Shown here: piece after piece, positions 1-64,000 of the stretch | Numbering within the stretch: the stretch's first letter is position 1 | Layout: each line of letters begins with the position of its first letter | Origin: an uncultured Bacteroidales bacterium | Lineage (GTDB): Bacteria; Bacteroidota; Bacteroidia; Bacteroidales; Muribaculaceae | NCBI GenBank assembly: GCA_902776435.1 | Contig: CACYQB010000001.1 | Location: forward strand, 172,988 to 236,987 | Reading direction: 5' to 3' | Length of the DNA: 64,000 nucleotides | Notes under the pieces: model-generated | Database searches by the model: none | Told to the model about the DNA's origin: nothing | What the model saw: only the letters and a program-made list of their open reading frames with translations | Translations under genes and position numbers: made by a program

Positions 1-440
1 TTGGTGCTGCTACTGCACGCATCGACAACCCCTCATTGACAACTCGGCAGTGGCCTGGCAAATCGCCCCTAAGGGTTGTCCTGTCTGGAAATTTGTCAAT
101 CCCCGACAACCTGAAGCTGCTGCATGACGGGCTGCCGACAATCATCTATAACCATGTGAAAAATGAAACCACCGGAGCAGTGGAGTATGTCAAAATGGAC
201 ACCGATGCTCCACAATCATGGCTCGAGGACCTGTATCGTCGCGGAGTGACCAGTGTGATGGTCGAGGGCGGCGCAAATGTGCTGCAAGGCATCATTGATG
301 CCGGAGCATGGGATGAGGCCCGTATCGAAGTCAGTTCCCGCCAGGTGGGGCGTGGTGTCGCGGCTCCCGTGATAGATGGCCCCGTTGCCGCCCGTCACTG
401 CATCGACGGCAACGTCATCACAGTGATGAGGCGCCGCTGA
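1..440 (+). CDS. ribD: RibD C-terminal reductase domain, 5' partial
   Basis: The frame is already open at base 3 and closes at the TGA of 438-440, so the gene starts before the window. The visible 145 or so residues look like the C-terminal half of the bifunctional riboflavin enzyme RibD (5-amino-6-(5-phosphoribosylamino)uracil reductase). They carry the DNPSLTTR-like segment just before residue 20, then SVMVEGGANVLQGII, which fits the reductase nucleotide-binding VEGG motif. The zinc deaminase half is not in view. An internal TTG at 36 is not a credible start because coding similarity extends upstream of it. The next gene on the same strand begins 213 bases later behind its own -7 box. Confidence 0.88.
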   Translation, partial: GAATARIDNPSLTTRQWPGKSPLRVVLSGNLSIPDNLKLLHDGLPTIIYNHVKNETTGAVEYVKMDTDAPQSWLEDLYRRGVTSVMVEGGANVLQGIIDAGAWDEARIEVSSRQVGRGVAAPVIDGPVAARHCIDGNVITVMRRR

Positions 441-615
441 TTTTACTGGAGAAACAGCCTGTTCGCGTTAAAAAGGTGTAAAATTCCTCATTTTACCGTT
501 TATTATCTTTAACGGGTGCACGTCATGTGCCCGTGAAATAGTACCTTTACCCCCCAAAAATGCGGGCTCAGACATTATAATAAAGAAAAATCCAGTGTGA
601 GACCGAATTTTTTTG

Positions 616-623
616 TAATTTTG
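616..623 (+). promoter_or_regulatory. Bacteroidetes -7 box upstream of the DUF6242 gene
   Basis: TAATTTTG fits TAnnTTTG and lies 31 bases before the ATG at 654. I see no clear TTTG -33 element at the expected spacing, so this is a moderate call. It probably starts the transcript running through porG, uppS and bamA. Confidence 0.5.
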
Positions 624-653
624 CCGTTTGTAAAAAAGAACAAATAGACAATA

Positions 654-2153
654 ATGACCAATAAAACACCTCTATATTTCGTGTTGGCGATGATGGTAGC
701 GCTTTCATCGCTGCCCATGCTTGTATCATGTAACAAGGACAATGACAAAGACAGCGATGACTCGTACACTTACAGTACTAGTGAGCAGACGACATTGGTT
801 AAGGACTTTGGCTTGCAGGCAGATTCGAAAGTGCTTGACAATCTGGACTCGGTGCATTTCACCGTCGACTACGATAAGGGCTTGATTTATAATGCCGACT
901 CACTGCCTGTTGGCACTGATATCTCGTCCCTCAAAGTCATTGTCGAGTTTCTGAACACTGTCAAATCGGCTGTGTTCCATATCTCGGACGCCACTGTCCA
1001 GGCCGACACGGCAATCAATTACTCCACCTCAATGACCCAGCCCATCGACTTCACCGGTAAGACCTTGTTGACGGTAACCTCGGCCGATGAGATGGAGGTA
1101 AAGAACTATGAAGTCAAGGTACTTGTTCACAAGGTAAGGCCTGACACCCTCATTTGGAACCAGAATTGGCGCCGCGACCTGCCGGGATATGCGAGCGACT
1201 TGAGTGCCCTCAAGATGGTCCAGCAGGGTGATCTGTACCGCATCATGACTTACAATGGTAACACCTGCAAAATGTTGACGGCTTCGGCTCCTGGCCAGAC
1301 CTCATGGGATGAACAGCTTGTTGATATGCCTTTCGAGCCCCAGGTAAAGACTCTCACTGCAACAGACGAAGCACTCTATATGCTGTCCATGGATGGCACC
1401 CTGTTCACCTCGACCGAAGGTGTGGAATGGAACTCATGTGGTGTGAGGTGGTACACGTTGCTGGGTGCTTATGAGGAGCGTGTGCTGGGCATCATTGATA
1501 ACTATGACGGAAGTTATACCTATGACGAGTATCCTCGTCAAGATGGCTTTGTCAGTGAGGAGGTTCCGGAGAATTTCCCTGTGAGCCACTCGTCTAACAT
1601 GATAGCGGTTGACAACAAGTGGGCCCTTTCGTCTCAGGTGATGATTGTGGGCGGTGTTGACTGCAACGGTAACGTGATAAAAGACACTTGGGGCTATGAC
1701 GGCAACAAGTGGGGCCAGATCAACAATATCCATGGTGAACAATTGCCAGCCCTCGCCGATGCGACCTTGTTTTCTTATTTCACCTTCAAGAGATTGCCCG
1801 GTGTTCGCCGTTACGGCCGCCAGTCAACATGGTACTTGATGGGTGGACGCAAATCCGACGGTTCGCTCAATAATGACATTTATCTGTCAAACACTCAAGG
1901 CGTTGTCTGGTTCAAGAGCGATTCGACCATGGTACAGCCCGATTATATGCCTGATTTCTATGGAGCCCAAGCATTTGTGGGTGAAGAGACCATGACAGCC
2001 CCCAACCGCGTGCCTAGCCGCGTGTCATCACTTCCCACCACGTGGCAGTGCCCCTATATCTATCTGTTCGGTGGCTATGATGCCGATGGCGATTTGTTGC
2101 CCTACGTGTGGCGTGGCGTGTATAACCGCTTGACCAATACGCCCATATATTAA
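654..2153 (+). CDS. DUF6242-type lipoprotein with kelch-like C-terminal part
   Basis: This 499-residue protein has an N-terminal hydrophobic segment ending in a lipobox-like LVSC (Cys about residue 26), followed by an Asp/Lys-rich linker, so it is probably an outer-membrane or surface lipoprotein. Residues about 45-160 resemble an Ig-like fold (VEVKNYEVKVLV-type segment). The rest contains repeated glycine-rich blades (MIVGGVDCNGNVIKDTWGYDG, WYLMGGRKSDGSLNNDIYLS, IYLFGGYDADGD) like kelch beta-propellers. This arrangement matches the Bacteroidales DUF6242 family, which commonly sits beside porG and uppS. The molecular role is unknown; the neighbourhood suggests envelope biogenesis. The gap to porG is 27 bases, so the two are probably co-transcribed. 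Confidence 0.75.
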   Translation: MTNKTPLYFVLAMMVALSSLPMLVSCNKDNDKDSDDSYTYSTSEQTTLVKDFGLQADSKVLDNLDSVHFTVDYDKGLIYNADSLPVGTDISSLKVIVEFLNTVKSAVFHISDATVQADTAINYSTSMTQPIDFTGKTLLTVTSADEMEVKNYEVKVLVHKVRPDTLIWNQNWRRDLPGYASDLSALKMVQQGDLYRIMTYNGNTCKMLTASAPGQTSWDEQLVDMPFEPQVKTLTATDEALYMLSMDGTLFTSTEGVEWNSCGVRWYTLLGAYEERVLGIIDNYDGSYTYDEYPRQDGFVSEEVPENFPVSHSSNMIAVDNKWALSSQVMIVGGVDCNGNVIKDTWGYDGNKWGQINNIHGEQLPALADATLFSYFTFKRLPGVRRYGRQSTWYLMGGRKSDGSLNNDIYLSNTQGVVWFKSDSTMVQPDYMPDFYGAQAFVGEETMTAPNRVPSRVSSLPTTWQCPYIYLFGGYDADGDLLPYVWRGVYNRLTNTPIY

Positions 2154-2180
2154 TCATCACTGCGACTCACTGACGAGAAG

Positions 2181-2852
2181 ATGAAGAAATCCCTATTCAT
2201 ATTATTATTGCTCACCCTGATGACTGTGTCGCCAGTGGCGGCCCAGCAATACAAGTATGAGGCGGGTCCCACGTTGGGAATGACAGGTTATTTGGGCGAG
2301 GGCAACCTCGGCAGTTTGTTCAGGCATCCCAGTTTCACGGTTGGCGGTTTGTTCAGGTATACCCACAACAGCCGCTGGGCGTTCAAGGCCAACTTGAATT
2401 ATGCCAACATCCGCGGCGATAGTGAGAAGGATGAGTCCTGGTACCCTGATGGGGCTAACTATACCTTCACGTCTAACCTTATCGACCTGGGCTTGACAGC
2501 GGAGTTCAACTTCCTGAACTTCGGCCGTGGCCCGGCCTACAAGAAATATAAGTTTATTTCTCCGTATATGGTGGCTGGTGTGGGCTTTGTGTTCGCCATG
2601 TGTAACGGTAGCAATCAGGCCTCGTTCACCATACCTATCGGCATTGGCGTGAAATATAAATTCAAGGACAGGCTCAATCTGAATTTTGAATTCACCATGC
2701 GCAAGGAGTTCAGCGACCGCATAGACGGTTTGAGCGACCTGTACGGAATCAAGCACTCGTTTGCAAAGAATACAGACTGGTACTCGTTCGCCACGTTCTC
2801 GGTATCCTATGAGTTCGGCAAGCGCTGTATCAAGTGCAACTATATTGAATAA
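2181..2852 (+). CDS. porG: PorG/DUF6089 family outer-membrane protein (type IX secretion)
   Basis: A 223-residue protein with a signal peptide (hydrophobic to about residue 21, cleaved near AAQQ) and alternating beta-strand sequence with aromatic ends, ending in FSVSYEFGKRC. The length, the barrel pattern (YKYEAGPTLGMTGYLGEGN near the N-terminus) and the position directly before uppS and bamA match PorG, the DUF6089 component of the type IX secretion system in Porphyromonas gingivalis. There it associates with the PorK/PorN ring at the outer membrane. The only likely T9SS cargo here is the type B sorting-domain gene at 35930. It ends 6 bases before uppS, in the same operon. The family call is firm; the T9SS role rests on family knowledge and synteny. 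Confidence 0.8.
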   Translation: MKKSLFILLLLTLMTVSPVAAQQYKYEAGPTLGMTGYLGEGNLGSLFRHPSFTVGGLFRYTHNSRWAFKANLNYANIRGDSEKDESWYPDGANYTFTSNLIDLGLTAEFNFLNFGRGPAYKKYKFISPYMVAGVGFVFAMCNGSNQASFTIPIGIGVKYKFKDRLNLNFEFTMRKEFSDRIDGLSDLYGIKHSFAKNTDWYSFATFSVSYEFGKRCIKCNYIE

Positions 2853-2858
2853 TGCAGT

Positions 2859-3626
2859 ATGGCATCACTAAGTGACAAAATACAACAACTCGACCAGACG
2901 CGTATCCCGCGCCACGTTGCCATCATTATGGACGGTAACGGCCGCTGGGCCAAGCAGCATGGCCATGAGCGCCGATTCGGTCATGAGAATGGTGTGACTA
3001 CCGTTCGCCAGGTGACAGAGATAGCCAGCGAGGTGGGCGTGGAGTTCTTGACACTCTATACCTTCTCGACCGAGAACTGGAACCGCCCTCAAGATGAGGT
3101 GGATGCGCTCATGAACCTTATCGTGGTGAGCATCGAACAGCAGACGCCCGATTTGATTAAGAACAACGTGCGCCTGACCACCATCGGTGACATGGACCGC
3201 ATGCCCGAGTTTGCCGCCAACCGCCTGCGCAAGTGCATGCAGGACACCTCCCACTGCACTGGCCTGGTGCTGTGCTTGGCACTGAGTTACTCGTCGCGTT
3301 GGGAGATCGTAGCCGCTTGCCGGCAGATGGCTCGTGAGGCCGTCGCTGGACAGTTGGATATCGATGCCATTGACGACACGGTGATGTCGGCTCACATGGC
3401 TACCCGTGACATGCCCGATCCGGACCTGCTTATCCGCACGGGCGGTGACTTGCGTGTGAGCAACTATCTGTTGTGGCAGATAGCCTATAGCGAACTCTAC
3501 TTCACTTCAAAATATTGGCCCGATTTCACCAAGGAAGACTTCGTTGATGCGGTAGCCGAATTCCAGGCGCGTGAGCGACGTTATGGTAAAACGAGCGAAC
3601 AGGTTAAACATGAGAATGAAGAGTAA
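2859..3626 (+). CDS. uppS: Isoprenyl transferase (undecaprenyl diphosphate synthase)
   Basis: This cis-prenyltransferase of 255 residues condenses isopentenyl diphosphate onto farnesyl diphosphate to give undecaprenyl diphosphate, the lipid carrier for peptidoglycan and surface glycans. The signature IIMDGNGRWAK lies at about residues 22-32, with the catalytic Asp in MDGNG. YTFSTENW (about 66-73) and the C-terminal PDLLIRTGGDLRVSNYLLWQ and FTSKYWPDF segments are also present. Length is normal for the family. It is flanked by porG (6 bases) and bamA (4 bases from the preferred start), indicating translational coupling in an envelope operon. Confidence 0.96.
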   Translation: MASLSDKIQQLDQTRIPRHVAIIMDGNGRWAKQHGHERRFGHENGVTTVRQVTEIASEVGVEFLTLYTFSTENWNRPQDEVDALMNLIVVSIEQQTPDLIKNNVRLTTIGDMDRMPEFAANRLRKCMQDTSHCTGLVLCLALSYSSRWEIVAACRQMAREAVAGQLDIDAIDDTVMSAHMATRDMPDPDLLIRTGGDLRVSNYLLWQIAYSELYFTSKYWPDFTKEDFVDAVAEFQARERRYGKTSEQVKHENEE

Positions 3627-3630
3627 ATCA

Positions 3631-6291
3631 ATGAATATCAAACATATACTGCTGGCTATGGTGGCGCTTGCCGCTATCACGCCAGTGGCAGTGAATGCCC
3701 AGGAAACCCTGACGGTAAACGATACCATTTATAATCCCAAGATAGTTTTCACGGGAACGCCGACGGCCTATGAAATCGCGGGCATCCGTGTGCAGGGTGT
3801 CGATAACTATGATGAGAACATCATCATCGGTTATTCGGGACTTGCTGTCGGTCAACGCATCGACATCCCCGGTGACGACATCAAGTCGGCGGCAAAACGC
3901 TTCTGGCGTCAAGGCCTGTTTTCCAAGGTGCAGATCCTGGTCGAGAAAATTTACCATGACCAGGCTTGGCTGGTGTTCAACCTGCGCCAGCAGCCACGTG
4001 TCTCGGAGGTGAACTATAACGGCATGAAGGGTGGCGAGAAAAAGGATATTATCGAGCGCTTGGGATTCCAGCCCGGTAGCCAGATGACACCCAACATCGC
4101 AGACCGCATCAAGGTCATCGTCGAGAAGTATTATGCCAATAAGGGCTTCGGCAAAGCCACGTGCGAGGTCGTTCAAGTGCCTGACCTGAGCAAGCAGAAC
4201 GAGGTCATCGTCAACATCAATGTGGATAAGCACGAGAAAATCAAGGTGCACAAGATCTACATCGATGGCAATGAGGTGCTGAGCGACTCCAAGATCAAGC
4301 GCACGATGAAAAAGACCAACGAGAAGACTAACCTGTGGAAAATCTTCTCGCAGAAGAAGTTTGTCCAGAGCGACTATGAGAACGATAAGCAGCTCATCAT
4401 CGACAAGTATAACGAGAAAGGTTACCGTGACGCCGTTATCGTGGCCGACAGTGTTGTTAAGTATGATGAAAAGAGCGTTGACGTTTATCTCAAGGTGGAT
4501 GAGGGCAAGCGCTACTATATCTCGGATATCACCTGGGTGGGTAATACCGTTTATCCGTCAGTCATTCTGAACGATGTGCTCGGCATTAAGAAGGGCGATG
4601 TCTATAACCAGAAACTGCTCAACAAGCGCACCCAGGAGGATGATGACGCTGTGGCTAACCTCTACCTCAACAACGGTTACCTGTTCTACCAGCTGATTCC
4701 CATCGAGAGCAAGATCGAGGGCGACAGCATCAATCTCGAGATGCGTATGTTTGAGGGTAAGCAGGCACGTATTAATAAGGTGGTCATCAACGGTAACGAC
4801 CGCCTGTACGAGAAGGTGGTGCGCCGCGAGTTGCGCGTTCGTCCGGGTGACCTATTCTCTAAGGAAGACCTCATGCGCTCTGCCCGCGAGATTGCCCAGA
4901 CCGGTCACTTCGACCCTGAGAAGATGGACATCCGCCCCGAACCTAATCCCGATAATGGTACCGTAGATATCATCCTCAACCTCGAGAGCAAGGCCAATGA
5001 CCAAGTCGAGCTGAGTGCCGGTTGGGGCCAGACGGGTGTCATTATCAAGGCATCGCTGAAGTTCACCAACTTCTCAATCCAGAATCTGCTGCATCCCTCA
5101 TCCTTCAAGGGCTTGATTCCGCAGGGTGACGGTCAGACCTTTACCATCAGCGCTCAGACCAATGCCAAGTACTACCAGGCCTATAGCGTGTCGTTCCTCG
5201 ACCCGTGGTTTGGCGGCAAGCGTCCCAACTCGTTGTCGGTATCGGCCTTCTATAGCCGCCAGACGGGTATCAACCAGTCTTACTATAGCCAGTTGTACCA
5301 GAATGCTATGTACAACTATGCCAACTCGATGTATGGTTATGGTGGCTACGGCTACGGTTATGGTGGCTATGGCTATGGTGGTTACGGTGGCTACAATTAT
5401 TATGAGAACGCTTATGACCCCAACAAGTACCTGCAGATGGCGGGTGTGACCGTGGGCTTCGGTAAGCGTCTGAAGTGGCCCGATGACTACTTCACCTTCA
5501 TGGCTTCATTGAGTTACCAGTGGTATAGCCTCAAGAACTGGGAGTACCTTTATTATATGAAGAACGGTGTGTCTAATTCAATCGTGTTGGGCTTGACCTT
5601 GTCGCGCAACAGTATTGACAACCCGTTGTACACCCGTCGCGGTAGCTCGTTTACCCTGTCATTCAATGCCACGCCTCCTGCAAGCCTGTTCGGCAAGAAG
5701 AACTGGAGGGCATTGAGCGAGAGCACGACCGAGGCTTCCAAGAAGGAACTTTATCGCTGGATCGAGTACTGGAAACTCAAGTTCTCGGCCCGTACCTATA
5801 CGCCGCTCACCGATCCCGATGGCCGCTGGACACTCGTGCTGATGACTCGTGCCGACATCGGTCTGCTGGGTAGCTGGAACAAGTGGCTGAAGTCACCGTT
5901 TGAGACCTTCTACGTCGGTGGTGACGGTATGTCGGGTTCTTATACCTATGCGACCGAGACCATCGCCCTGCGTGGTTACGAGAATGGTGCGTTCACCCCC
6001 TACGGCAGCGAGGGTTATGCCTATAACCGCTACGTTGTGGAGCTGCACTTCCCGTTGATGCTTTCCCAGAGCGCTACCATCTATCCTCTCGTGTTCGTCG
6101 AGGCTGGTAATGCATGGACCCATGTGAGAGACTTCAACCCGTTCAACATCAAGCGTTCGGCTGGTGTGGGTGCCCGCATCTTCCTGCCCATGATCGGTAT
6201 GATGGGTATTGACTGGGGCTATGGTTTCGATAAGGTCTTCGGCGAGAAGGGTGGCAGCAATTTCCACTTTGTTCTTGGCCAGGAATTCTAA
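3631..6291 (+). CDS. bamA: BamA, outer-membrane protein assembly factor
   Basis: BamA is the Omp85 barrel that folds and inserts outer-membrane proteins. From the chosen ATG the protein is 886 residues: a signal peptide (MNIKHILLAMVALAAITP, cleaved near NAQ), about five POTRA domains to roughly residue 420, then a 16-strand Omp85 barrel ending in a terminal aromatic-rich strand (FHFVLGQEF). Residues about 566-593 form a Gly/Tyr-rich insert (YGYGGYGYGYGGYGYGG) that probably lies in a surface loop. Other in-frame starts exist at 3610 and 3616, overlapping the end of uppS; I prefer 3631 because it gives a compact signal peptide 4 bases after the uppS stop. Skp/OmpH genes follow. Confidence 0.95.
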   Translation: MNIKHILLAMVALAAITPVAVNAQETLTVNDTIYNPKIVFTGTPTAYEIAGIRVQGVDNYDENIIIGYSGLAVGQRIDIPGDDIKSAAKRFWRQGLFSKVQILVEKIYHDQAWLVFNLRQQPRVSEVNYNGMKGGEKKDIIERLGFQPGSQMTPNIADRIKVIVEKYYANKGFGKATCEVVQVPDLSKQNEVIVNINVDKHEKIKVHKIYIDGNEVLSDSKIKRTMKKTNEKTNLWKIFSQKKFVQSDYENDKQLIIDKYNEKGYRDAVIVADSVVKYDEKSVDVYLKVDEGKRYYISDITWVGNTVYPSVILNDVLGIKKGDVYNQKLLNKRTQEDDDAVANLYLNNGYLFYQLIPIESKIEGDSINLEMRMFEGKQARINKVVINGNDRLYEKVVRRELRVRPGDLFSKEDLMRSAREIAQTGHFDPEKMDIRPEPNPDNGTVDIILNLESKANDQVELSAGWGQTGVIIKASLKFTNFSIQNLLHPSSFKGLIPQGDGQTFTISAQTNAKYYQAYSVSFLDPWFGGKRPNSLSVSAFYSRQTGINQSYYSQLYQNAMYNYANSMYGYGGYGYGYGGYGYGGYGGYNYYENAYDPNKYLQMAGVTVGFGKRLKWPDDYFTFMASLSYQWYSLKNWEYLYYMKNGVSNSIVLGLTLSRNSIDNPLYTRRGSSFTLSFNATPPASLFGKKNWRALSESTTEASKKELYRWIEYWKLKFSARTYTPLTDPDGRWTLVLMTRADIGLLGSWNKWLKSPFETFYVGGDGMSGSYTYATETIALRGYENGAFTPYGSEGYAYNRYVVELHFPLMLSQSATIYPLVFVEAGNAWTHVRDFNPFNIKRSAGVGARIFLPMIGMMGIDWGYGFDKVFGEKGGSNFHFVLGQEF

Positions 6292-6381
6292 AAAACGAGA
6301 AGCGTTAAGTTAATTTTTTAACGTTAACAAATAAACGATTTATATTATCTGCAGTCTAAAAACCGAAATTTTAAAATAATA

Positions 6382-6903
6382 ATGAAAGATATGAAAAGAA
6401 TAATTTTAATTGCAGTGACGCTTGTTGCCGGCTTCATGGCCGCCAACGCGCAGAAGTTTGCTCTTGTGGATATGGAGTATGTGCTCAAGAACATCCCCGC
6501 CTATGAGATGGCCAATGAGCAGTTGAACCAGGTATCGCAGCGCTGGCAGCGCGAGGTTGACGAACTCAAGAAGGAGGCCGACACCATGTACAAGAACTAC
6601 CAGGCTGACATGGTCTTCCTGACCGACGACCAGAAGAAGAAGAAAGAGACCGAGATCACCGAGAAGGAGAAAGAGGCTCAGCAGCTGCAGTACAAGTACT
6701 TTGGTCCCCAGGGCGAGTTGTTCAAGAAGCGCCAGTCGCTCATCAAGCCCATCCAGGACGACGTGTATAACGCCTGCAAGAAGGTGTGTGAGGAGCGTGG
6801 TTTCCAGGTCATCTTTGATCGCGCCAGCAGCCAGAGTATCATCTTTGCCTCGCCGCGCATCGATGTGAGCAACGAGGTGCTCGAGAAGATGGGCTATAAA
6901 TAA
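6382..6903 (+). CDS. ompH: OmpH/Skp family periplasmic chaperone, copy 1
   Basis: This 173-residue protein has a signal peptide (about residues 1-24, ending MAANAQ), then a mature region beginning KFALVDMEYVLKNIPAYEMA. A long charged helical section (about 45-115) rich in Lys and Glu forms the tentacle-like coiled coil of Skp, and the C-terminal beta part includes GFQVIFDRAS. Skp-family proteins hold unfolded outer-membrane proteins in the periplasm and hand them to BamA, encoded just upstream. It is the first of three paralogues. Its stop codon is followed directly by an array of 7-bp repeats. Start chosen at ATG 6382; an ATG three codons later is also possible. Confidence 0.92.
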   Translation: MKDMKRIILIAVTLVAGFMAANAQKFALVDMEYVLKNIPAYEMANEQLNQVSQRWQREVDELKKEADTMYKNYQADMVFLTDDQKKKKETEITEKEKEAQQLQYKYFGPQGELFKKRQSLIKPIQDDVYNACKKVCEERGFQVIFDRASSQSIIFASPRIDVSNEVLEKMGYK

Positions 6904-6940
6904 GGTTTTAGGCTTTAGGTATTAGGCTTTAGGTCTTATT
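6904..6940 (+). repeat. Heptad array (TTAGGCT type) abutting the ompH1 stop codon
   Basis: Five imperfect 7-bp units (TTTTAGG, CTTTAGG, TATTAGG, CTTTAGG, TCTTATT) begin at the base after the stop codon. This is a half array with no inverted partner, unlike the other four arrays in the window. Confidence 0.7.
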
Positions 6941-6989
6941 ATTAAGAAAAAGAACAATTATTATATAATAACGAAAATCAGTTTTAGAC

Positions 6990-7502
6990 ATGTTTAAAAG
7001 ATTTATGCTCTTAGCCGTTACGGCTACCATGATGTGCCTTGCTGCACAAGCTCAGAAATTCGGTTATGTTAACACCAGTGAGATTTTCAACGTGATGCCT
7101 GAGAAGGCTACCGCCGAGAACACCCTCAAGCAGGTGAGTGACAAGTATGAGACCGAGTTCAAGAACCTGCAGGACGCTTTCCAGAAAAAGATGGCTGACT
7201 ACGAGGCCGCTGACAAGGATGCCAGCACTCCCCAGGCTATCAAGGACCGTCACAACCAGGAACTGCAGGATGATTACGTGAAGATTCAGAACTTCCAGCA
7301 GACCGCTGCCCAGGATTTGCAGCGTCAGCAGGACACCTTGCTTGCCCCGATTACCCAGAAGCTCCAGAACGCCATCCAGGCTGTGGGCGCTGAGGGCGGT
7401 TACACCTTCATCTTTGACCAGGCTGCCGGCTCGATTATCTATACCGGTACCAATGCCGAGGACGTGAGTGCCAAGGTGAAAGCCAAGTTGGGCATCAAGT
7501 AA
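6990..7502 (+). CDS. ompH: OmpH/Skp family periplasmic chaperone, copy 2
   Basis: A 170-residue Skp-like protein: signal peptide (MFKRFMLLAVTATMMCLAAQAQ), mature N-terminus KFGYVNTSEIFNVMPEKATA, a long charged helical hairpin (about 45-115) and a C-terminal GGYTFIFDQAAG strand. It is more similar to copy 3 (shared FxxMPEKAxAE and TPQAIKDRHNQELQ-like segments) than to copy 1, so copies 2 and 3 look like a later duplication. It ends in a strong intrinsic terminator. Proposed role: periplasmic holdase for outer-membrane proteins delivered to BamA. Confidence 0.92.
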   Translation: MFKRFMLLAVTATMMCLAAQAQKFGYVNTSEIFNVMPEKATAENTLKQVSDKYETEFKNLQDAFQKKMADYEAADKDASTPQAIKDRHNQELQDDYVKIQNFQQTAAQDLQRQQDTLLAPITQKLQNAIQAVGAEGGYTFIFDQAAGSIIYTGTNAEDVSAKVKAKLGIK

Positions 7503-7544
7503 TCACTGATTGCAACACACATAACACGATAATGCTAAGATGCG

Positions 7545-7591
7545 AAGTCCCGTATCGGCAGCAATGCCGGAACGGGACTTCTTGTTTTTTC
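7545..7591 (+). terminator. Intrinsic terminator after ompH2
   Basis: A perfect 10-bp stem GAAGTCCCGT/ACGGGACTTC with a smaller inner hairpin is followed by CTTG and a T6 tract. It closes the bamA-ompH transcription unit. Confidence 0.85.
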
Positions 7592-7601
7592 CCTCATGGG
7601 T

Positions 7602-7631
7602 TGTGTGATTAAGAAAAAGTGATTACCTTTG
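7602..7631 (+). promoter_or_regulatory. Promoter for ompH3, upstream of the inverted-repeat element
   Basis: TTG at 7602-7604, a 19-base spacer and TACCTTTG at 7624-7631 give a full Bacteroidetes promoter. Transcription would begin about 7640, right at the left edge of the repeat element, which would then form the 5' leader of ompH3. Confidence 0.65.
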
Positions 7632-7642
7632 CTTAAAATAAC

Positions 7643-7835
7643 GTGAACTCGATGAAATCGTTTACTGAGATTCAATGCGTTAGCAACTCCCCCTCTAAGA
7701 TTAGAGGGGGTGCCCAAAGGGCAGGGGCGTTGATGCTACTGTGACAATGTCCGCTTTCGGTGGCATCGACGCCCCCTGCCCCTCTTATCCAAGAGGGGGA
7801 GCTGAGATTCAGCAGTTTGTTTTCATCGAACTCAC
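7643..7835 (+). repeat. About 193-bp inverted-repeat element, copy 1
   Basis: The outer ends are GTGAACTCGATGAAA (7643-7657) and its near-complement (7821-7835). Inside are hairpins at 7689-7710 (10-bp stem, GA loop), 7712-7722 (GCCC-AAA-GGGC) and 7779-7798 (CCCCTCTT stem), plus a long pairing between GGGGCGTTGATG and CATCGACGCCCC. The core recurs in reverse orientation at 46935-47130. No protein is encoded. It looks like a non-autonomous, MITE-like or REP-like repeat, or a structured leader element. Confidence 0.8.
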
Positions 7836-7870
7836 CATAATATAATAATGTGATAAAACAAGAAAGAACG

Positions 7871-8377
7871 ATGAAAAGATTTCTCATGATTGCCGCGGCG
7901 CTATTGCCGCTCGTGCTCATGGCTCAGGCCAGAATCGGTATAGTGAACTCACAACAGATTTTTGAACTCATGCCCGAGAAGGCGCAGGCCGAGGCGAAAC
8001 TCAAGGCGTTGAGTGATCGCTATCACGCCGAGTATGAGTTGTTAAAGAGCGAGTTTGACAAGAAATATGCCGACTACCAGACGGTGGCTGCCGATGCCGC
8101 GATGCCCGAGACCATCAAGGAGCGCCGTGTGCAGGAGTTGCAGGAGTGTGACAAAAAGATGCGGGAGTTTGAGCACCGTGCAGCCGACGATATCGCTGCG
8201 CAGCGTGCCGTTCTCACCAAGCCCTTGACCGACAAGATCCAGGCCGCCATCCGCAAGGTTGGTGAGCAAGGCGCCTATGATTTGGTGCTGGACACCGCTG
8301 TCACTCCTGTCGCCTATACTGGGCCTGCCACTATTGACATCACCCCGATGGTCAAAGCCCTGTTGGGCCTCAAGTGA
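7871..8377 (+). CDS. ompH: OmpH/Skp family periplasmic chaperone, copy 3
   Basis: This 168-residue Skp-like protein starts at ATG 7871 (an upstream GTG at 7850 would add seven residues and spoil the signal peptide). The signal sequence MKRFLMIAAALLPLVLMAQA leads into RIGIVNSQQIFELMPEKAQA, close to copy 2, then a charged helical hairpin and a C-terminal GAYDLVLDTAV strand. It is a separate transcription unit with its own promoter, separated from the other copies by a terminator and the inverted-repeat element. That suggests independent control of this paralogue. Confidence 0.9.
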   Translation: MKRFLMIAAALLPLVLMAQARIGIVNSQQIFELMPEKAQAEAKLKALSDRYHAEYELLKSEFDKKYADYQTVAADAAMPETIKERRVQELQECDKKMREFEHRAADDIAAQRAVLTKPLTDKIQAAIRKVGEQGAYDLVLDTAVTPVAYTGPATIDITPMVKALLGLK

Positions 8378-8404
8378 TTTCAATAAACGGGTATAAAACA
8401 AGAA

Positions 8405-8433
8405 AGCCTGCATCAAGTGATGCGGGCTTTTCT
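8405..8433. terminator. Terminator between ompH3 and tRNA-His
   Basis: AGCC-T-GCATCA / TGATGC-G-GGCT hairpin followed by TTTTCTTG on +, with AAAACAAGAAA on the other side giving a T-rich tail on the minus strand. It could serve both the ompH3 gene and the convergent tRNA. Confidence 0.75.
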
Positions 8434-8439
8434 TGTTAA

Positions 8440-8517
<78 letters not shown>

Positions 8518-8621
8518 ATGTATCGCATTTTCTCTCAAATGCGGGTGCAAAGATAATGCCATTTTTATAACTGTGCAAGTATTCAATCAAAAAAATCGTT
8601 GATTTTTTGTAATTGTGACGG

Positions 8622-9812
8622 TTAGCGGTCGACAATCTCGGCGGGCGCATTGCGGTCACTTCCCTTGACAAACTCACCCATCGAGTACACGCCACGCAGA
8701 TTGATGTCGCTGTCCAGCACCAGGATGTCGGCATCCTTACCGCGCTGCAAGGAGCCCTTGCGGTCATAGATGCCCATGATTCTGGCAGGTGTCTCGCTGG
8801 CCATCCTTACGGCATCTTGCAGGGGTACATCAACGACGCGCACCATGGTCTTGATGAGGCGGTCCATGGTGGCGATGCTGCCGGCCAGAGCGCTACGGTC
8901 AGACAACTTGCACACGCCGTCCTCGATGATAACGCGCGGGTCAAAGGCATGCTCGCTCTCGCTGTCGGTCACGGCAAGGGCGTCGGTACACAGGGCGGTG
9001 CGTTCCACACCCTTGATGTGGTAAACCAGATTGAGCAGGGTGGAGGGAACGTGGATGCCGTCGGCAATGACTTCGACGGCCATGTCCTGGAGCAGATAGA
9101 CGCTCTCGACGGTGCCAGCGTGCTTGAATTCACGCACGTTGTGGAAGCCGGGCATGCCATTGTAGAAGTGGGTTGCCAGTGTGTAGCCTGCATCCCAAGC
9201 CGCCTTGACATGTGGATACTCGGCTCCAGTGTGGCCGATGGCGGCGACAATGCCCTTTCCGGTGATGTACTTGCCCATTTCGACGGCACCGGGCAACTCG
9301 GGCGCCGTGTCCCAGCGGCGCATGCAGTCAAAGTCCTCGACGATGTGCATATACTCGTTGGGGTCAGGGATGCGGATGACTTCGGGCATCTGGGCACCAG
9401 CCTTGCTCGGGTTGAAGTAGGGGCCTTCCATATGCATGCCCATGATGGTGCAGTTGGGCTCCTTCATGATTTCGTCACACGTCTGGCAAGCCTTCTCCAT
9501 CATCTCTATTGTGGAGGATGACAAGGTAGCATAGATGGCGGTGGTGCCGTGACGCAGGTGTGTCTTGGCGGCAGTATCAAAAGCCTCGCGGGTGCACTCC
9601 TGGAAGTCACATCCGCCTCCACCATGGCAATGCAGGTCAATGCCACCGGGCACCACATGCATTCCGTGGGCGTCGATGGCTTTGTCCATGCCGTCAAGCA
9701 TGCGGCTGCTCTTACTCACCTCCTTGATGCGGCTATCCTCAATAACGACCGAGCCGCCATTGATCCAACCCTCGGGAGTGAGCACATGACCATTGTAGAT
9801 CTGAGTCAACAT
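8622..9812 (-). CDS. nagA: N-acetylglucosamine-6-phosphate deacetylase
   Basis: A 396-residue amidohydrolase that removes acetate from GlcNAc-6-phosphate, feeding amino-sugar catabolism and wall recycling. It shows the metal-site motif GIDLHCHGGGG (about residues 57-67), MGMHMEGPYFNPSKAGAQ (metal-binding Glu), AAIGHTGAEY, ATHFYNGMPGFHNV, and the C-terminal catalytic Asp in AGSIATMDRL. The start at ATG 9812 is preferred over a TTG two codons upstream. It stands alone, with a TATATTTG -7 box upstream. No nagB is visible in the window. Confidence 0.95.
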   Translation of the reverse strand: MLTQIYNGHVLTPEGWINGGSVVIEDSRIKEVSKSSRMLDGMDKAIDAHGMHVVPGGIDLHCHGGGGCDFQECTREAFDTAAKTHLRHGTTAIYATLSSSTIEMMEKACQTCDEIMKEPNCTIMGMHMEGPYFNPSKAGAQMPEVIRIPDPNEYMHIVEDFDCMRRWDTAPELPGAVEMGKYITGKGIVAAIGHTGAEYPHVKAAWDAGYTLATHFYNGMPGFHNVREFKHAGTVESVYLLQDMAVEVIADGIHVPSTLLNLVYHIKGVERTALCTDALAVTDSESEHAFDPRVIIEDGVCKLSDRSALAGSIATMDRLIKTMVRVVDVPLQDAVRMASETPARIMGIYDRKGSLQRGKDADILVLDSDINLRGVYSMGEFVKGSDRNAPAEIVDR

Positions 9813-9848
9813 TAGCAATCTTTTTTATCTTGTCTCCTACTTGACTTG

Positions 9849-9856
9849 CAAATATA
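9849..9856 (-). promoter_or_regulatory. -7 box for nagA
   Basis: TATATTTG on the minus strand, 37 bases before the nagA ATG. No convincing -33 element. Confidence 0.5.
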
Positions 9857-10344
9857 CATTGTTTTTTTATAGGTTGTATGTGGTGATTACATTTTTTTTG
9901 ATTTCTTGACGAATATTTTGGATAATCCGTCGCTGTGGGTTCTGATAGCGTTTTTATCGAGAATCGGACAGGACAGTGTAGAAACCAGTAAATGATTGGT
10001 CTTGATTTTTCACGTGTTTGTCAACGTGATTTGTCTATTAGTCAAGAAGTCGCCATTAGCCGTTTTTTTAATCGGATTATTTTAACTTTCTTTGTATCGT
10101 AATATAGGCTTTGTGGCTATCGATATTCCAAATATTTACTGGAAATGATAGTATAGCCAATAGCAGTAATAGACTTAATCGTGTGTGTGTTTTGAAAGAA
10201 GGGGGGTATTTCCTGTTTGAAGGAAGTGCTCTCCTGTTTTTGTGGGCTTTATCAGAGGGCAATATGATGGCCGAAAATGATTAGAAGATGTTAAAAAGGG
10301 GGTATTTTTACTTAAAAATGACCTACACAGGCTCAGAAAATGTC
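9857..10344. other. AT-rich intergenic spacer without recognised genes
   Basis: Between the nagA promoter and the promoter of the GT5-like gene there are about 490 bases of AT-rich DNA. I see no convincing ORF, hairpin or repeat. Confidence 0.5.
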
Positions 10345-10373
10345 TTGAAAATGAAAAAAAATTGCTAACTTTG
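10345..10373 (+). promoter_or_regulatory. Promoter of the GT5-like gene
   Basis: TTG (10345-10347), 18-base spacer, TAACTTTG (10366-10373), 25 bases before the ATG at 10399. Confidence 0.7.
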
Positions 10374-10398
10374 CATTATAAAATATACTGAAAAGAAC

Positions 10399-11196
10399 AT
10401 GGATGTAAAGAAAGTCTTATTCATATCACAAGAAATTGCTCCATACGTACCCGAGCGCCGTTTGTCCCAGATCGGAAGAATACTGCCTCAAGGTATTAAG
10501 GAACAAGGAATTGAAGAGCGCACTTTCATGCCCAAGTATGGAATGATTGCCGAGCGTAGCAACCAGCTTCACGAGATGATCAGGCTGTCGGGCATGAACG
10601 TCATCATCGATGATACCGACCACCCGTTGATTATTAAGGTAGCGACCCTGCAGCAAGCCCATTTCCAGGTCTATTTCATTTATAATGAAGACTATTTTGC
10701 CAGCAGCCGCATCGATGAGTTGGAGATGAACTGCTCGACCCAGGATAATGACGAACGCAGCATGTTCTTTGTCCGGGCCGTCATCGAGTCAATCCGCAAG
10801 ATGCGGTGGGTGCCCGACATCATCCAGTGTACCGGCTGGATTTCGGCTTTGGCGCCTGTTTACATCCGCACACTCTATGGTGACGATCCGTCATTCCGTG
10901 ATGCCAAGATAGTTACCGCGCTGTTTAACGAACAATTACCAGCCCAATTGGATTCCCGCTTGAGCGAGAAAATGCACATGGACGGTGTGCCCAAGAATGC
11001 ACTCAAGCCCATTGCTGGCAAGGAGTTGGACTTTGATGAACTGATGGCTTTATCGCTCAAGTACAGCGATGCTGTCATCCAGTGCGAGCCCAATGTCAGC
11101 GATAAGATTCTTGAGGCTGCCAGCAACTTGCCCAAGCTGGATTTCAGCGATGATGATGACGTCATGAAGGTGAAAGAGTTCTACGCTTCGCTGTAA
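10399..11196 (+). CDS. Glycogen/starch synthase-like protein (GT5 N-terminal domain only)
   Basis: This 265-residue protein begins MDVKKVLFISQEIAPYVPE, like the N-terminal Rossmann domain of GT5 glycogen/starch synthases. It continues through segments matching that half (TFMPKYGMI, WVPDIIQCTGWISALAPVYIR, IVTALFNEQ). It stops before the C-terminal GT-B half, so at about 265 residues against about 480 it lacks the donor-binding domain. Short proteins of this kind occur in Bacteroidales beside DUF4270 lipoproteins, as here. Whether it is catalytic is unclear. The substrate-binding KxGG motif of true GlgA (expected near residue 15) is replaced by PERRLSQ. I would call it a non-catalytic or altered-function paralogue. 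Confidence 0.8.
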   Translation: MDVKKVLFISQEIAPYVPERRLSQIGRILPQGIKEQGIEERTFMPKYGMIAERSNQLHEMIRLSGMNVIIDDTDHPLIIKVATLQQAHFQVYFIYNEDYFASSRIDELEMNCSTQDNDERSMFFVRAVIESIRKMRWVPDIIQCTGWISALAPVYIRTLYGDDPSFRDAKIVTALFNEQLPAQLDSRLSEKMHMDGVPKNALKPIAGKELDFDELMALSLKYSDAVIQCEPNVSDKILEAASNLPKLDFSDDDDVMKVKEFYASL

Positions 11197-11269
11197 GAAC
11201 ACCGCCAGTAATGACATCTTGCCGGTCTTTCTATATTCTTACATTAACGACTTGATCATTTTCGAGAAT

Positions 11270-12688
11270 ATGAAAAAATTCTTCAATGTGGTATTGGCGG
11301 TGGCAGCGCTGCTTGTCCTGTACGCATGCACTGACGAGACGATAGGTGTTTCAATCACCGATAGCGTGTCGTCGATTGTCGAGGATTCTTCCTTTGTCAT
11401 CACGGGACACTCGGTTCGCAACAACCGTGTGCAGATGCGTACCAGCACCAAGATGCTGGGTGCCCTCAGCTGCGATGGCTATGGCGACCTCACTGCTTCG
11501 GCCGTGACCATGTGGATGCCTGCGATGAATATTGACACTGCGGGCATCACTGCCGCATCGATTGACTCGTGCCGCCTGAAACTGCGCATGCCTTACCGCA
11601 GCGGTTTCACGGGTGACTCGTTGGCGCCGATGCGCCTCAAGGTCTATCGTCTCAATAAGGCTTTGCCCTCACCCATCTTTAGTGACTTTGACCCCTCGGG
11701 CTATTATAATCCTGATGATGTGTTGGCTACTGAGTCCTATTCCCCGTTGTCGGGCTGGATGGAGGTGGCAGACTCCTATGTGTCCGGTTCCCGTGAGGTG
11801 GATACCGTGCGTGTGATATCGGTTCCCATGCCCGTCGAGTTGGGTCGGGAATTGTTCACTGAATTTGTCAAGGATCCCAGCCGTTTTTCCAATCCTAGAA
11901 CGTTTGCCGACCTTTTCCCCGGCATCTATATCACTAACAGTTACGGTAGTGGCCATGTGATCAATATCAAGGCGACCCAGTTTGATGTGTATTATCACAA
12001 ACACGTGAAGCTGAATGATAGCACCGAGGTGGACTCGACGCGCAGCCAGTCCTATCTGGCCTCGACACCCGAGATTGTTTCCAACAACATCATCAGCTTT
12101 AACATTGATGATGAGTTGACCTCGATGGTGGATGCAGGCCAGGCTCTGATTGTAGCTCCTGCTGGTTATGAGGTGCAGGTGCGTTTCCCGATTCAGGAAA
12201 TCATCGACAAGTATGAGCACAATACTGGTGATAACCAATCGATTATCAACACATTGTCATTGGAACTCCCCGTTTCTGTTCCCAAGACAGAATACAATAT
12301 AGCTCCGCCAAATTATCTGCTCATGGTCAAGACTTCCAAGAAGGACCAGTTCATCAATGGTGACAGCCTGGCCAACAACAAAGACTCGTTCTATGCAGTC
12401 TATGATGCAGTCAACAAGAAGTACACTTTCCCCGGCCTGCGTTCTTATGTCTTGGACATCATCAATAATAAGGGCGGCATTGCAACCGAAGATGACATGA
12501 ACTTCACGATCACTCCTGTTGACGTGACAAACTATACTTATCCGGCATCCTACTCCTACTATTATTATCAGTCCACATCCTCGGTGGTGACTAAGATTTC
12601 GCCGATGGTGTCCCGTCCTGCAATAGTACGGCTGTTGCTTGATAAGGCCAAGATTAAGATTACCTATAGTTCACAAATTGTCAATTAA
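11270..12688 (+). CDS. DUF4270 family lipoprotein
   Basis: This 472-residue protein starts MKKFFNVVLAVAALLVLYAC, a clear lipoprotein signal with Cys 20. The mature region is mostly beta-strand, with segments such as LRMPYRSGFTGDSLAPMRLKVY and TPEIVSNNIISFNIDDE, typical of the Bacteroidetes DUF4270 family. The ORF opens at 11219, but 11270 gives the lipobox at the right distance. It follows the GT5-like gene by 73 bases and the pair is a recurring Bacteroidales neighbourhood. Function is not established; an outer-membrane lipoprotein is likely. Confidence 0.8.
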   Translation: MKKFFNVVLAVAALLVLYACTDETIGVSITDSVSSIVEDSSFVITGHSVRNNRVQMRTSTKMLGALSCDGYGDLTASAVTMWMPAMNIDTAGITAASIDSCRLKLRMPYRSGFTGDSLAPMRLKVYRLNKALPSPIFSDFDPSGYYNPDDVLATESYSPLSGWMEVADSYVSGSREVDTVRVISVPMPVELGRELFTEFVKDPSRFSNPRTFADLFPGIYITNSYGSGHVINIKATQFDVYYHKHVKLNDSTEVDSTRSQSYLASTPEIVSNNIISFNIDDELTSMVDAGQALIVAPAGYEVQVRFPIQEIIDKYEHNTGDNQSIINTLSLELPVSVPKTEYNIAPPNYLLMVKTSKKDQFINGDSLANNKDSFYAVYDAVNKKYTFPGLRSYVLDIINNKGGIATEDDMNFTITPVDVTNYTYPASYSYYYYQSTSSVVTKISPMVSRPAIVRLLLDKAKIKITYSSQIVN

Positions 12689-12691
12689 TCC

Positions 12692-12722
12692 TTGTCGGAT
12701 TAGAAAATTTGTGTTACCTTTG
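12692..12722 (+). promoter_or_regulatory. Promoter of tRNA-Thr
   Basis: TTG (12692-12694), 20-base spacer and TACCTTTG (12715-12722), 33 bases before the tRNA 5' end. Confidence 0.65.
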
Positions 12723-12754
12723 CACCCGCATTGCAAAATATCGCAGTGCACCAA

Positions 12755-12830
12755 GCCGCAATAGCTCAGTCGGTAGAGCATTTCATTCGTAACGAAAAGG
12801 TCGCGGGTTCGAGTCCCGCTCGCGGCTCCA
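12755..12830 (+). tRNA. tRNA-Thr (CGT)
   Basis: Cloverleaf with D-arm AGCTCAGTCGGTAGAGC, anticodon loop TTCGTAA (anticodon CGT, reads ACG), T-arm GCGGG-TTCGAGT-CCCGC and an encoded CCA. The closing pair of the anticodon stem appears as A31-C39 and the acceptor has an A-C mismatch, both tolerable. The longer ORF running through this locus is an artefact. Confidence 0.92.
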
Positions 12831-12834
12831 ACAA

Positions 12835-12867
12835 GGCGGGGAAACGGTCACGTTTTCCCGCTTTTCT
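12835..12867 (+). terminator. Terminator after tRNA-Thr
   Basis: GGCGGGGAAACG-GTCA-CGTTTTCCCGCT hairpin followed by TTTCT, 5 bases after the tRNA. Confidence 0.7.
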
Positions 12868-12883
12868 AATTCAGAGAGGCAAG

Positions 12884-13630
12884 ATGGAGATACGTGTTAA
12901 AGACTATATGGAGCGCCAGTTGGGAAACCCCAAGGTGGCCGAGACCGATCAGTTTTACCTGTGGATAGCCCTCAGATTGGCTAAGTTGTGGGACGAGTCT
13001 CCATGGCTGCGTGGCCTGGACGATGAAGTGCGCCGTGACGTTGTGCTTGCTGTGACGGGCTATTATCAGGATGTTGTAGCCGACGCTGGCTTGTGGCGGT
13101 CATTCACGAGGCTGCACAGCAAACTGAACGGTCATCCGGTGCCACACTATGGCCGCAGCGAGGAATATATCGACTATGAACTCAATGTGGAGGATGTGCG
13201 CTATGTGATCTGGTGGACTATCGTTGGTGAGGCCGGCAGTGAGGTCTTGGATCCGCATGACCAGGAACTGGAAGCCCTAGCTATGGCGTTCCACATGCTG
13301 CTCGACAAGGAATATGAGGAGGCACCAGTTCCACGCCAATTATGCATCGCCAGCGAGGTGGATCTGGATGACCCTCAGGATGCCCAGCGTGTCTATGATT
13401 ACGCCTATTGGCTCTATTGGCGCAGTTTCCTGCTGCGTCCCTCGTCCCAAGCGGTGATGGAACGTGCGATGCCTGAGGCCCACGCCATCATCGAGCGGGC
13501 AGGGGAGAGCGATGCCCGCCCCATGCTGCAGGAACTCAACGAGCGCCTGATGTTCAACGAACCTGCAGGCCCCATCCCACTGACCACCGCCCAATGGCTC
13601 CGCCTCATCATCGACGACCAACTCCCGTAA
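12884..13630 (+). CDS. Hypothetical protein, DUF3843-like
   Basis: This 248-residue acidic soluble protein starts at MEIRVKDYMERQLG, after the tRNA and its terminator. Helix-rich segments (VVLAVTGYYQDVVADAGLWRS, ELNVEDVRYVIWWTIVGEAG) recall the Bacteroidales DUF3843 family, but I place it there from memory of the pattern only. There is no signal peptide, membrane segment or catalytic motif I can name. It is convergent with the outer-membrane barrel gene of the ECF operon across a shared terminator. Confidence 0.6.
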   Translation: MEIRVKDYMERQLGNPKVAETDQFYLWIALRLAKLWDESPWLRGLDDEVRRDVVLAVTGYYQDVVADAGLWRSFTRLHSKLNGHPVPHYGRSEEYIDYELNVEDVRYVIWWTIVGEAGSEVLDPHDQELEALAMAFHMLLDKEYEEAPVPRQLCIASEVDLDDPQDAQRVYDYAYWLYWRSFLLRPSSQAVMERAMPEAHAIIERAGESDARPMLQELNERLMFNEPAGPIPLTTAQWLRLIIDDQLP

Positions 13631-13654
13631 CATTAATAGTCACAGGACAGAAAA

Positions 13655-13691
13655 GCGGTTATAATCGCAATCAAACTGCGACTATAACCGC
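13655..13691. terminator. Bidirectional terminator between convergent genes
   Basis: GCGGTTATA-a-TCGCA / TGCGA-c-TATAACCGC hairpin of 14 pairs with one mismatch, flanked by AAAA on the left and CAAAATAATT on the right. Confidence 0.65.
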
Positions 13692-13737
13692 AAAATAATT
13701 GTTTACTGTAGTGAAGAGAGTATGGCTGTTCTGTTTG

Positions 13738-16422
13738 TCAATCTTTCTTCTTGGCATCGAGGTGGTAAGTGAACGAGATGCCGATGTAGTGGTGCAACGT
13801 GTCTTGCCACTCGTTGGTCTGCTGATAGGCGGTCTGGCTGCTCCAGCGCCAGTCGTCCTGGTTGAGGATGTCATCGACGTAGAGACGGACTGTGCCCTTG
13901 TTCTTTAGGACTTTCCAAGCGACTGAGGCGTCCCACAGCAGGCGGTTGCGGTTCATGCCGCTGGAGGCGTAGCCGTGCCGCATGGACTCGGTGAGGCTGG
14001 ACGAGAACACAAAGTTGCGGTAGTTGGCCTCAAACTCCATGCCGAAATTGTTGTCCCACAGTGTGGTGTTCTGGATGGGCGACTGCGAGAAGCGCAATTG
14101 GTCGGCATTCACCTCGGCAAAGGCCGAGGCCTTGATCCAGTTGTGGTCAAACGACACGGTCAGTTTGTCCTTGGGGTGAACGCTCGTCTGGCGGTTGAGG
14201 ATGCGCTCACTGTGGGTGGGCAGCATGGTCAGGTAACCGTAGTACCGTCCGCCCATGACCTTGAGGTCATTCTGCAGGCGGAAGTAGTTGCCCAGGCCGT
14301 GGTCATAGTTGAGGTTCACTTCCCACACGCGGTTGCCCGCCACGGTCTCGGGACGGCTGGTATAGACGTTGGTCGCCGGGTCATAACTGAGCGCCGTGAC
14401 GTTGTTGTGGTCGGCTGTGGTATATTTGGCATTGAAGCCTATCGACAACTGCCTGCTCGGGACGATGGCCTTGTAAGCCAACTGAATCTGGTGGGAGTGG
14501 CTGTCCTTCAACAGGGGGTTGCCCTCGGTGATGAACAGCGGGTCGCTCAAGTCACGGTAGCCGATGGTCTGGAGCAATTCGGGACGGGTGGTCCTGTAAT
14601 TGTAGGTCAACTCCAGGCTCATGCTGCGGTTCATTTTCCATGAGGCCTTGAGCGACGGCTCGACCTTGAAGCGGTTTCTCACGGCGGCAGTGTCGAGCAG
14701 GGCTCGGCGGTAGTCCTGGTGCTCATGGTTCCATGTCATGGATGCCTTGGGTTGCAGTTGCACCTGGCCGATGTTGACTGTCGAGCCCGCAATGACGGTG
14801 TGACCGGTGCTGTGGTAGCGGTTGTTGAACGAGTTGGCGGCATCGGCCATGCCGTCGGTGGTGAAGTCGCAGTCCATCTTGTTGTTGTCGTGGCCCAATT
14901 GATACTCCGCATGGATCAGCCAGGCCTTGGTCAGCCAGCGCTCCAGGGTCATGGTTGACACCAGATTAAGCCGTGAGTAGGGCTCGATGGCATGCTGGCT
15001 CAGGGTCGAGGCGAGGCCGTTGTGATGGTCGGTGATGGTGCGGTCGGCCCAGCGCTGGTTCTTGCCGTCGGTATAGTTCACACTCCCGCTGATCTCGAAC
15101 GAGCCGCCCTTGATGAAGTGTGTCCAGCTGCCCGAAGTGTTGATGCGGGTCTCGTGCCCGCGGGTGAGGGTGCCCACGTGCTGGTTGATCGTGGGCGCGT
15201 AGCCATGGCCTGAATCGACCATCTGCTCGGTCTCCCTTCGGCTGATGGAACGGGTGTAGTCGTAATCGGCCTGCGCCCACAGGAAGAACGTGTTGGTCGT
15301 GTCGGGCCTCCAGCGCATCATGCCTAAGATCGTCGGGTTCAGCTGGTGGCTGCGGTCAAAGCCCTCCACCTTGTTGCGGCTCCGTGCCTCGCCGGGGAAG
15401 TAATTTTCGGTCTCGCTGCCCGAACTTTTCCATCGGTCATCATGTGCCAGTCCGCCGCTGAAGCTGTAGAAGCTCTTCAGGGTCTTATCGCCCTGCTCGC
15501 GGCCCCAATTGTGCTGGTATCCGCCCGAGATGCCTTGTTCCTGGCCCAGACCGTTGCCTGAATTGAGCGAGTATTGGCCCTGGTATCGCCTGTGCCGCTT
15601 GGCCACATTATTGGCGTCACCGAACACCATGACAGGATCCGACTTGGAGAGGCGGTTCATCGTCACCTCGGCCTCATAGTGGTCGCGTGTTCTATAGGCC
15701 GCCATGGCGTCGCCATACCAGCGGTCGAGGAAGCCCGGCTTGACGGTCAGGTCCAGCACCATGTCCTCGCTGCCGTCGTCATTGCCGGTATGCTCCTTGA
15801 GTTCCGATGCCTTGTTGTAGGCCTTGATGTTCTGCACGGCCTCGGCAGGCAGTTGGCTCACCAGGTCGTTGCCGCCAAAGAGGCTCTCGCCGTCCATCGT
15901 CAGGCGGATGGGCTTGCCATTCCACCACAGTTTGCCCTTGTCATCGACCTCTACGCCAGGCAGTTGCTTGATAAGTTCGTCGAGACGGGCGCCTTCTTGC
16001 AGTCTGAAGGCCGACGGGTTGAACACGATGGTATCGCCGTGCATGGTGAACCGCTTTGCATGGCCCGTGACCTCGACCATCTGCAGCATCTGGGAGGACA
16101 TCTTCAGCTCGATGGCGCCGATGTCGAGCGTGTCGCGGCGGCTGTCGGACAGCGCCATGACGTTTTTCTTCTTGTAGTAGTAGCCCAGCATCGACACCGT
16201 CAACTCAACACGTCCATTGCAGTTGAACGAGAAGCGCCCAAGCGAGTCGGCAATCACGGTGCTGCCTGAATAACTGGTTTCGCCGATTTGCTGCATGTAC
16301 TTCACCGTCGCCCCGGGCAAGGTCTCCCGGGTGTCGGCATCGATAACGCGCCCGCTAATGATGTCTGCTTGAGCGAATAAAGTAATGAAAATCAGCGAAA
16401 TAGTAATTAATAAGTGTTTCAT
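13738..16422 (-). CDS. TonB-receptor-like outer-membrane beta-barrel protein
   Basis: This 894-residue protein has a signal peptide (MKHLLITISLIFITLFAQA), a CarboxypepD_reg-like domain at about 20-105 (SGRVIDADTRETLPGATVKY ... DSLGRFSF), a plug-like domain at about 115-210 (RLDELIKQLPGVEVDDKG, then a DGE segment) and a long barrel rich in Tyr/Asn/Trp strands ending FTYHLDAKKKD. This is the OMP_b-brl_3 type of TonB-dependent-receptor relative. No SusD partner is present. It is the last gene of an ECF sigma operon, so it is probably a target of, or sensor for, that sigma system. The start at ATG 16422 is preferred over 16449 because the signal peptide begins there. Ligand unknown. Confidence 0.85.
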   Translation of the reverse strand: MKHLLITISLIFITLFAQADIISGRVIDADTRETLPGATVKYMQQIGETSYSGSTVIADSLGRFSFNCNGRVELTVSMLGYYYKKKNVMALSDSRRDTLDIGAIELKMSSQMLQMVEVTGHAKRFTMHGDTIVFNPSAFRLQEGARLDELIKQLPGVEVDDKGKLWWNGKPIRLTMDGESLFGGNDLVSQLPAEAVQNIKAYNKASELKEHTGNDDGSEDMVLDLTVKPGFLDRWYGDAMAAYRTRDHYEAEVTMNRLSKSDPVMVFGDANNVAKRHRRYQGQYSLNSGNGLGQEQGISGGYQHNWGREQGDKTLKSFYSFSGGLAHDDRWKSSGSETENYFPGEARSRNKVEGFDRSHQLNPTILGMMRWRPDTTNTFFLWAQADYDYTRSISRRETEQMVDSGHGYAPTINQHVGTLTRGHETRINTSGSWTHFIKGGSFEISGSVNYTDGKNQRWADRTITDHHNGLASTLSQHAIEPYSRLNLVSTMTLERWLTKAWLIHAEYQLGHDNNKMDCDFTTDGMADAANSFNNRYHSTGHTVIAGSTVNIGQVQLQPKASMTWNHEHQDYRRALLDTAAVRNRFKVEPSLKASWKMNRSMSLELTYNYRTTRPELLQTIGYRDLSDPLFITEGNPLLKDSHSHQIQLAYKAIVPSRQLSIGFNAKYTTADHNNVTALSYDPATNVYTSRPETVAGNRVWEVNLNYDHGLGNYFRLQNDLKVMGGRYYGYLTMLPTHSERILNRQTSVHPKDKLTVSFDHNWIKASAFAEVNADQLRFSQSPIQNTTLWDNNFGMEFEANYRNFVFSSSLTESMRHGYASSGMNRNRLLWDASVAWKVLKNKGTVRLYVDDILNQDDWRWSSQTAYQQTNEWQDTLHHYIGISFTYHLDAKKKD

Positions 16423-16500
16423 AACAGGGTGTAGTGGTGGCTGTCTCATGTCATATTTAACATGAAAGAAAGGCTTAAATGTTGATATGATTAATGGCGG

Positions 16501-17514
16501 TTAGTTCTTGATTTTGCTCTGGAGCAGATCGACCATGCTCTCGAGGAATTGGAGTTCGTTCTCTTTGAGTTCGTTCGTGCCCTTGAGTTTCTTATAGATC
16601 GCGGCCAGTTGTTGCATACCGATTTTCAGGTCAGTCTGGTCGAGGCCTTCGGTGTCCTTGCACAGCTCGTAAAGTTTGGACAGATAGAGGTAGTGTGCAC
16701 TGCTGTTGTCTTGCAGCTTTTCGACGTAAAAGAGTAGTTTCTGCATCCAACTCTTGGCATTGGTCTTGCTCGAAGTGGAAAAAGAGTATGTATGGCCTTG
16801 ACCGTCCGATAGTCCAGAAAGCGCACCCTGTGCCTTATCCAGCGATCCCTGGGCCTTTTCCATGGCGGCCTGATACTTTTCCATGCCCTCCTGGTATTTC
16901 TCCATGCCGGCTTGGAATTGCGCCATATACTTGTCGTAATCGTCGGGACTCATAACCGCCGAACTGATTCTCATGCCATCGGTTGCTTTGGGCTTGATGG
17001 GGGCATAGGTGGTGACAATTCGACCACTGATGCCGCCGTCAACGTCTTCACTCCACTCGATAGTGTAGGTCGTGCGGTGCTGCTTGTCGTCGGGGGTGAG
17101 AAAGCCAACGGTGTAGCAGTGGTCGCAGGCCAGACCCACGACGATGGTTTGCTCGGGACTGTAATAGAGTCGGTAGCCCTGGAAGGTACCGTCATCGTTG
17201 TCATTCCACCACAGGGTGTAGACATCTGCGTTGCTGTTGCCATTGACTTGCTCATAGGCCCGTTTGGCATTGTTGATCAGGCCCACGTTCTCGCTGCCGA
17301 TGGTGAACTTGATGACATCGAGTTGACCTTCCTTGATACCGGTCTCGGGGTCGGTATAGGTGGTGTGCATCTGACTGAGGTCCTCAAGAGGCACGGCACT
17401 GATGATGTCGTCGAATGCCTCCTTCAGGCGGTCCTCATAGACGTTGGCGCTGGCCACTGCGGGCATGAACAGGGCGATAAGCGTCGCAATGATGATATGG
17501 CTGGTTGTTTTCAT
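16501..17514 (-). CDS. Secreted protein of unknown function with a coiled-coil repeat (ECF operon)
   Basis: This 337-residue protein has a Sec signal (MKTTSHIIIATLIALFMPAVASA). Residues about 25-195 form a mixed domain (YTLWWNDNDDGTFQGYRLYYS, CDHCYTVGFLTPDDKQH). At about 200-240 comes a repetitive helical stretch built on GMEKYQ/AMEKAQ/SLDKAQ units, and a helical C-terminus follows. I recognise no family. Its start overlaps the stop of the anti-sigma gene (ATGA, 17511-17514), so the two are translationally coupled. It may be a periplasmic effector or a link between the outer-membrane barrel and the anti-sigma factor; that is inference only. Confidence 0.75.
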   Translation of the reverse strand: MKTTSHIIIATLIALFMPAVASANVYEDRLKEAFDDIISAVPLEDLSQMHTTYTDPETGIKEGQLDVIKFTIGSENVGLINNAKRAYEQVNGNSNADVYTLWWNDNDDGTFQGYRLYYSPEQTIVVGLACDHCYTVGFLTPDDKQHRTTYTIEWSEDVDGGISGRIVTTYAPIKPKATDGMRISSAVMSPDDYDKYMAQFQAGMEKYQEGMEKYQAAMEKAQGSLDKAQGALSGLSDGQGHTYSFSTSSKTNAKSWMQKLLFYVEKLQDNSSAHYLYLSKLYELCKDTEGLDQTDLKIGMQQLAAIYKKLKGTNELKENELQFLESMVDLLQSKIKN

Positions 17515-18230
17515 AATGCTGGGATATTATTGGTTGTGGGTTGGTTGTTCAGATGATTGTTCAATTCGTTCTCAATCTCTTGTTCGAGATCGATGAGCAC
17601 GATGCTGCCGTCCTCGTTTTGCACTGCTCTGAATCCGTTGGCTTCGAGGTCGATGATGAAGGCGCGGCGCTTCAAGTCGGCCAGTTCGCGTTGCAGGCGC
17701 TCGTTCTCCTCGGCTAGTCGTTTGTTTTCGGCTTGCAGTCGGCGAGTGGAACGTGAACGTTTGTTGGCAGCTTTTATCGGCGTTGTCCCAGACGCAAGAC
17801 GAGGTGTCTCTACTGATAATGTGGCTGGAGCCAGTATAGGCGCATCATCCTGTGTCTCCACGATGGGCGTGGCAGGCTTTTGTTTCCCCGCTGTATCGAC
17901 TTCAGCTATTTCAGGCTGGGCAGTCGTTGTCGGGTGGTGCAGCATGGCAGTGGCCACGACGGCAGCAGTGATGCAGGCGGCAGCGGCGATGCCCCACCAG
18001 CGGTGTCCCACTTGTGAGGCTAGCGAGGGGCGGGTTTCTGAAGCAGGCACCAGTTCGCCCTCCATGCCGCTGTCAAAGTAGTCAAACATGGCGCGGTAGT
18101 CCTCCCACTCGGCAGGCACGTCGCCATGGCGGAAGTAGTCGGTCAACTGGGCCTCTTCCTCCACGGTGGTCTGCCCGTCCATGAACTTGTCGAGCAGGGC
18201 CTCTATTTGTTGATGTGAATACCGTTTCAT
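17511..18230 (-). CDS. Putative anti-sigma factor, single membrane pass with coiled coil
   Basis: This 239-residue protein has a cytoplasmic N-terminal part (about 1-75, SHQQIEALLDKFMDGQTTVE and an acidic DYRAMFDYFD region), one membrane helix (about 78-97, WWGIAAAACITAAVVATAML), a Pro/Thr-rich linker and a periplasmic leucine-zipper-like helix (RLQAENKRLAEENERLQREL). It overlaps the upstream ECF sigma gene by four bases (18227-18230). The topology and pairing are those of an anti-sigma factor. No zinc-binding HxxxCxxC motif is visible, so the sigma-binding mode may differ from ZAS-domain proteins. Confidence 0.7.
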   Translation of the reverse strand: MKRYSHQQIEALLDKFMDGQTTVEEEAQLTDYFRHGDVPAEWEDYRAMFDYFDSGMEGELVPASETRPSLASQVGHRWWGIAAAACITAAVVATAMLHHPTTTAQPEIAEVDTAGKQKPATPIVETQDDAPILAPATLSVETPRLASGTTPIKAANKRSRSTRRLQAENKRLAEENERLQRELADLKRRAFIIDLEANGFRAVQNEDGSIVLIDLEQEIENELNNHLNNQPTTNNIPAL

Positions 18231-18733
18231 TGTCTGTAATTGTTTCGTTGTTGTTGGATTTCAGAGAGTAACTGTCGTCGTGCTCTGGCGAGTAAAGTGT
18301 TTACGCTTGCTTCCTTGATGCCCAGGATGGCGGCAATCTCGCTGTTGGAGCGGTGCTCGACTTGCCGCAACTTGAGCACAGCGTGCTGGGTGAAGGGCAG
18401 GTTGCGGATGCGCTCTCGTAGCCACTGTTCATCTTCTCGTCGCAGCATCAGGTCAAGAGGTGAAGGTGCCGATTGGGTGGCAGTGTGCCACTCTTCGAGC
18501 GGGAGCATGGATCGGCGACGTTGTTGATTTAATGCCAGGTGGCGTGCAATCGTCGAGGTATAGCCCTCGGGATTGTAGAGGCGGGGATCGTCACGCATCT
18601 GCCACAAGCGCAACATCGTCTCTTGGGCGATGTCCTCGGCAGATTCACTGTCGGCACCCGCCATAGTGGCTGCCTTCAGCGCCAGTTGCCTGAGCCGTGG
18701 TGCTTGCTGGTTAAATGCGTCTATCGTCATCAA
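18227..18733 (-). CDS. ECF-type RNA polymerase sigma factor
   Basis: This 168-residue sigma-70 family protein has a region 2 (about 10-75, DIAQETMLRLWQMRDDP and a following YTSTIARHLALNQQRRR) and a region 4 helix-turn-helix (about 110-160, NSEIAAILGIKEASVNTLLA). There is no region 1 or 3, as expected for an ECF factor. It heads a four-gene operon: sigma, anti-sigma, secreted protein, outer-membrane barrel. No clear TAnnTTTG box precedes it, which would fit autoregulation from a different promoter. The ATG one codon downstream is an equally good start. Confidence 0.92.
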   Translation of the reverse strand: MMTIDAFNQQAPRLRQLALKAATMAGADSESAEDIAQETMLRLWQMRDDPRLYNPEGYTSTIARHLALNQQRRRSMLPLEEWHTATQSAPSPLDLMLRREDEQWLRERIRNLPFTQHAVLKLRQVEHRSNSEIAAILGIKEASVNTLLARARRQLLSEIQQQRNNYRQ

Positions 18734-18835
18734 TAATTCTTGTTGTTCTTAATCGTTGCTACACTATGATAACACACAACCGCCCAATTTTTAAACAAAA
18801 AATCCCCGAAAAATTTTGTTATGGGTAATGATTAA

Positions 18836-18881
18836 AAACAGCAGGCGTGCCAATCTGTTGATTAACACGCCTGTACTGTTA
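18836..18881 (-). terminator. Intrinsic terminator after secA
   Basis: ACAG-CAGGCGTG / CACGCCTG-TA-CTGT hairpin; on the minus strand it is followed by a T5 tract. It lies 14 bases after the secA stop. Confidence 0.75.
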
Positions 18882-18894
18882 TGATAGTTAGGCT

Positions 18895-21800
18895 TTAAGC
18901 CAGGCCGCGGCCGTGGCAGTTCTTGTACTTCTTGCCGCTGCCACAGGGGCAAGGATCGTTGCGACCGATCTTGGGTCCCTCGTTACGGATGGGGCCTACG
19001 GGTCCCTGGGGACGCGGACCGACAGGTGCTGCGTTGGGACGGGTGGGATCGGGCTCGCCACCGCGGTTCTCGCTGTAGCGCTGCTGGCGAGGCTGGGGCT
19101 CACGCTCCTGGACGTTCTGTTGGGGCGGTGCCTCGGGAATCTGGCCACGCATGAGCACGGCAATGGACTTGCCGTTCATGATGCCGACCATCTGCTTGAA
19201 CATGTTGAATGCCTCGGTCTTGTAGATCACGAGCGGGTCTTTCTGCTCGTAGCTGGCGTTCTGCACACTCTGGCGCAACTGGTCCATTTCACGCAGGTGC
19301 TCTTTCCAGTTCTCGTCGATGGTGAGCAGCATGACGGCCTTCTGCCAGGCCTTGGTAAGCGACTTGCAATGAGTCTCGGCGGCCTCCTTGATGTCAATGA
19401 CGATACCGAAGGTGCGCTTGCCGTCGGTGATGGGAACACGGATGAGGCCCTGAGGCTCCATGCCGTTAGCCTGCTGGTCGGCGACAATCTGTTGGATAAT
19501 GGGATCGGCCACTTCGCTCAGGCGATCCATCTTGCGGTTAAATGCCTTGAGAACAGCATCGTACAGGATTTCCTGCTTCTTGCCGTCGTCCATGCGGCGA
19601 TATTCCTCCTCCTCAAATGGAGTCTCGATGGCATAAGTCTTGAGAACCTGCATCTTGAAGTCCTCAAAGTCGTCGGGACCATGCTTCTCGACAGCATCTT
19701 CCACACTGTCATAGAGGGTGTTAATCAAGTCCAGACCGATGCGCTCACCGATGAGGGCGTGGTGGCGGCGGGTGTAGATCACCTTACGCTGGGCGTTCAT
19801 CACGTCATCATACTCGAGCAGGTGCTTACGGATACCGAAGTTGTTTTCCTCGACACGCTTCTGAGCGTTCTCGATGCTCTTGGTAACCATGTTGCTCTCG
19901 ATGGCCTCGCCATCCTTGAGTCCCAGGCGGTCAAGAGTCTTGACCACACTCTCGCTGGCGAACAGACGCATCAGCTTATCCTCGAACGACACGAAGAATA
20001 CCGAAGAACCGGGGTCTCCCTGACGACCGGCACGACCACGCAACTGGCGGTCAACGCGGCGTGACTCGTGGCGCTCGGTACCGATGATGGCAAGACCACC
20101 TGCCTCCTTCACGGCGGGCGAGAGCTTGATATCGGTACCACGACCTGCCATGTTGGTGGCGATGGTCACAACACCCTTGCCGTCAATCGACTGACCGGCC
20201 TGGGCCACGATGTCGGCCTCCTTCTGGTGCAGCTTGGCGTTCAAGACGTTGTGGGGAATGTGGCGCAGGTTAAGCATACGGCTCAGCATCTCACTGATTT
20301 CCACGCTTGTGGTACCCACCAGGGTGGGTCGGCCAGAGTTGCGCATGGCCTCAATCTCGGCAATGACAGCGTTGAATTTCTCCTTCTGCGTCTTGTAAAC
20401 GCGGTCGGCCATATCATTGCGGATCACGGGCTTGTTGGTCGGGATGGTCACGACATCCAGTTTGTAGATGTCCCAGAACTCACCAGCCTCGGTCTCGGCG
20501 GTACCGGTCATACCTGCGAGTTTGTGGTACATACGGAAGTAGTTCTGCAGTGTGATGGTAGCAAACGTCTGGGTTGCGGCCTCGACGTTCACGCCCTCCT
20601 TGGCCTCGATGGCCTGGTGCAGGCCGTCGCTGTAGCGGCGTCCTTCCATCACGCGGCCCGTTTGTTCATCGACAATCTTCACCTTGCCCTCGGCATCGAC
20701 GATATACTCGTCATCGCGGTTGAACAGGGTGTAGGCCTTCAAGAGCTGGGTGACGGTGTGCACGCGCTCGGCCTTGACCGAGTAGTTGGCGAGCAGCTCA
20801 TCCTTCTTGTTGGTTTTTTCCTCGTCGGTGAGGGGCTCGTTGGTCACAGCCGACAGCTGTGCGGCGATATCGGGGAGGATGAAGAATTCGGGGTCATCGG
20901 TACCTCTTGTCAGCACGTCGATACCCTTATCGGTCATCTCGACGGTGTTGTTCTTCTCGTCGATGATGAAGAACAGGGGATCGGTGACGGTGGGCATCTC
21001 GCGGTTGTTGTCCTGCATGTAGTAGGCCTCGGTCTTGAGCATGGCGTTCTTGACGCCCTCTTCACTCAAGTACTTAATCAGTGGCTTATACTTGGGCAGG
21101 CCCTTGAAGGCGCGGAAGAGCCTCAGAGTACCTTCCTTTACGGTGGCTTCGTCATCGCTGGCCATCATCTTCTTGGCATCAGCGAGCAGGCCGGTCACCA
21201 ACTGGCGCTGGGCGTTGTAAACGCGCTCCACATTGGGCTTGAAGTCGTTGAACATCTGGTCTTCACCCTTGGGCACGGGACCAGAAATAATCAACGGGGT
21301 ACGGGCATCATCAATAAGGACGCTATCGACCTCATCGACAATGGCAAAGTTGTGGGGGCGCTGCACCATGTCCTCGGGACGCATCGCCATGTTGTCACGC
21401 AGGTAGTCGAAACCGAACTCACTGTTGGTACCGAAGGTGATGTCGCAGTTGTAGGCGTCACGGCGCTGGGGCGAGTTGGGCTCGGTCTTGTCGATACAAG
21501 CCACGGTCATGCCATGGAACATGTACAACGGACCCATCCACTCGCTATCGCGCTTGGCCAGGTAGTCGTTGACGGTTACCACGTGTACGCCATTGCCGGT
21601 CAAGCCGTTGAGGAAGACGGGCAGGGTAGCCACCAGGGTTTTACCTTCACCAGTCGCCATCTCGGCAATCTTACCCTGATGCAGAACGATACCACCGATG
21701 AGCTGCACATCATAGTGCACCATGTCCCACTTCATGTCGTTACCGCCGGCAATCCAGTGATTGGTGTAGATGGCCTTGTCGCCGTCGATGGTGACAAAGT

Positions 21801-22230
21801 CCTTGCCCTGGGCTGCCAGGTCGCGGTCAAGCTGGGTAGCGGTTACGGTAATGGTCTCGTTCTCGGCAAAACGCCTAGCGGTAGATTTCACGATGGCGAA
21901 TACGGTGGGCAATACCTCGTTGAGTTTGTCCTCGAGGACATCGAGAATCTCTTTCTGGATATCATCGACTTTCTTCCACAGGGGCTCGCGTTCCTCGTAA
22001 TCGAGGGTCTCGATTTCGGCCTTGATGCGTTCAATCTCGTCGCGCTTGTCCTGTACCGATTCGTTGAGATAATGACGGATGTCGGCAGTACGCTGTCTCA
22101 GGCTGTCGATGTCCAGTGCGTCTATCTCGGGATAAATTGATTTGATTTGGTTGACAATAGGCGTGATTTTCTTGAGGTCACGCGTTGACTTATTGCCAAA
22201 CATTGATTTCAAAATGTCACTAAGTCCCAT
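18895..22230 (-). CDS. secA: Preprotein translocase ATPase SecA
   Basis: SecA is the ATPase motor that drives unfolded preproteins through SecYEG. At 1111 residues this copy is longer than the E. coli protein (901), as usual in Bacteroidetes. Visible motifs are Walker A MATGEGKT (about residue 190), [19 protein letters not shown] (Walker B), [10 protein letters not shown] and [21 protein letters not shown] in the second motor domain, and a C-terminal zinc-binding SEC-C tail [15 protein letters not shown] Pro/Arg-rich linker precedes the tail. It is monocistronic with a TATCTTTG -7 box upstream and a terminator downstream. Confidence 0.98.
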
Positions 22231-22283
22231 TTTTGGTTTGTAGTTGTAGTATGTATTTATTGTTGATTTTTTTGTTCAAACCG

Positions 22284-22291
22284 CAAAGATA
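22284..22291 (-). promoter_or_regulatory. -7 box for secA
   Basis: TATCTTTG on the minus strand, 53 bases before the secA ATG. -33 element not clear. Confidence 0.55.
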
Positions 22292-22356
22292 CATTTTTTT
22301 GGCCGATAAAGGGCTATAATTCAATGATAAATCACCCGGTACGGTAAAAAATGGCA

Positions 22357-22437
22357 GTTTTAGGCTTAAGGTGTTAGGCTTTAGGATAAAGGATGGGGAT
22401 GCCAACTCCTAACTTCTAACTCCTAATTCCTAACTTT
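22357..22437. repeat. Inverted heptad array overlapping the stop of the DUF4105 gene
   Basis: Five TTAGG-type 7-bp units (22357-22391), a short GC-rich centre with GCCAACT, then five CCTAACT-type units (22404-22437). The last codons and stop of the DUF4105 gene (GTT AGG AAT TAG on the minus strand) are built from the repeat itself. Confidence 0.75.
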
Positions 22438-23754
22438 CTTGGAAGGGGTAGGGCCACGAGTTGGTTGGCTCAGCAGGAAGACGTTGGTGAGCGAGCGCAT
22501 CACCAGTGTCGCCATCAGCGGGAAGAAGGCGATGTTGCCCACCTGGGGCTGCCATGGCCATGCCAGCATGAGCAGGGCAACGATGAGGGCATTAAGGGCA
22601 TGGAGCCAGCGTGCGGCTTGACGGGTTTTCCTGAACCAGGGCAATATGGCAAGCAGCAACAGCAAGGGGTTGAGCCACAGGATATTGATATTGGGCGAGG
22701 TGGCCTCGTGGGTTGAGAAGCAGATGAGGAAGAACAGGAGGCAACCAGCCAAACCACCCGTAGTGAACAGCAGTGTGTCAAACCACTTGGACACGTCACG
22801 ATGGCGCCAGTCACGTCCACTCACAAGCAAAGCCAAGGCTAGTACCAATAGCGCGAAAGCCAGGGGTGAGATATACCAGGGCGTGGGTGGCCTCACGTTG
22901 CCCTCGGTGCTCTTGTCAATGGGTATGGTGGTGGCTTTGACTAGTGGAACCGACACGCTGTCGGTGGTGATGGTGGCTCCGGCCACGGCATCCATGAGCA
23001 GCATGGGAATGAACATCGTGGCGCGCTGGTCGAGCGCGGTGTCCACATCCCAACCCAGTACCAGGTCGATGCCAAATTTCTCCCACGCATAGTTGCGGCA
23101 GTAATGTGCCAAAATGTCACGATAGGTGACAGCCGTGTCGCCCATCGCGGGATATTGCAGGCTCTCGCCAGTGGCCATCTCGATGATGTCTCGAGGGCGG
23201 GTAGAGCAGTTGTCACTCAGGAACTTATAGCGGTAAGTACGGTTCTCGGGCTGAGCATTATTCCACAGGAAGTCTCTAACGGCAATGGCCCTGTCCTGGG
23301 ACAGGTTGAGTTCCTGCTCGACCATGCGTCGTTCTTCCATGCCGATGGTAGCATAAGCCCGCGGCACGGGCGCACAGATATAGTCGGTCTCGCCAAGCAT
23401 AAACCTCCACATGAATGCGGGGGCTTGAAAATCAAACACACCGTAGTTGAAGTACAGATCAATAGGACCTTGCTTGACACGTATCTCACTGTGTCCCCAG
23501 ATGTTATGTGGCTCGCTGCCAGGATAGAAGGTAACGAGGCTCACCTTTACCGAGTCTTCCTCCTGCTCCTGGATAGGTCTTGGGATGGAAATCTCGGGGG
23601 CGGCGTCAAGTGTACCCGTTGCACACAGGGCACACAACATCGTCGTCAAACAATAGTGGCGCAAGCCGGTAGGAATGCCAAAAATATTTTTGAGCATTCC
23701 CGTGGCGTAGCCTGCTTTCGCCTCCTTGCCATATTTACGCAATAATCCTTGCAT
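22423..23754 (-). CDS. DUF4105 (Lnb-type) membrane protein
   Basis: This 443-residue protein has an N-terminal signal region (hydrophobic around residues 32-48), a DUF4105 domain (about 65-270) with the family motifs HNIWGHSEIRV, YFNYGVFDF and FLSDNCSTRPRD, and a C-terminal membrane half with about four to five helices (from about residue 293). His in GHS and Cys in DNCSTR look like the catalytic pair of this papain/NlpC-like fold. In Lnb of some Gram-positives the DUF4105 domain acts in lipoprotein N-acyl transfer. The Bacteroidales role is unproven. The last three residues lie in a heptad repeat, so the C-terminus may be recently altered. ATG 23697 is an alternative start. Confidence 0.82.
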   Translation of the reverse strand: MQGLLRKYGKEAKAGYATGMLKNIFGIPTGLRHYCLTTMLCALCATGTLDAAPEISIPRPIQEQEEDSVKVSLVTFYPGSEPHNIWGHSEIRVKQGPIDLYFNYGVFDFQAPAFMWRFMLGETDYICAPVPRAYATIGMEERRMVEQELNLSQDRAIAVRDFLWNNAQPENRTYRYKFLSDNCSTRPRDIIEMATGESLQYPAMGDTAVTYRDILAHYCRNYAWEKFGIDLVLGWDVDTALDQRATMFIPMLLMDAVAGATITTDSVSVPLVKATTIPIDKSTEGNVRPPTPWYISPLAFALLVLALALLVSGRDWRHRDVSKWFDTLLFTTGGLAGCLLFFLICFSTHEATSPNINILWLNPLLLLLAILPWFRKTRQAARWLHALNALIVALLMLAWPWQPQVGNIAFFPLMATLVMRSLTNVFLLSQPTRGPTPSKKVRN

Positions 23755-23937
23755 CTATACATTATTATAATTGGCAAGAATAATGCCAATTCACAATAGA
23801 TTAACGTGAGACCACCACCCGATAGTATAACTCTACCCTAAAACAGCAGTTCTCTTCATCAAATAATACTATGTGATGTTTGAACGATCATCATTTGCAT
23901 TGAGAAAAGTTCGCAATGGCCTTAAATGAAAACATTC

Positions 23938-23966
23938 TTGCTGAAATGGCTTATCTTGTATATTTG
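23938..23966 (+). promoter_or_regulatory. Orphan promoter in the 23.8-24.4 kb gap
   Basis: TTG (23938-23940), 18-base spacer, TATATTTG (23959-23966). No protein gene follows on this strand, so it probably drives a non-coding RNA. Confidence 0.55.
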
Positions 23967-24210
23967 AGGCTCCGGAGTGTTGTTATCTTGCATGTATTGC
24001 GCCGATAAAATGGGATTAAACTACCGAAAAGAGGTATATCCTGCATTATTTTACAGGATAAACACGAATTTTCAAGATAAAAATTTTGTGGAATAAAAAT
24101 TAATTCCGTTCTTTGCATACGCATAAAACAGAAAATTGCACTTTTCTATACAGATTCTATTCATAAAAAATTGGAAGTCCCACTCGTGAGAGCCGGACTT
24201 TTTTATTTTT
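23967..24210 (+). ncRNA. Candidate structured small RNA of unknown class
   Basis: A promoter at 23938-23966 and a terminator at 24175-24210 bracket about 240 bases with no ORF. The predicted 5' end (GGCTC-CG-GAGTG) is complementary to the 3' part (CACTC-GTGA-GAGCC), giving a closing stem as in 6S-like or other compact RNAs. An inner hairpin TATCCTG/CAGGATA lies at about 24036-24060. I cannot assign a family. Confidence 0.35.
24175..24210 (+). terminator. Intrinsic terminator of the candidate small RNA
   Basis: AAGTCC ... GGACTT hairpin with an inner CTCGTGAG, followed by TTTTTTATTTTTT. No protein gene lies upstream on this strand. Confidence 0.6.
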
Positions 24211-24226
24211 TACCCAAAGATTTGCA

Positions 24227-24430
24227 TTGCGATAATTTCGTTACGAAAAAAATCGCAATAATTGATAAAATGAAGTGGACAGCCAAACCATTGCTGTCCA
24301 CTAGAAATCCAGAGATGATGAAATTCTTATTAATCGGTTTTATTAAGAGCCCAGAATTATTGATTTCTGGAAAAAACCGCTAGGAGCGACCAGGGACGCG
24401 GATGCCAGGTCGTTTAGGTCGTTGTTTTTT
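24227..24430. other. Further hairpins in the intergenic gap
   Basis: A nested hairpin TTGCGAT-(TTTCG..CGAAA)-ATCGCAA at 24227-24257, a perfect 10-bp stem AGTGGACAGC/GCTGTCCACT at 24274-24302, CCAGAA/TTCTGG near 24351-24370, and CGACC/GGTCG near 24388-24412. The last could end the LRR-dockerin transcript on the minus strand. A 70-codon ORF here has no support. Confidence 0.45.
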
Positions 24431-24446
24431 CTATTGTTTACATGAA

Positions 24447-26159
24447 TCAGTCCTCGGTCTTTATTCTTTCCTTGATGGCGCGGGAGACCGATTTTATAAC
24501 GCTGGAGCCATTATCTTGACGTTGAGCCTTTCGGTCGATGGCTGCGTTATTCCGGTGCCAGATTCGGCGATAGGCGGTATAATTCTTGAAATCCTCGTCA
24601 AGAGACAGCAAGAGGTAACCGTTGTCATCTATGTCACAGTACAGTTCCTCATAATCGCCGTCATTGTACCAGATGTATAGCCGCTGGCCTTCCAATTTCC
24701 ACCTCAGCTCAGTAAAGAAATCGACAATTTCATTATTAACATAGGTGTGATAGGAGTAGACGCCAGTCTTGTTGCGATAGAATGTAAAATACACCGCGAT
24801 TTCTTCCGGTATATCATATTTGCCATATTCATCGACAGCATACTCAGAGTACCACCCGCCCGTAATGTCTAGGGCATTATAATCTCTCAAGATCACATCA
24901 ATCACGGTATTGACATCAGCAATGTTGACTTCTCCGTCACCGTTCACATCGGCTGCTGCATTGCCGCCGCCAAGAACCACATCGATGACGACATTGACAT
25001 CGGCAATGTTGACCTCATCGTCGCCGTTCACGTCGCCATACACATGTCCCATCTCCACAATCCTCTCGAAAAACGGGAACCAATGCCAATCGGCTTGATA
25101 GGCATCGGCAGTGCCGTTAGGCACATGAAGTATGCGACCTGAAATGTCTTGATCTTGTTGACGGAACACATCATCGCCCATTGTTATTGCTGACGGGTCG
25201 GTAATATAGCAGAACACGTGCTTCAGGCTGTTGCAGTACTTGAACGCCTCGCCGCCGATAGTGGTGACAGAGTTGGGGATGGTTACGCTTGTCAAGCCGC
25301 TACAGTTAGCGAAAGCCCCGCCGCCGATAGTGGTGATGGAGTTGGGGATATTAACGTTTGTCAGCCCACTGCAATCAGAGAATGTCCCAGCGTAGATGGA
25401 AGTGACGGAGTTGGGAATGTCTACATTCGTCAGACTACGGCAGCCAGCGAACGCATTTCTGCCAATGGTGGTGACAGAATTGGGAATTGTGACGCTGGCC
25501 AGGCCAGTGCAGGAACTAAATGCATAGTCGCCGATGGTGGTGACAGAATTGGGAATACTGATGCTTGTCAGCCCAGTACAGTATTCGAACGCATTAGATG
25601 CAATACTAAGGGTACCATCTCTTAATGTGATATTGGTGTTTGTTGGCATGGTACCTTTATAATTATAGGCTACTAATCCTGCATAAATGAGGCCATCAGA
25701 CTGATTATTATACCAAGCGGTATTATAAAACGCACCATTCCCGATTATTGTGACGGAGTTTGGAATTGTGATGCTGGTCAGACTAGTGCAGCCCCAGAAC
25801 GCCACTTCGCCGATGGTGGTGACAGAGTTGGGGATAATGACGTCTGTCAAGCGGCTACATCCGTAGAATGCCTCGAAGCCGATGGTGTAAACTGAATTGG
25901 GAATTGTGACGCTGGTCATACCGGTGCAGAAATAAAAAGCGCCGTCGCCGATGGCGGTGACCGGGTAAGTCTTGTTTCTATAGGTCACTGTTGAGGGAAT
26001 CGTCACGTCGCCGACGTAGTCGGCATCTCCTTTTGTCACGGTGGCTTCGTTGCCGTTGATGTTGTAGTAGATGCCATCAACCTCAAAGTCATAGGCGGAG
26101 GCAGTGGCTGGCAACAGCAGGGCCAGAAGCAGGAGTGTGGATGTGATAAAGCTTTTCAT
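24447..26159 (-). CDS. BspA-type leucine-rich repeat protein with dockerin-like module
   Basis: From ATG 26159 the protein has 570 residues: a signal peptide (MKSFITSTLLLLALLLPATASA) and LRR_5/BspA repeats at about 63-313 with units like SVTTIGDYAFSSCTGLASV. Two dockerin-like EF-hand repeats follow at about 375-425 (GDVNGDDEVNIADVNVVIDVVL and ADVNGDGEVNIADVNTVIDV), then a C-terminal domain (GGWYSEYAVDEYGKYDIPEE onward) resembling a small lipocalin-like fold. BspA relatives bind host or bacterial surfaces. One repeat carries an insert (about 140-165). The ORF extends upstream to 26354 inside rodA, but the signal peptide fixes the start. It follows rodA by 68 bases with no promoter box seen, so it may be read from the shape operon. 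Confidence 0.85.
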   Translation of the reverse strand: MKSFITSTLLLLALLLPATASAYDFEVDGIYYNINGNEATVTKGDADYVGDVTIPSTVTYRNKTYPVTAIGDGAFYFCTGMTSVTIPNSVYTIGFEAFYGCSRLTDVIIPNSVTTIGEVAFWGCTSLTSITIPNSVTIIGNGAFYNTAWYNNQSDGLIYAGLVAYNYKGTMPTNTNITLRDGTLSIASNAFEYCTGLTSISIPNSVTTIGDYAFSSCTGLASVTIPNSVTTIGRNAFAGCRSLTNVDIPNSVTSIYAGTFSDCSGLTNVNIPNSITTIGGGAFANCSGLTSVTIPNSVTTIGGEAFKYCNSLKHVFCYITDPSAITMGDDVFRQQDQDISGRILHVPNGTADAYQADWHWFPFFERIVEMGHVYGDVNGDDEVNIADVNVVIDVVLGGGNAAADVNGDGEVNIADVNTVIDVILRDYNALDITGGWYSEYAVDEYGKYDIPEEIAVYFTFYRNKTGVYSYHTYVNNEIVDFFTELRWKLEGQRLYIWYNDGDYEELYCDIDDNGYLLLSLDEDFKNYTAYRRIWHRNNAAIDRKAQRQDNGSSVIKSVSRAIKERIKTED

Positions 26160-26227
26160 TTTGTTTTTAAGTATTATTTTGAGTTGCTTGAGTTGTCGTT
26201 TAAAACAGTGTGCGGATGCGTTGTTGG

Positions 26228-27700
26228 TTACCAGGATCCATAGGCCTGGCGGTCGGCATCGATGCGCAGCAGGATGAAGAGCAGGAAGGTAAATCCCCAG
26301 AGCGAGGAGCCGCCGTAACTGAAGAAGGGGAGAGGTATACCGATGACAGGACACAAGCCGATGACCATGCCGATGTTGACGGCGACATGGAAAATCAGGA
26401 TGGACGCGACGCAGTAAGCATAGACTCTGGCAAAGGTCGAGTGGTTGCGCTCGGCAAGGGTAATGATGCGCAGTATCATGGCAAGAAACAACAGGAGAAC
26501 TGCCACACTGCCAACGAAGCCCTTTTCCTCACCGATGGTGCAGTAGATGAAGTCGGTATGTTGCTCGGGGACATACTTGAGTTTGGTCTGTGTGCCTTGC
26601 AGGAACCCCTTGCCCATGATGCCACCGCTACCGATGGCAATCTTGCTCTGATTGACGTTGTAGCCAGCGCCACGCAGGTCTTGCTCGATGCCCAGGGTGA
26701 CCTTGATGCGCGTCTGCTGATGCGGCTCAAGCACTTTATTGAAGGCGAAGCTCACAGTAAACATGAATACCAGTGACGCTGCGGCAAAGCAGATGGTAAT
26801 GAGGACCTTCTTCAAGTCATCGTGCAGCATGCCCCACAACAGGTAGATGAGCGACAGGATGATGACGGGCAAGAAGAAAGCGTATCCGTTGACATGCACA
26901 CCAGCCAGCGTCAGTCCGCCAGCAATGGCGCCAGCCAGCGCATAGCCCAATAGCACGTTGCGGCCCAGGATCCATGATCGGCAATAGACCAAGAGCATGC
27001 CCACAATCAGCCCCATGACTAAGATGAAGGCGATGACCATACCTAACGGGATGCCCATAAAGGTGATGGCGGCAAACTTCAGCACAACAACAAAGTAAAC
27101 CACTGCCATCAGTGCGGCAAACAACACGAAACCCGACATGCCCTCGCGGTAGAGGACAAAGATGAGCGACGTGTAAACCAGCGCTGAACCAGTCTCTTTC
27201 TCCAGGATGATACACAGGATGGGCAGCAGGATAATGCCGATGGCGATAGCATAGTTGCGCCAGCCGTTGAGTTGGAACCCGTAGGTGCTGAACAACTTAG
27301 CCAGAGCGAGTGCTGTGGCCGTTTTGGCAAATTCGGCGGGTTGCAGGCTCACGGGGCCGAATACCAGCCACGAGCGGGAGCCCTTGATATCGGGTGCGAC
27401 AAAGATGGTGACGATCAGCAGCAGAATCATGAATCCGTAAAGCGGATAGGCATAAGCCTCATAGATGCGTCTGTCGATCAGCAGCAGGGAGAAACCGATG
27501 AGGAACGAGAGACCTGCCCACAGGAACTGCTTGCCCGAGAATTCACTCAGGTCAAACATGCTCGCTTTGTCATAGTCGTAGGTGGCGGCATAGATGCTCA
27601 CCGCACCGGCAACGACCATGATCAAGTAGAGGATAATCGTGAACCAGTCCACCGACCTCAATAGGTTGGTATTTTCATCGTCATTCCTGATTTCCATCAT
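26228..27700 (-). CDS. rodA: RodA, SEDS peptidoglycan glycosyltransferase
   Basis: This 490-residue integral membrane protein of the FtsW/RodA/SpoVE family polymerises lipid II for lateral wall growth together with PBP2. It has about ten membrane helices, the LQPAEFAKTATALALAK segment (about 117-133) and the C-terminal IGSGGIMGKGFLQGTQTKLK and PEQHTDFIYCTIGEEKGFVG motifs. An unusually long middle region with several extra hydrophobic helices (about 225-310) makes it longer than the typical 370-400 residues. It overlaps the end of mrdA by 20 bases. ATG 27697 is an equivalent start. Confidence 0.95.
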   Translation of the reverse strand: MMEIRNDDENTNLLRSVDWFTIILYLIMVVAGAVSIYAATYDYDKASMFDLSEFSGKQFLWAGLSFLIGFSLLLIDRRIYEAYAYPLYGFMILLLIVTIFVAPDIKGSRSWLVFGPVSLQPAEFAKTATALALAKLFSTYGFQLNGWRNYAIAIGIILLPILCIILEKETGSALVYTSLIFVLYREGMSGFVLFAALMAVVYFVVVLKFAAITFMGIPLGMVIAFILVMGLIVGMLLVYCRSWILGRNVLLGYALAGAIAGGLTLAGVHVNGYAFFLPVIILSLIYLLWGMLHDDLKKVLITICFAAASLVFMFTVSFAFNKVLEPHQQTRIKVTLGIEQDLRGAGYNVNQSKIAIGSGGIMGKGFLQGTQTKLKYVPEQHTDFIYCTIGEEKGFVGSVAVLLLFLAMILRIITLAERNHSTFARVYAYCVASILIFHVAVNIGMVIGLCPVIGIPLPFFSYGGSSLWGFTFLLFILLRIDADRQAYGSW

Positions 27701-29609
27701 TGTTGGTCACGGGTTTATCGGTTGATTTCTTATGATTGGCGGCCTGATTGCCGGAACTGGTTGTTTTCTTGGGTTTAGGATAAGAGATGGTGTGGCGACT
27801 GGCCATAGCGCGACCTTGGGCTTGCAAGCCCGGAGAATTGCCGCGCAGGTAGCGTTGAATCATCAATGCGCCGATGGGCACGCCGAACGCTGCGCCGAAA
27901 CCTGCATTCTCTACATAGACACAGACGGCGATTTTCGGGTCATTCATCGGCGCAAAGCCCATGAATACCGAGTGGTCACGTCCGTGGGGGTTCTGTGCGG
28001 TACCTGTCTTGCCGCAGACGTCGAGTCCAGGAATATTGGCCCGGGTACAGGTGCCACCCAAGACGGCCATGCGCATGCCCTCGACGATGTCGTTATAGTA
28101 CCGCTTGTCAATGTCGGTGTCGTGGCGCTCTAAGTTCTTCTTGAGCACGCCGACGCCCTCGATGTTTTTGACGACATGAGGGGTGATATAGTAGCCACGG
28201 TTGGCGATGGTGGCGCTCAGGTTAGCGATTTGCAGAGGCGTAGCCAAAATTTCGCCTTGGCCGATGGCGTCGCTGATGATCGTCTGTCCCACCCACTTGC
28301 CTTTGCCGTAGATTTTGTCATAGAAAGCCGTGTTGGGGATAAAGCCGCGGCTCTCGCCAGGCATGTCGATGCCCAACTTGTAGCCGTAGCCCATCGATAC
28401 CATGTGGTTCTTCCAGATTTCAAAGGCTTTGCCTGTTGAGCCATACTTGCTGCGCTTGTCCATCATGTACTTGAATCCCCAGCAGAAGTAGGCATTACAC
28501 GATGTCTGCAGGGCGGGTTTGAGAGGGATGGGCGAGCCATGACCGTGGCAGCCGACGCGCAATCCGGCATTGATGTAGCCACGATGGCAGGGGAAGACGG
28601 TGCTCGTGGTGATGATGCCCTCTTCCAGGAAAATCAGGCCTTGGGTGGGCTTAAAGGTTGAGCCAGGAGGGTAGGCCGCCATGATGGAACGGTCATACAG
28701 TGGTTTGAGCCTATTGTTGACCAGGTCGCTGTAGTTCTTGCCACGTTCTTTACCCATGAGCAGTGACGGGTCATAGGTCGGGCTGGAGACTAGCGCGAGA
28801 ATCTCGCCAGTCTTGGGTTCAATGCACACGATGGCACCCACCTTGCCCTGCATGAGCATTTCGCCATAGGCTTGCAGCTCGATGTCGATGCTCAGCTTGA
28901 GGTTGTTGCCTGATACGGGAGATACGTCATCAGCACCTTCATTGTAACGGCCCTTGATTTTGCCTGTCGCGTCGCGGATGAGGATTTCCTTGCCCTTGAT
29001 ACCGCGCAACCAGGTCTCGTAGCTCTTCTCAATACCCAGGTCGCCAGTGTAGTCACCAGGACGGTAATAGTCGTCATTCTCGATGTCGCGGGCATTCACT
29101 TCGCGGATGTCACCCAGCACGTTGGCCGCAACGTGGTAATTGTACTGGCGCAGGATGCGCTGCACGACATAAAAGCCCGGGAAACGGAAGATTTTCTCCT
29201 GGAGACGACCGTAATCCTCGGGCGTCAGGTGGTTCATGAACACCTGCTGGGTGAAGGCTGAGTAGTTACGGCCCTTTTTCATCTCCTCCCAGCGGTGGTC
29301 AAACTCTGCGCGGCTGATCTGCAATGTGTTACAGAAGTCGATTGTGTCAAACGGTGTCACATCCTTGGGGATCATCACCAGATCATACTCGGGCGTATTA
29401 TAGACCACGAGGTTGCCGTTGCGGTCATAGATGAGGCCGCGCGACGGGTAGATGACCTTCTCCATGAAGGCGTTGTTGTCGGCATGCGCTTTGTAGGTGT
29501 TGTCCAGCACCTGCAACTGCACCAGGCGGATGATGTAAACGATAACAATCGCCACGATGAAGCCGCCGATGACATATTTGCGTTTCTCGAGGTTATAATC
29601 TTTTCTCAC
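27681..29609 (-). CDS. mrdA: Penicillin-binding protein 2, transpeptidase of the elongasome
   Basis: This 642-residue class B PBP crosslinks peptidoglycan and works with RodA. One membrane anchor (about 10-30, YVIGGFIVAIVIVYIIRLVQ) precedes the pedestal domain and a transpeptidase domain with SxxK (STFK, about residue 317), SxN (SCN, about 369) and KTG (GKTGTAQNPHG, about 533). A Lys/Pro-rich, poorly ordered tail ends the protein (PKPKKTTSSGNQAANHKK). It overlaps mreD upstream by 17 bases and rodA downstream by 20, indicating tight translational coupling. Confidence 0.96.
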   Translation of the reverse strand: MRKDYNLEKRKYVIGGFIVAIVIVYIIRLVQLQVLDNTYKAHADNNAFMEKVIYPSRGLIYDRNGNLVVYNTPEYDLVMIPKDVTPFDTIDFCNTLQISRAEFDHRWEEMKKGRNYSAFTQQVFMNHLTPEDYGRLQEKIFRFPGFYVVQRILRQYNYHVAANVLGDIREVNARDIENDDYYRPGDYTGDLGIEKSYETWLRGIKGKEILIRDATGKIKGRYNEGADDVSPVSGNNLKLSIDIELQAYGEMLMQGKVGAIVCIEPKTGEILALVSSPTYDPSLLMGKERGKNYSDLVNNRLKPLYDRSIMAAYPPGSTFKPTQGLIFLEEGIITTSTVFPCHRGYINAGLRVGCHGHGSPIPLKPALQTSCNAYFCWGFKYMMDKRSKYGSTGKAFEIWKNHMVSMGYGYKLGIDMPGESRGFIPNTAFYDKIYGKGKWVGQTIISDAIGQGEILATPLQIANLSATIANRGYYITPHVVKNIEGVGVLKKNLERHDTDIDKRYYNDIVEGMRMAVLGGTCTRANIPGLDVCGKTGTAQNPHGRDHSVFMGFAPMNDPKIAVCVYVENAGFGAAFGVPIGALMIQRYLRGNSPGLQAQGRAMASRHTISYPKPKKTTSSGNQAANHKKSTDKPVTNNDGNQE

Positions 29610-30111
29610 GGCGCGTGCTGACTAATGTATCCAACCCAAAGATGATGATAATCGACAGCGCGCTGCTGGCGGCGATGCGTGCCAAGGTGAGCACGATGTT
29701 GTGCAAGGTGAAGGCCTGGATGAGGAAGATGAGCGTGCAATAGATGGTCACCAGCGTCGCCATGTACTTGAAATAGTCTCCCACGCCCATCGAGTCCACC
29801 GAGGGGATAGGGATGTTCATGTCGTTCTCGCGTGACACAAAGGCGTTGAACACGGGCCTTCTGATGGCCGCCATGATGGTGCAGGCCAGCGCGTTCATGC
29901 CCGGTGTGTTGTTGAAAATGTCGATAATCAGGCCCGAGAAAAAGGCGATTGTCAATACCCAACCACCATGCAGGTTAACGGGAAGCCTGAGGATGAGGTA
30001 GATAAACACTACGGGCATGGCGACGTTGAACAACACGATCTTGTTGCACACCAGCTGCAGCACAACGAGTGCGAGGAACAGCACGATGAATTGTATTACG
30101 GTCTTGGTCAT
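29593..30111 (-). CDS. mreD: Rod shape-determining protein MreD
   Basis: This 172-residue membrane protein with about five hydrophobic helices (FIVLFLALVVLQLVCNKIVL at the N-terminus, then GGWVLTIAFFSGLIIDIF) fits MreD by pattern, length and position between mreC and mrdA. MreD binds MreC in the inner membrane as part of the elongasome. Its ATG overlaps the mreC stop by four bases. Sequence conservation in MreD is low, so the call leans on context. Confidence 0.88.
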   Translation of the reverse strand: MTKTVIQFIVLFLALVVLQLVCNKIVLFNVAMPVVFIYLILRLPVNLHGGWVLTIAFFSGLIIDIFNNTPGMNALACTIMAAIRRPVFNAFVSRENDMNIPIPSVDSMGVGDYFKYMATLVTIYCTLIFLIQAFTLHNIVLTLARIAASSALSIIIIFGLDTLVSTRREKRL

Positions 30112-31148
30112 GGCTGTTCTCCTCCTGTATTCTCGGGTTCAACGGGTTCGGCGGGTTTCGCGGGCTGGGCAGGCGGGGTGGGCTGAACGGGCTGGATAGG
30201 CTCCTTGGTGGGTTCCTTAGCAGCCTTTTTGCCCTTAGGTTCGTCGGTGGGAATGACGTCCACAATTTCGGGCTTGATTTCAGGGCGCGTCTCGATATTG
30301 GCCGCAGTGTCGATGCCCAATTCTGCACGGCGCAGGGCGTCGATCTGTTCCTTCATCGAGTTAGTGATGACGCGCACGCTGCTCAACTGGCTGAAGTTGG
30401 TGGTCAACTTGATGCGCAACGACACAAAACTGTCGCTCAAGTCACGGGCAAGCCCCTCGACAGTGCCGACGATGATGCCCTCGGGAAATACTGCCGAGTA
30501 ACCGCTAGTGACAATCGTGTCACCCTTGTGGTACTCCACATGCTTGGGCAACTCTTCGAGCACGGCAAAGCGCGGACTCTTGCCGTCCCATACCAGACTG
30601 CCATAGAAGTTGTTGTTCTTGAGTTTGCACGAGAGCCTCATGTGGGGATTCAGCAACGAGATGACACGTGCCGCATGAGGTCCGACAACATTGACGATGC
30701 CCACCACGCCGTTCTGGTCGATGACGCCCATCTCGGGTTTTACGCCATCGATAAATCCACGGTTGATGGTGATGTAGTTGTTCGGTTGGGCAATGCTGTT
30801 GCTGATCACCTGGGCCATGACAAACGAGTACTGGCTCAGGGCGGGTTGATGCAGCGAGTCGGGCGACTGCAGGGCCAAGTCGGCCATCTGGTTACGCAGC
30901 TCAATCAGTTCCATCTCCAGCGCGGCGTTACGTTCCTGCAGGCTCTCGTTGATATCCCGCAGGTGGAAATAGGACGTGACGCTATTGAACGCTTTATAGA
31001 CGGCGGCGCTCACCGAGTTGGCCGACGTCAGATAAACGCTCTGCTGGTAAGGGTTATCCCTAAACAGCAGCACGAGGCTCAATATCACATAGATAGCGAA
31101 AATGAACCACGCACTGTGTTTGACGAAAAAGTTGAGCAGATTATTCAT
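30108..31148 (-). CDS. mreC: Rod shape-determining protein MreC with Pro-rich tail
   Basis: This 346-residue periplasmic scaffold protein has a membrane anchor (about 10-28, HSAWFIFAIYVILSLVLLF), a coiled coil (about 60-95, NESLQERNAALEMELIELRN), and the MreC beta-domain with YITINRGFIDGVKPEMGVI and GDTIVTSGYSAVFPEGIIVG. MreC links MreB filaments to PBP2. After about residue 285 a long Pro/Glu/Thr tail (PVQPTPPAQPAKPAEPVEPE) extends the protein beyond the usual domain. It sits between mreB and mreD, separated from mreB by a heptad repeat array. Confidence 0.95.
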   Translation of the reverse strand: MNNLLNFFVKHSAWFIFAIYVILSLVLLFRDNPYQQSVYLTSANSVSAAVYKAFNSVTSYFHLRDINESLQERNAALEMELIELRNQMADLALQSPDSLHQPALSQYSFVMAQVISNSIAQPNNYITINRGFIDGVKPEMGVIDQNGVVGIVNVVGPHAARVISLLNPHMRLSCKLKNNNFYGSLVWDGKSPRFAVLEELPKHVEYHKGDTIVTSGYSAVFPEGIIVGTVEGLARDLSDSFVSLRIKLTTNFSQLSSVRVITNSMKEQIDALRRAELGIDTAANIETRPEIKPEIVDVIPTDEPKGKKAAKEPTKEPIQPVQPTPPAQPAKPAEPVEPENTGGEQP

Positions 31149-31157
31149 CGTGCTTTT

Positions 31158-31269
31158 ATTAGTTGTAAGTTGTAAGTTTTAAGTTGTAAGTACGTTTACT
31201 ATCGCCTAAAAAGACTTTTGGCAGTACTATTATTACTTAAAACTAAAAACTTAAAACTAAAAACTAAAG
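31158..31269. repeat. Inverted heptad arrays between mreB and mreC
   Basis: AGTTGTA-type 7-bp units at 31158-31197 and complementary ACTTAAAA/ACTAAAA units at 31236-31268, ending at the mreB stop codon. The two halves could pair in the mreB-mreC messenger. Confidence 0.7.
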
Positions 31270-32292
31270 TTAGCGCATGAGGAACTTGAAGTGCTTGATG
31301 TTCTTCAATGCGATGCCTGTTCCCTTGGCGACAGCGTGCAAGGGATCCTCAGCAACATGGAACTCGATGCCGATCTTGTCGGTCAAGCGACGGTCCAGGC
31401 CACGCAGCAGGGCACCACCACCGGTCAAGAAAATACCATTGTGAACGATATCCTGATACAACTCGGGAGGAGTCTGCTCCAGGGCGCTCAGCACGGCAGC
31501 CTCAATCTTGGAGATGGACTTCTCGATGCAGTGGCATACCTCCTGATAGGTTACAGGCACCTCAAGGGGCAACGAGTTGACCTGGTTGGGGCCATGGATA
31601 ATGAAGTCCTCAGGGGCATCGGGTCCCAAGTCGGTCAATGCAGAGCCGACGTTGATCTTGATGGCCTCGGCGGTGCGCTCTCCCACGCGGACGTTGTGGG
31701 CGCGACGCATGTGCTCCTGGATATCCTCGGTGAGTTCGTCACCAGCGGTGCGGATGCTCTTGTTGCTCACGATGCCACCCAGCGAGATGACAGCGATTTC
31801 GGTCGTACCACCACCGATGTCAACAATCATGTTACCCTCGGGGGCCAACACGTCAAGGCCGATACCCAGGGCGGCAGCCATGGGCTCGTAGATCATGTAA
31901 ACGTCACGGCCACCGGCATGCTCGCTCGAGTCGCGGACGGCACGGATTTCGACCTCGGTCGAACCCGAGGGAACGCATACGACCATGCGCAGCGAGGGCG
32001 AGAACCAGTGATTCTTGGCGCTCACTTTCTTGATCATGCCGCGGATCATGTGCTCGGCAGCGTTGAAGTCGGCGATGACACCGTCGCTCAAGGGGCGCAC
32101 AGTGCGGATGCCCTCGTGAACCTTGCCGTGCATCTCACGGGCGCGTTCACCGACGGCGATGGGCTTGTTAGTTTTGGAGTCGAGTGCCACGACCGAGGGT
32201 TCGTCAATGACGATGCGGTCATTATGGATGATAATGGTGTTGGCTGTTCCTAAATCGACAGCGATTTCTTGAGTGAATGAAAACCATCCCAT
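31270..32292 (-). CDS. mreB: MreB, actin-like cell shape protein
   Basis: This 340-residue actin homologue organises lateral wall synthesis. The nucleotide-site motifs are clear: AVDLGTANTIIIH (phosphate 1, about residues 11-23), NMIVDIGGGTTEIAVISLGG (phosphate 2) and FLTGGGALLRGLD (adenosine). Length is normal. It is the first gene of the mreB-mreC-mreD-mrdA-rodA operon, so the organism is likely rod-shaped or ovoid. A TAATTTTG -7 box lies about 70 bases upstream. Confidence 0.98.
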   Translation of the reverse strand: MGWFSFTQEIAVDLGTANTIIIHNDRIVIDEPSVVALDSKTNKPIAVGERAREMHGKVHEGIRTVRPLSDGVIADFNAAEHMIRGMIKKVSAKNHWFSPSLRMVVCVPSGSTEVEIRAVRDSSEHAGGRDVYMIYEPMAAALGIGLDVLAPEGNMIVDIGGGTTEIAVISLGGIVSNKSIRTAGDELTEDIQEHMRRAHNVRVGERTAEAIKINVGSALTDLGPDAPEDFIIHGPNQVNSLPLEVPVTYQEVCHCIEKSISKIEAAVLSALEQTPPELYQDIVHNGIFLTGGGALLRGLDRRLTDKIGIEFHVAEDPLHAVAKGTGIALKNIKHFKFLMR

Positions 32293-32360
32293 GATTGTTA
32301 TCTTTATGTTTGATAGTTAGTTATGAAAATCTAATAAAAAATCTCTCCTTAATTGGACTG

Positions 32361-32368
32361 CAAAATTA
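32361..32368 (-). promoter_or_regulatory. -7 box for the mreB operon
   Basis: TAATTTTG on the minus strand, 69 bases before the mreB ATG. A TTTGGC lies only 12 bases upstream of it, too close for a canonical -33 element. Confidence 0.45.
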
Positions 32369-32437
32369 CTGAATTCTTGCCAAATGTGTGCTATGTTTTA
32401 GTGTAGTTTTTTTCACTTAGTTTTATCCCGCTATCGT

Positions 32438-32839
32438 TTATAGCATTTCCTCAAGAGACTCCACAGCGTGGCGCACACAGTCCTCACAGGAACACAACAC
32501 CCCACGGTCGGTTCCCACGCCTTTAAGCTCCTTACACTTTGTCGCGCCACACCGTTGTTCAAACAATAACCTTAACTGGCTGGCCTGGGGATTCATTCGG
32601 CGGTTGTCAAATTTTAGCAACCCTTGAGCCATTTGGGCACCGCACAGGGCACCACAGGTCTCATCCATGCTTCCCATTCCGCTACCGAAACAGGCACCCA
32701 TTGCCAGCAATTTCTCCTCTGGCAAATCAAGTTCTGGTGCAAAGGCCAGCAGCACCGCCTGGCAGCAATTGTAACTGCGCTTATACATCACAGCGCGCTC
32801 GCGTCGCGGCATTCCACTCATCATGTCGTTCTGTTCCAT
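32438..32839 (-). CDS. C_GCAxxG_C_C family redox-type protein
   Basis: This small cytoplasmic protein of 133 residues has the family cysteine pattern: NCCQAVLLAF (about 24-33), GACFGSGMGSMDETCGALCGA (about 48-68), and distal cysteines in RCGATKC and LCSCEDC. Proteins of this family are often linked to redox or metal handling, but no precise reaction is known. It stands alone behind a good promoter. The start could also be one of the Met codons at residues 6-7. Confidence 0.85.
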   Translation of the reverse strand: MEQNDMMSGMPRRERAVMYKRSYNCCQAVLLAFAPELDLPEEKLLAMGACFGSGMGSMDETCGALCGAQMAQGLLKFDNRRMNPQASQLRLLFEQRCGATKCKELKGVGTDRGVLCSCEDCVRHAVESLEEML

Positions 32840-32872
32840 GTCTATTATATATTAATGTGAATTTTCTTGATG

Positions 32873-32904
32873 CAAAGATAGCTCAACCCGAACACAATGC
32901 CAAA
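32873..32904 (-). promoter_or_regulatory. Promoter of the C_GCAxxG gene
   Basis: On the minus strand TTTG (32901-32904), 20-base spacer, TATCTTTG (32873-32880). Its flank resembles the nifJ promoter (TGCCAAAT and a CTCAACCCG-like segment). Confidence 0.65.
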
Positions 32905-33141
32905 TTTATTTGAGCAAACCGAACGGTAACCCTAACTCGTTCTTTTTTTCAAACAACATGAACAACGTTAAACAACAAAACAACGTTTTTTAGAGGTATC
33001 CGCGTCTTGGTTATTTTAACAACTGAAATCTCTGAATATTCTGAAGGCATCAGCGCTCGTGTCAATAAATGACTTAGTATGTAAGCCCTCAGATAATTCA
33101 GATGATTCAGTTGTTAGTTTTTGCTGAAATACAAGGGTGGT

Positions 33142-33174
33142 TTTGGTCTTCTTGAGGGATAATCACTATATTTG
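33142..33174 (+). promoter_or_regulatory. Promoter of the DUF285 repeat gene
   Basis: TTTG (33142-33145), 21-base spacer, TATATTTG (33167-33174), 39 bases before ATG 33214. This argues against the alternative upstream start at 33172. The rest of the gap back to 32905 shows no gene. Confidence 0.6.
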
Positions 33175-33213
33175 CAGTTTCAATTGAAAATTTACCAGCT
33201 TAAACATTTGACG

Positions 33214-35775
33214 ATGAAACAATCGATTATTTTCAAGATATCCATGAGCCGGTGCCTGATGCTGATGTTGCTGCTGTCTGTGTCAATTGCAGCCTCGGCG
33301 CAAGAGGCCTACTCGGTATTTACTGAGGGCGACAGCACGCTGACATTTTTCTATGATGAACTGCGCAGCACCCGCACGGGCACGTCCTATCTATTGAGTG
33401 TACAGGATAGTGTTCCCGATTGGCATGAAAACCATGAAAAAGTTACCCATGTGGTGTTTGACACCACATTTGTCGCTGCCCGTCCCACTTCCACTCGCAG
33501 CTGGTTTTACGAGATGGCAAAGCTTGACTCTATAACCGGAATCAAATATTTAAATACCGACTCGGTGACCGACATGGCGAGCATGTTCGGGGGTTGCTAC
33601 TCTTTGAGATCCCTTGATTTGAGTGGCTTCAACACCTCGAGGGTAACAGACATGAGCCGCATGTTAAGTCGCTGCACTTCCGTGGATTCCCTTGACCTGA
33701 GTGGTTTTAACACCTCGAAGGTGACAGATATGGAATTTATGTTTTATCAGTTATCTTTGACCACTCTTGATGTTAGTGGCTTCAATACCGAGAATGTGGA
33801 AGATATGTTTTCGATGTTTGCTGGTTGCGAACAATTGGATACCCTTGACTTGAGTGGATTCAACACCTCGAAGGTTAAAGACATGACAGGCATGTTCGCT
33901 GACTGCGATTCTTTGAGATCCCTTGACGTGAGTGGCTTCAATACCTCGAGGGTGACATCTATGTCCGCCATGTTCTCGGGCTGCGAGTCATTGACATCCC
34001 TTGACCTGAGTGGCTTCAATACTTCAAATGTGACACACATGAACGGTATGTTTGTGGGCTGCAGGTCATTGACAACTCTTGACGTGAGTGGTTTCAATAC
34101 ATCGAATGTGACCGACATGAGTGACATGTTCTGTGGCTGCCAATTATTGACATCTCTTGACCTGAGTGGCTTCAACACCTCGAATGTGACAAACATGGAT
34201 GCCATGTTCGCTGTCTGTAACTCATTGGCCTCCCTAGACGTGAGCGGCTTCAATACAGCGAATGTGACAGACATGGGTGCGATGTTCTCTTACTGCCAAT
34301 TATTGACAACTCTTGACTTGAGTGGCTTCAACACCACGCATGTGACAAGCATGCCATACATGTTCAATCACTGCGACAATCTGGTTACAATCTATGTCGG
34401 CAAAGGCTGGTCTACTGATTCGGTGACCTTTTCCTTTGAAATGTTTCGTAACTGCACAAGTCTTGTCGGTGAGCGAGGTACAGTTTATGATGAGAGCCAT
34501 GTGGATGCCGCTTATGCCCACATTGACGAAGGCCCCACCAATCCGGGCTATCTCTCCAGAAAAAGAATTGCCTATGTACTGCTTTCCGACGACCAAACGG
34601 CTTTGACCTTCTACTACGACGACGAGCGTTCCATCCGCCCGACCACAACCTATTTCCTGAATACAGAAACAGCTAAACCTGGTTGGTCTGAATATGCTGG
34701 GAGTATCACTCAGGTGCAGTTTGACTCCACTTTTGTCGCAGCTCGTCCCACTTCTACTTACGGTTGGTTTAGCCAAATGGAAGAGCTTGATACCATCGCA
34801 GGAATCAATTATTTAAACACCAGCTCCGTGACCGACATGAGAAGGATGTTCGCTGGCTGTAAATCGTTAAAGTCCATTGATTTGAGTAGTTTCAATACCG
34901 AGAATGTGACAAACATGTGGGCGATGTTCAGTGACTGCGATTCATTGGCATCCCTTGACCTGAGAAGTTTCAATACCGAGAATGTGACAAATATGGCACG
35001 CATGTTCAGTGGCTGCGATTCCATAGCATCCCTTGACCTGAGTGGCTTCAAGACCGGTAGTGTGAAAGACATGGCAGGCATGTTTGCTGGTTGCAGATCA
35101 TTGGCAACTCTTGATGTGAGTGGCTTCAGCACCGAGAATGTAAAATACATGGGTTATATGTTCTCAGGCTGCAAATCCCTGGAGGAACTTGACTTGAGCC
35201 ACTTCAACACTTCTCATGTGACAGAGATGGAATACATGTTCCAGGGCTGCGATACTTTGGCTGTTCTTGACTTGAGTGGCTTCAATACCTCTTATGTGAA
35301 AGACATGGGAAGCATGTTCGATGGCTGCAGGTCATTGACTTCCCTTGACTTGAGCAACTTCGGAACCCGATATGTGCGGAGCATGGAAGCCATGTTCAAC
35401 GGCTGCAAACATCTGAAAACAATATATGCTGGCTATAATGGCTGGAGAACAAGCGCCGTGACTGAATCCGACAACATGTTTTATGGCTGCACCAAGCTTG
35501 TCGGTGGCCAGGGTACAGTATATGATGAGCACTATGTGGATGCCGCCCGTGCCCATATCGACGGCGGTTCAACTGATCCCGGCTATCTCACTGGGGTAAT
35601 TGATACGCTCGATGGTGACGTGAACGCTGATGGCGAGGTGAACATCGCCGATGTGAACTGTATTATCAGCGTCATCCTTGGAGACCCTGACATCTATGAA
35701 GGCCGTGCTGACGTGAACGCTGATGGCGAGGTAACCATCGCCGACATCAGTTCCGTCTTCGACTACATCTTTTAG
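33214..35775 (+). CDS. BspA-like surface protein with DUF285 26-residue repeats and dockerin
   Basis: From ATG 33214 the protein has 853 residues: a signal peptide ending SIAASAQ (about residue 30), then two tandem halves. Each half starts with a conserved lead domain (LTFFYDELRSTRTGTSYLL; LTFYYDDERSIRPTTTYFL), followed by 26-residue DUF285 repeats such as VTDMSDMFCGCQLLTSLDLS. Repeats span about 116-389 and 532-732. Each repeat block ends in a divergent cap (TVYDESHVDAAYAHIDEG; TVYDEHYVDAARAHIDGG). The C-terminus (about 798-853) is a two-repeat dockerin-like module (DVNADGEVNIADVNCIISVI). The gene therefore arose by internal duplication of a roughly 400-residue unit. Such proteins are surface adhesins in known cases; the partner here is unknown. 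Confidence 0.88.
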   Translation: MKQSIIFKISMSRCLMLMLLLSVSIAASAQEAYSVFTEGDSTLTFFYDELRSTRTGTSYLLSVQDSVPDWHENHEKVTHVVFDTTFVAARPTSTRSWFYEMAKLDSITGIKYLNTDSVTDMASMFGGCYSLRSLDLSGFNTSRVTDMSRMLSRCTSVDSLDLSGFNTSKVTDMEFMFYQLSLTTLDVSGFNTENVEDMFSMFAGCEQLDTLDLSGFNTSKVKDMTGMFADCDSLRSLDVSGFNTSRVTSMSAMFSGCESLTSLDLSGFNTSNVTHMNGMFVGCRSLTTLDVSGFNTSNVTDMSDMFCGCQLLTSLDLSGFNTSNVTNMDAMFAVCNSLASLDVSGFNTANVTDMGAMFSYCQLLTTLDLSGFNTTHVTSMPYMFNHCDNLVTIYVGKGWSTDSVTFSFEMFRNCTSLVGERGTVYDESHVDAAYAHIDEGPTNPGYLSRKRIAYVLLSDDQTALTFYYDDERSIRPTTTYFLNTETAKPGWSEYAGSITQVQFDSTFVAARPTSTYGWFSQMEELDTIAGINYLNTSSVTDMRRMFAGCKSLKSIDLSSFNTENVTNMWAMFSDCDSLASLDLRSFNTENVTNMARMFSGCDSIASLDLSGFKTGSVKDMAGMFAGCRSLATLDVSGFSTENVKYMGYMFSGCKSLEELDLSHFNTSHVTEMEYMFQGCDTLAVLDLSGFNTSYVKDMGSMFDGCRSLTSLDLSNFGTRYVRSMEAMFNGCKHLKTIYAGYNGWRTSAVTESDNMFYGCTKLVGGQGTVYDEHYVDAARAHIDGGSTDPGYLTGVIDTLDGDVNADGEVNIADVNCIISVILGDPDIYEGRADVNADGEVTIADISSVFDYIF

Positions 35776-35929
35776 GCAGTAGCGCATCCCGGCACTAGCT
35801 CCAATCATGGTTTACTGTGCCCGCTTGTTTCCTGCGCTTCACGGCTTGCACCATTGTTTCCCAGATTGGGGCAATAACCAGCGTGGCTACACGTTATATA
35901 TATAAATATAGAAATATCAAGTGTGCACT

Positions 35930-37279
35930 ATGAACAAGAGAATGATTTCGCTCATGGCTGCTGCGCTGGCTTTGTTGTCGGCGAGCGGCCAGGTGGAGTT
36001 TACCGGTGTCGGAGAGTACCATGTGATTGAGGTGACTCCCGAGATGACCACCGGCTTGAATAAGATATTTGTTGTATACGATACCGATGGGGTCGGAATG
36101 ACATTCGAATCATCGACTGGCGAACCGGCGACATGGGAACGCTTCTACTATCGTGACGGTAACTTGGTTATGGAACCTGTTTCCGGTGTCCGCTGGAACG
36201 GGCAGGAAACCACGCTTGATAAGATCATACCCAACACGGGTTACAAGATTCAGGAGGGCTCCAACCATCCATACTACTACTGGGTGGTGAACTATGCCGA
36301 CTACTACTTGGAGTTGAATGCCTTGTCCCACAACGACGAGGCACCTTGCAGTCTGATTACGTTTAATGTTGACGGCCATGGTGATGCCATCCCTTACTTC
36401 ACGATTGACGGTCGTCGCCAGGTGCTGGACCGGGAGATCAAATTGTCCTATAAAACCCTGGAAAGGGAGGACAGCACCGATTGGCATGAGAAGGATGTGG
36501 TCGAGAGTTTTGCCGCTCTGGATCAAGGTATTGAGATTCTCCCGCCATTGTGCAACACCGCCATCTCGATGACAGGAGACTGCTTCCTGGAGGAGTGGGG
36601 GCTTGCAAAGACTATCGAGGGAGACTACTTCTATACTACGGCAGTGGGCTGTGGTACCACTGCTGTTCAGGAACTCCGTGACAATAATAATGAGAAGGGT
36701 CTCGACAGTGGCTTGGGCGGCTCGGCTCCTGTCCATATTGTGTTCACAGGCTATCCTACCGACGCTGTGGTGTATCGTGTGTGGGAAATGGCTACCGACC
36801 AAGATTTTGAGAACGTCATTCTTCAATGGAACCAGGATGTGGTGGACTATACCTTCACCGATTTCGGAACCTACTACATGCGCTACATGGTAGCCAATGC
36901 CGATGGCTCATGCGAAGCCTATGGGGAGACCTATACGATTACCGTGAGCGAGAGCGACTTGCAGTGTCCCAACGTGTTCTCTCCTGGCTCGACCGAGGGT
37001 GTCAACGACATCTGGAAGGTTTCCTATAAATCGCTAGTGGAATTCCATTGCTGGATTTTCAACCGCTGGGGCAACCTCGTTTGTGAATTCACCGATCCCG
37101 GCAGTGGCTGGGACGGCACCTACCATGGTAAGCTGGTGGATACCGGCGTTTACTACTATGTGGTGACGGCACTGGGCGGTGATGGCGTGAAGTACAAGAA
37201 ACGTGGCGACATCACTATCCTGCGTTACAAGAAGGGTGCCGCGGGCACCCAGGGTGACGGCCAGGGTGTCGTGAATTAA
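35930..37279 (+). CDS. T9SS type B sorting-domain secreted protein
   Basis: This 449-residue protein starts MNKRMISLMAAALALLSASG (signal peptide). The middle has no domain I can name, though about 260-340 looks Ig/PKD-like (YRVWEMATDQDFENVILQWN). From about residue 344, CPNVFSPGSTEGVNDIWKV, followed by FNRWGNLVCEF, WDGTYHGKLVDTGVYYYVV and KRGDITILR, is the gliding-motility-associated (type B) C-terminal signal for the type IX system. That makes it a surface-exported cargo protein and matches porG upstream. A short Gly/Gln tail (GAAGTQGDGQGVVN) follows the usual end of the domain. ATG 35930 is preferred over the upstream GTG. Confidence 0.9.
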   Translation: MNKRMISLMAAALALLSASGQVEFTGVGEYHVIEVTPEMTTGLNKIFVVYDTDGVGMTFESSTGEPATWERFYYRDGNLVMEPVSGVRWNGQETTLDKIIPNTGYKIQEGSNHPYYYWVVNYADYYLELNALSHNDEAPCSLITFNVDGHGDAIPYFTIDGRRQVLDREIKLSYKTLEREDSTDWHEKDVVESFAALDQGIEILPPLCNTAISMTGDCFLEEWGLAKTIEGDYFYTTAVGCGTTAVQELRDNNNEKGLDSGLGGSAPVHIVFTGYPTDAVVYRVWEMATDQDFENVILQWNQDVVDYTFTDFGTYYMRYMVANADGSCEAYGETYTITVSESDLQCPNVFSPGSTEGVNDIWKVSYKSLVEFHCWIFNRWGNLVCEFTDPGSGWDGTYHGKLVDTGVYYYVVTALGGDGVKYKKRGDITILRYKKGAAGTQGDGQGVVN

Positions 37280-37390
37280 GTAGGATATTGATACAGGAGG
37301 CGCTGTATCATAAATGTCTTCGCCGAGTCCCTAGCCTGTAATTATATCCGTGCTACGCACGGAGAAATTAAACAAAATAAATATAATAAA

Positions 37391-37419
37391 TTGATGTTTT
37401 AAATTTGTTTATAATTTTG
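37391..37419 (+). promoter_or_regulatory. Promoter of the lytic transglycosylase gene, inside an inverted repeat
   Basis: TTG (37391-37393), 18-base spacer, TAATTTTG (37412-37419). GAGAAATTAA (about 37360) and TTAATTTCTC (about 37420) flank it as an inverted repeat, and a CGGCC-GTCA-GGCCG hairpin follows at about 37430 in the leader. Confidence 0.6.
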
Positions 37420-37505
37420 CTTAATTTCTCGGCCGTCAGGCCGATTAAATTATTATTGCACAATCTGTTGATGAAGGATTGGTGATTAGTGAGAAACAAT
37501 ATAGC

Positions 37506-38465
37506 ATGAAGAGAATATTTCTGATGGCCGCATTACTGCTGATGTCATCAACAGCAATGCATGGCCAACTCAAGCGCGAGTACAGCAAGCCGAGCACGGC
37601 ATCGCCCGTGTTCAGCACGACTGCAAGCCCCGATATCCCCACAAGTGTGACTTTTGCAGGGGAGAAAGTGAACTTTGACCGCTTGGATATGGCCGAGCGG
37701 CTTGACCGCGAGTTGACGGGCATCATCTATGGCCAGACAACGACGGAACTGTGTTTCAAGCGGGCCAACCGCTATTTCCCCGCCTTGTCCAAGATATTGA
37801 AGGAGCAGGGTGTGCCCCTCGACTTCCTCTACTTGGCGGTCACCGAGAGTTCGATGGACTATAACGCTTATTCCAGCGCCAAGGCGGCTGGAATGTGGCA
37901 ACTGCTCGCTGGTACAGGCCGCGACTTCGGTCTGGAAGTGGGCGACGAGGTGGACGAGCGCTATGACCCCGAGAAGGCTACCGTAGCCGCCTGCAAATAC
38001 CTCAAGGCGGCCTATAAGAAATATGGCCACTGGCCTACCGTTGCTGCTAGCTATAATTCTGGTATGCAGAAACTTAGTAGTGAACTGACGAAACAGCAGG
38101 TGGATAACTCTTTCGACCTCTATCTGGTACAGGAGACCTCGCGTTATGTGTTCCGCATTATCGCCTACAAGTTGGTCATGGAGTCTCCCAAGCGCTATGG
38201 CTACCGCTTCTCGCGCAAAAACCTTTACCAGCCTGTGGCCTATACTACGGTTGATGTCACAGGGCCGGTTGCCAGCTGGATTGACTGGGCCAAGGGCAAA
38301 GGTATTACCTATGCCCAGTTGCGTGAAGCCAATCCGTGGATACGTTCCACCAAGTTGACCAATGCCAGCGGCAAGACCTACAAGGTGAGGGTGCCCAAAC
38401 AGAGTGACCTTTACCGTAGCAAGCGCACCTTCACGGTATATAACAAGGATTGGGTGATCGACTGA
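37506..38465 (+). CDS. Membrane-bound lytic murein transglycosylase (MltD-like)
   Basis: This 319-residue protein has a signal peptide ([20 protein letters not shown]) and an SLT domain at about 85-230. The catalytic Glu lies in [10 protein letters not shown], followed by [16 protein letters not shown] and [11 protein letters not shown]. At the C-terminus a region (about 255-300, [12 protein letters not shown] onward) looks like one degenerate LysM-type peptidoglycan-binding motif. Lytic transglycosylases cleave glycan strands to 1,6-anhydro ends during wall turnover. The gene ends 12 bases before uvrA, so the two are probably co-transcribed. ATG 37506 is preferred over an upstream TTG. Confidence 0.9.
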
Positions 38466-38477
38466 AAACTGTAAAGC

Positions 38478-41309
38478 ATGAAATTGAACGGGCAGGAAAT
38501 AGATTGCGTGGAGGTCCTGGGCGCGCGTGTCCATAACCTCAAGAACATCGACGTGGAGATTCCGCATGACAAGTTGACCGTGGTGACTGGTCTGAGTGGA
38601 AGCGGCAAGTCCTCGTTGGCCTTTGACACGGTGTTTGCCGAGGGGCAGCGCCGTTACCTAGAAACGTTCTCGTCCTATGCCCGTAACATGATGGGGATGC
38701 TAGAGCGCCCCAACGTGGATAAGATATCCGGTCTGTGTCCCGTCATCTCGATAGGGCAGAAGACCGTGAACCGCAACCCGCGCAGTACGGTGGGCACGAC
38801 GACCGAGGTGTATGACTACCTGAGGCTGTTGTATGCCCGTGCCGCCGACGCTTATTCCTACCTGTCCGGTGAGAAGATGGTGAAATACACCATCGACAAA
38901 ATATTGGCGCTGATTATGGAGCGCTATCAGGGGCACCGCATCTACATCCTGGCACCGCTGGTCAAGAATCGCAAGGGCCACTACAAGGACCTGTTTGAGA
39001 ACCTGCGCAAGAAGGGGTATATCAATGTGCGTGTTGACGGCGTGCTGAAGGAAATCACCTTTGGCATGAAGTTGGACCGCTATGTGAACCATAGCGTGGA
39101 ACTCGTGGTGGACCGGCTCAAAGTGGCCGAAAAGGACGGCAAGCGTTTGGCCGATACCGTGGACGTCGCTTTCAAGCAGGGCAACGGACAGTTGATGATA
39201 CTTGATGCCGAGACCGATGAGTTAGGCTATTACAGCCGTTCACTCATGGATCCCGCTACGGGCTTGTCCTACATGGAGCCCGCTCCACACAATTTCTCGT
39301 TCAACTCGCCTCTTGGCGCCTGTCCGCGTTGTAAGGGACTGGGCTATGTCAATCTCATCGATCGCGACAAAATCATTCCGGACCCGACGATGAGCATCCG
39401 CAACGGTGGCATCCTGCCGCTGGGAAAATACAAGAATGTGCAGATTTTCTGGCAGATATCGGCTATCTGTGAGAAGTATGGCTGTACGCTTGACACGCCG
39501 TTGAATGAGTTGCCCGAGGAGGCCTTGAACGACATCATGAATGGCACTAACGAGCGGTTGAGCCTGCGCACCGAGACCCTCTCAACGAGCAATTACTTCC
39601 TCACCTTTGACGGGCTCGTGAAGTATATCGAGATGCAGCAGGACGACACCGCCACCAGCGCTGCCCAGAAGTGGGCGGGGCAATTTTTCTCGCGAGCGGC
39701 ATGTCCCGATTGTGGTGGCGCTCGCTTGAACCGTGAGGCACTGCAGTTCAAGCTCAACGGAAAGAATATCGCCGAACTGGCTGCGATGGACATAAGCGAG
39801 TTGCGTGACTGGATTGAAGACCTTCACAATCACGTAACGCCCATCCAATGGGAAATCGCTCGCGAAATCGTCAAGGAAATCAGCTCAAGACTCAACTTTC
39901 TGTTGGAAGTGGGACTGGATTACATGTCGCTGAATCGCAATTCGGCATCCCTGTCAGGCGGTGAAAGTCAGCGCATTAGGTTGGCCACGCAAATCGGATC
40001 ACGTTTGGTCAATGTGCTCTATATACTGGATGAGCCGTCTATCGGCTTGCACCAGCGAGATAATCAACGGCTCATCAACTCCCTTAAAACTCTCCGCGAC
40101 GACGGCAACACGATCCTTGTGGTTGAGCACGACAAGGAAATGATGCTTCAAGCCGACTACATTATTGATATAGGCCCGTATGCTGGACGCAAGGGCGGTA
40201 ACGTCGTGTTTGCAGGCACTCCGAGTGAATTGTTGCAACAGCACACCCTCACATCAGACTACTTGAACGGCACGCGGTCCATCGAGGTGCCCTCACGTCG
40301 CCGTGAAGGTAGCGGCAAACGCCTGAGTTTGACGGGATGCCGTGGCAACAACCTTCAGGGGATTGACGTCTCGTTCCCTTTGGGCACACTGATTTGTGTC
40401 ACTGGCGTGAGCGGTAGTGGCAAGTCCACACTGGTTAACGCCACGTTGCAGCCCATATTGAGCCAACGCTTCTACCGTTCGCACACGGCCCCCCTGCCTT
40501 ATGACTCGATTACGGGTCTGGATAATGTGGATAAAGTCGTTACGGTCGATCAGGCTCCCCTGGGACGCACCCCGCGCTCCAATGCCGCGACCTATACTGG
40601 TGTGTTCACCGATATCCGCAACCTGTTTGTCAACTTGCCCGAGTCCAAAATCCGCGCATATAAGCCTGGCCGGTTCTCGTTCAACACCGGTGGCGGACGT
40701 TGTGAGGCTTGTGGTGGCAACGGCTACAAGGCGGTGGAGATGAATTTCCTGCCCGATGTCCTTGTTCCTTGCCAGGAATGCGGTGGCAAACGCTACAACC
40801 GTGAGACTCTCGAGGTCAAGTTCAAGGGCAAGTCGATTGCTGATGTCCTTGACATGACCATCAACCAGGCTGTCGAGTTCTTTGACGCCGTGCCGTCCAT
40901 CCTGCGCAAGATTAAGGTGCTGCAGGATGTCGGTCTGGGATATATCAAGTTGGGACAGCCATCCAGCACCTTGTCGGGTGGGGAATGCCAGCGCGTGAAG
41001 CTCGCTTGTGAGTTGGCCAAGAAGGACACCGGCAAGACGGTCTATATCCTGGACGAGCCAACGACGGGTTTGCACTTCGAGGACGTGAAAGTGCTCCTGG
41101 GTGTTCTCAACCGACTTGTCGATAAGGGCAACACGGTTATCGTGATTGAGCATAATATGGACGTCATCAAGTGTGCCGACTACATGATCGACATGGGACC
41201 CGAAGGTGGTCGAGGAGGAGGTCAAGTAGTAGCCACCGGCACCCCCGAACAGGTAGCCCAATCCACGACATCGATCACCGCACGCTTCCTCAAGCAGGAA
41301 CTCCAATAA
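38478..41309 (+). CDS. uvrA: Excinuclease ABC subunit A
   Basis: UvrA recognises bulky DNA lesions and loads UvrB in nucleotide excision repair. The protein has 943 residues, normal for the family. Both ABC cassettes are intact: Walker [15 protein letters not shown] (about 33-46) and [12 protein letters not shown] (about 641), signatures [14 protein letters not shown] and [14 protein letters not shown], and Walker B segments [10 protein letters not shown] and [10 protein letters not shown]. Zinc-binding cysteines are visible in CPRCKGLGY and in CEACGGNGY ... CQECGGKRY. No anomaly seen. It is probably co-transcribed with the lytic transglycosylase. Confidence 0.98.
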
Positions 41310-42427
41310 CCATTTTTCATCTCATTTTTTAGCATCCGTGCCATGTTTTTCGGACTCACTTTTGAGGGTTCGTGGCATGTTTACGGGCATGCTTTTTTGA
41401 GTTCGTGTCATGTTTTTCGGACTCATTTTTGAGGTGTTTTCCCTTCATTTTTCAATCCCGCGTGTCAGGTTTTTTAGAGAATTTTCTGGGGTATGGAGTG
41501 GGGCGAAAAGGCGTTTTTTAAAAAATTGCACGGATTTTGAGTCAGAAAATTTCGTTTCAGCACCCTTGAAAAGCCTCTCTAGAAGCCTCCATCTTTCCTA
41601 AAATTTCACAAAAAACGACCCTGCCCGAAACACGGATTTGCAGCCTTAACTGCTTGAAGGGTGGGATAGAATAGGACTTTTGCATCGTTCTTCAATATCT
41701 TGAAAAATGGTCAAAATGTCGGATTTTGGCCATTTTTGGTCTAAAAACGCGAAAAACACAAGAAAGAGCCAAAATCACGCTATTTTTTACTTTTTTGAGG
41801 CCAAGATTTTGAGCCCATTTTAGCATAAAAAATCATTAGTAATCCTCGATAAATAAAATGGAGTTGTCAAATAATGGAAATATGGTGTCTAGGCTAGAAT
41901 CGCTCAAAATCGGATATTTCGACTAGTTTTAGGACTCAGTGAAAAATTTTGCAAGGAAATCGAGTTGAGCATTCAGAAAATCGAAATTGGTATTTTACCA
42001 ACCGATTATTTCGGTTTGAAAATGGCTTTTGGTTTGCGATTATAAATGGCAGGGTAGGGGTGAAAATAGGCGATTTTTGGCCCTGGTGGACTGTTTGCAT
42101 TTGTGATTATGGCTTAAAAAACGCGAATTTGCACCCGTAAAGTTTACAAAATCACGCAAAAATCGAATTAACACATTTTAAACCATGCTACAATATATTG
42201 AAAATGAGTATTTTAGCGCAAAAACCTCTAGTTTTGCTGCATATATTGAATGATTCTCGATGTTGATGTGATTCCGCCTAAATTGTAACAATATAAAACA
42301 CAATAAATCAGTAGATTAGTACTAAATATATAATGTTTTACTTTAAGTAATTTTGTTTACTTTTGAAATCAGGCTAAAATTGTCGATTTTTGGAAAAAGT
42401 AATTGTAAATTTTAAAATTTTCGTTTT
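41310..42427. other. Non-coding AT-rich island downstream of uvrA
   Basis: About 1.1 kb with no supportable gene. Base composition is visibly more AT-rich than in flanking genes. The short ORFs at 41410-41601 and 41949-42140 lack any family signature. Direct repeats occupy 41336-41436; otherwise T-rich runs such as TTTTTGG and TTTTTGAG recur. It could be a decayed gene remnant, a transfer scar or a regulatory spacer. Confidence 0.55.
41336..41436 (+). repeat. Three tandem copies of a 33-bp repeat
   Basis: Units begin about 41336, 41371 and 41404. Each carries CGTGNCATGTTT, then CGGACTCA or its variant CGGGCATG, then TTTTTGAG. Copies 1 and 3 are nearly identical; copy 2 is diverged in the middle. 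Confidence 0.7.
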
Positions 42428-42431
42428 TAAA

Positions 42432-42463
42432 TTTGGTCAATTCAATTATTAGTTTTAAATTTG
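42432..42463 (+). promoter_or_regulatory. Promoter of the XRE regulator gene
   Basis: TTTG (42432-42435), 20-base spacer, TAAATTTG (42456-42463). A second TAAATTTG sits at 42428-42435. A hairpin CCCAAAAT/ATTTTGGG follows in the leader (about 42468-42510), which is about 145 bases long. Confidence 0.5.
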
Positions 42464-42615
42464 CAATCCCAAAATTAAAGAAACCAAATAGGTCAATTTT
42501 TGATTTTGGGGCGATTTAGCGGGTGTTGCTTAACCGTAGTTTCGGGTCAGAAAATTTTTTGGCCGTAAATTTTGGATTCTCGTGCACTTGAGCGCGAACA
42601 GAAAATTGTTCTTTA

Positions 42616-43143
42616 ATGGATATTGTTTCGAGATTAAAAAAGTTTCTTGAACACGCTGGGATCTCCAATTCTCAGTTTGCGGATACTTGCGTGATACCTC
42701 GACCGACACTTTCCCAGTTGCTGAATGGTCGCAACAAGAAAGTGAGCGATGAGGTAATCGCCAAGATACACCGTGCATATCCTACGCTCAATATTATGTG
42801 GCTCCTCTTCGGTGATGGAGAGATGATCATGGGTGGCGAGGACACTGCTCAGGCAACTGACAAAATGTCAGCCCAGAATCCGACCTCCGAAGGCCGTGTT
42901 GACGAGATGGGTCAAAGGGCTATTTCGTTTGAAGATGATGACACGAACGGGTACCGTCCCGTGAATCGTCCGACTCAACGTGTGGCCACCCCTACCTCGG
43001 TCAACGAGGCCATCCAGAGCATCATGCGCAGCAGCACCGCCGGTAGGCCTCGAGGTGCTGCATCACCCGATGCCCGTCGTGTAGTGAACATCATGGTCTT
43101 CTACAATGATGGACGATTTGAGGAGTTTGGTCCGCAACAATGA
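42616..43143 (+). CDS. XRE-family helix-turn-helix regulator
   Basis: This 175-residue protein has an N-terminal Cro/C1-type HTH at about 4-62: RLKKFLEHAGISNSQFADTC, then IPRPTLSQLLNGRNKKVSDE as the recognition helix. This matches the short regulators common in Bacteroidales. The rest is low-complexity and acidic (about 70-150) with a conserved-looking end (RRVVNIMVFYNDGRFEEFGPQQ) of unknown role. A 145-base leader and AT-rich upstream region suggest regulation. Target genes are unknown; the nearest neighbour on the other strand is the HerA-like ATPase. Confidence 0.88.
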   Translation: MDIVSRLKKFLEHAGISNSQFADTCVIPRPTLSQLLNGRNKKVSDEVIAKIHRAYPTLNIMWLLFGDGEMIMGGEDTAQATDKMSAQNPTSEGRVDEMGQRAISFEDDDTNGYRPVNRPTQRVATPTSVNEAIQSIMRSSTAGRPRGAASPDARRVVNIMVFYNDGRFEEFGPQQ

Positions 43144-43178
43144 CGATAAGAAACAAGTAATAGAATGTAATAATGTTA

Positions 43179-43315
43179 ACTCACCAGGCTTGGCTGGCCG
43201 CCGCACACTTAATTATTTAATAACGACTTTTGCCGCACATTAATAGTAAAACAAACCAATACCAGAAATAGAAAACGAACCATTGCTATCGATAGGCGGC
43301 CAGCAAGCCAGTGAG
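43179..43315 (+). repeat. Long-range inverted repeat downstream of the XRE gene
   Basis: CTCACCAGGCTTGGCTGG (43180 on) pairs with CCAGCAAGCCAGTGAG (about 43300-43315), extended by GCCGCC/GGCGGC, around a loop of about 90 AT-rich bases. It could fold in the 3' part of the XRE transcript. Confidence 0.6.
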
Positions 43316-43409
43316 AGAATTAAGGAGATACAAAAACAACCATTATAATAGCACTAACATAATAAAACAACTGGGATAGTATCAACAAACCAACAACTAA
43401 GCACAAACA

Positions 43410-43440
43410 GTCAGCCCTGGGACGATTGCCCAGGGCTGAC
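43410..43440. terminator. Strong hairpin between the XRE gene and the HerA-like gene
   Basis: A perfect 12-bp stem GTCAGCCCTGGG/CCCAGGGCTGAC with loop ACGATTG. Tails are TATATCAT on + and TGTTTGTGC on -. Convergent genes; probably a bidirectional terminator although the T tracts are weak. Confidence 0.7.
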
Positions 43441-43477
43441 TATATCATATAATGTAATGACGTTCGGGAATGGATGG

Positions 43478-45058
43478 CTACTTGATGACGTTGCCCAGTA
43501 CATCGCGCAGGATCTGGCGTCCTGCTGCGCTGGTGGCGTTCTTCACGGCCCGTCCTGCAGCATCCTTGACGCTTGTATTCTTGCTCTTCTTGCCCGTAAT
43601 GGCATCGGACACGGTCTTGCCCAGGATGGTTGCCAGCGTGCCTGTGACGGCCGTTACAACGGCTTTCCACACCTTAGACCAGATGGTCTTCTCTTTCTTC
43701 TTGGATTTCTCCTCCTTCTCGGCTTCCTTAGCGGCTTCGGCTTCTTCGGCAGCCTTGGCCTCGGCTTCGGCTTCGCGGGCAAACACCTCAAAGACGCTCT
43801 CGCGATCTTGGGCCTCTTTGTATTTGCGGTTGACGTCGCTGCTGGCGTTCATGATGTCGAGACGTTGCCCCTCGGTGATGGCTCCAATCTGGCTAAGCGG
43901 GAAGAGGACTTTGGCGCGTTCTACCATACTGGGCGCACCTTTCTCATCGAGGAAGGAAACCAGCGCTTCGCCAGTTTCCAGGCTCGTGATGGCTTCTTCG
44001 GTCTTGAATTCAGGGTTGGCGCGGAAGGTCTCGGCAGCCACCTTGACGGCTTTCTGGTCGCGTGGCGTGTAGGCACGCAGGGCATGCTGTACCCTATTGC
44101 CTAGTTGCCCCAGGATGACATCGGGAATGTCGGTAGGAAGCTGCGAAATGAAGAAGATGCCCACGCCCTTACTGCGGATGAGGCGGATCACCTGCTCAAT
44201 CTTGTCGGTAAGCGCCTTGCTCGTGTCCTCAAACAACATGTGTGCCTCGTCAAAGAAGAAGACCAGCTTGGGTTTCTCCAGGTCGCCCACCTCGGGAAGT
44301 GTGCTGTAGAGTTCGCTCAGCAGCCACAGCAGGAAGGTGGAATAGAGTTTGGGTTGAAGCATCAATTTGTCGGCGGCGAGCACGCTGAGCACGCCCTTGC
44401 CGTCACGCGTGGCCAGCAGGTCCATGATGTCAAACGAGGGGGTGCCGAAGAACTTGTCCGCACCCTGGTTTTCCAGATGCAGCAATGCGCGCTGGATGGC
44501 TCCGATGCTGGCGGTGGAGACGTTGCCATATTGTGTGGTGTACTCCTTGGCGTGCCTGGACAGCCAGTCGAGAGCTGAGCGCAGGTCTTTCACATCGTCA
44601 AGCAGAACACCCTTCTCGTCAAGGATGCGGTACAGGATGTTAAGCACGCCAGTCTGGGTCTCGTTCAGCCCCAGGATGCGCGCCATCAGGTCTGGGCCCA
44701 TTTCGCCGATGGTGGAGCGCATCGGGATGCCCTGCTCGCCATAAACGTCATAGAACCTGACCGGACAGCCCTCAAAGGTGAGGCTCTCCTGGTCGATGCC
44801 GAACTCCGGCAGCCTTTTCTCGATAAAGCTGGACAGCTTGCCCGGTTGGCTCACGCCCGACAGGTCGCCCTTCATGTCGGCCATGAAGCAGGGCACGCCA
44901 GCCTTGCAGAAGCTCTCGGCAATCACTTGCAGGGTGACTGTCTTACCAGTTCCCGTGGCGCCGGCGATGAGGCCGTGGCGGTTGGCCATGTTGCCCAGGA
45001 TGCTGATGGGGCCGTTAGGCCCGTGGGCGATGTAGAATCCGTTTTCTTGAGTGTACAT
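43478..45058 (-). CDS. HerA-like helicase, DUF853 (YjgR family) ATPase
   Basis: This 526-residue P-loop ATPase has Walker A GATGTGKTVTLQ (about 33-44), Walker B PKLVFFFDEAHMLF (about 265-278) and a conserved FISQLPTDIPDVILGQLGNRVQHALRAYT segment (split here as FISQLPTDIPD and GNRVQHALRA). These fit DUF853/YjgR, relatives of the HerA/FtsK superfamily. The last 110 residues carry a Glu/Ala/Lys-rich coiled coil and a hydrophobic segment (VVTAVTGTLATILGKTVSDAI) that could be membrane-associated. Role unknown; no NurA partner nearby. Confidence 0.9.
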   Translation of the reverse strand: MYTQENGFYIAHGPNGPISILGNMANRHGLIAGATGTGKTVTLQVIAESFCKAGVPCFMADMKGDLSGVSQPGKLSSFIEKRLPEFGIDQESLTFEGCPVRFYDVYGEQGIPMRSTIGEMGPDLMARILGLNETQTGVLNILYRILDEKGVLLDDVKDLRSALDWLSRHAKEYTTQYGNVSTASIGAIQRALLHLENQGADKFFGTPSFDIMDLLATRDGKGVLSVLAADKLMLQPKLYSTFLLWLLSELYSTLPEVGDLEKPKLVFFFDEAHMLFEDTSKALTDKIEQVIRLIRSKGVGIFFISQLPTDIPDVILGQLGNRVQHALRAYTPRDQKAVKVAAETFRANPEFKTEEAITSLETGEALVSFLDEKGAPSMVERAKVLFPLSQIGAITEGQRLDIMNASSDVNRKYKEAQDRESVFEVFAREAEAEAKAAEEAEAAKEAEKEEKSKKKEKTIWSKVWKAVVTAVTGTLATILGKTVSDAITGKKSKNTSVKDAAGRAVKNATSAAGRQILRDVLGNVIK

Positions 45059-45100
45059 GATTGTCTTAGTTATATTGTTGGTTGATGTTTTTGTTGGTCA

Positions 45101-45132
45101 CAAAGTTAGGCTTTTTCCTGCATTAATCCAAA
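45101..45132 (-). promoter_or_regulatory. Promoter of the HerA-like gene
   Basis: TTTG (45129-45132), 20-base spacer, TAACTTTG (45101-45108) on the minus strand. Confidence 0.7.
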
Positions 45133-45243
45133 TCGAGTGAGTAAATACCTTTTTCTTCCGTTTCATTTTTTGCTGGCATGGGGCAGAATGTAACGGTTTT
45201 CTATAGTTGTGCATGCCATTGGTGAAATTTTTTCATATTTTTC

Positions 45244-45275
45244 TTGGTGTGTATTATAAAATGGTTATATATTTG
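45244..45275 (+). promoter_or_regulatory. Promoter of the trp leader and trpB
   Basis: TTG (45244-45246), 21-base spacer, TATATTTG (45268-45275), 25 bases before the leader-peptide ATG. Confidence 0.65.
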
Positions 45276-45299
45276 CGCCATTAACATAAATATGAGAAA

Positions 45300-45359
45300 A
45301 TGACAACAATGATTTCAGCATTCTGGTGGTGGCGTAGCTCAAGATTGAAAAAGTCGTGA
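45300..45359 (+). CDS. trpL: Tryptophan leader peptide (attenuator)
   Basis: A 19-codon ORF reading MTTMISAFWWWRSSRLKKS has three consecutive Trp codons (TGG TGG TGG, 45324-45332) and ends at TGA 45359. It lies between a promoter and an intrinsic terminator, 102 bases before the trpB start. That is the layout of a transcription attenuator: a ribosome stalling at the Trp codons when Trp-tRNA is scarce would alter leader folding and let transcription continue into trpB. The exact antiterminator pairing is not clear by eye; GACC (45367-45370) can pair with GGTC (45406-45409) and GTCGC with GCGAC. Confidence 0.82.
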   Translation: MTTMISAFWWWRSSRLKKS

Positions 45360-45402
45360 GTCGCCTGACCGTGTGGAATCATTAAGATTGCAAAATAGAA
45401 AT

Positions 45403-45434
45403 AAAGGTCTGTCGTTCTTGCGACAGACCTTTTA
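45403..45434 (+). terminator. Attenuator terminator before trpB
   Basis: A perfect 12-bp stem AAAGGTCTGTCG/CGACAGACCTTT with loop TTCTTG, then TTAAATT. It ends 28 bases before the trpB ATG, so it must be read through for trpB expression. Confidence 0.8.
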
Positions 45435-45461
45435 AATTATTAATATAAATACATTACCGAG

Positions 45462-46817
45462 ATGAAACAGAAAAGATTTATTCTTCAAGAGAACGAGTTG
45501 CCTACAGCATGGTATAACATTCAGGCCGACATGCCCATTAAGCCCATGCCCCCTATTCACCCTGCTACCAAGCAACCGCTGGGCGTGGACGACCTGGCAC
45601 ACATCTTCCCGCGTGAGTGCTGCGTCCAGGAACTCGATACCGAGCATGACTTTATTCCTATCCCCGAGGAGGTGCTAGACAAGTATAAATCCTATCGTTC
45701 AACTCCGCTGGTGCGTGCCTACGCGCTGGAAGAAGCGCTCCAGACGCCTGCCCACATCTACTTCAAGAATGAATCGGTCAATCCGCTAGGCTCCCACAAA
45801 ATCAATTCTGCCCTGCCCCAATGCTATTATGCCAAGCAGGAAGGGACAACCAATGTCACCACCGAGACCGGTGCTGGGCAGTGGGGCGCCGCTCTGGCCT
45901 ATGCCGCATCGGTGTTCGGTCTTGAGGCCGCTGTTTATCAGGTGAAAATCTCGATGCAACAGAAACCCTATCGCTCATCCATCATGCGTACCTTTGGCGC
46001 TGCTGTGACAGGTTCGCCGTCGATGTCCACGCGTGCCGGAAAGGACATCATCACGCGTGACCCCCATCATCCTGGCTCGCTGGGAACCGCCATCTCCGAG
46101 GCCGTAGAGCTGGCCACGACAACTCCTAATTGCAAGTATACCTTGGGCTCGGTGCTCAACCATGTGGGCTTGCATCAGACCATTATCGGCCTTGAGGCCG
46201 AGAAGCAGATGACGATGGCTGGCGAATACCCTGACGTGGTGATTGCCTGCTTCGGTGGCGGATCAAACTTTGGCGGCATCGCTTTCCCCTTCATGCGCCA
46301 CAACCTGAAGGACGGCAAGAAGACAGAATTCATCGCTGCAGAGCCCGAGAGTTGCCCGAAACTCACTAGAGGAGAGTTCCGCTATGACTTCGGTGATGAG
46401 GCTGGCTATACTCCCTTGCTGCCCATGTTCACCCTAGGCCATTCCTTCAAGCCCGCTAACATCCATGCCGGCGGCTTGCGCTATCACGGAGCGGGCGTGA
46501 TCATCTCCCAATTGCTCAAGGACGGGCTGATGCACGGTGTTGACATTCCGCAACTCGAGTCCTTTGAGGCCGGAATGCTGTTTGCCCGCACCGAGGGCAT
46601 CATTCCCGCGCCCGAATCGAGCCATGCCATCGCGGCAGCCATCCGTGAAGCCCAGAAATGCAAGCAGACGGGCGAAGAAAAGGTCATCCTGTTCAATCTC
46701 TCGGGACATGGCCTGATTGACATGAGTGCCTATGACCAGTACCTGAATGGAGACTTGATCAACTACAGGGTTTCGGACCAAGACATTGAGCAGACACTCA
46801 AGAGCGTACCTGAGTGA
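45462..46817 (+). CDS. trpB: Tryptophan synthase beta chain, TrpB2 type
   Basis: This 451-residue PLP enzyme joins indole and serine to make tryptophan. PLP-site motif LGSHKINSA (Lys about residue 112), ETGAGQWGAALAYA, and the phosphate-binding CFGGGSNFGGIAFPF are present. Its length (about 450 against about 395 for TrpB1) and the extended N-terminus identify the TrpB2 group, which usually works without TrpA and may salvage free indole. It is a lone gene here; no other trp genes are in the window. The attenuator upstream shows control by tryptophan supply. Confidence 0.95.
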   Translation: MKQKRFILQENELPTAWYNIQADMPIKPMPPIHPATKQPLGVDDLAHIFPRECCVQELDTEHDFIPIPEEVLDKYKSYRSTPLVRAYALEEALQTPAHIYFKNESVNPLGSHKINSALPQCYYAKQEGTTNVTTETGAGQWGAALAYAASVFGLEAAVYQVKISMQQKPYRSSIMRTFGAAVTGSPSMSTRAGKDIITRDPHHPGSLGTAISEAVELATTTPNCKYTLGSVLNHVGLHQTIIGLEAEKQMTMAGEYPDVVIACFGGGSNFGGIAFPFMRHNLKDGKKTEFIAAEPESCPKLTRGEFRYDFGDEAGYTPLLPMFTLGHSFKPANIHAGGLRYHGAGVIISQLLKDGLMHGVDIPQLESFEAGMLFARTEGIIPAPESSHAIAAAIREAQKCKQTGEEKVILFNLSGHGLIDMSAYDQYLNGDLINYRVSDQDIEQTLKSVPE

Positions 46818-46848
46818 GAAAATCATCATAATCCATAAAAGATGCACT

Positions 46849-46877
46849 GGAGGGCGGAAGTTATTTTTCCGCCCTTC
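46849..46877 (+). terminator. Hairpin after trpB
   Basis: AGGGCGGAA/TTCCGCCCT hairpin about 30 bases after the trpB stop. The T tract is weak (TTCATTG). Confidence 0.55.
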
Positions 46878-46878
46878 A

Positions 46879-46911
46879 TTGTGTCGTTATGGACGGGAAA
46901 TTGTACCTTTG
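46879..46911 (+). promoter_or_regulatory. Promoter of the fucose-type cluster, upstream of the repeat element
   Basis: TTG (46879-46881), 22-base spacer, TACCTTTG (46904-46911). Transcription would start just before the inverted-repeat element. Confidence 0.55.
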
Positions 46912-46934
46912 TCGATAGAAACTTAAAAATAACA

Positions 46935-47130
46935 TGAATTCGACGAAAATAAAGTACTGATGCTCAGCACCCCCTCTTGGATAAGAGGGGGCTGGGGGGC
47001 GTCGATGACACAAAATGCGGGTCCCGTCACAGTAGCATCAACGCCCCTGCCCTTTGGGCACCCCCTCTAATCTTAGAGGGGGAGTGGCTAACGCATTGAA
47101 TCACAATATATGGCTTTTCGTCGAACTCGC
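46935..47130 (-). repeat. About 195-bp inverted-repeat element, copy 2
   Basis: Same core as 7643-7835 but inverted. Outer ends GAATTCGACGAAAA (46936-46949) and its near-complement (47115-47128) are also conserved. It lies between a TACCTTTG promoter and the ATG at 47157, mirroring copy 1. Confidence 0.8.
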
Positions 47131-47156
47131 GTGTAATTGAATTGACGACAGTGAGC

Positions 47157-48317
47157 ATGAAAAAGGTTTTTGTGTCGGGCTGCTATGACCTGTTGCATTC
47201 AGGTCATGTGGAGTTTTTCAGGCAGGCATCGCAATATGGTGACCTGTATGTGGGCATCGGCAGCGATAGTACCATAGAGCGGTTGAAGGGCCATAAGACG
47301 CTTTACAGCGAGCGTGAGCGCCTGTTCATGGTGCGTGCCATCCGCTATGTCAAGGAGGCTTACATCAACCAGGGTGACGGTATGCTGGATTTCTTGCCGA
47401 CGCTCGACCTCGTGCACCCCGATTGTCTGGTGGTGAACGAGGACGGTGACCGCGAGGAGAAGCGTCAGCTGTGCCGTGAACGCGGCATGGAATATATTGT
47501 GCTTCCGCGTGTCCCTGCCGAGGGCCTTGATGCCCGTTCCAGTACTGCCCTCAAGCAGACCACTTCCCTATTGCCCACCCGCTTGGACCTTGCCGGTACC
47601 TGGATTGACCAGCCCTACGTGTCGTGTCATGCACCAGGTTGGGCGCTGACCATCTCGCTGGAACCCACGTTTGAGGTGCGTGAACGCTGTGGTCTGTCTA
47701 CGAGCACGCGCAACGTCATCAAGAGCGTCTGGCCCTATCGGCTGCCCGATATGGACCCCGAGATGCTGGCGCGTCTGGTCTTCTGCCTTGAGAATTCCCC
47801 TGAGCGAAGCGACGGCATCATCAGCGGTGCCCAGGATGCCATTGGTATCTGCGTGCCAGGTCTGGCCAGGCATTATTATAATGGCCATTTCTGGCCCGAG
47901 AAGGTGGAATATACCCAAGATCCCGTCGTGCTGGGCTGGCTCGAGGAGCACTTGTGCATGATTCCCATGTTCCCGCGCCGTCCTGACTGCAACGTGCTGG
48001 AGGGTAAGGATATCACTCCCGTTAAGGTGAGGGCGCTGGCTGCTGCTGCCGATCAGTGTTGGGAGGCCATCCAGCGCAGGGATTTGGATGGTTTTGCCGC
48101 GGCCTACAAGGCTTCATTTGAGGCTCAGGTGGCAATGTTCCCCGCGATGATACAGCCTGGCGTGCAGGACTACATCGACCGCTATAGCGCCAAGCCAGGT
48201 GTGCTGGCATGGAAGATGCCTGGAGCGGGCGGAGGCGGCTATCTGGCTCTGGTTTGCCAGTACAGGGCTCATTTCCCTGATGGCGCCATTACCCTCACCA
48301 TCCGCCGTGGCGTGTAA
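47157..48317 (+). CDS. Cytidylyltransferase fused to a GHMP-kinase-like domain
   Basis: This 386-residue two-domain protein has residues 1-135 as a nucleotidyltransferase of the cytidylyltransferase type, with GCYDLLHSGH (HxGH at 14-17) and the second motif ARSSTALK (about 126-133). Residues about 143-386 begin LDLAGTWIDQP, like GHMP sugar kinases (RIDLAGGWTDQP form), contain SGAQDAIGICVPG (about 223) and end with KMPGAGGGGYLALV (353-366), the GHMP motif 3. The usual GHMP ATP-binding PxGxGLGSS loop is not seen, so kinase activity is doubtful. It is followed by a mutarotase and fucP, suggesting fucose or related sugar activation. Function is inferred. Start at ATG 47157. Confidence 0.8.
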   Translation: MKKVFVSGCYDLLHSGHVEFFRQASQYGDLYVGIGSDSTIERLKGHKTLYSERERLFMVRAIRYVKEAYINQGDGMLDFLPTLDLVHPDCLVVNEDGDREEKRQLCRERGMEYIVLPRVPAEGLDARSSTALKQTTSLLPTRLDLAGTWIDQPYVSCHAPGWALTISLEPTFEVRERCGLSTSTRNVIKSVWPYRLPDMDPEMLARLVFCLENSPERSDGIISGAQDAIGICVPGLARHYYNGHFWPEKVEYTQDPVVLGWLEEHLCMIPMFPRRPDCNVLEGKDITPVKVRALAAAADQCWEAIQRRDLDGFAAAYKASFEAQVAMFPAMIQPGVQDYIDRYSAKPGVLAWKMPGAGGGGYLALVCQYRAHFPDGAITLTIRRGV

Positions 48318-48331
48318 AATCTGTAATTTCC

Positions 48332-48372
48332 ATATTTTCCGTTTCATCCGTTATAACCGTTATATCCGTCAT
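48332..48372 (+). repeat. 9-bp tandem repeats before the mutarotase gene
   Basis: ATCCGTTAT, AACCGTTAT and ATCCGTCAT follow one another, ending at the ATG of the mutarotase gene. They fill most of the 55-base gap in the operon. Confidence 0.6.
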
Positions 48373-48705
48373 ATGAAGCGCTATTGCCAAACCCTTGAAT
48401 TGCGGGACGACCGCGAGTTGATAGAGAAATACGTTGAGGCTCATGCCCATGTGTGGCCAGAGATACAGGAGGGCATCCGCAGTGTGGGCATCCTCGACAT
48501 GCAGATTTATATTCACGGCAACCGCCTGTTCATGATCTGTGACACGGTCGATGAATTTGACTGGGAGAAGGACAATGCCCGCTTGGCGGCCCTACCCCGT
48601 CAAGCCGAGTGGGAGGCCTATGTGGCACAATTTCAGGGTTGTGACCCCAATGCGCCCTCGACCGCAAAGTGGCAACTCATGGAGAGGATATTCAAGCTGG
48701 GCTAG
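48373..48705 (+). CDS. L-rhamnose/L-fucose mutarotase (DUF718)
   Basis: This 110-residue protein matches the RhaM/DUF718 fold family that interconverts alpha and beta anomers of L-rhamnose or L-fucose: MKRYCQTLELRDD at the start, HAHVWPEIQEGIRSVGILDM (catalytic His about 24-26) and the C-terminal MERIFKLG. Placement just before fucP argues for L-fucose as substrate. Start at ATG 48373; the ORF runs upstream through the end of the previous gene but the family length supports this start. Confidence 0.88.
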   Translation: MKRYCQTLELRDDRELIEKYVEAHAHVWPEIQEGIRSVGILDMQIYIHGNRLFMICDTVDEFDWEKDNARLAALPRQAEWEAYVAQFQGCDPNAPSTAKWQLMERIFKLG

Positions 48706-48736
48706 GCTTTGGCATTAAGATATATTTTTAAGAACT

Positions 48737-50065
48737 ATGAATGGCGAAAAGAAATCCCGACTGCTGGTGACGCGTGAAGGCGTGAGTTATGTGCTTCCCT
48801 TTATCGTGGTGACCTGTTGCTTTGCCCTGTGGGGCTTTGCCAACGATATCACTAACCCGATGGTGAAGGCTTTTTCCAAGATTTTCCGCATGAGTGTGAC
48901 CGATGGCACGCTGGTCCAGGTGGCTTTCTACGGGGGCTACTTCTGCATGGCGTTGCCGGCTGCGCTGTTCATCCGCCGCCACTCGTTCCGCAGCGGTATC
49001 GTGATGGGATTGGCGCTGTATGCCCTGGGTGTGCTGCTGTTCATCCCAGCGCGTACTATGGGCAGTTTCGCTCCCTTTCTGGTGGCCTATTTCATCCTCA
49101 CGTGTGGCCTGTCATTCCTTGAGACTACAGCCAACCCCTATATCCTGCTCATGGGCGATCCTGAGACGGCGACACGCCGCTTGAACTTCGCCCAGTCGTT
49201 CAACCCTGTCGGGTCGCTGACAGGCATGGTGGTAGCCATGAATTTTATCCAGGCGCGCTTGTCGCCGCTGGATACCGCGCAGCGGGCTTTGCTCGATGAT
49301 GCCCAGTTCGAGGCGTTAAAACAGAGTGACCTTGGGGTGCTGGTGCACCCTTATGCGCTACTCGGTGTGGTCATCGTTGTGTTACTGGTCATCATGCTGC
49401 TTGTGCCAGTTCCTGTCGTGCGTAACACCTCACACGAGAAGCGTTCTCCTCTATGGCCTGCCGTCAAGCGCCTGTGGGCCAATAAGTCTTATCGCAGTGG
49501 CGTGGTGGCGCAGTTCTTCTATGTGGGCGCCCAGATCACCTGCTGGACATTCATCATCCAGTATGGTACCCGTGTCTTCATGGCCGAGGGTATGGGCGAA
49601 CAGGCTGCCGAGGTACTCTCGCAGCGCTATAACATCGTGGCGATGGTGCTGTTCTGCGTGATGCGCTTCGTGGGCGTCTATCTAATGAAATATGTCAAGC
49701 CGGGACGGCTGATGGCCATTTTAGCTGCCATAGCTATCCTGTTGCTGGTGGGCGTGATTGTGGTGGGTGGCCGCACGGGCATGTGCTGTCTGGTAGCGGT
49801 ATCGGCCTGCATGAGCGTAATGTTCCCCACAATCTATGGTCTGGCGTTGGGCGGAGTCAAGGAGGACACCGAGGTCGGGTCGGCTGGTTTGATTATGGCC
49901 ATCCTGGGCGGCAGCTTGTTGCCAGCTCTTCAAGCCATGCTGATCGACAGCAACGTGAAGGTCATGCCCGCTGTGAACTTGTCGTTTGTGGTACCTCTGA
50001 TTTGTTTCATCGTCGTGCTGTGGTACGGCATGTTGCACGCCAAGCCTTTCAATCAACAGGAATAA
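48737..50065 (+). CDS. fucP: L-fucose:H+ symporter, FucP family
   Basis: A 442-residue major facilitator with 12 predicted membrane helices. It shows FucP family sequences CCFALWGFANDITNPMVKAF (about 26-45), QVAFYGGYFCMALPAALF, LGLSFLETTANPYILLMGDP-like ETTANPYILLMGDPE (about 130) and RRLNFAQSFNPVGS. It imports L-fucose or a related sugar with protons. It closes the cluster with the mutarotase and the cytidylyltransferase fusion. No fucose isomerase, kinase or aldolase is in the window, so the downstream pathway is elsewhere. Confidence 0.93.
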   Translation: MNGEKKSRLLVTREGVSYVLPFIVVTCCFALWGFANDITNPMVKAFSKIFRMSVTDGTLVQVAFYGGYFCMALPAALFIRRHSFRSGIVMGLALYALGVLLFIPARTMGSFAPFLVAYFILTCGLSFLETTANPYILLMGDPETATRRLNFAQSFNPVGSLTGMVVAMNFIQARLSPLDTAQRALLDDAQFEALKQSDLGVLVHPYALLGVVIVVLLVIMLLVPVPVVRNTSHEKRSPLWPAVKRLWANKSYRSGVVAQFFYVGAQITCWTFIIQYGTRVFMAEGMGEQAAEVLSQRYNIVAMVLFCVMRFVGVYLMKYVKPGRLMAILAAIAILLLVGVIVVGGRTGMCCLVAVSACMSVMFPTIYGLALGGVKEDTEVGSAGLIMAILGGSLLPALQAMLIDSNVKVMPAVNLSFVVPLICFIVVLWYGMLHAKPFNQQE

Positions 50066-50083
50066 CTATATTTAGCAAGTAGG

Positions 50084-50160
50084 AACGCTCGCTGCGCTCG
50101 CGAGAAATCAAACAAAACATAAATAAAATTATTCTTTGATTTCTTGCGAGCAATAAAACG
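50084..50160. repeat. Inverted repeat GAGAAATCAAA/TTTGATTTCT after fucP
   Basis: GCTCGCGAGAAATCAAA (about 50093-50109) and TTTGATTTCTTGCGAGC flank about 25 AT-rich bases. The same GAGAAATYAA half appears before the lytic transglycosylase gene and before glnA. Confidence 0.65.
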
Positions 50161-50200
50161 TGTGAGCTATCGCAGCGGCTGATCTTTCTCTTACAGTTTC

Positions 50201-50229
50201 TTGTCATCTGGATTGTCTGTTTAAATTTG
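50201..50229 (+). promoter_or_regulatory. Promoter of the small dockerin protein gene
   Basis: TTG (50201-50203), 18-base spacer, TAAATTTG (50222-50229). Confidence 0.7.
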
Positions 50230-50284
50230 GATGTTTGCGGTAAATGGATTATTTTTGTGCCACAATCATTGACCAACCATTATT

Positions 50285-50968
50285 ATGAAACGATTCATCT
50301 TCACGATTCTCATTACCCTTGTGGTGTCACTGACGGTTGCGGCTCAGGAACTGCCCCAATTCATTTACCCAAGCTATGCGGAATGGATCTATAATGATAA
50401 ACCCGTTACTGCTGATGTTTTCTCGAGAGGAGCAGCCATCTATGTGAACAGCCAGAATCAGGCCCTCATGCTCATTTCGCCATACTTCTCATGCCAGGGC
50501 ATTGACAGTATCGCAGCGACCATCAAATGGAGGTCCGAAAGCAGCGAAATCGGCCTGACCATTGCCATTGATGACGGCCTGGATACCCCCCTCGATTCCA
50601 TCCACATCATGCCTTCATCTTCAGGCATCATGCAAACTCTCAACGGCACGATTGTCGTTCCTGCAGGCGTGACGACAGCAAGGTTGCGTTTTGTATCGTG
50701 GGACGCCAATAACTCCAACGGAGGCACCATCAAGACGGTACAACTCCAGGCCATCACAGGAACTACACCCCCTGATGATCCTACTATCAAGGGTGACGTG
50801 GACGGCAACGGCAAGGTGGATATCGCCGATGTGACTGCCCTGATCGACAGCCTGCTCGCCGATAATTCAAGTGCCGACCCGTCGGTTGCCGACCTGGACA
50901 ACGACGGCAAGGTCACCATCGCCGACGTGACCGCCCTCATCGATAAGTTACTATCAGGCAATCATTAA
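50285..50968 (+). CDS. Small secreted protein with dockerin-like module
   Basis: This 227-residue protein has a signal peptide (MKRFIFTILITLVVSLTVAAQ). A beta-rich domain of about 130 residues follows (FIYPSYAEWIYNDKPVTADV onward, with IDSIAATIKWRSESSEIGL), similar in style to carbohydrate-binding-like jelly rolls but unassigned. Two dockerin-like EF-hand repeats end the protein (GDVDGNGKVDIADVTALIDSLL and ADLDNDGKVTIADVTALIDK, about 172-225). It is monocistronic behind a good promoter. The dockerin module is the same type as in three other proteins of this window. Confidence 0.82.
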   Translation: MKRFIFTILITLVVSLTVAAQELPQFIYPSYAEWIYNDKPVTADVFSRGAAIYVNSQNQALMLISPYFSCQGIDSIAATIKWRSESSEIGLTIAIDDGLDTPLDSIHIMPSSSGIMQTLNGTIVVPAGVTTARLRFVSWDANNSNGGTIKTVQLQAITGTTPPDDPTIKGDVDGNGKVDIADVTALIDSLLADNSSADPSVADLDNDGKVTIADVTALIDKLLSGNH

Positions 50969-51087
50969 TTGATCTGCGCCTCTTTCTCGTCCGTTGCGTT
51001 CCGCACGTTCATGCGATACAAATAATCCACGCCTGTAATTAAGAATCGTGCTGGCGCACGAGAAATCAAGAAAAATAATAAAAGATA

Positions 51088-51213
51088 TTTTTCTTGCCAT
51101 TATGCTCGACTTGCACTACCGTTGCCTTTCGGCGAAGGTAGGCTGCGCCTCGACAATGCAAGAAAAAAACGATTTTTCTTGGCATTGTGCTCGACTTGCA
51201 CTACCTTTGTCCC
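51088..51213 (+). repeat. Triplicated promoter module upstream of glnA
   Basis: Two direct copies of a roughly 40-base unit (51088-51127 and 51173-51213, sharing TTTTTCTTG and CTCGACTTGCACTACC) flank an inverted copy (51131-51168). Only the last copy keeps an intact TACCTTTG (51202-51209); the first reads TACCGTTG. Confidence 0.7.
51179..51209 (+). promoter_or_regulatory. Promoter of glnA
   Basis: TTG (51179-51181), 20-base spacer, TACCTTTG (51202-51209), within the last copy of the repeated module. Confidence 0.65.
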
Positions 51214-51266
51214 AAACTAAAAACCATTAATTAACCTGCTAATCAGCTATTGGTGTTGAACTGGTA

Positions 51267-52802
51267 GTGATTAGCGTAAATCTTACAGAAAAATTGGAAA
51301 ACGAAATTCTGGCACTTAATGCTAACCAGGTAGTGGCCTACCTGCAGAAAGAACCCCGCGAGTTCACCAAGGCCGACATCATCCGCTTCATTGAGGAGAA
51401 CAACATCCGTATGGTCAACTTCATGTACCCTGGCGGAGACGGCAAGTTGAAAACTTTGAACTTTGTTATCAGCAGCAAGGATTACCTCCGCACGATTCTC
51501 ACCTGTGGTGAGCGCGTGGACGGCTCCAGCCTGTTCAGCTTCATCCAGGCCAGCTCGAGCGACCTGTATGTGCTGCCCAGGTTCAGCACCGCCTTCCTCG
51601 ACCCGTTTGCCGAGATTCCCACCCTGTGCTTGCTGTGCTCCTTCTTTGACAAAGACGGCAACCCGCTGGAGAGCTCTCCTGAGCAGACGCTGCGCAAGGC
51701 CGCAGAGGCTTTCCGCAAGACCACAGGCATGGAATATCATGCTATGGGCGAGCTGGAGTATTACGTTATCCGCCCCTCGGTGGACTACTATCCTGCTCGT
51801 GACCAGCACGGCTACCACGAGTCGATGCCCTATGCCAAGACCAATGACTTCCGTCAGCGCTGCATGGACTATATCGCCAAGGCTGGTGGACAGATCAAGT
51901 ACGGCCACAGCGAAGTGGGCAACTTCGAGCAGGATGGCGTGGTGTATGAGCAGAACGAGATCGAGTTCCTGCCCGTTCCCGTGCTCGATGCCGCCGACCA
52001 GCTGATGGTGGCCAAGTGGGTGATCCGCAACCTGGCCTTCCGTGCCAACCTGAATGTCACCTTCGCCCCGAAGATCACGACGGGCAAGGCTGGCTCAGGT
52101 CTGCACATCCACATGCGCATGATGAAGGACGGTCGCAACATGATGCTCAACGACAAGGGCGTGCTGAGCGACGAGGCCCGCAAGGCTATCGCCGGCATGA
52201 TGGATTTGGCTCCCGCCATCACCGCCTTCGGCAACAAGAACCCGATGTCCTACTTCCGTCTGGTTCCCCATCAGGAGGCTCCCACCAACGTGTGCTGGGG
52301 TGATCGTAACCGCTCGGTGCTCGTGCGTGTGCCCCTGGGCTGGACCGCAGGTGCCGACATGTGCCATGCCGCCAACCCGCTGGAGCCCGCCAGCAACTTC
52401 GACACGACACAGAAGCAGACCGTCGAGATGCGCTCACCGGACGGCTCAGCCGACATCTACCAGTTGCTGGCCGGCCTGTGCGTAGCCTGCCGCCACGGCT
52501 TTGAGATGGAGAATGCCCTGGAGTTGGCTGCCAAGACCTATGTGGACGTGAACATCCACGATGCTGCCAACGCTGCTCGCCTCAACGAACTCGATTGCCT
52601 GCCCGACAGCTGCGTCGCCAGTGCCGACTGCCTGGAGAAACTGCGTGCCGCCTTTGAGGAGCATGGCGTCTTCAGTGCCCACATGATTGATGGCATCATC
52701 GCTGAGCTGCGCTCGTTCAACGACCGCACCCTGCGTCACGACATCGAGCACGATCCCAAGCGCACCGCCCAGCTCGTTAACGAGTACTTCCAGTGCGGCT
52801 AA
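51267..52802 (+). CDS. glnA: Glutamine synthetase, type I-like
   Basis: This enzyme of 511 residues makes glutamine from glutamate, ammonia and ATP. Catalytic-domain motifs are visible: MGELEYYVIRP and NEIEFLPVP (metal-binding Glu), GSGLHIHMRM (about 275), NPMSYFRLVPHQEAPTNVCW and GDRNRSVLVRVP. The beta-grasp domain lies before it (IRMVNFMYPGGDGKLKTLN). A GTG start at 51267 is used because no ATG precedes the conserved region and the frame is closed upstream. A strong terminator follows. No adenylylation site was identified by eye. Confidence 0.93.
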   Translation: MISVNLTEKLENEILALNANQVVAYLQKEPREFTKADIIRFIEENNIRMVNFMYPGGDGKLKTLNFVISSKDYLRTILTCGERVDGSSLFSFIQASSSDLYVLPRFSTAFLDPFAEIPTLCLLCSFFDKDGNPLESSPEQTLRKAAEAFRKTTGMEYHAMGELEYYVIRPSVDYYPARDQHGYHESMPYAKTNDFRQRCMDYIAKAGGQIKYGHSEVGNFEQDGVVYEQNEIEFLPVPVLDAADQLMVAKWVIRNLAFRANLNVTFAPKITTGKAGSGLHIHMRMMKDGRNMMLNDKGVLSDEARKAIAGMMDLAPAITAFGNKNPMSYFRLVPHQEAPTNVCWGDRNRSVLVRVPLGWTAGADMCHAANPLEPASNFDTTQKQTVEMRSPDGSADIYQLLAGLCVACRHGFEMENALELAAKTYVDVNIHDAANAARLNELDCLPDSCVASADCLEKLRAAFEEHGVFSAHMIDGIIAELRSFNDRTLRHDIEHDPKRTAQLVNEYFQCG

Positions 52803-52833
52803 TCAGTCTTTTCAGACAACAAAACAATTTACT

Positions 52834-52867
52834 ACAAGGGGCAACCATCATCAGCGTTGCCCCTTGT
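52834..52867 (+). terminator. Intrinsic terminator after glnA
   Basis: A perfect 12-bp stem ACAAGGGGCAAC/GTTGCCCCTTGT with a 10-base loop, followed by CGTTTATT. Confidence 0.8.
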
Positions 52868-52902
52868 CGTTTATTGTTGAACTCCACACTATACTCTTTA
52901 AT

Positions 52903-52946
52903 ACACAAGTTTGTGTTTCACAAGTTTGTGTAATACAACGTTGTGT
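52903..52946. repeat. Three palindromic iteron-like units
   Basis: ACACAAGTTTGTGT, CACAAGTTTGTGT and ACAACGTTGTGT recur with a period of about 16 bases. Each is a near palindrome of the type bound by dimeric regulators. No promoter is visible on either strand beside them. Confidence 0.5.
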
Positions 52947-52974
52947 GGTTGCTAATTTGATGGTTATCAGTCGG

Positions 52975-53622
52975 TTATTTGAGCTTTCTAAGGTTTCTTA
53001 TTGAGATTTTAGCACGGGCATATAGGGGTAGCCTCAATATTGATGGCAGTTCGTCTTTTGGGCAATCGAGGGCCTGTACTTGTGGATTGCTATAGCGCAG
53101 TTTCAAGATAAAGACGCTAGGCCCCGTCGTGATGCTGCCTATAAAAGAAGTGCTGGCGAGTAGCAGGTCGACCGAAATGACTAACCTGGAGATGGCGTTT
53201 TTCTTGCGTCGAGAACTCCCTTCGCAAAACTGCTTGTGGTGATAGCCCGTTTCATCTTCATGGCACAGGGTGAATAGCCTGAGCCTGGGGAAATCTTTTC
53301 GGGCTTGTGAGAAATGACGGTAGTCATCAGTCAGGATGAACAAGCTATCTCCATCGTGAAGGTTCAGCCGCTGGATGAGGTTTTTGCCATCAATTAATTG
53401 TGTTTCCGTTTTTTTGTCGCCTCCCCTGATCTGCACGCCCGAGTAAATGAGAGGCAGGGAGAGCATTGCTTTATAGTTGTCCTCCTGTTGTTGCATGTCA
53501 GGTTGAAGGCGCCAGACCATGTGTGCCAGCAGAGCGAATGTGCTCATGTAGTCACCATCGATACCCAATTGGGGAACAACGCACCACTGTTCCAGTTCAT
53601 TGGGGACGTCTTGTGCAAACAA
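52975..53622 (-). CDS. Glycosyltransferase-like protein (NodZ/FUT8 style), possibly N-truncated
   Basis: This frame of 215 codons lacks an ATG; the first usable start is TTG 53622, and the frame is open a little further to a TAG. The sequence has YSGVQIRGGDKKTET (about 61-75, like the fucosyltransferase HxRRGDK loop), LFILTDDYRHFSQARKDFP (about 94-112) and ASTSFIGSITTGPS (about 155), the order seen in NodZ/alpha-1,6-fucosyltransferases. The N-terminal donor/acceptor half expected in full enzymes is missing, and HIRRGD is changed to QIRGGD. It may be a decayed gene or a secreted variant (a hydrophobic LLSSYLLFAQ precedes the start). Confidence in family is moderate, in function low. Confidence 0.45.
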   Translation of the reverse strand: MFAQDVPNELEQWCVVPQLGIDGDYMSTFALLAHMVWRLQPDMQQQEDNYKAMLSLPLIYSGVQIRGGDKKTETQLIDGKNLIQRLNLHDGDSLFILTDDYRHFSQARKDFPRLRLFTLCHEDETGYHHKQFCEGSSRRKKNAISRLVISVDLLLASTSFIGSITTGPSVFILKLRYSNPQVQALDCPKDELPSILRLPLYARAKISIRNLRKLK

Positions 53623-53851
53623 TAGATAGGAAGATAATAATATGTGCGATGTATATTGGATCTACCCTCAGAAGAATCAGATCAATCAGTTGTCGATGAA
53701 GAGTGTACTAAAAACCAAAAAGTTGTACTAGTTGTTCAGCGTGTTGTGCTTGTTGTTTGAAATGTGCGTGTGGGCCGAAACGAAAACACACCAACCTGCC
53801 GCCTCTTTTCAGGGCGGAGTCTGGTGTGGTGGTATGGATGGAAACAACCGC

Positions 53852-54184
53852 TTATTTCTCCTCGTCCATCAGGCCGGCACGATAGCCACCTGCCTGGGCA
53901 ACCTGGACGCCATACTGGTAACCCAGCTGATAGGCTTGTTGTACGAGTTGTTGCATCTGCTGCATGATCATCTGATACTGCTGCTGATACTGCTGCTGGT
54001 TGGGAGCCTGCGGCTGTTGATAGCCGGGAGGATAGTTAGGCACTTGTTGTTGCTGTGGCTGTTGCGGGGTCTGATCCCAGGGGTTAGGAATTTCACCACC
54101 ACCCGTGGATTGTCCACCGCCGCCCTGTTGAGCCTGGCGTGCGGCCTCTTCCAGCTTTTTCTGAAGTTCATCAAGTAATCCCAT
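53852..54184 (-). CDS. Small Gln-rich protein, unknown function
   Basis: This 110-residue protein begins MGLLDELQKKLEEAARQAQ (amphipathic helix), has a Gly-rich link, and then a long Gln/Pro/Tyr tract (QQPQQQQVPNYPPGYQQPQ and QQQYQQQYQMIMQQMQQLVQ). No signal peptide or known domain is visible. The composition suggests a disordered, possibly self-associating protein. A TATATTTG promoter lies 78 bases upstream, so it is probably expressed. I would treat it as an orphan hypothetical gene. Confidence 0.7.
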   Translation of the reverse strand: MGLLDELQKKLEEAARQAQQGGGGQSTGGGEIPNPWDQTPQQPQQQQVPNYPPGYQQPQAPNQQQYQQQYQMIMQQMQQLVQQAYQLGYQYGVQVAQAGGYRAGLMDEEK

Positions 54185-54261
54185 AATTATTACTATATTT
54201 AATGGTTAATAAACTGAAATGTCTATCACTGAAACAATTGTCTCTCATTCTTAAAGTGCCA

Positions 54262-54292
54262 CAAATATAGTCATTATATTTGAAAAAAGCAA
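54262..54292 (-). promoter_or_regulatory. Promoter of the Gln-rich protein gene
   Basis: On the minus strand TTG (54290-54292), 20-base spacer, TATATTTG (54262-54269). Confidence 0.65.
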
Positions 54293-54362
54293 GATTAGTA
54301 ACAAAACTTTAATATTTTTTTGTGCTATTGTTACAGGTTGCCATTTGCTTGAAATATCGGTG

Positions 54363-55004
54363 TCAACGCTTCAGACATTTTTTCTCAAAGGGAAATAAGC
54401 CCTGGTCTTCGCCCTTGACGATGACGGGCATGCCGACGCGGGCATAGCGCTCCTTGAGGGTGATGATGTCCTTGTCGAGCAGGCGTATGCAACCCTCGCT
54501 GGCGCGCCCAGGCACGGTGTTCTCGTTGTTGGTGCTGCCGTGGATGCCAATGCCGCTGTGAGGCGTTTTCAGCCTGAGGAACCAGTGTCCGTAGGACAGA
54601 ATGCTGCCGCGCCCATCGCCGAAGTCGTGCACCCAATCCGAAGCGTCCTGGATCATGGTGATGGTGAACGGTTGCCCGGCAGGGGACTCGGGCGTGCGCA
54701 TGTCGCCCTTGCTCTGTTTGTCACCCTTGTTCTTGCCCATGCACACGGGGAAGGCCTCGATGGCCAGGGTGTCGCCCCCGACGGGAGCATAGATGGTGAG
54801 TGTCAAGTCCTGCTTGGACACGACAATAAATGCCGAGTCCCGATTGAAGGTCGTGTCAGGGTGGGTGATGACTTGCCGCATGGCCGTGTCCTGGACGGCG
54901 GTCGTGTCGGCGGGCTGTGGCGACTGCGTGCCCTTGTTGCCACCACACGAGGGGGTGAGCAGGGCGAGAAGAGCCAGCAGGAATAGGGTAGTGGTATGCT
55001 TCAT
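54363..55004 (-). CDS. L,D-transpeptidase (YkuD) lipoprotein
   Basis: This 213-residue protein starts MKHTTTLFLLALLALLTPSC, a lipoprotein signal with Cys 20. The YkuD domain (about 55-205) contains the catalytic motif IGIHGSTNNENTVPGRASEG (about 150-170) followed by CIRL with the active Cys. It forms 3-3 peptide crosslinks or attaches lipoprotein-like partners to peptidoglycan. The open frame runs upstream to 55067, but ATG 55004 fits the lipobox. Its neighbour upstream is the end of the SUMF1 gene. Confidence 0.9.
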   Translation of the reverse strand: MKHTTTLFLLALLALLTPSCGGNKGTQSPQPADTTAVQDTAMRQVITHPDTTFNRDSAFIVVSKQDLTLTIYAPVGGDTLAIEAFPVCMGKNKGDKQSKGDMRTPESPAGQPFTITMIQDASDWVHDFGDGRGSILSYGHWFLRLKTPHSGIGIHGSTNNENTVPGRASEGCIRLLDKDIITLKERYARVGMPVIVKGEDQGLFPFEKKCLKR

Positions 55005-55095
55005 TTTCAGGTCATTAATTGGTTGGGCCATCGTTGCCGATGGGAAATCACTGCAAATATACAACAATCTGCCGATGAAAAGAAAACACAGGACC

Positions 55096-55151
55096 GTTTT
55101 AGTTTTTAGTTCTTAGTCCCTAGTTGGCACTCCTAACTCCTAACTCCCAAC
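55096..55151. repeat. Inverted heptad array at the stop of the SUMF1 gene
   Basis: TTTTAGT-type units (55097-55121) and CCTAACT-type units (55131-55150) flank TTGGCACT and abut the stop codon at 55152-55154. Confidence 0.75.
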
Positions 55152-58100
55152 TTATTTCGTGTTCGTGCCGTCCTCCATGACTAGGCGCAAGCCGATTGGG
55201 TAGTTATCGGTGTATTCTTCGGGTGCCGGGTCGGAACCCATACGCCAGGACACTCGGCAGTAGGTGGAATCCTTCCAATAGTAGCTGCCGCCACGAATAA
55301 CGCGGACAGTGCCTGACTCAGGTCCAACAGGATTGACGAGGGGCTCGCTGCCATAGGGGCCGAACCAGTCCTGACACCACTCAAGCACGTTGCCGCTCAT
55401 GTTATACAACCCCAATTCGTTGGGGGCCTTCGTCCTGACGAGAGGGTAGCGATAGCCGGTAAACACGGCGACCTCGTCAATAATGTCGCTGCCAGCGAAT
55501 TTGTAGCCATGACTGTGGTTCCCACCACGTGCGGCAAACTCCCACTCGGCCTCGCTGGGCAGGCGGAACGTCCTGCCTGTCATCTCGTTAAGCTTGGCGA
55601 TAAAGTTTTGGCAATCGTCCCAAGAAACGCAACTGGCAGCGGCATTGGTGGGGGGTACAAACTCCGGGATATTGTACGGTATGGGATTGTAGCCCATGAC
55701 AGCTTTCCACATTCCCACTGTCACCTCGGTCTGCGCGATGAAGAACGACGAGACCGTCACCTCGTGAACGGGTCGCTCGTCATCGGTGGCCTCATCCTCC
55801 TGCTCGGGTGTCGAACCCATCATGAACGTGCCGCCGTCAACCTTGATCATGACAAACTTCTCGTTGCCCACGGTGAATTTTTCCATAACAAACTCGCTCG
55901 GGTTGACTGTCACATTGATGGTTGTCTGTTCGCCGGTGGTGAGATCTCTGACGGTGATCGTGGCCTGTCCCGCCTCGATGGCATCCACGCGGAGGGTGGC
56001 GCTGTCGAGTGAAAAGGTCAGGACCTCATTGTTGTCGCAACTCACCTGATAGAGTCCGCTGGCACCCGCAATGGTTAACGTGTCGAACCAGCCATCGTTG
56101 ATTTCAATTTCGTATTTTGACAGCGACAGTGGCGTGTAAGTCGGTTCGCCCATGGCAAGGCGCAGACCTTGCCTGTACAAAGCGACTGAACTATCCGATG
56201 AACCTCTATAAGTCACAGCGCAATTATAGTAGTATTCTAACCAACAGCCACCACGAGCCACGTGCGTATTGTCAGTACATGGCACTATCGGGTTAGTCAG
56301 TGGGATGCTGCTGTGCAGGTCGCTAACCCCGTCTAGACAAAGCTCTTTCACATTGCCACTCATGTCATATAACCCTAATTCGTTGGGTGCCTTCTCTGCT
56401 ACCGGATGAGTTGAATGGTCGGAATTCTGTCTATGCCATGCGACTTGATCGGCATCATCGCTGCCGGCGTACGTGTAGCCGTGGCTATAGTTGCCGCCAC
56501 GTGCTGCAAATTCCCACTCGGCATCACTTGGCAAGCGGAATGTCCTGCCTGTCATCTCGTTAAGTTTAGCGATAAACTCCTGGCAATCGTCCCATGTCAC
56601 TTGCTCGACGGGGTGGTCGAGGCTGCCGGGGCGGTCGATGCCGTTGAAATAGCTAGGATTGCTGCCCATCACGGCCACCCACAAGGCTTGCGTCACCTCG
56701 GTCTGTCCGATGGCAAACGGAGACAAGGTCACTTGGGGGCTATACCTCGGCTGGAATGTGCCTCCCTCGACGTCTACCATATTGAACGATACGTCTCCCA
56801 CGGTAAACGTCTCGACATGGCTGGTTTGCTCGTCAAAAATGAGGCTAATGATAGCATTCAAGTCAGCAAGGTTGAGCTCGCCATCCATGTTGACATCCCA
56901 CTCCAATACACGTTTCTTAGTCCATCCGTGTAAACTTATCTCATTGGGGAATAGTTCCAACGTCCCGTTATAGATACCCAGGAACCCCGTAACGTCATAG
57001 GTCAACACACCATTGTATCCTGCAGGCGGAATCCAGCGTGTCACATACTCATAGTCGCCCGATAAGATTTGATCAATCAGCGAGTTTACAACTGCAATGG
57101 TGACTTCGTCATCGCCCCAAGGGTATACGACTCCTGAATCATCCAGCGGATTCTGGGGGGGCAACTCAATCTGGAAACGATTGTACAGCAGCAGCCTGTC
57201 ACCCCACTTGTCCTTAATGTAGAATTGATTGTCCTCTTCAATGATTTCCACATCATTGAAGCCCAAATAGGAGTGAACGCAATCCTCAGTCATCTCTTCA
57301 ATGGCTGCCGGGAGGGGCTGCTCTGCCGGGCCATGACCCACAAGCCGCCACTCTTCACTGGCTCCAAGTTGAGGTGCATTCTGGTATGTCGTCCAGTATG
57401 CCCTGCCGATGATAGAATCGCCATTCTCGAACGGACCACCCGCCATGTTGCCGTACATCATTCCGAACCGTCCGCATGTATCCTTGAAATACAGATAATT
57501 CCTATATTGATTAACCACAATGAGCGGGCAGGAGAATTCAATAGGCTGATTCTGGGGGTACAATCCCAGCAAGTCTTCCAAGCAGCAAACGGTTTCTGTC
57601 TGTTCAGCACGTTCATAGCGCATGGGAAGTATCTTATAGTTAAACTCACTTGAACCGGCAGTACTAACCCTGAAGGATTCCACGATACCATAGACATCAT
57701 AGGGCACGCTTAGGTCATCAGGCAGTTCAGGAGGCTCAATGCCGTAAGTCCATTTGTAAATCGGGGCCTCATTGCCGTCCTCGTCAGTCAGCATAGTTCC
57801 ATCATCACTGATCATGACGTTCCTGAGGACCACATAGTGTGCCCAATAATCATGGCCCACATCTCCAGGCGTGATTTCCTCGGGTATCACTTCGATGTTC
57901 CCTACAGGGGGCTGGAAGTTAATCGTATACATCAATTGGGGCTCTCCATAATAGGTCGTTATTGTTCCTCCCCAACCGCCTGGTATCACGTCGCCCTGGG
58001 CATAAGTCTGACCGACATCATCACGGACGAGGCCATAGCAGTCTGTTAACCTGTCCTTGACAAAAAGGTAGTATCTCGCCTGCTGTAGGACGACCAATTC

Positions 58101-58568
58101 ACGACTGGACAGATGCGCCTTACCGTCTTGTAAAGACGTCATGTCACACAAGGACAAGTCGCTGATGGCGTCACTATCATCGACAGTGACAATGATGCGA
58201 TGGACAACAATGTTCGCCGATGGTACAAAGGTTACCGAAACCGCGTTACCGGTCCAGTAGCCATTGCTGCCGCTGATGTCATACGAGCCTTCAGAAAAGG
58301 CAAATGTCACCCCGCCTTGCCCTTCAAAGACAATGCTGGTGATGTAACCCACGTCTGTCGATAAGCTTGACTCATGACCGCCATACATGAACAGGCCATC
58401 AGTGTGTACAGTGCCATAAATCGAGAGCGTGACTCCATCTTGAAACAGGGAGAGTGGTATCACAGTGACATGAGCATAACTATCGCCCTCAAAGATAACC
58501 GTCCGCTCGGCCCTGGCAGACACCATGACCGCAAACAGCATGATAAATAATACAACAACTTTTTTCAT
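55152..58568 (-). CDS. Large secreted protein with two SUMF1 domains and dockerin-like repeats
   Basis: From ATG 58568 this 1138-residue protein has a signal peptide (MKKVVVLFIMLFAVMVSARA). Several beta-rich domains follow (to about 480), then two dockerin-like EF-hand segments (GDDEVTIAVVNSLIDQIL about 482-501 and DVNMDGELNLADLNAIISLI about 554-576). Next come a first formylglycine-generating-enzyme-like (SUMF1) domain (about 596-806, GQTEVTQALWVAVMGSNPS, FRLPSDAEWEFAARGGN), an Ig-like linker (about 813-890) and a second SUMF1 domain (about 903-1136, MSGNVLEWCQDWFG, VIRGGSYYW). The first copy replaces EWCQDW with ELCLDG, so it may be inactive. Secreted SUMF1-like domains in Bacteroidales are often structural or binding modules rather than sulfatase activators; no sulfatase is nearby. 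Confidence 0.85.
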   Translation of the reverse strand: MKKVVVLFIMLFAVMVSARAERTVIFEGDSYAHVTVIPLSLFQDGVTLSIYGTVHTDGLFMYGGHESSLSTDVGYITSIVFEGQGGVTFAFSEGSYDISGSNGYWTGNAVSVTFVPSANIVVHRIIVTVDDSDAISDLSLCDMTSLQDGKAHLSSRELVVLQQARYYLFVKDRLTDCYGLVRDDVGQTYAQGDVIPGGWGGTITTYYGEPQLMYTINFQPPVGNIEVIPEEITPGDVGHDYWAHYVVLRNVMISDDGTMLTDEDGNEAPIYKWTYGIEPPELPDDLSVPYDVYGIVESFRVSTAGSSEFNYKILPMRYERAEQTETVCCLEDLLGLYPQNQPIEFSCPLIVVNQYRNYLYFKDTCGRFGMMYGNMAGGPFENGDSIIGRAYWTTYQNAPQLGASEEWRLVGHGPAEQPLPAAIEEMTEDCVHSYLGFNDVEIIEEDNQFYIKDKWGDRLLLYNRFQIELPPQNPLDDSGVVYPWGDDEVTIAVVNSLIDQILSGDYEYVTRWIPPAGYNGVLTYDVTGFLGIYNGTLELFPNEISLHGWTKKRVLEWDVNMDGELNLADLNAIISLIFDEQTSHVETFTVGDVSFNMVDVEGGTFQPRYSPQVTLSPFAIGQTEVTQALWVAVMGSNPSYFNGIDRPGSLDHPVEQVTWDDCQEFIAKLNEMTGRTFRLPSDAEWEFAARGGNYSHGYTYAGSDDADQVAWHRQNSDHSTHPVAEKAPNELGLYDMSGNVKELCLDGVSDLHSSIPLTNPIVPCTDNTHVARGGCWLEYYYNCAVTYRGSSDSSVALYRQGLRLAMGEPTYTPLSLSKYEIEINDGWFDTLTIAGASGLYQVSCDNNEVLTFSLDSATLRVDAIEAGQATITVRDLTTGEQTTINVTVNPSEFVMEKFTVGNEKFVMIKVDGGTFMMGSTPEQEDEATDDERPVHEVTVSSFFIAQTEVTVGMWKAVMGYNPIPYNIPEFVPPTNAAASCVSWDDCQNFIAKLNEMTGRTFRLPSEAEWEFAARGGNHSHGYKFAGSDIIDEVAVFTGYRYPLVRTKAPNELGLYNMSGNVLEWCQDWFGPYGSEPLVNPVGPESGTVRVIRGGSYYWKDSTYCRVSWRMGSDPAPEEYTDNYPIGLRLVMEDGTNTK

Positions 58569-58595
58569 AGCAAATATATTTAAACAGTTAATGTG

Positions 58596-58627
58596 CAAAA
58601 ATAAAACATTATTTTGAATCTGCCAAA
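58596..58627 (-). promoter_or_regulatory. Promoter of the SUMF1 gene
   Basis: On the minus strand TTTG (58624-58627), 20-base spacer, TATTTTTG (58596-58603), 27 bases before the ATG. Confidence 0.65.
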
Positions 58628-58653
58628 TCCCTGACCAGATACTGTGACATAAT

Positions 58654-58700
58654 TACCTTTGTCGGGACTTCTGCCGCCCCGTCAGCAACTCCCCTCTAAT
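58654..58700 (+). repeat. Orphan -7 box with a remnant of the inverted-repeat element
   Basis: TACCTTTG (58654-58661) is followed after about 20 bases by CAGCAACTCCCCTCTAAT, matching the inner edge of the element at 7683-7700. No gene follows on this strand. Confidence 0.5.
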
Positions 58701-58710
58701 AAAATGAAAC

Positions 58711-58741
58711 ACAGGGCTGGAAACGTGTTCCAGTCCTGCGT
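58711..58741 (-). terminator. Probable terminator after nifJ
   Basis: Hairpin CAGGGCTGGAA/TTCCAGTCCTG (one mismatch); on the minus strand a T-rich tail (TTTCATTTTATT) follows. Confidence 0.6.
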
Positions 58742-58834
58742 TTAGTTCGTGGTTTTTAGGTTTTAGTTTTTAGTCCTTAGTTGGCGTTTACTGTCACCTA
58801 AAGCCTAATACCTAAAACCTAACGCCTAATAAGG
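58741..58834. repeat. Inverted heptad array at the stop of nifJ
   Basis: TTTTAGG/TTTTAGT units (58750-58781) and complementary CCTAAAG/CCTAATA units (58797-58831) around TTGGCGTTTACTGTCA, ending just after the nifJ stop at 58836. Confidence 0.75.
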
Positions 58835-58835
58835 A

Positions 58836-61800
58836 TTAGTCCTCGGCTACACCCCACTGCTGGCGAGCCAGACGGCGGTAGTTGTTGTAACGCCACTGGG
58901 CGTTCTCCTTAGCGGCTTTGAACAGCTCGGCTGCCTCGTCGGGATATTGTTTCAGTACCGATGCGTAGCGTACCTCGCCCTTGAGGAAGTTCTCAAACTC
59001 GTCCCAGTTGGGCTCGGGGCTGTCGAGGGTGAAGGGATTCTTGCCCTCGGCCTCAAGCTGCGGGTTGTAACGCCACAGGTGCCAGTAACCGCATGCAACG
59101 GCTGCCTTCTCCTCGGCCTGGGCCTTGCCCATACCGGCCTTGATACCGTGGTTGATACAGGGAGCGTAGGCGATGATGATCGAAGGACCGTCATAGGCCT
59201 CGGCCTCGCGGATAGCCTTCAGACACTGGGCATCGCTGGCGCCCATAGCGATCTGTGCGGCATAGACGTAACCGTAGGTGCTGGCAATCAGACCCAGGTC
59301 TTTCTTGCGGACGCGCTTGCCGGCAGCGGCAAACTTGGCGATAGCACCGATCGGGGTAGCCTTAGAGGCCTGACCACCGGTGTTGGAGTAAACCTCGGTG
59401 TCGAGTACGAGGATGTTGACATTCTTGCCGCTGGCAATCACGTGGTCCAGACCGCCGAAGCCGATATCGTAGCTGGCGCCGTCACCACCGATGATCCACT
59501 GCGAACGCTTAACCAGGTACTGACCCAGCTCGCGAACCTTGATGTCGGCGGGATTGTCGCTGTGCTCGATAGCTTCGAGAATCTTGTCGCTCAACTCGCG
59601 AGTCTTGTCACCGTCGTTGAAATTCTCAACCCATTCCTTGTAGAGGGCCTTGACGTCGGCAGCAACGGTAGCGTCGTCGATAGCTTCCTTAACGAAGCCC
59701 AGGACGCGGCTGCGCATCTTCTCGTCGGCGATGGTCATACCCAGACCGAACTCGCAGAAGTCTTCGAACAGTGAGTTAGCCCAAGCGGGACCGTGACCCT
59801 TCTCGTTAACGGTGTAAGGAGTCGAGGGAACCGAAGCACTGTAGATTGAGGAGCAACCGGTAGCGTTGGCAACGATCTGGCGGTCACCGAACAACTGGCT
59901 GATGAGTTTTACATAGGGGGTCTCACCGCAACCCGAGCAAGCGCCCGAGAACTCAAACAGAGGCTGAGCGAACTGAGAGTTCTTGACGTTGGACTTGGTG
60001 TCCACGAGGTGCTGTTTGCTCTTGACATTGTTGATAGCGTAGTCCCAGAGCTTCTGGTCCTCTTCGTGACCCTCCATGGGAACCATCTCGAGAGCCTTCT
60101 CGCCCTTCTTGCCCGGACAAACGTCGGCGCAGTTGCCGCAAGCCAAGCAGTCCATCACGTCAACAACCTGTACGAAGGTCATGCCCTCGAAGCCCTTGCC
60201 GATGGCTTTGAGCTTGTCGCTCTCCTTGAAGGGTGAAGCGGCAGCCTCGGCCTCGTCCATAACGAAGGGACGGATGGCAGCGTGCGGGCAGACAAGTGCG
60301 CACTTGTTACACTGGATACAGTTCTCGGCCTTCCAGACAGGAACGAAGGCGCCTACACCGCGCTTTTCATAGGCAGCGGTACCGGCATCCCAAGTACCAT
60401 CCTCGCGGCCCTTGAATGCGCTCACGGGCAGCAGGTCACCGTTCTGGGCGTTGATGGGACGTACCACGTTGTGTACAAATGCGGGAGCATTGTCGGCGGC
60501 GGGGCCTTCGACGGTCAGGTTGCTCCAAGCGGGATCCACGGCCAGTTCGGTGTACTCGTTACCACGGTCAACAGCTTGGTAGTTCTTGTTCACCACGTCC
60601 TCACCCTTGCGGCCATAGGACTTCACGATGAATTTCTTCATCTGCTCGATAGCCAGGTCAACGGGGATAACCTCGGTGATACGGAAGAAGGCGCTCTGAA
60701 GGATGGTGTTGGTGCGGTTGCCCAGACCAATCTCCTGAGCGATCTTGGTAGCGTTGATGTAGTAAACCTTGATGTTGTTGTCGGCGAAGTACTTCTTCAC
60801 CTTGTTGGGCAGGTTCTCGACCAGCTTGTCGCCGTCCCAAACGGTGTTCAGCAGGAAGGTACCACCCTTCTGCAGACCGCGGGTCACGTCATACATGTGC
60901 AGATAAGCCTGAACGTGGCAAGCCACGAAGTTGGGCGTGGTTACCAGATAGGTCGAGCGGATGGGCTCGTCGCCGAAGCGCAGGTGAGAGCAGGTGAAAC
61001 CACCCGACTTCTTGCTGTCGTAGGAGAAGTAAGCCTGGCAGTGCTTGTCGGTGTTGTCACCGATGATCTTCACACTGTTCTTGTTGGCACCCACGGTACC
61101 GTCAGCACCCAGACCGTAGAACTTGGCCTGGAACATGCCGGCGCCACCCATGGCCACCTCTTCCTTCATGGGAAGTGATGCGAAGGTCACGTCGTCCTCG
61201 ATACCGATGGTGAACTGGTTCTTGGGCATCGGCAGGGCCAGGTTCTCATAAACGGCGAGAATCTGGGCGGGCGTGGTGTCCTTGGAACCGAGGCCGTAGC
61301 GGCCACCCACGATAACGGGGGCATTCTCGGTGCCATAGAAGCAGTCCTTCACGTCGAGATACAGGGGCTCGCCGTTAGCGCCGGGCTCCTTGGTGCGGTC
61401 GAGCACAGCAATGCGCTTGGCAGTGCTGGGAACGGCTGCGAGGAAGTGCTTGGCGCTGAAGGGGCGATACAAGTGAACGGCAACCAGACCGACCTTCTCA
61501 CCCTTCTCGGTCAGATAGTCGATGGTCTCGCGGATGGCCTCGGTCACACTGCCCATGGCGATGATGACGCGGTCGGCATCCTTGGCGCCGTAGTAGTCAA
61601 ACAGACCATACTTGCGGCCGGCAGTACCACGGGTAACGGGCTTGTCAGGATTCATGGCACCCTTGCGGAACTTGGCCAGCTCTTCCATGTCGATGAGGGG
61701 ACGCAGGTCTTCCTGGTCCATGGCCTCTACCTTCTGGATCTCGTGAGAGGTGCGGAAGCCGTCAAAGAAGTTGACAAAGGGTACGTGAGCCTTGATGGCG

Positions 61801-62282
61801 CTCAGGTGGGCAACACCAGCGAGGTCCATCACCTCCTGTACACTGCCCTCGGCGAGCATGGCAAAACCGGTCTGGCGGGTAGCCATCACGTCCTGGTGGT
61901 CACCGAAGATACACAGGGTGTGGCTGGCCAGCGTACGGGCCGAAACGTGGAACACGCCAGGGAGCAACTCACCGGCAATCTTGTACATGTTGGGGATCAT
62001 CAGCAGCAGACCCTGGGACGCGGTATAGGTCGTGGTCAGGGCACCGGCCTGCAGCGAACCGTGAACGGCACCGGCAGCACCACCCTCGCTCTGCATCTCC
62101 TGGACCATGACGGTCTCACCGAAGATGTTCTTGCGGCCAGCAGCGGCCCACTCGTCCACGTGCTCGGCCATCGTTGATGACGGAGTGATGGGGTAGATTG
62201 CGGCTACCTCAGTGAACATGTAACTGATGTGAGCAGCAGCTTGGTTGCCGTCACACGTCATGAATTTCTTTTCCTTACTCAT
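58836..62282 (-). CDS. nifJ: Pyruvate:ferredoxin (flavodoxin) oxidoreductase
   Basis: This anaerobic enzyme of 1148 residues converts pyruvate and CoA to acetyl-CoA, CO2 and reduced ferredoxin. All domains are fused in the usual order: the N-terminal TPP/pyrimidine domain (YPITPSSTMAEHVDEWAAAG), a transketolase-C-like domain (RPFSAKHFLAAVP), the gamma domain, a two-[4Fe-4S] ferredoxin domain (CIQCNKCALVCP and CLACGNCADVCP, about 690-760), and the TPP-binding C-terminal domain (GDGASYDIGFGGLDHV) with extra cluster cysteines (SGACSGCGETPY). Length is normal. It supports a strict anaerobic life style. The promoter overlaps a palindrome. Confidence 0.98.
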   Translation of the reverse strand: MSKEKKFMTCDGNQAAAHISYMFTEVAAIYPITPSSTMAEHVDEWAAAGRKNIFGETVMVQEMQSEGGAAGAVHGSLQAGALTTTYTASQGLLLMIPNMYKIAGELLPGVFHVSARTLASHTLCIFGDHQDVMATRQTGFAMLAEGSVQEVMDLAGVAHLSAIKAHVPFVNFFDGFRTSHEIQKVEAMDQEDLRPLIDMEELAKFRKGAMNPDKPVTRGTAGRKYGLFDYYGAKDADRVIIAMGSVTEAIRETIDYLTEKGEKVGLVAVHLYRPFSAKHFLAAVPSTAKRIAVLDRTKEPGANGEPLYLDVKDCFYGTENAPVIVGGRYGLGSKDTTPAQILAVYENLALPMPKNQFTIGIEDDVTFASLPMKEEVAMGGAGMFQAKFYGLGADGTVGANKNSVKIIGDNTDKHCQAYFSYDSKKSGGFTCSHLRFGDEPIRSTYLVTTPNFVACHVQAYLHMYDVTRGLQKGGTFLLNTVWDGDKLVENLPNKVKKYFADNNIKVYYINATKIAQEIGLGNRTNTILQSAFFRITEVIPVDLAIEQMKKFIVKSYGRKGEDVVNKNYQAVDRGNEYTELAVDPAWSNLTVEGPAADNAPAFVHNVVRPINAQNGDLLPVSAFKGREDGTWDAGTAAYEKRGVGAFVPVWKAENCIQCNKCALVCPHAAIRPFVMDEAEAAASPFKESDKLKAIGKGFEGMTFVQVVDVMDCLACGNCADVCPGKKGEKALEMVPMEGHEEDQKLWDYAINNVKSKQHLVDTKSNVKNSQFAQPLFEFSGACSGCGETPYVKLISQLFGDRQIVANATGCSSIYSASVPSTPYTVNEKGHGPAWANSLFEDFCEFGLGMTIADEKMRSRVLGFVKEAIDDATVAADVKALYKEWVENFNDGDKTRELSDKILEAIEHSDNPADIKVRELGQYLVKRSQWIIGGDGASYDIGFGGLDHVIASGKNVNILVLDTEVYSNTGGQASKATPIGAIAKFAAAGKRVRKKDLGLIASTYGYVYAAQIAMGASDAQCLKAIREAEAYDGPSIIIAYAPCINHGIKAGMGKAQAEEKAAVACGYWHLWRYNPQLEAEGKNPFTLDSPEPNWDEFENFLKGEVRYASVLKQYPDEAAELFKAAKENAQWRYNNYRRLARQQWGVAED

Positions 62283-62350
62283 AAATTTTTGAAAAAAACT
62301 GATATAGTTAGTTATTAGTCGTTTTTTATGCTAATTGGTTTTACAGGCTG

Positions 62351-62382
62351 CAAAGGTACTGCAAGCCGAGCGAAATGCCAAA
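62351..62382 (-). promoter_or_regulatory. Promoter of nifJ
   Basis: On the minus strand TTTG (62379-62382), 20-base spacer, TACCTTTG (62351-62358). The spacer carries GCTCGGCTTGCAG, close to the glnA promoter. Confidence 0.7.
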
Positions 62383-62395
62383 TTATTTGGCATTT
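62373..62395. promoter_or_regulatory. Palindrome overlapping the nifJ -33 box
   Basis: AAATGCCAAAT-t-ATTTGGCATTT is a perfect palindrome with 11-base arms that covers the -33 element, so it could be an operator. Confidence 0.5.
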
Positions 62396-62403
62396 CTTTT
62401 TTT

Positions 62404-62541
62404 AAATCAGGGCACTAGGCATGAAAGCAAACTTTCATAGGCTAGGGCTCTGATTTTAAAAATGGAATGACCGATTGATAATGAGGTCATTCCCGAGGCG
62501 CCGCGTACCTTCGACCGGAGGTCAACGGTACGCATTTTTTT
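62404..62541 (+). ncRNA. Candidate structured RNA: three hairpins, last one a terminator
   Basis: Hairpin 1 (62404-62456) pairs AAATCAG, most of GGCACTAGGC and ATGAAAG with their complements around a CAAA loop. Hairpin 2 (62464-62493) is a perfect GGAATGACC/GGTCATTCC stem. Hairpin 3 (62503-62533) has GCGTACC/GGTACGC with an inner GACC/GGTC, then T7. No ORF or clear promoter is seen. It may be a small RNA, or hairpin 2 may act as a terminator for a minus-strand transcript (T5 on that side). Confidence 0.35.
62503..62541 (+). terminator. Intrinsic terminator with no upstream gene
   Basis: GCGTACC/GGTACGC stem, nested GACC/GGTC, then ATTTTTTT on +. No + strand protein gene lies upstream. Confidence 0.7.
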
Positions 62542-62652
62542 AAATAAGGTATAAGATTCATCGAAAAACCAATGAAAAACGCCATTCCACGCTATTTGTT
62601 ACCGAATTTTTTGCAAAACAATTAAAATTTATTAAATATCATGATATATTTA

Positions 62653-62681
62653 TTGTTCTTCGATAAATTGCTATATCTTTG
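62653..62681 (+). promoter_or_regulatory. Promoter of the DUF2975/HTH pair
   Basis: TTG (62653-62655), 18-base spacer, TATCTTTG (62674-62681), 34 bases before ATG 62716. The palindrome ATATCATGATAT (62637-62648) just upstream is a possible operator. Confidence 0.7.
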
Positions 62682-62715
62682 AGGCGGAATTATTCATCAA
62701 AAGGATTTGTGCATT

Positions 62716-63186
62716 ATGAAAAAGACATTGAAAATCGTGTGCGTGTTCGCACTCATCTGCATTCTCATGTGGGTGGCATTCTATGCCATTCAGAGCTATT
62801 ACGTCTTGACGACCGGCAGCGGTCACGGTGTCATCAACTGGGGCTCGCCGAACATGGGCGGCAAGCTTGCCATGTTTGTGATCAACCGTCTCCTGATTCT
62901 CACGCTGGCTGGGCTGATGGCCGCGTTTGTATTCAACATCCTCAAGCACCTGAAGGGAGGAACAATTTTCAATCATGCCAATGTGGTGCTGTTGTGGGTT
63001 ATGGCGATTGTGTTGCCCATTCACTCTTTTATCAGTGACAATATGGGCTATGCCTGCTCGGCGACGGATCACTATGAATGGGGCCTGACCGACGCCCCGT
63101 TCGTCTATGCGATAGTGGCAGTACTTGTAGCCATACTTTACAAGTTGGCCTATGACGCCGCCGAGGAACAGAAGTTAACCATCTAA
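62716..63186 (+). CDS. DUF2975 membrane protein
   Basis: This 156-residue protein has four predicted membrane helices (VCVFALICILMWVAFYAIQS, FVINRLLILTLAGLMAAFVF, VVLLWVMAIVLPIHSFI, FVYAIVAVLVAILYKLAYDA). This matches DUF2975, which is typically encoded next to a small XRE regulator, as here (YoaS/YozG-like pairs). It ends 15 bases before the regulator gene. The function of the pair is unknown; a sensor-type role for the membrane partner is plausible but unproven. Start at ATG 62716. Confidence 0.85.
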   Translation: MKKTLKIVCVFALICILMWVAFYAIQSYYVLTTGSGHGVINWGSPNMGGKLAMFVINRLLILTLAGLMAAFVFNILKHLKGGTIFNHANVVLLWVMAIVLPIHSFISDNMGYACSATDHYEWGLTDAPFVYAIVAVLVAILYKLAYDAAEEQKLTI

Positions 63187-63201
63187 TCCCCCTAGTGCGC
63201 T

Positions 63202-63405
63202 ATGATTATCGTGAATCTTGATGTGATGATGGCCCGCCGCAAGATGTCGCTCAACGAGCTGAGCGAACGCGTGGGCATCACCATGGCTAATCTCTCGATC
63301 TTGAAAACCGGCAAAGCCAAGGCTGTGCGCTTCTCCACCCTCGACGCCATCTGCCGCGCCCTGGACTGCACCCCCGGCGACATTCTCGAGTATCGCAACG
63401 ACTAA
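63202..63405 (+). CDS. Small XRE-family regulator (YozG-like)
   Basis: A 67-residue stand-alone Cro/C1 HTH protein: MMARRKMSLNELSERVGITM, then NLSILKTGKAKAVRFSTLDA as the recognition helix, and CRALDCTPGDILEYRND, closely fitting the HTH_26 subfamily paired with DUF2975. It probably regulates its own operon. A palindrome 555 bases upstream (62637-62648) is a candidate site. Confidence 0.9.
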   Translation: MIIVNLDVMMARRKMSLNELSERVGITMANLSILKTGKAKAVRFSTLDAICRALDCTPGDILEYRND

Positions 63406-63432
63406 CGCCTTTATTTCAAGCCTCTTATAAAA

Positions 63433-63468
63433 TGGGCGCCTTCTCTCCCCAAGTGGGGAAGAAATACC
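63433..63468 (+). other. Short hairpin between the HTH gene and the receptor gene
   Basis: TTCTCTCCCC-AAGT-GGGGAAGAA hairpin. No T tract follows, so terminator status is uncertain. Confidence 0.4.
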
Positions 63469-63547
63469 CATCTAGGGCTTCGTACGCCCTTACCAAACCG
63501 ATTGATTTTGCTTCAACAAAAACTCATTTTTAAATAAATCATTTATT

Positions 63548-64000
63548 ATGAGAAGATTATGGACATTCTTTATGCTCGGAAGCCTGTTCTTTTACATCAT
63601 GGGTCAAAACGGGCAGGACTCTATCATGGAAGTCACACTCCCTGAACTGGTGTTTACCGAGAATCTCATCAAGCACAAGCCTAAAAGCGATGTGTTTAAA
63701 ATCACTGAAAACCATCGTAAGGGCGTTACCAATGTATTCGATATAATGAACTTACTGCCTGGTGTGAAGTTCGACCAATTGAAATCGAAAATCAGCGTCA
63801 AGAATGACGAGAGGGTCCTCGTGATCGTTGATGGGCATGAGCGTGATGTTGACTACGTCAGGGCCATCGATCCCAAACGAGTCAAGGAGATAGAAGTCAT
63901 TCATGAATTGCCTGGCAGATACGTTATTGCCGGCTATAAATATGTCATTGACATCAAACTCAAAAATGATTATGTGGGAAACGGCTTGTCCATTAACAAC
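63548..64000 (+). CDS. Outer-membrane receptor-like protein, 3' partial
   Basis: The frame opens at ATG 63548 and stays open to the end of the window (151 codons). It starts with a signal-like MRRLWTFFMLGSLFFYIMGQ, then a plug-domain segment: GVTNVFDIMNLLPGVKFDQL, LVIVDGHERDVDYVRAIDP, KEIEVIHELPGRYVIAGYK. That pattern (LPGV, VDG, VRxIDP, IEVIxxLPG) is the TonB-dependent receptor plug found in Bacteroidetes barrel proteins; no CarboxypepD_reg domain precedes it. The rest is outside the window. Confidence 0.75.
   Translation, partial: MRRLWTFFMLGSLFFYIMGQNGQDSIMEVTLPELVFTENLIKHKPKSDVFKITENHRKGVTNVFDIMNLLPGVKFDQLKSKISVKNDERVLVIVDGHERDVDYVRAIDPKRVKEIEVIHELPGRYVIAGYKYVIDIKLKNDYVGNGLSINN

Follow-up and report, generated by a model that had tools for sequence, protein, structure and literature searches.

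The locus studied here raises the question of why a lone trpB2 gene should be preceded by a short open reading frame (ORF) carrying three tandem tryptophan codons, and what such a leader would do for the bacterium that carries it. The gene lies in a 64,000-nucleotide stretch of DNA (hereafter the window, meaning the whole stretch analysed) from a Bacteroidales genome of 3.4 Mb that is 95.4% complete. The original prediction answered with ribosome-mediated attenuation, and the layout, the conservation and the kinship of the leader to trp-operon leaders all support that reading; transcription attenuation of trpB2 by charged tRNA-Trp is, with high probability, the best explanation of the locus.

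Architecture of the leader locus

Direct reading confirmed the predicted 19-codon ORF with three tandem TGG codons between a promoter and a hairpin ahead of trpB2. The features, in order along the window, are as follows.

45244..45275, plus strand: putative Bacteroidetes-type promoter (-33 TTG at 45244-45246, N21, -7 TATATTTG at 45268-45275)
45300..45359, plus strand: leader peptide ORF MTTMISAFWWWRSSRLKKS (ATG at 45300, 19 codons, TGA at 45357-45359)
45324..45332, plus strand: three tandem Trp codons, TGG TGG TGG, the proposed stall site and segment 1
45338..45360, plus strand: conserved hairpin directly 3' of the Trp codons, CUC-AGAUU/AGUC-GAG (helix 2)
45362..45370, plus strand: segment 2, CGCCTGACC, a conserved stretch just 3' of the leader stop codon
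45374..45392, plus strand: small hairpin within the proposed antiterminator, UGnAAUC/GAUUnCA, seen in folds and alignment
45403..45432, plus strand: predicted intrinsic-terminator hairpin (segments 3 and 4), with a perfect 12-bp stem and a 6-nt loop
45462..46817, plus strand: lone trpB2, encoding a TrpB-like PLP enzyme (TIGR01415/PRK12391) of 451 aa, with its ATG at 45462
46841..46885, plus strand: hairpin 3' of trpB2 (fold -29.5 kcal/mol, z -6.2; not in the terminator-scan list)

Two elements of the original description held in part. First, the "full promoter" is present as TTG-N21-TATATTTG, which we take to be the Bacteroidetes promoter motif and whose TATATTTG part is kept in aligned relatives, but the best sigma-70 matches at the locus reach only 9 of 12 positions, near chance (4 observed against 2.1, sd 1.5, in shuffles). 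Second, the stem of the "perfect 12-bp intrinsic terminator" is indeed perfect, but the U-tract that follows it is poor (UUUUAAAUUAUU); because this tract is short, the hairpin is missing from the plus-strand terminator list, its minus-strand reading being listed instead. The weak U-tract favours a different use of the same parts, in which Trp codons control translation or mRNA stability, with the hairpin or a stalled ribosome affecting either RNA decay or how accessible the trpB2 start is. We consider this improbable, and the geometry speaks against it, since the hairpin ends 29 nt ahead of the trpB2 ATG and leaves the start uncovered.

The leader RNA as a whole has a folding energy of -52.4 kcal/mol, with a z of -6.5 relative to shuffles. 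The nine letters of TGGTGGTGG are not rare by themselves, occurring twice in the 64-kb window against 0.87 expected, a point in favour of a chance ORF beside an unrelated terminator; conservation, rather than TGGTGGTGG itself, decides that the leader is real, and together with the covariation described below it leaves such a coincidence with next to no probability. Just upstream, on the opposite strand, lies a gene for a HerA-like ATPase (526 aa, 43478-45058) that scores under the cut-offs of the named models. The hairpin 3' of trpB2 is probably its own terminator, and the gene is probably monocistronic; between it and the next gene (46950-47085) are palindromic G/C-rich repeats (CACCCCCTC...GAGGGGG).

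Conservation of the leader within the genus

TrpB matches were found in 77 of the 101 genus genomes, and 29 genus trpB2 loci, at an identity of at least 88%, make up what we term the close type. Within it, a leader ORF with three tandem Trp codons (WWW) occurred in 26 of the 27 upstream regions of at least 150 nt, and in none of 20 shuffles of each. When leaders are counted across contig ends, 28 of the 29 close-type genomes carry one, two of these being G080 and G088, in which trpB2 is cut by a contig start and a strong leader match lies at the end of another contig. The contig-end leader of G088 likely belongs to its trpB2. In G080 (L209 end, L003 start), leader and gene are separated by an insertion-element-like inverted end (GTGTCCACTAAAAAAT / ATTTTTAGTGGACA). 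The single exception, G078 (L027), has lost the leader and kept the promoter and hairpin.

No WWW leader was seen in the upstream regions of 43 more distant congeneric trpB2 genes (38 of these genes are 59-75% identical and 5 are about 52% identical; L066 and L043 were omitted for want of upstream sequence), and some leaderless genus regions (L028 and L034) hold WW in longer or distant frames, none of them WWW. Under a rule demanding TTTT after the stem, a terminator was called in 21 of the 29 close-type regions, two of the 29 being contig starts without a leader; this incomplete yield is a second point in favour of control at the level of translation or stability.

The original prediction had named relatives that lack Trp codons while keeping the terminator as evidence against it. 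Such relatives exist, though they were rare among the regions read: beside L027 in the genus there are L108 and L127 in Prevotella, in which the hairpin is kept without a leader ORF. All three look like decayed leader copies and, as terminator hairpins without a Trp leader, offer natural tests of the effect of the hairpin alone.

Pairing and covariation in the leader RNA

Covariation was counted in 57 leaders aligned to a model (R2) built from leaders of both kinds, those before trpB2 and those before trp operons, taken from the genus and Prevotella, the alignment being fitted to the model and thus favouring structure. In this alignment, 93.0% of cells were paired and two-sided changes occurred in 17 pairs, against 9.7 in shuffles. 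The terminator and the post-Trp hairpin covary: two-sided changes were found in 11 of 11 pairs of the terminator (helix 3) and in 6 of 8 pairs of the post-Trp hairpin (helix 2), where 90.4% of cells were paired. None of the 5 pairs of the helix between the Trp codons and segment 2 showed such changes. In the small hairpin at 45374..45392, L007 and L020 differ, as read by eye, by an exchange of C-G and A-U.

Segment 2 has two possible partners, the stretch of Trp codons (1:2) and the 5' arm of the terminator (2:3, the antiterminator). Minimum-free-energy folds contained at least four pairs between segments 2 and 3 in 32 of 34 trpB2 leaders, against 3.7 expected, and segment 2 paired with the terminator arm in 8 of the 9 trpB2 leaders that are non-redundant (0.9 expected). 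Among the non-trpB2 leaders it did so in 16 of 24 (2.5 expected), 11 of the 35 having been skipped by the motif rule. Covariation of this antiterminator pairing, which the original prediction had put forward as a check, did not appear despite the widespread complementarity. Specifically, in an arm-swap test, a leader's own arms paired at -7.61 kcal/mol and swapped arms at -7.52, with 3563 of 10000 permutations as low; the test was likewise negative in 37 non-redundant leaders, and RNAalifold returned no consensus antiterminator for the stalled segment.

Modelling the ribosome as a mask gave a similarly graded picture. Masking up to the stop codon, as compared with masking at the first Trp codon, lowered the predicted upstream pairing of the terminator arm in all 34 trpB2 leaders and in 32 of the 35 others, which is the direction expected of attenuation, although part of this drop is trivial because less RNA remains. 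With the ribosome stalled at the Trp codons, the terminator arm of the trpB2 leaders was paired upstream with a probability of 0.546, little more than the 0.499 of shuffles, and the value without a ribosome (0.485) was hardly lower; the contrast between stall and no ribosome was clearer in the 35 other leaders (0.58 versus 0.31).

These alignments also bear on whether the peptide, rather than the RNA, could be the sensor. The peptide part WWWR.SR.K is conserved among close relatives, as would be expected of a TnaC-like arrest peptide in which the nascent chain senses free tryptophan or indole. Beyond the Trp codons, however, the amino acids differ between leaders (S, C, N; L, F, S) and the paired nucleotides are mostly retained, which points to constraint on the RNA rather than to a functional peptide. 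Further, in the trpB2 leaders the stop codon does not follow the last Trp codon at a fixed distance (21, 27 or 36 nt), the feature shared by the peptides of all 57 aligned leaders is the Trp repeat itself (WW, WWW or WCW), and the layout is common to trp-operon leaders. An arrest peptide is thus very unlikely, and the leader is better understood as an attenuator of the trp-operon type.

Kinship with trp-operon leaders

In all five genus genomes with both trpA and trpC, the trp operon is led by a leader with two tandem Trp codons. A WWW leader (MLQCKINNYWWWRNSEFKN...) also lies upstream of a lone trpB1 in G001 (L202, G001:C104:13861-14008, minus strand), at a contig end; neither trpA nor trpC was matched in that genome. 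A model built from trpB2 leaders only (R1) scored the G001 leader at 50.7 bits and found two of the five genus trp-operon leaders, weakly (G044 at 34.0 and G045 at 23.4 bits), the other three being found by reading. Searched across the family (397 genomes), R1 gave nothing above 39.9 bits outside the genus. Seven R1 matches outside the genus were considered as leaders and rejected, as on inspection they look like plain terminators after genes; at L211, the stretch before the R1 match holds a WW-containing frame that we took for the end of a gene.

At E<=1e-3, model R2 found matches in 141 of the 393 genomes of the order. The 29 best matches besides that of the window all precede trp genes (trpB1 in 26, trpE in 2 and trpD in 1). 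Among 60 further matches, chosen down the list and making up part of it, 56 were followed on their own strand by trp-operon genes, 3 preceded trpB2 and 1 was a plain terminator, for totals of 85 of 89 before trp-operon genes, 3 before trpB2 and 1 plain terminator. A leader with two or more Trp codons accompanied 59 of these 60, the exception being the plain terminator.

A known RNA family provides a second line of comparison, namely the Bacteroid-trp leader RNA (Rfam RF01692; Weinberg et al. 2010, PMC2864571), called the tryptophan peptide leader in Rfam. In a 231-base search, the window leader scored 38.2 bits against it (E 0.0029), short of the gathering threshold of 49, with the Trp-codon leader, the hairpin region and the terminator 5' arm aligning end to end over model positions 1-131. 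In the search of the whole window against Rfam, RF01692 was not listed for the leader; two tRNAs were the only matches above cut-off, and no other known regulator was found. In a scan of 20 order loci, 13 matched RF01692 at E<=1, 9 of them over the cut-off. No match at E<=1 was obtained in nine loci (the five genus trp operons, the lone trpB1 L193 and three Prevotella trpB2 leaders), a weak test, given that at this search size even a score close to the 38.2 bits of the window leader would have an E of about 1 (0.97 for 37.7 bits). Judged by sequence similarity, the link of the window leader to RF01692 runs through its order relatives, R2 picking up the window leader as well as recognised members of the family; because its own score is below the threshold while those relatives match, it may be described as a divergent relative of the family and not a member by Rfam's threshold.

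Two side observations concern how such leaders are distributed along chromosomes. On one contig (G735:C19), three separate Trp attenuators (L248, L249 and L250) precede trpB, trpEGD and trpCFA, as if a trp operon had been split with an attenuator copy on each piece. At two other loci (L300, G595:C46:21120-21391; L301, G597:C36:61524-61797), two tandem leader matches precede one trp gene cluster and are possible double attenuators.

Probable attenuation of trpB2 beyond the genus

The original prediction regarded a leader of this kind before a single trpB2 gene as unusual. Our results revealed it to be less so than claimed. Of 80 trpB2 loci from named records, 6 belong to the genus sample; among the remaining 74, leaders with WWW, WCW or WW were found at 8, against 0.05 expected for a pattern (WWW, WCW or YWWR) that was picked after the sequences were seen. 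All eight come from rumen Prevotella-type metagenome-assembled genomes (MAGs; L080-L083, L090, L092, L136 and L152).

Wider sampling extended this pattern across the order. TrpB2-type matches (E<=1e-40) were present in 148 of the 393 order genomes, and an R2 leader match lay just upstream of trpB2 in at least 8 of these, window included, when the two lists were crossed by eye; since R2 misses many trpB2 leaders, this count is a lower bound. Besides the window, the genomes concerned are, among the matches listed, G457, G479, G583, G635, G675, G679 and G704. G704 carries trp-operon genes as well as trpB2, each with a leader match upstream; G679 and G583 gave no trpA match, and the trpA of G457 is a single sub-cut-off fragment. 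Forty order trpB2 upstream regions were then read; R2 matched 4 of them and had no listed match for the other 36, which were hand-picked rather than drawn at random. WWW leaders stood in 15 of the 40, against 0.0 expected, and 12 of these were among the 36, a fraction that gives no rate estimate since the regions were hand-picked. One of the WWW leaders (L341) is doubtful and looks spurious.

Outside the genus, a strong T-run terminator stood before the gene in 14 of 14 WWW-led trpB2 loci, compared with 5 of 24 without WWW, a count that sets apart L341 and L307 (the latter also with a terminator). One of those five (L332) has a WWLW ORF. At L307, in G704, none of the ORFs beginning with ATG carries tandem Trp codons; a GTG-started WSW ORF is possible by eye. 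These T-run terminators, and that of the Prevotella locus L082, which is likewise strong, argue for transcription termination and against control of translation or stability. Leader and terminator also precede trpB2 at L272, L274 and L276, and the resulting 17 loci represent 12 Bacteroidales families besides the window's own.

A TrpB2 tree bears on how this distribution arose. It comprised 143 rows built by a quick method, with 56 of its 140 inner branches drawn open, and omitted five short rows (L053, L066, L072, L073 and L074) and a duplicate (L105). The genus close type clusters with five leader-bearing Prevotella rows in a group of 33 rows with a support of 98, well apart from the remaining trpB2 genes of the genus; one member of that group (L138) has no leader, and the leader-bearing rows L136, L092 and L152 are interspersed with Prevotella rows that have none. 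From these topologies we infer that gene and leader may have been transferred together between the genus and Prevotella lineages, with repeated loss of the leader; alternatively, the leader may have been gained multiple times. Several related bacteria seem to use the same switch on trpB2. We lean, with some reserve, toward regarding attenuated trpB2 as a widespread Bacteroidales unit, in which, across many families, the attenuator of the trp operon or a relative of it governs trpB2 and tryptophanase bearers would recapture indole only under tryptophan starvation, and the leader and gene as a cassette that has moved between rumen Prevotella and the genus.

The trpB2 product and its genomic context

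The product of trpB2 exceeds the TIGR01415 cut-off (588.9 bits versus 518.85) and passes the PRK12391 model, and it fails the TrpB1 model TIGR00263 (149.5 versus a cut-off of 392.45). Its best solved relatives are 6hul, 4qys and 6hte, titled tryptophan synthase beta chain 1 and 2. What lone TrpB2 enzymes do has been debated, with indole salvage set against serine deamination (PMC1854888, PMC11917138, in the parts consulted). If TrpB2 were a non-salvage enzyme, such as the serine deaminase once proposed (PMC1854888), the attenuator would merely link it to amino-acid starvation. The TrpB2 enzymes tested in the same source, however, were poor serine deaminases, the leader is specific to Trp, and 85 of the 89 related leader matches read sit before trp-operon genes, so we give a non-salvage role little weight.

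Gene content is in line with salvage. In the host genome, we found no trpA match, no trpC match and no TrpE-type gene, its sole chorismate-binding enzyme being an isochorismate synthase. It does encode a tryptophanase (TnaA; NF053783, 916 bits, cut-off 750), the best solved relative of which is 8sbg. Of the 101 genomes in the genus sample, 5 have trpA and these 5 alone also have trpC; none of them is among the 29 close-type trpB2 genomes. Tryptophanase-type matches were found in 73 of the 101 (71 above cut-off). Compared by eye, 27 of the 29 close-type genomes have a tryptophanase-type match (G032 and G073 do not), that of G078 being solely a fragment under the cut-off. The records of the close relatives are MAGs, several of them from ruminants, labelled Prevotellaceae, Muribaculaceae or Bacteroidales. 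The reading of the locus as tryptophan-responsive indole salvage, also part of the original prediction, is thereby supported by the layout, the conservation, the relation to trp-operon leaders and the lack of trpA and trpC.

No tandem-Trp leader indicative of TnaC-like control was seen by eye upstream of the host tnaA, nor in the genus tnaA upstream regions fetched. A block around TTTTGCCAGTTCGnCAAGTTnCCGTAACTTTGC upstream of tnaA is largely conserved in 8 of the 12 genus regions fetched (L155-L158 and L163-L166).

Proposed mechanism and its implications

We infer a course of stalling, termination and read-through, as well as the in vivo direction of the enzyme and the avoidance of a futile cycle, as follows. 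Transcription of the leader would start near 45280. When charged tRNA-Trp is ample, the ribosome would pass UGG UGG UGG and halt at the UGA at 45357. Because the stop directly precedes segment 2, that segment (45362-45370) would fall within the footprint of the terminating ribosome and be covered, allowing the terminator at 45403-45432 to form and leaving trpB2 untranscribed. Under tryptophan starvation, the ribosome would instead stall at the Trp codons, some 30 nt short of the UGA, so that segment 2, left free, could pair with the 5' arm of the terminator and RNA polymerase could enter trpB2. TrpB2 would then form tryptophan from indole and a serine donor.

Gene content and the specificity of the leader suggest that TrpB2 acts in indole recapture, opposing TnaA. 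Because TnaA is present and no trpA, trpC or TrpE-type gene was found, the switch probably permits this recapture only when tryptophan is scarce, avoiding a futile cycle. A rumen host that seems to lack de novo tryptophan synthesis appears to switch on trpB2 only when its ribosomes lack tryptophan, by means of a type of RNA switch that ordinarily governs entire trp operons. A Trp-specific attenuator provides evidence, independent of biochemistry, that trpB2 serves tryptophan supply, and it offers a testable link between tryptophanase, rumen or gut indole, and tryptophan auxotrophy. Further, the trpB2 leader might serve to report tryptophan starvation in Bacteroidales.

Comparison with known systems

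In the trpL attenuator of Escherichia coli, segments pair as 1:2, 2:3 and 3:4, and the stop codon lies beside segment 2. Compared by layout alone, the window leader shares this segment logic and the position of the stop codon, but differs in promoter type and in target. Trp attenuators of this class are already known in Bacteroidota, as RF01692. The window leader resembles that family in the tandem Trp codons of its leader ORF, its hairpin and its terminator 5' arm, and belongs to the same phylum, but the RF01692 matches read precede trp-operon genes whereas the window leader precedes a lone trpB2; it differs also in that its segment 2 GACC pairs with the terminator GGUC. The trp-operon leaders of the same genus (L197-L201) share the tandem Trp codons, post-Trp hairpin and terminator, but have two Trp codons rather than three, trp-operon targets and weak sequence similarity. 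In the open-licence literature searched, no leader-attenuated lone trpB2 in Bacteroidota was found. Leader-peptide attenuation before amino-acid operons has been suggested in Flavobacterium (PMC9723704, in the part consulted).

Attenuators outside a main trp operon have parallels elsewhere. Actinobacterial trp attenuators have two or three UGG leader codons and terminators, and some stand before trpS2 or a trpB2A operon (PMC1262725). These are from another phylum, and in the sections of that source consulted their "trpB2" adjoins trpA and no lone trpB2 is described. The trpRBA operon of Chlamydia, as far as the sources consulted describe it, likewise places a salvage tryptophan synthase under tryptophan-responsive control, but does so through the proteins TrpR and YtgR rather than through leader-peptide attenuation.
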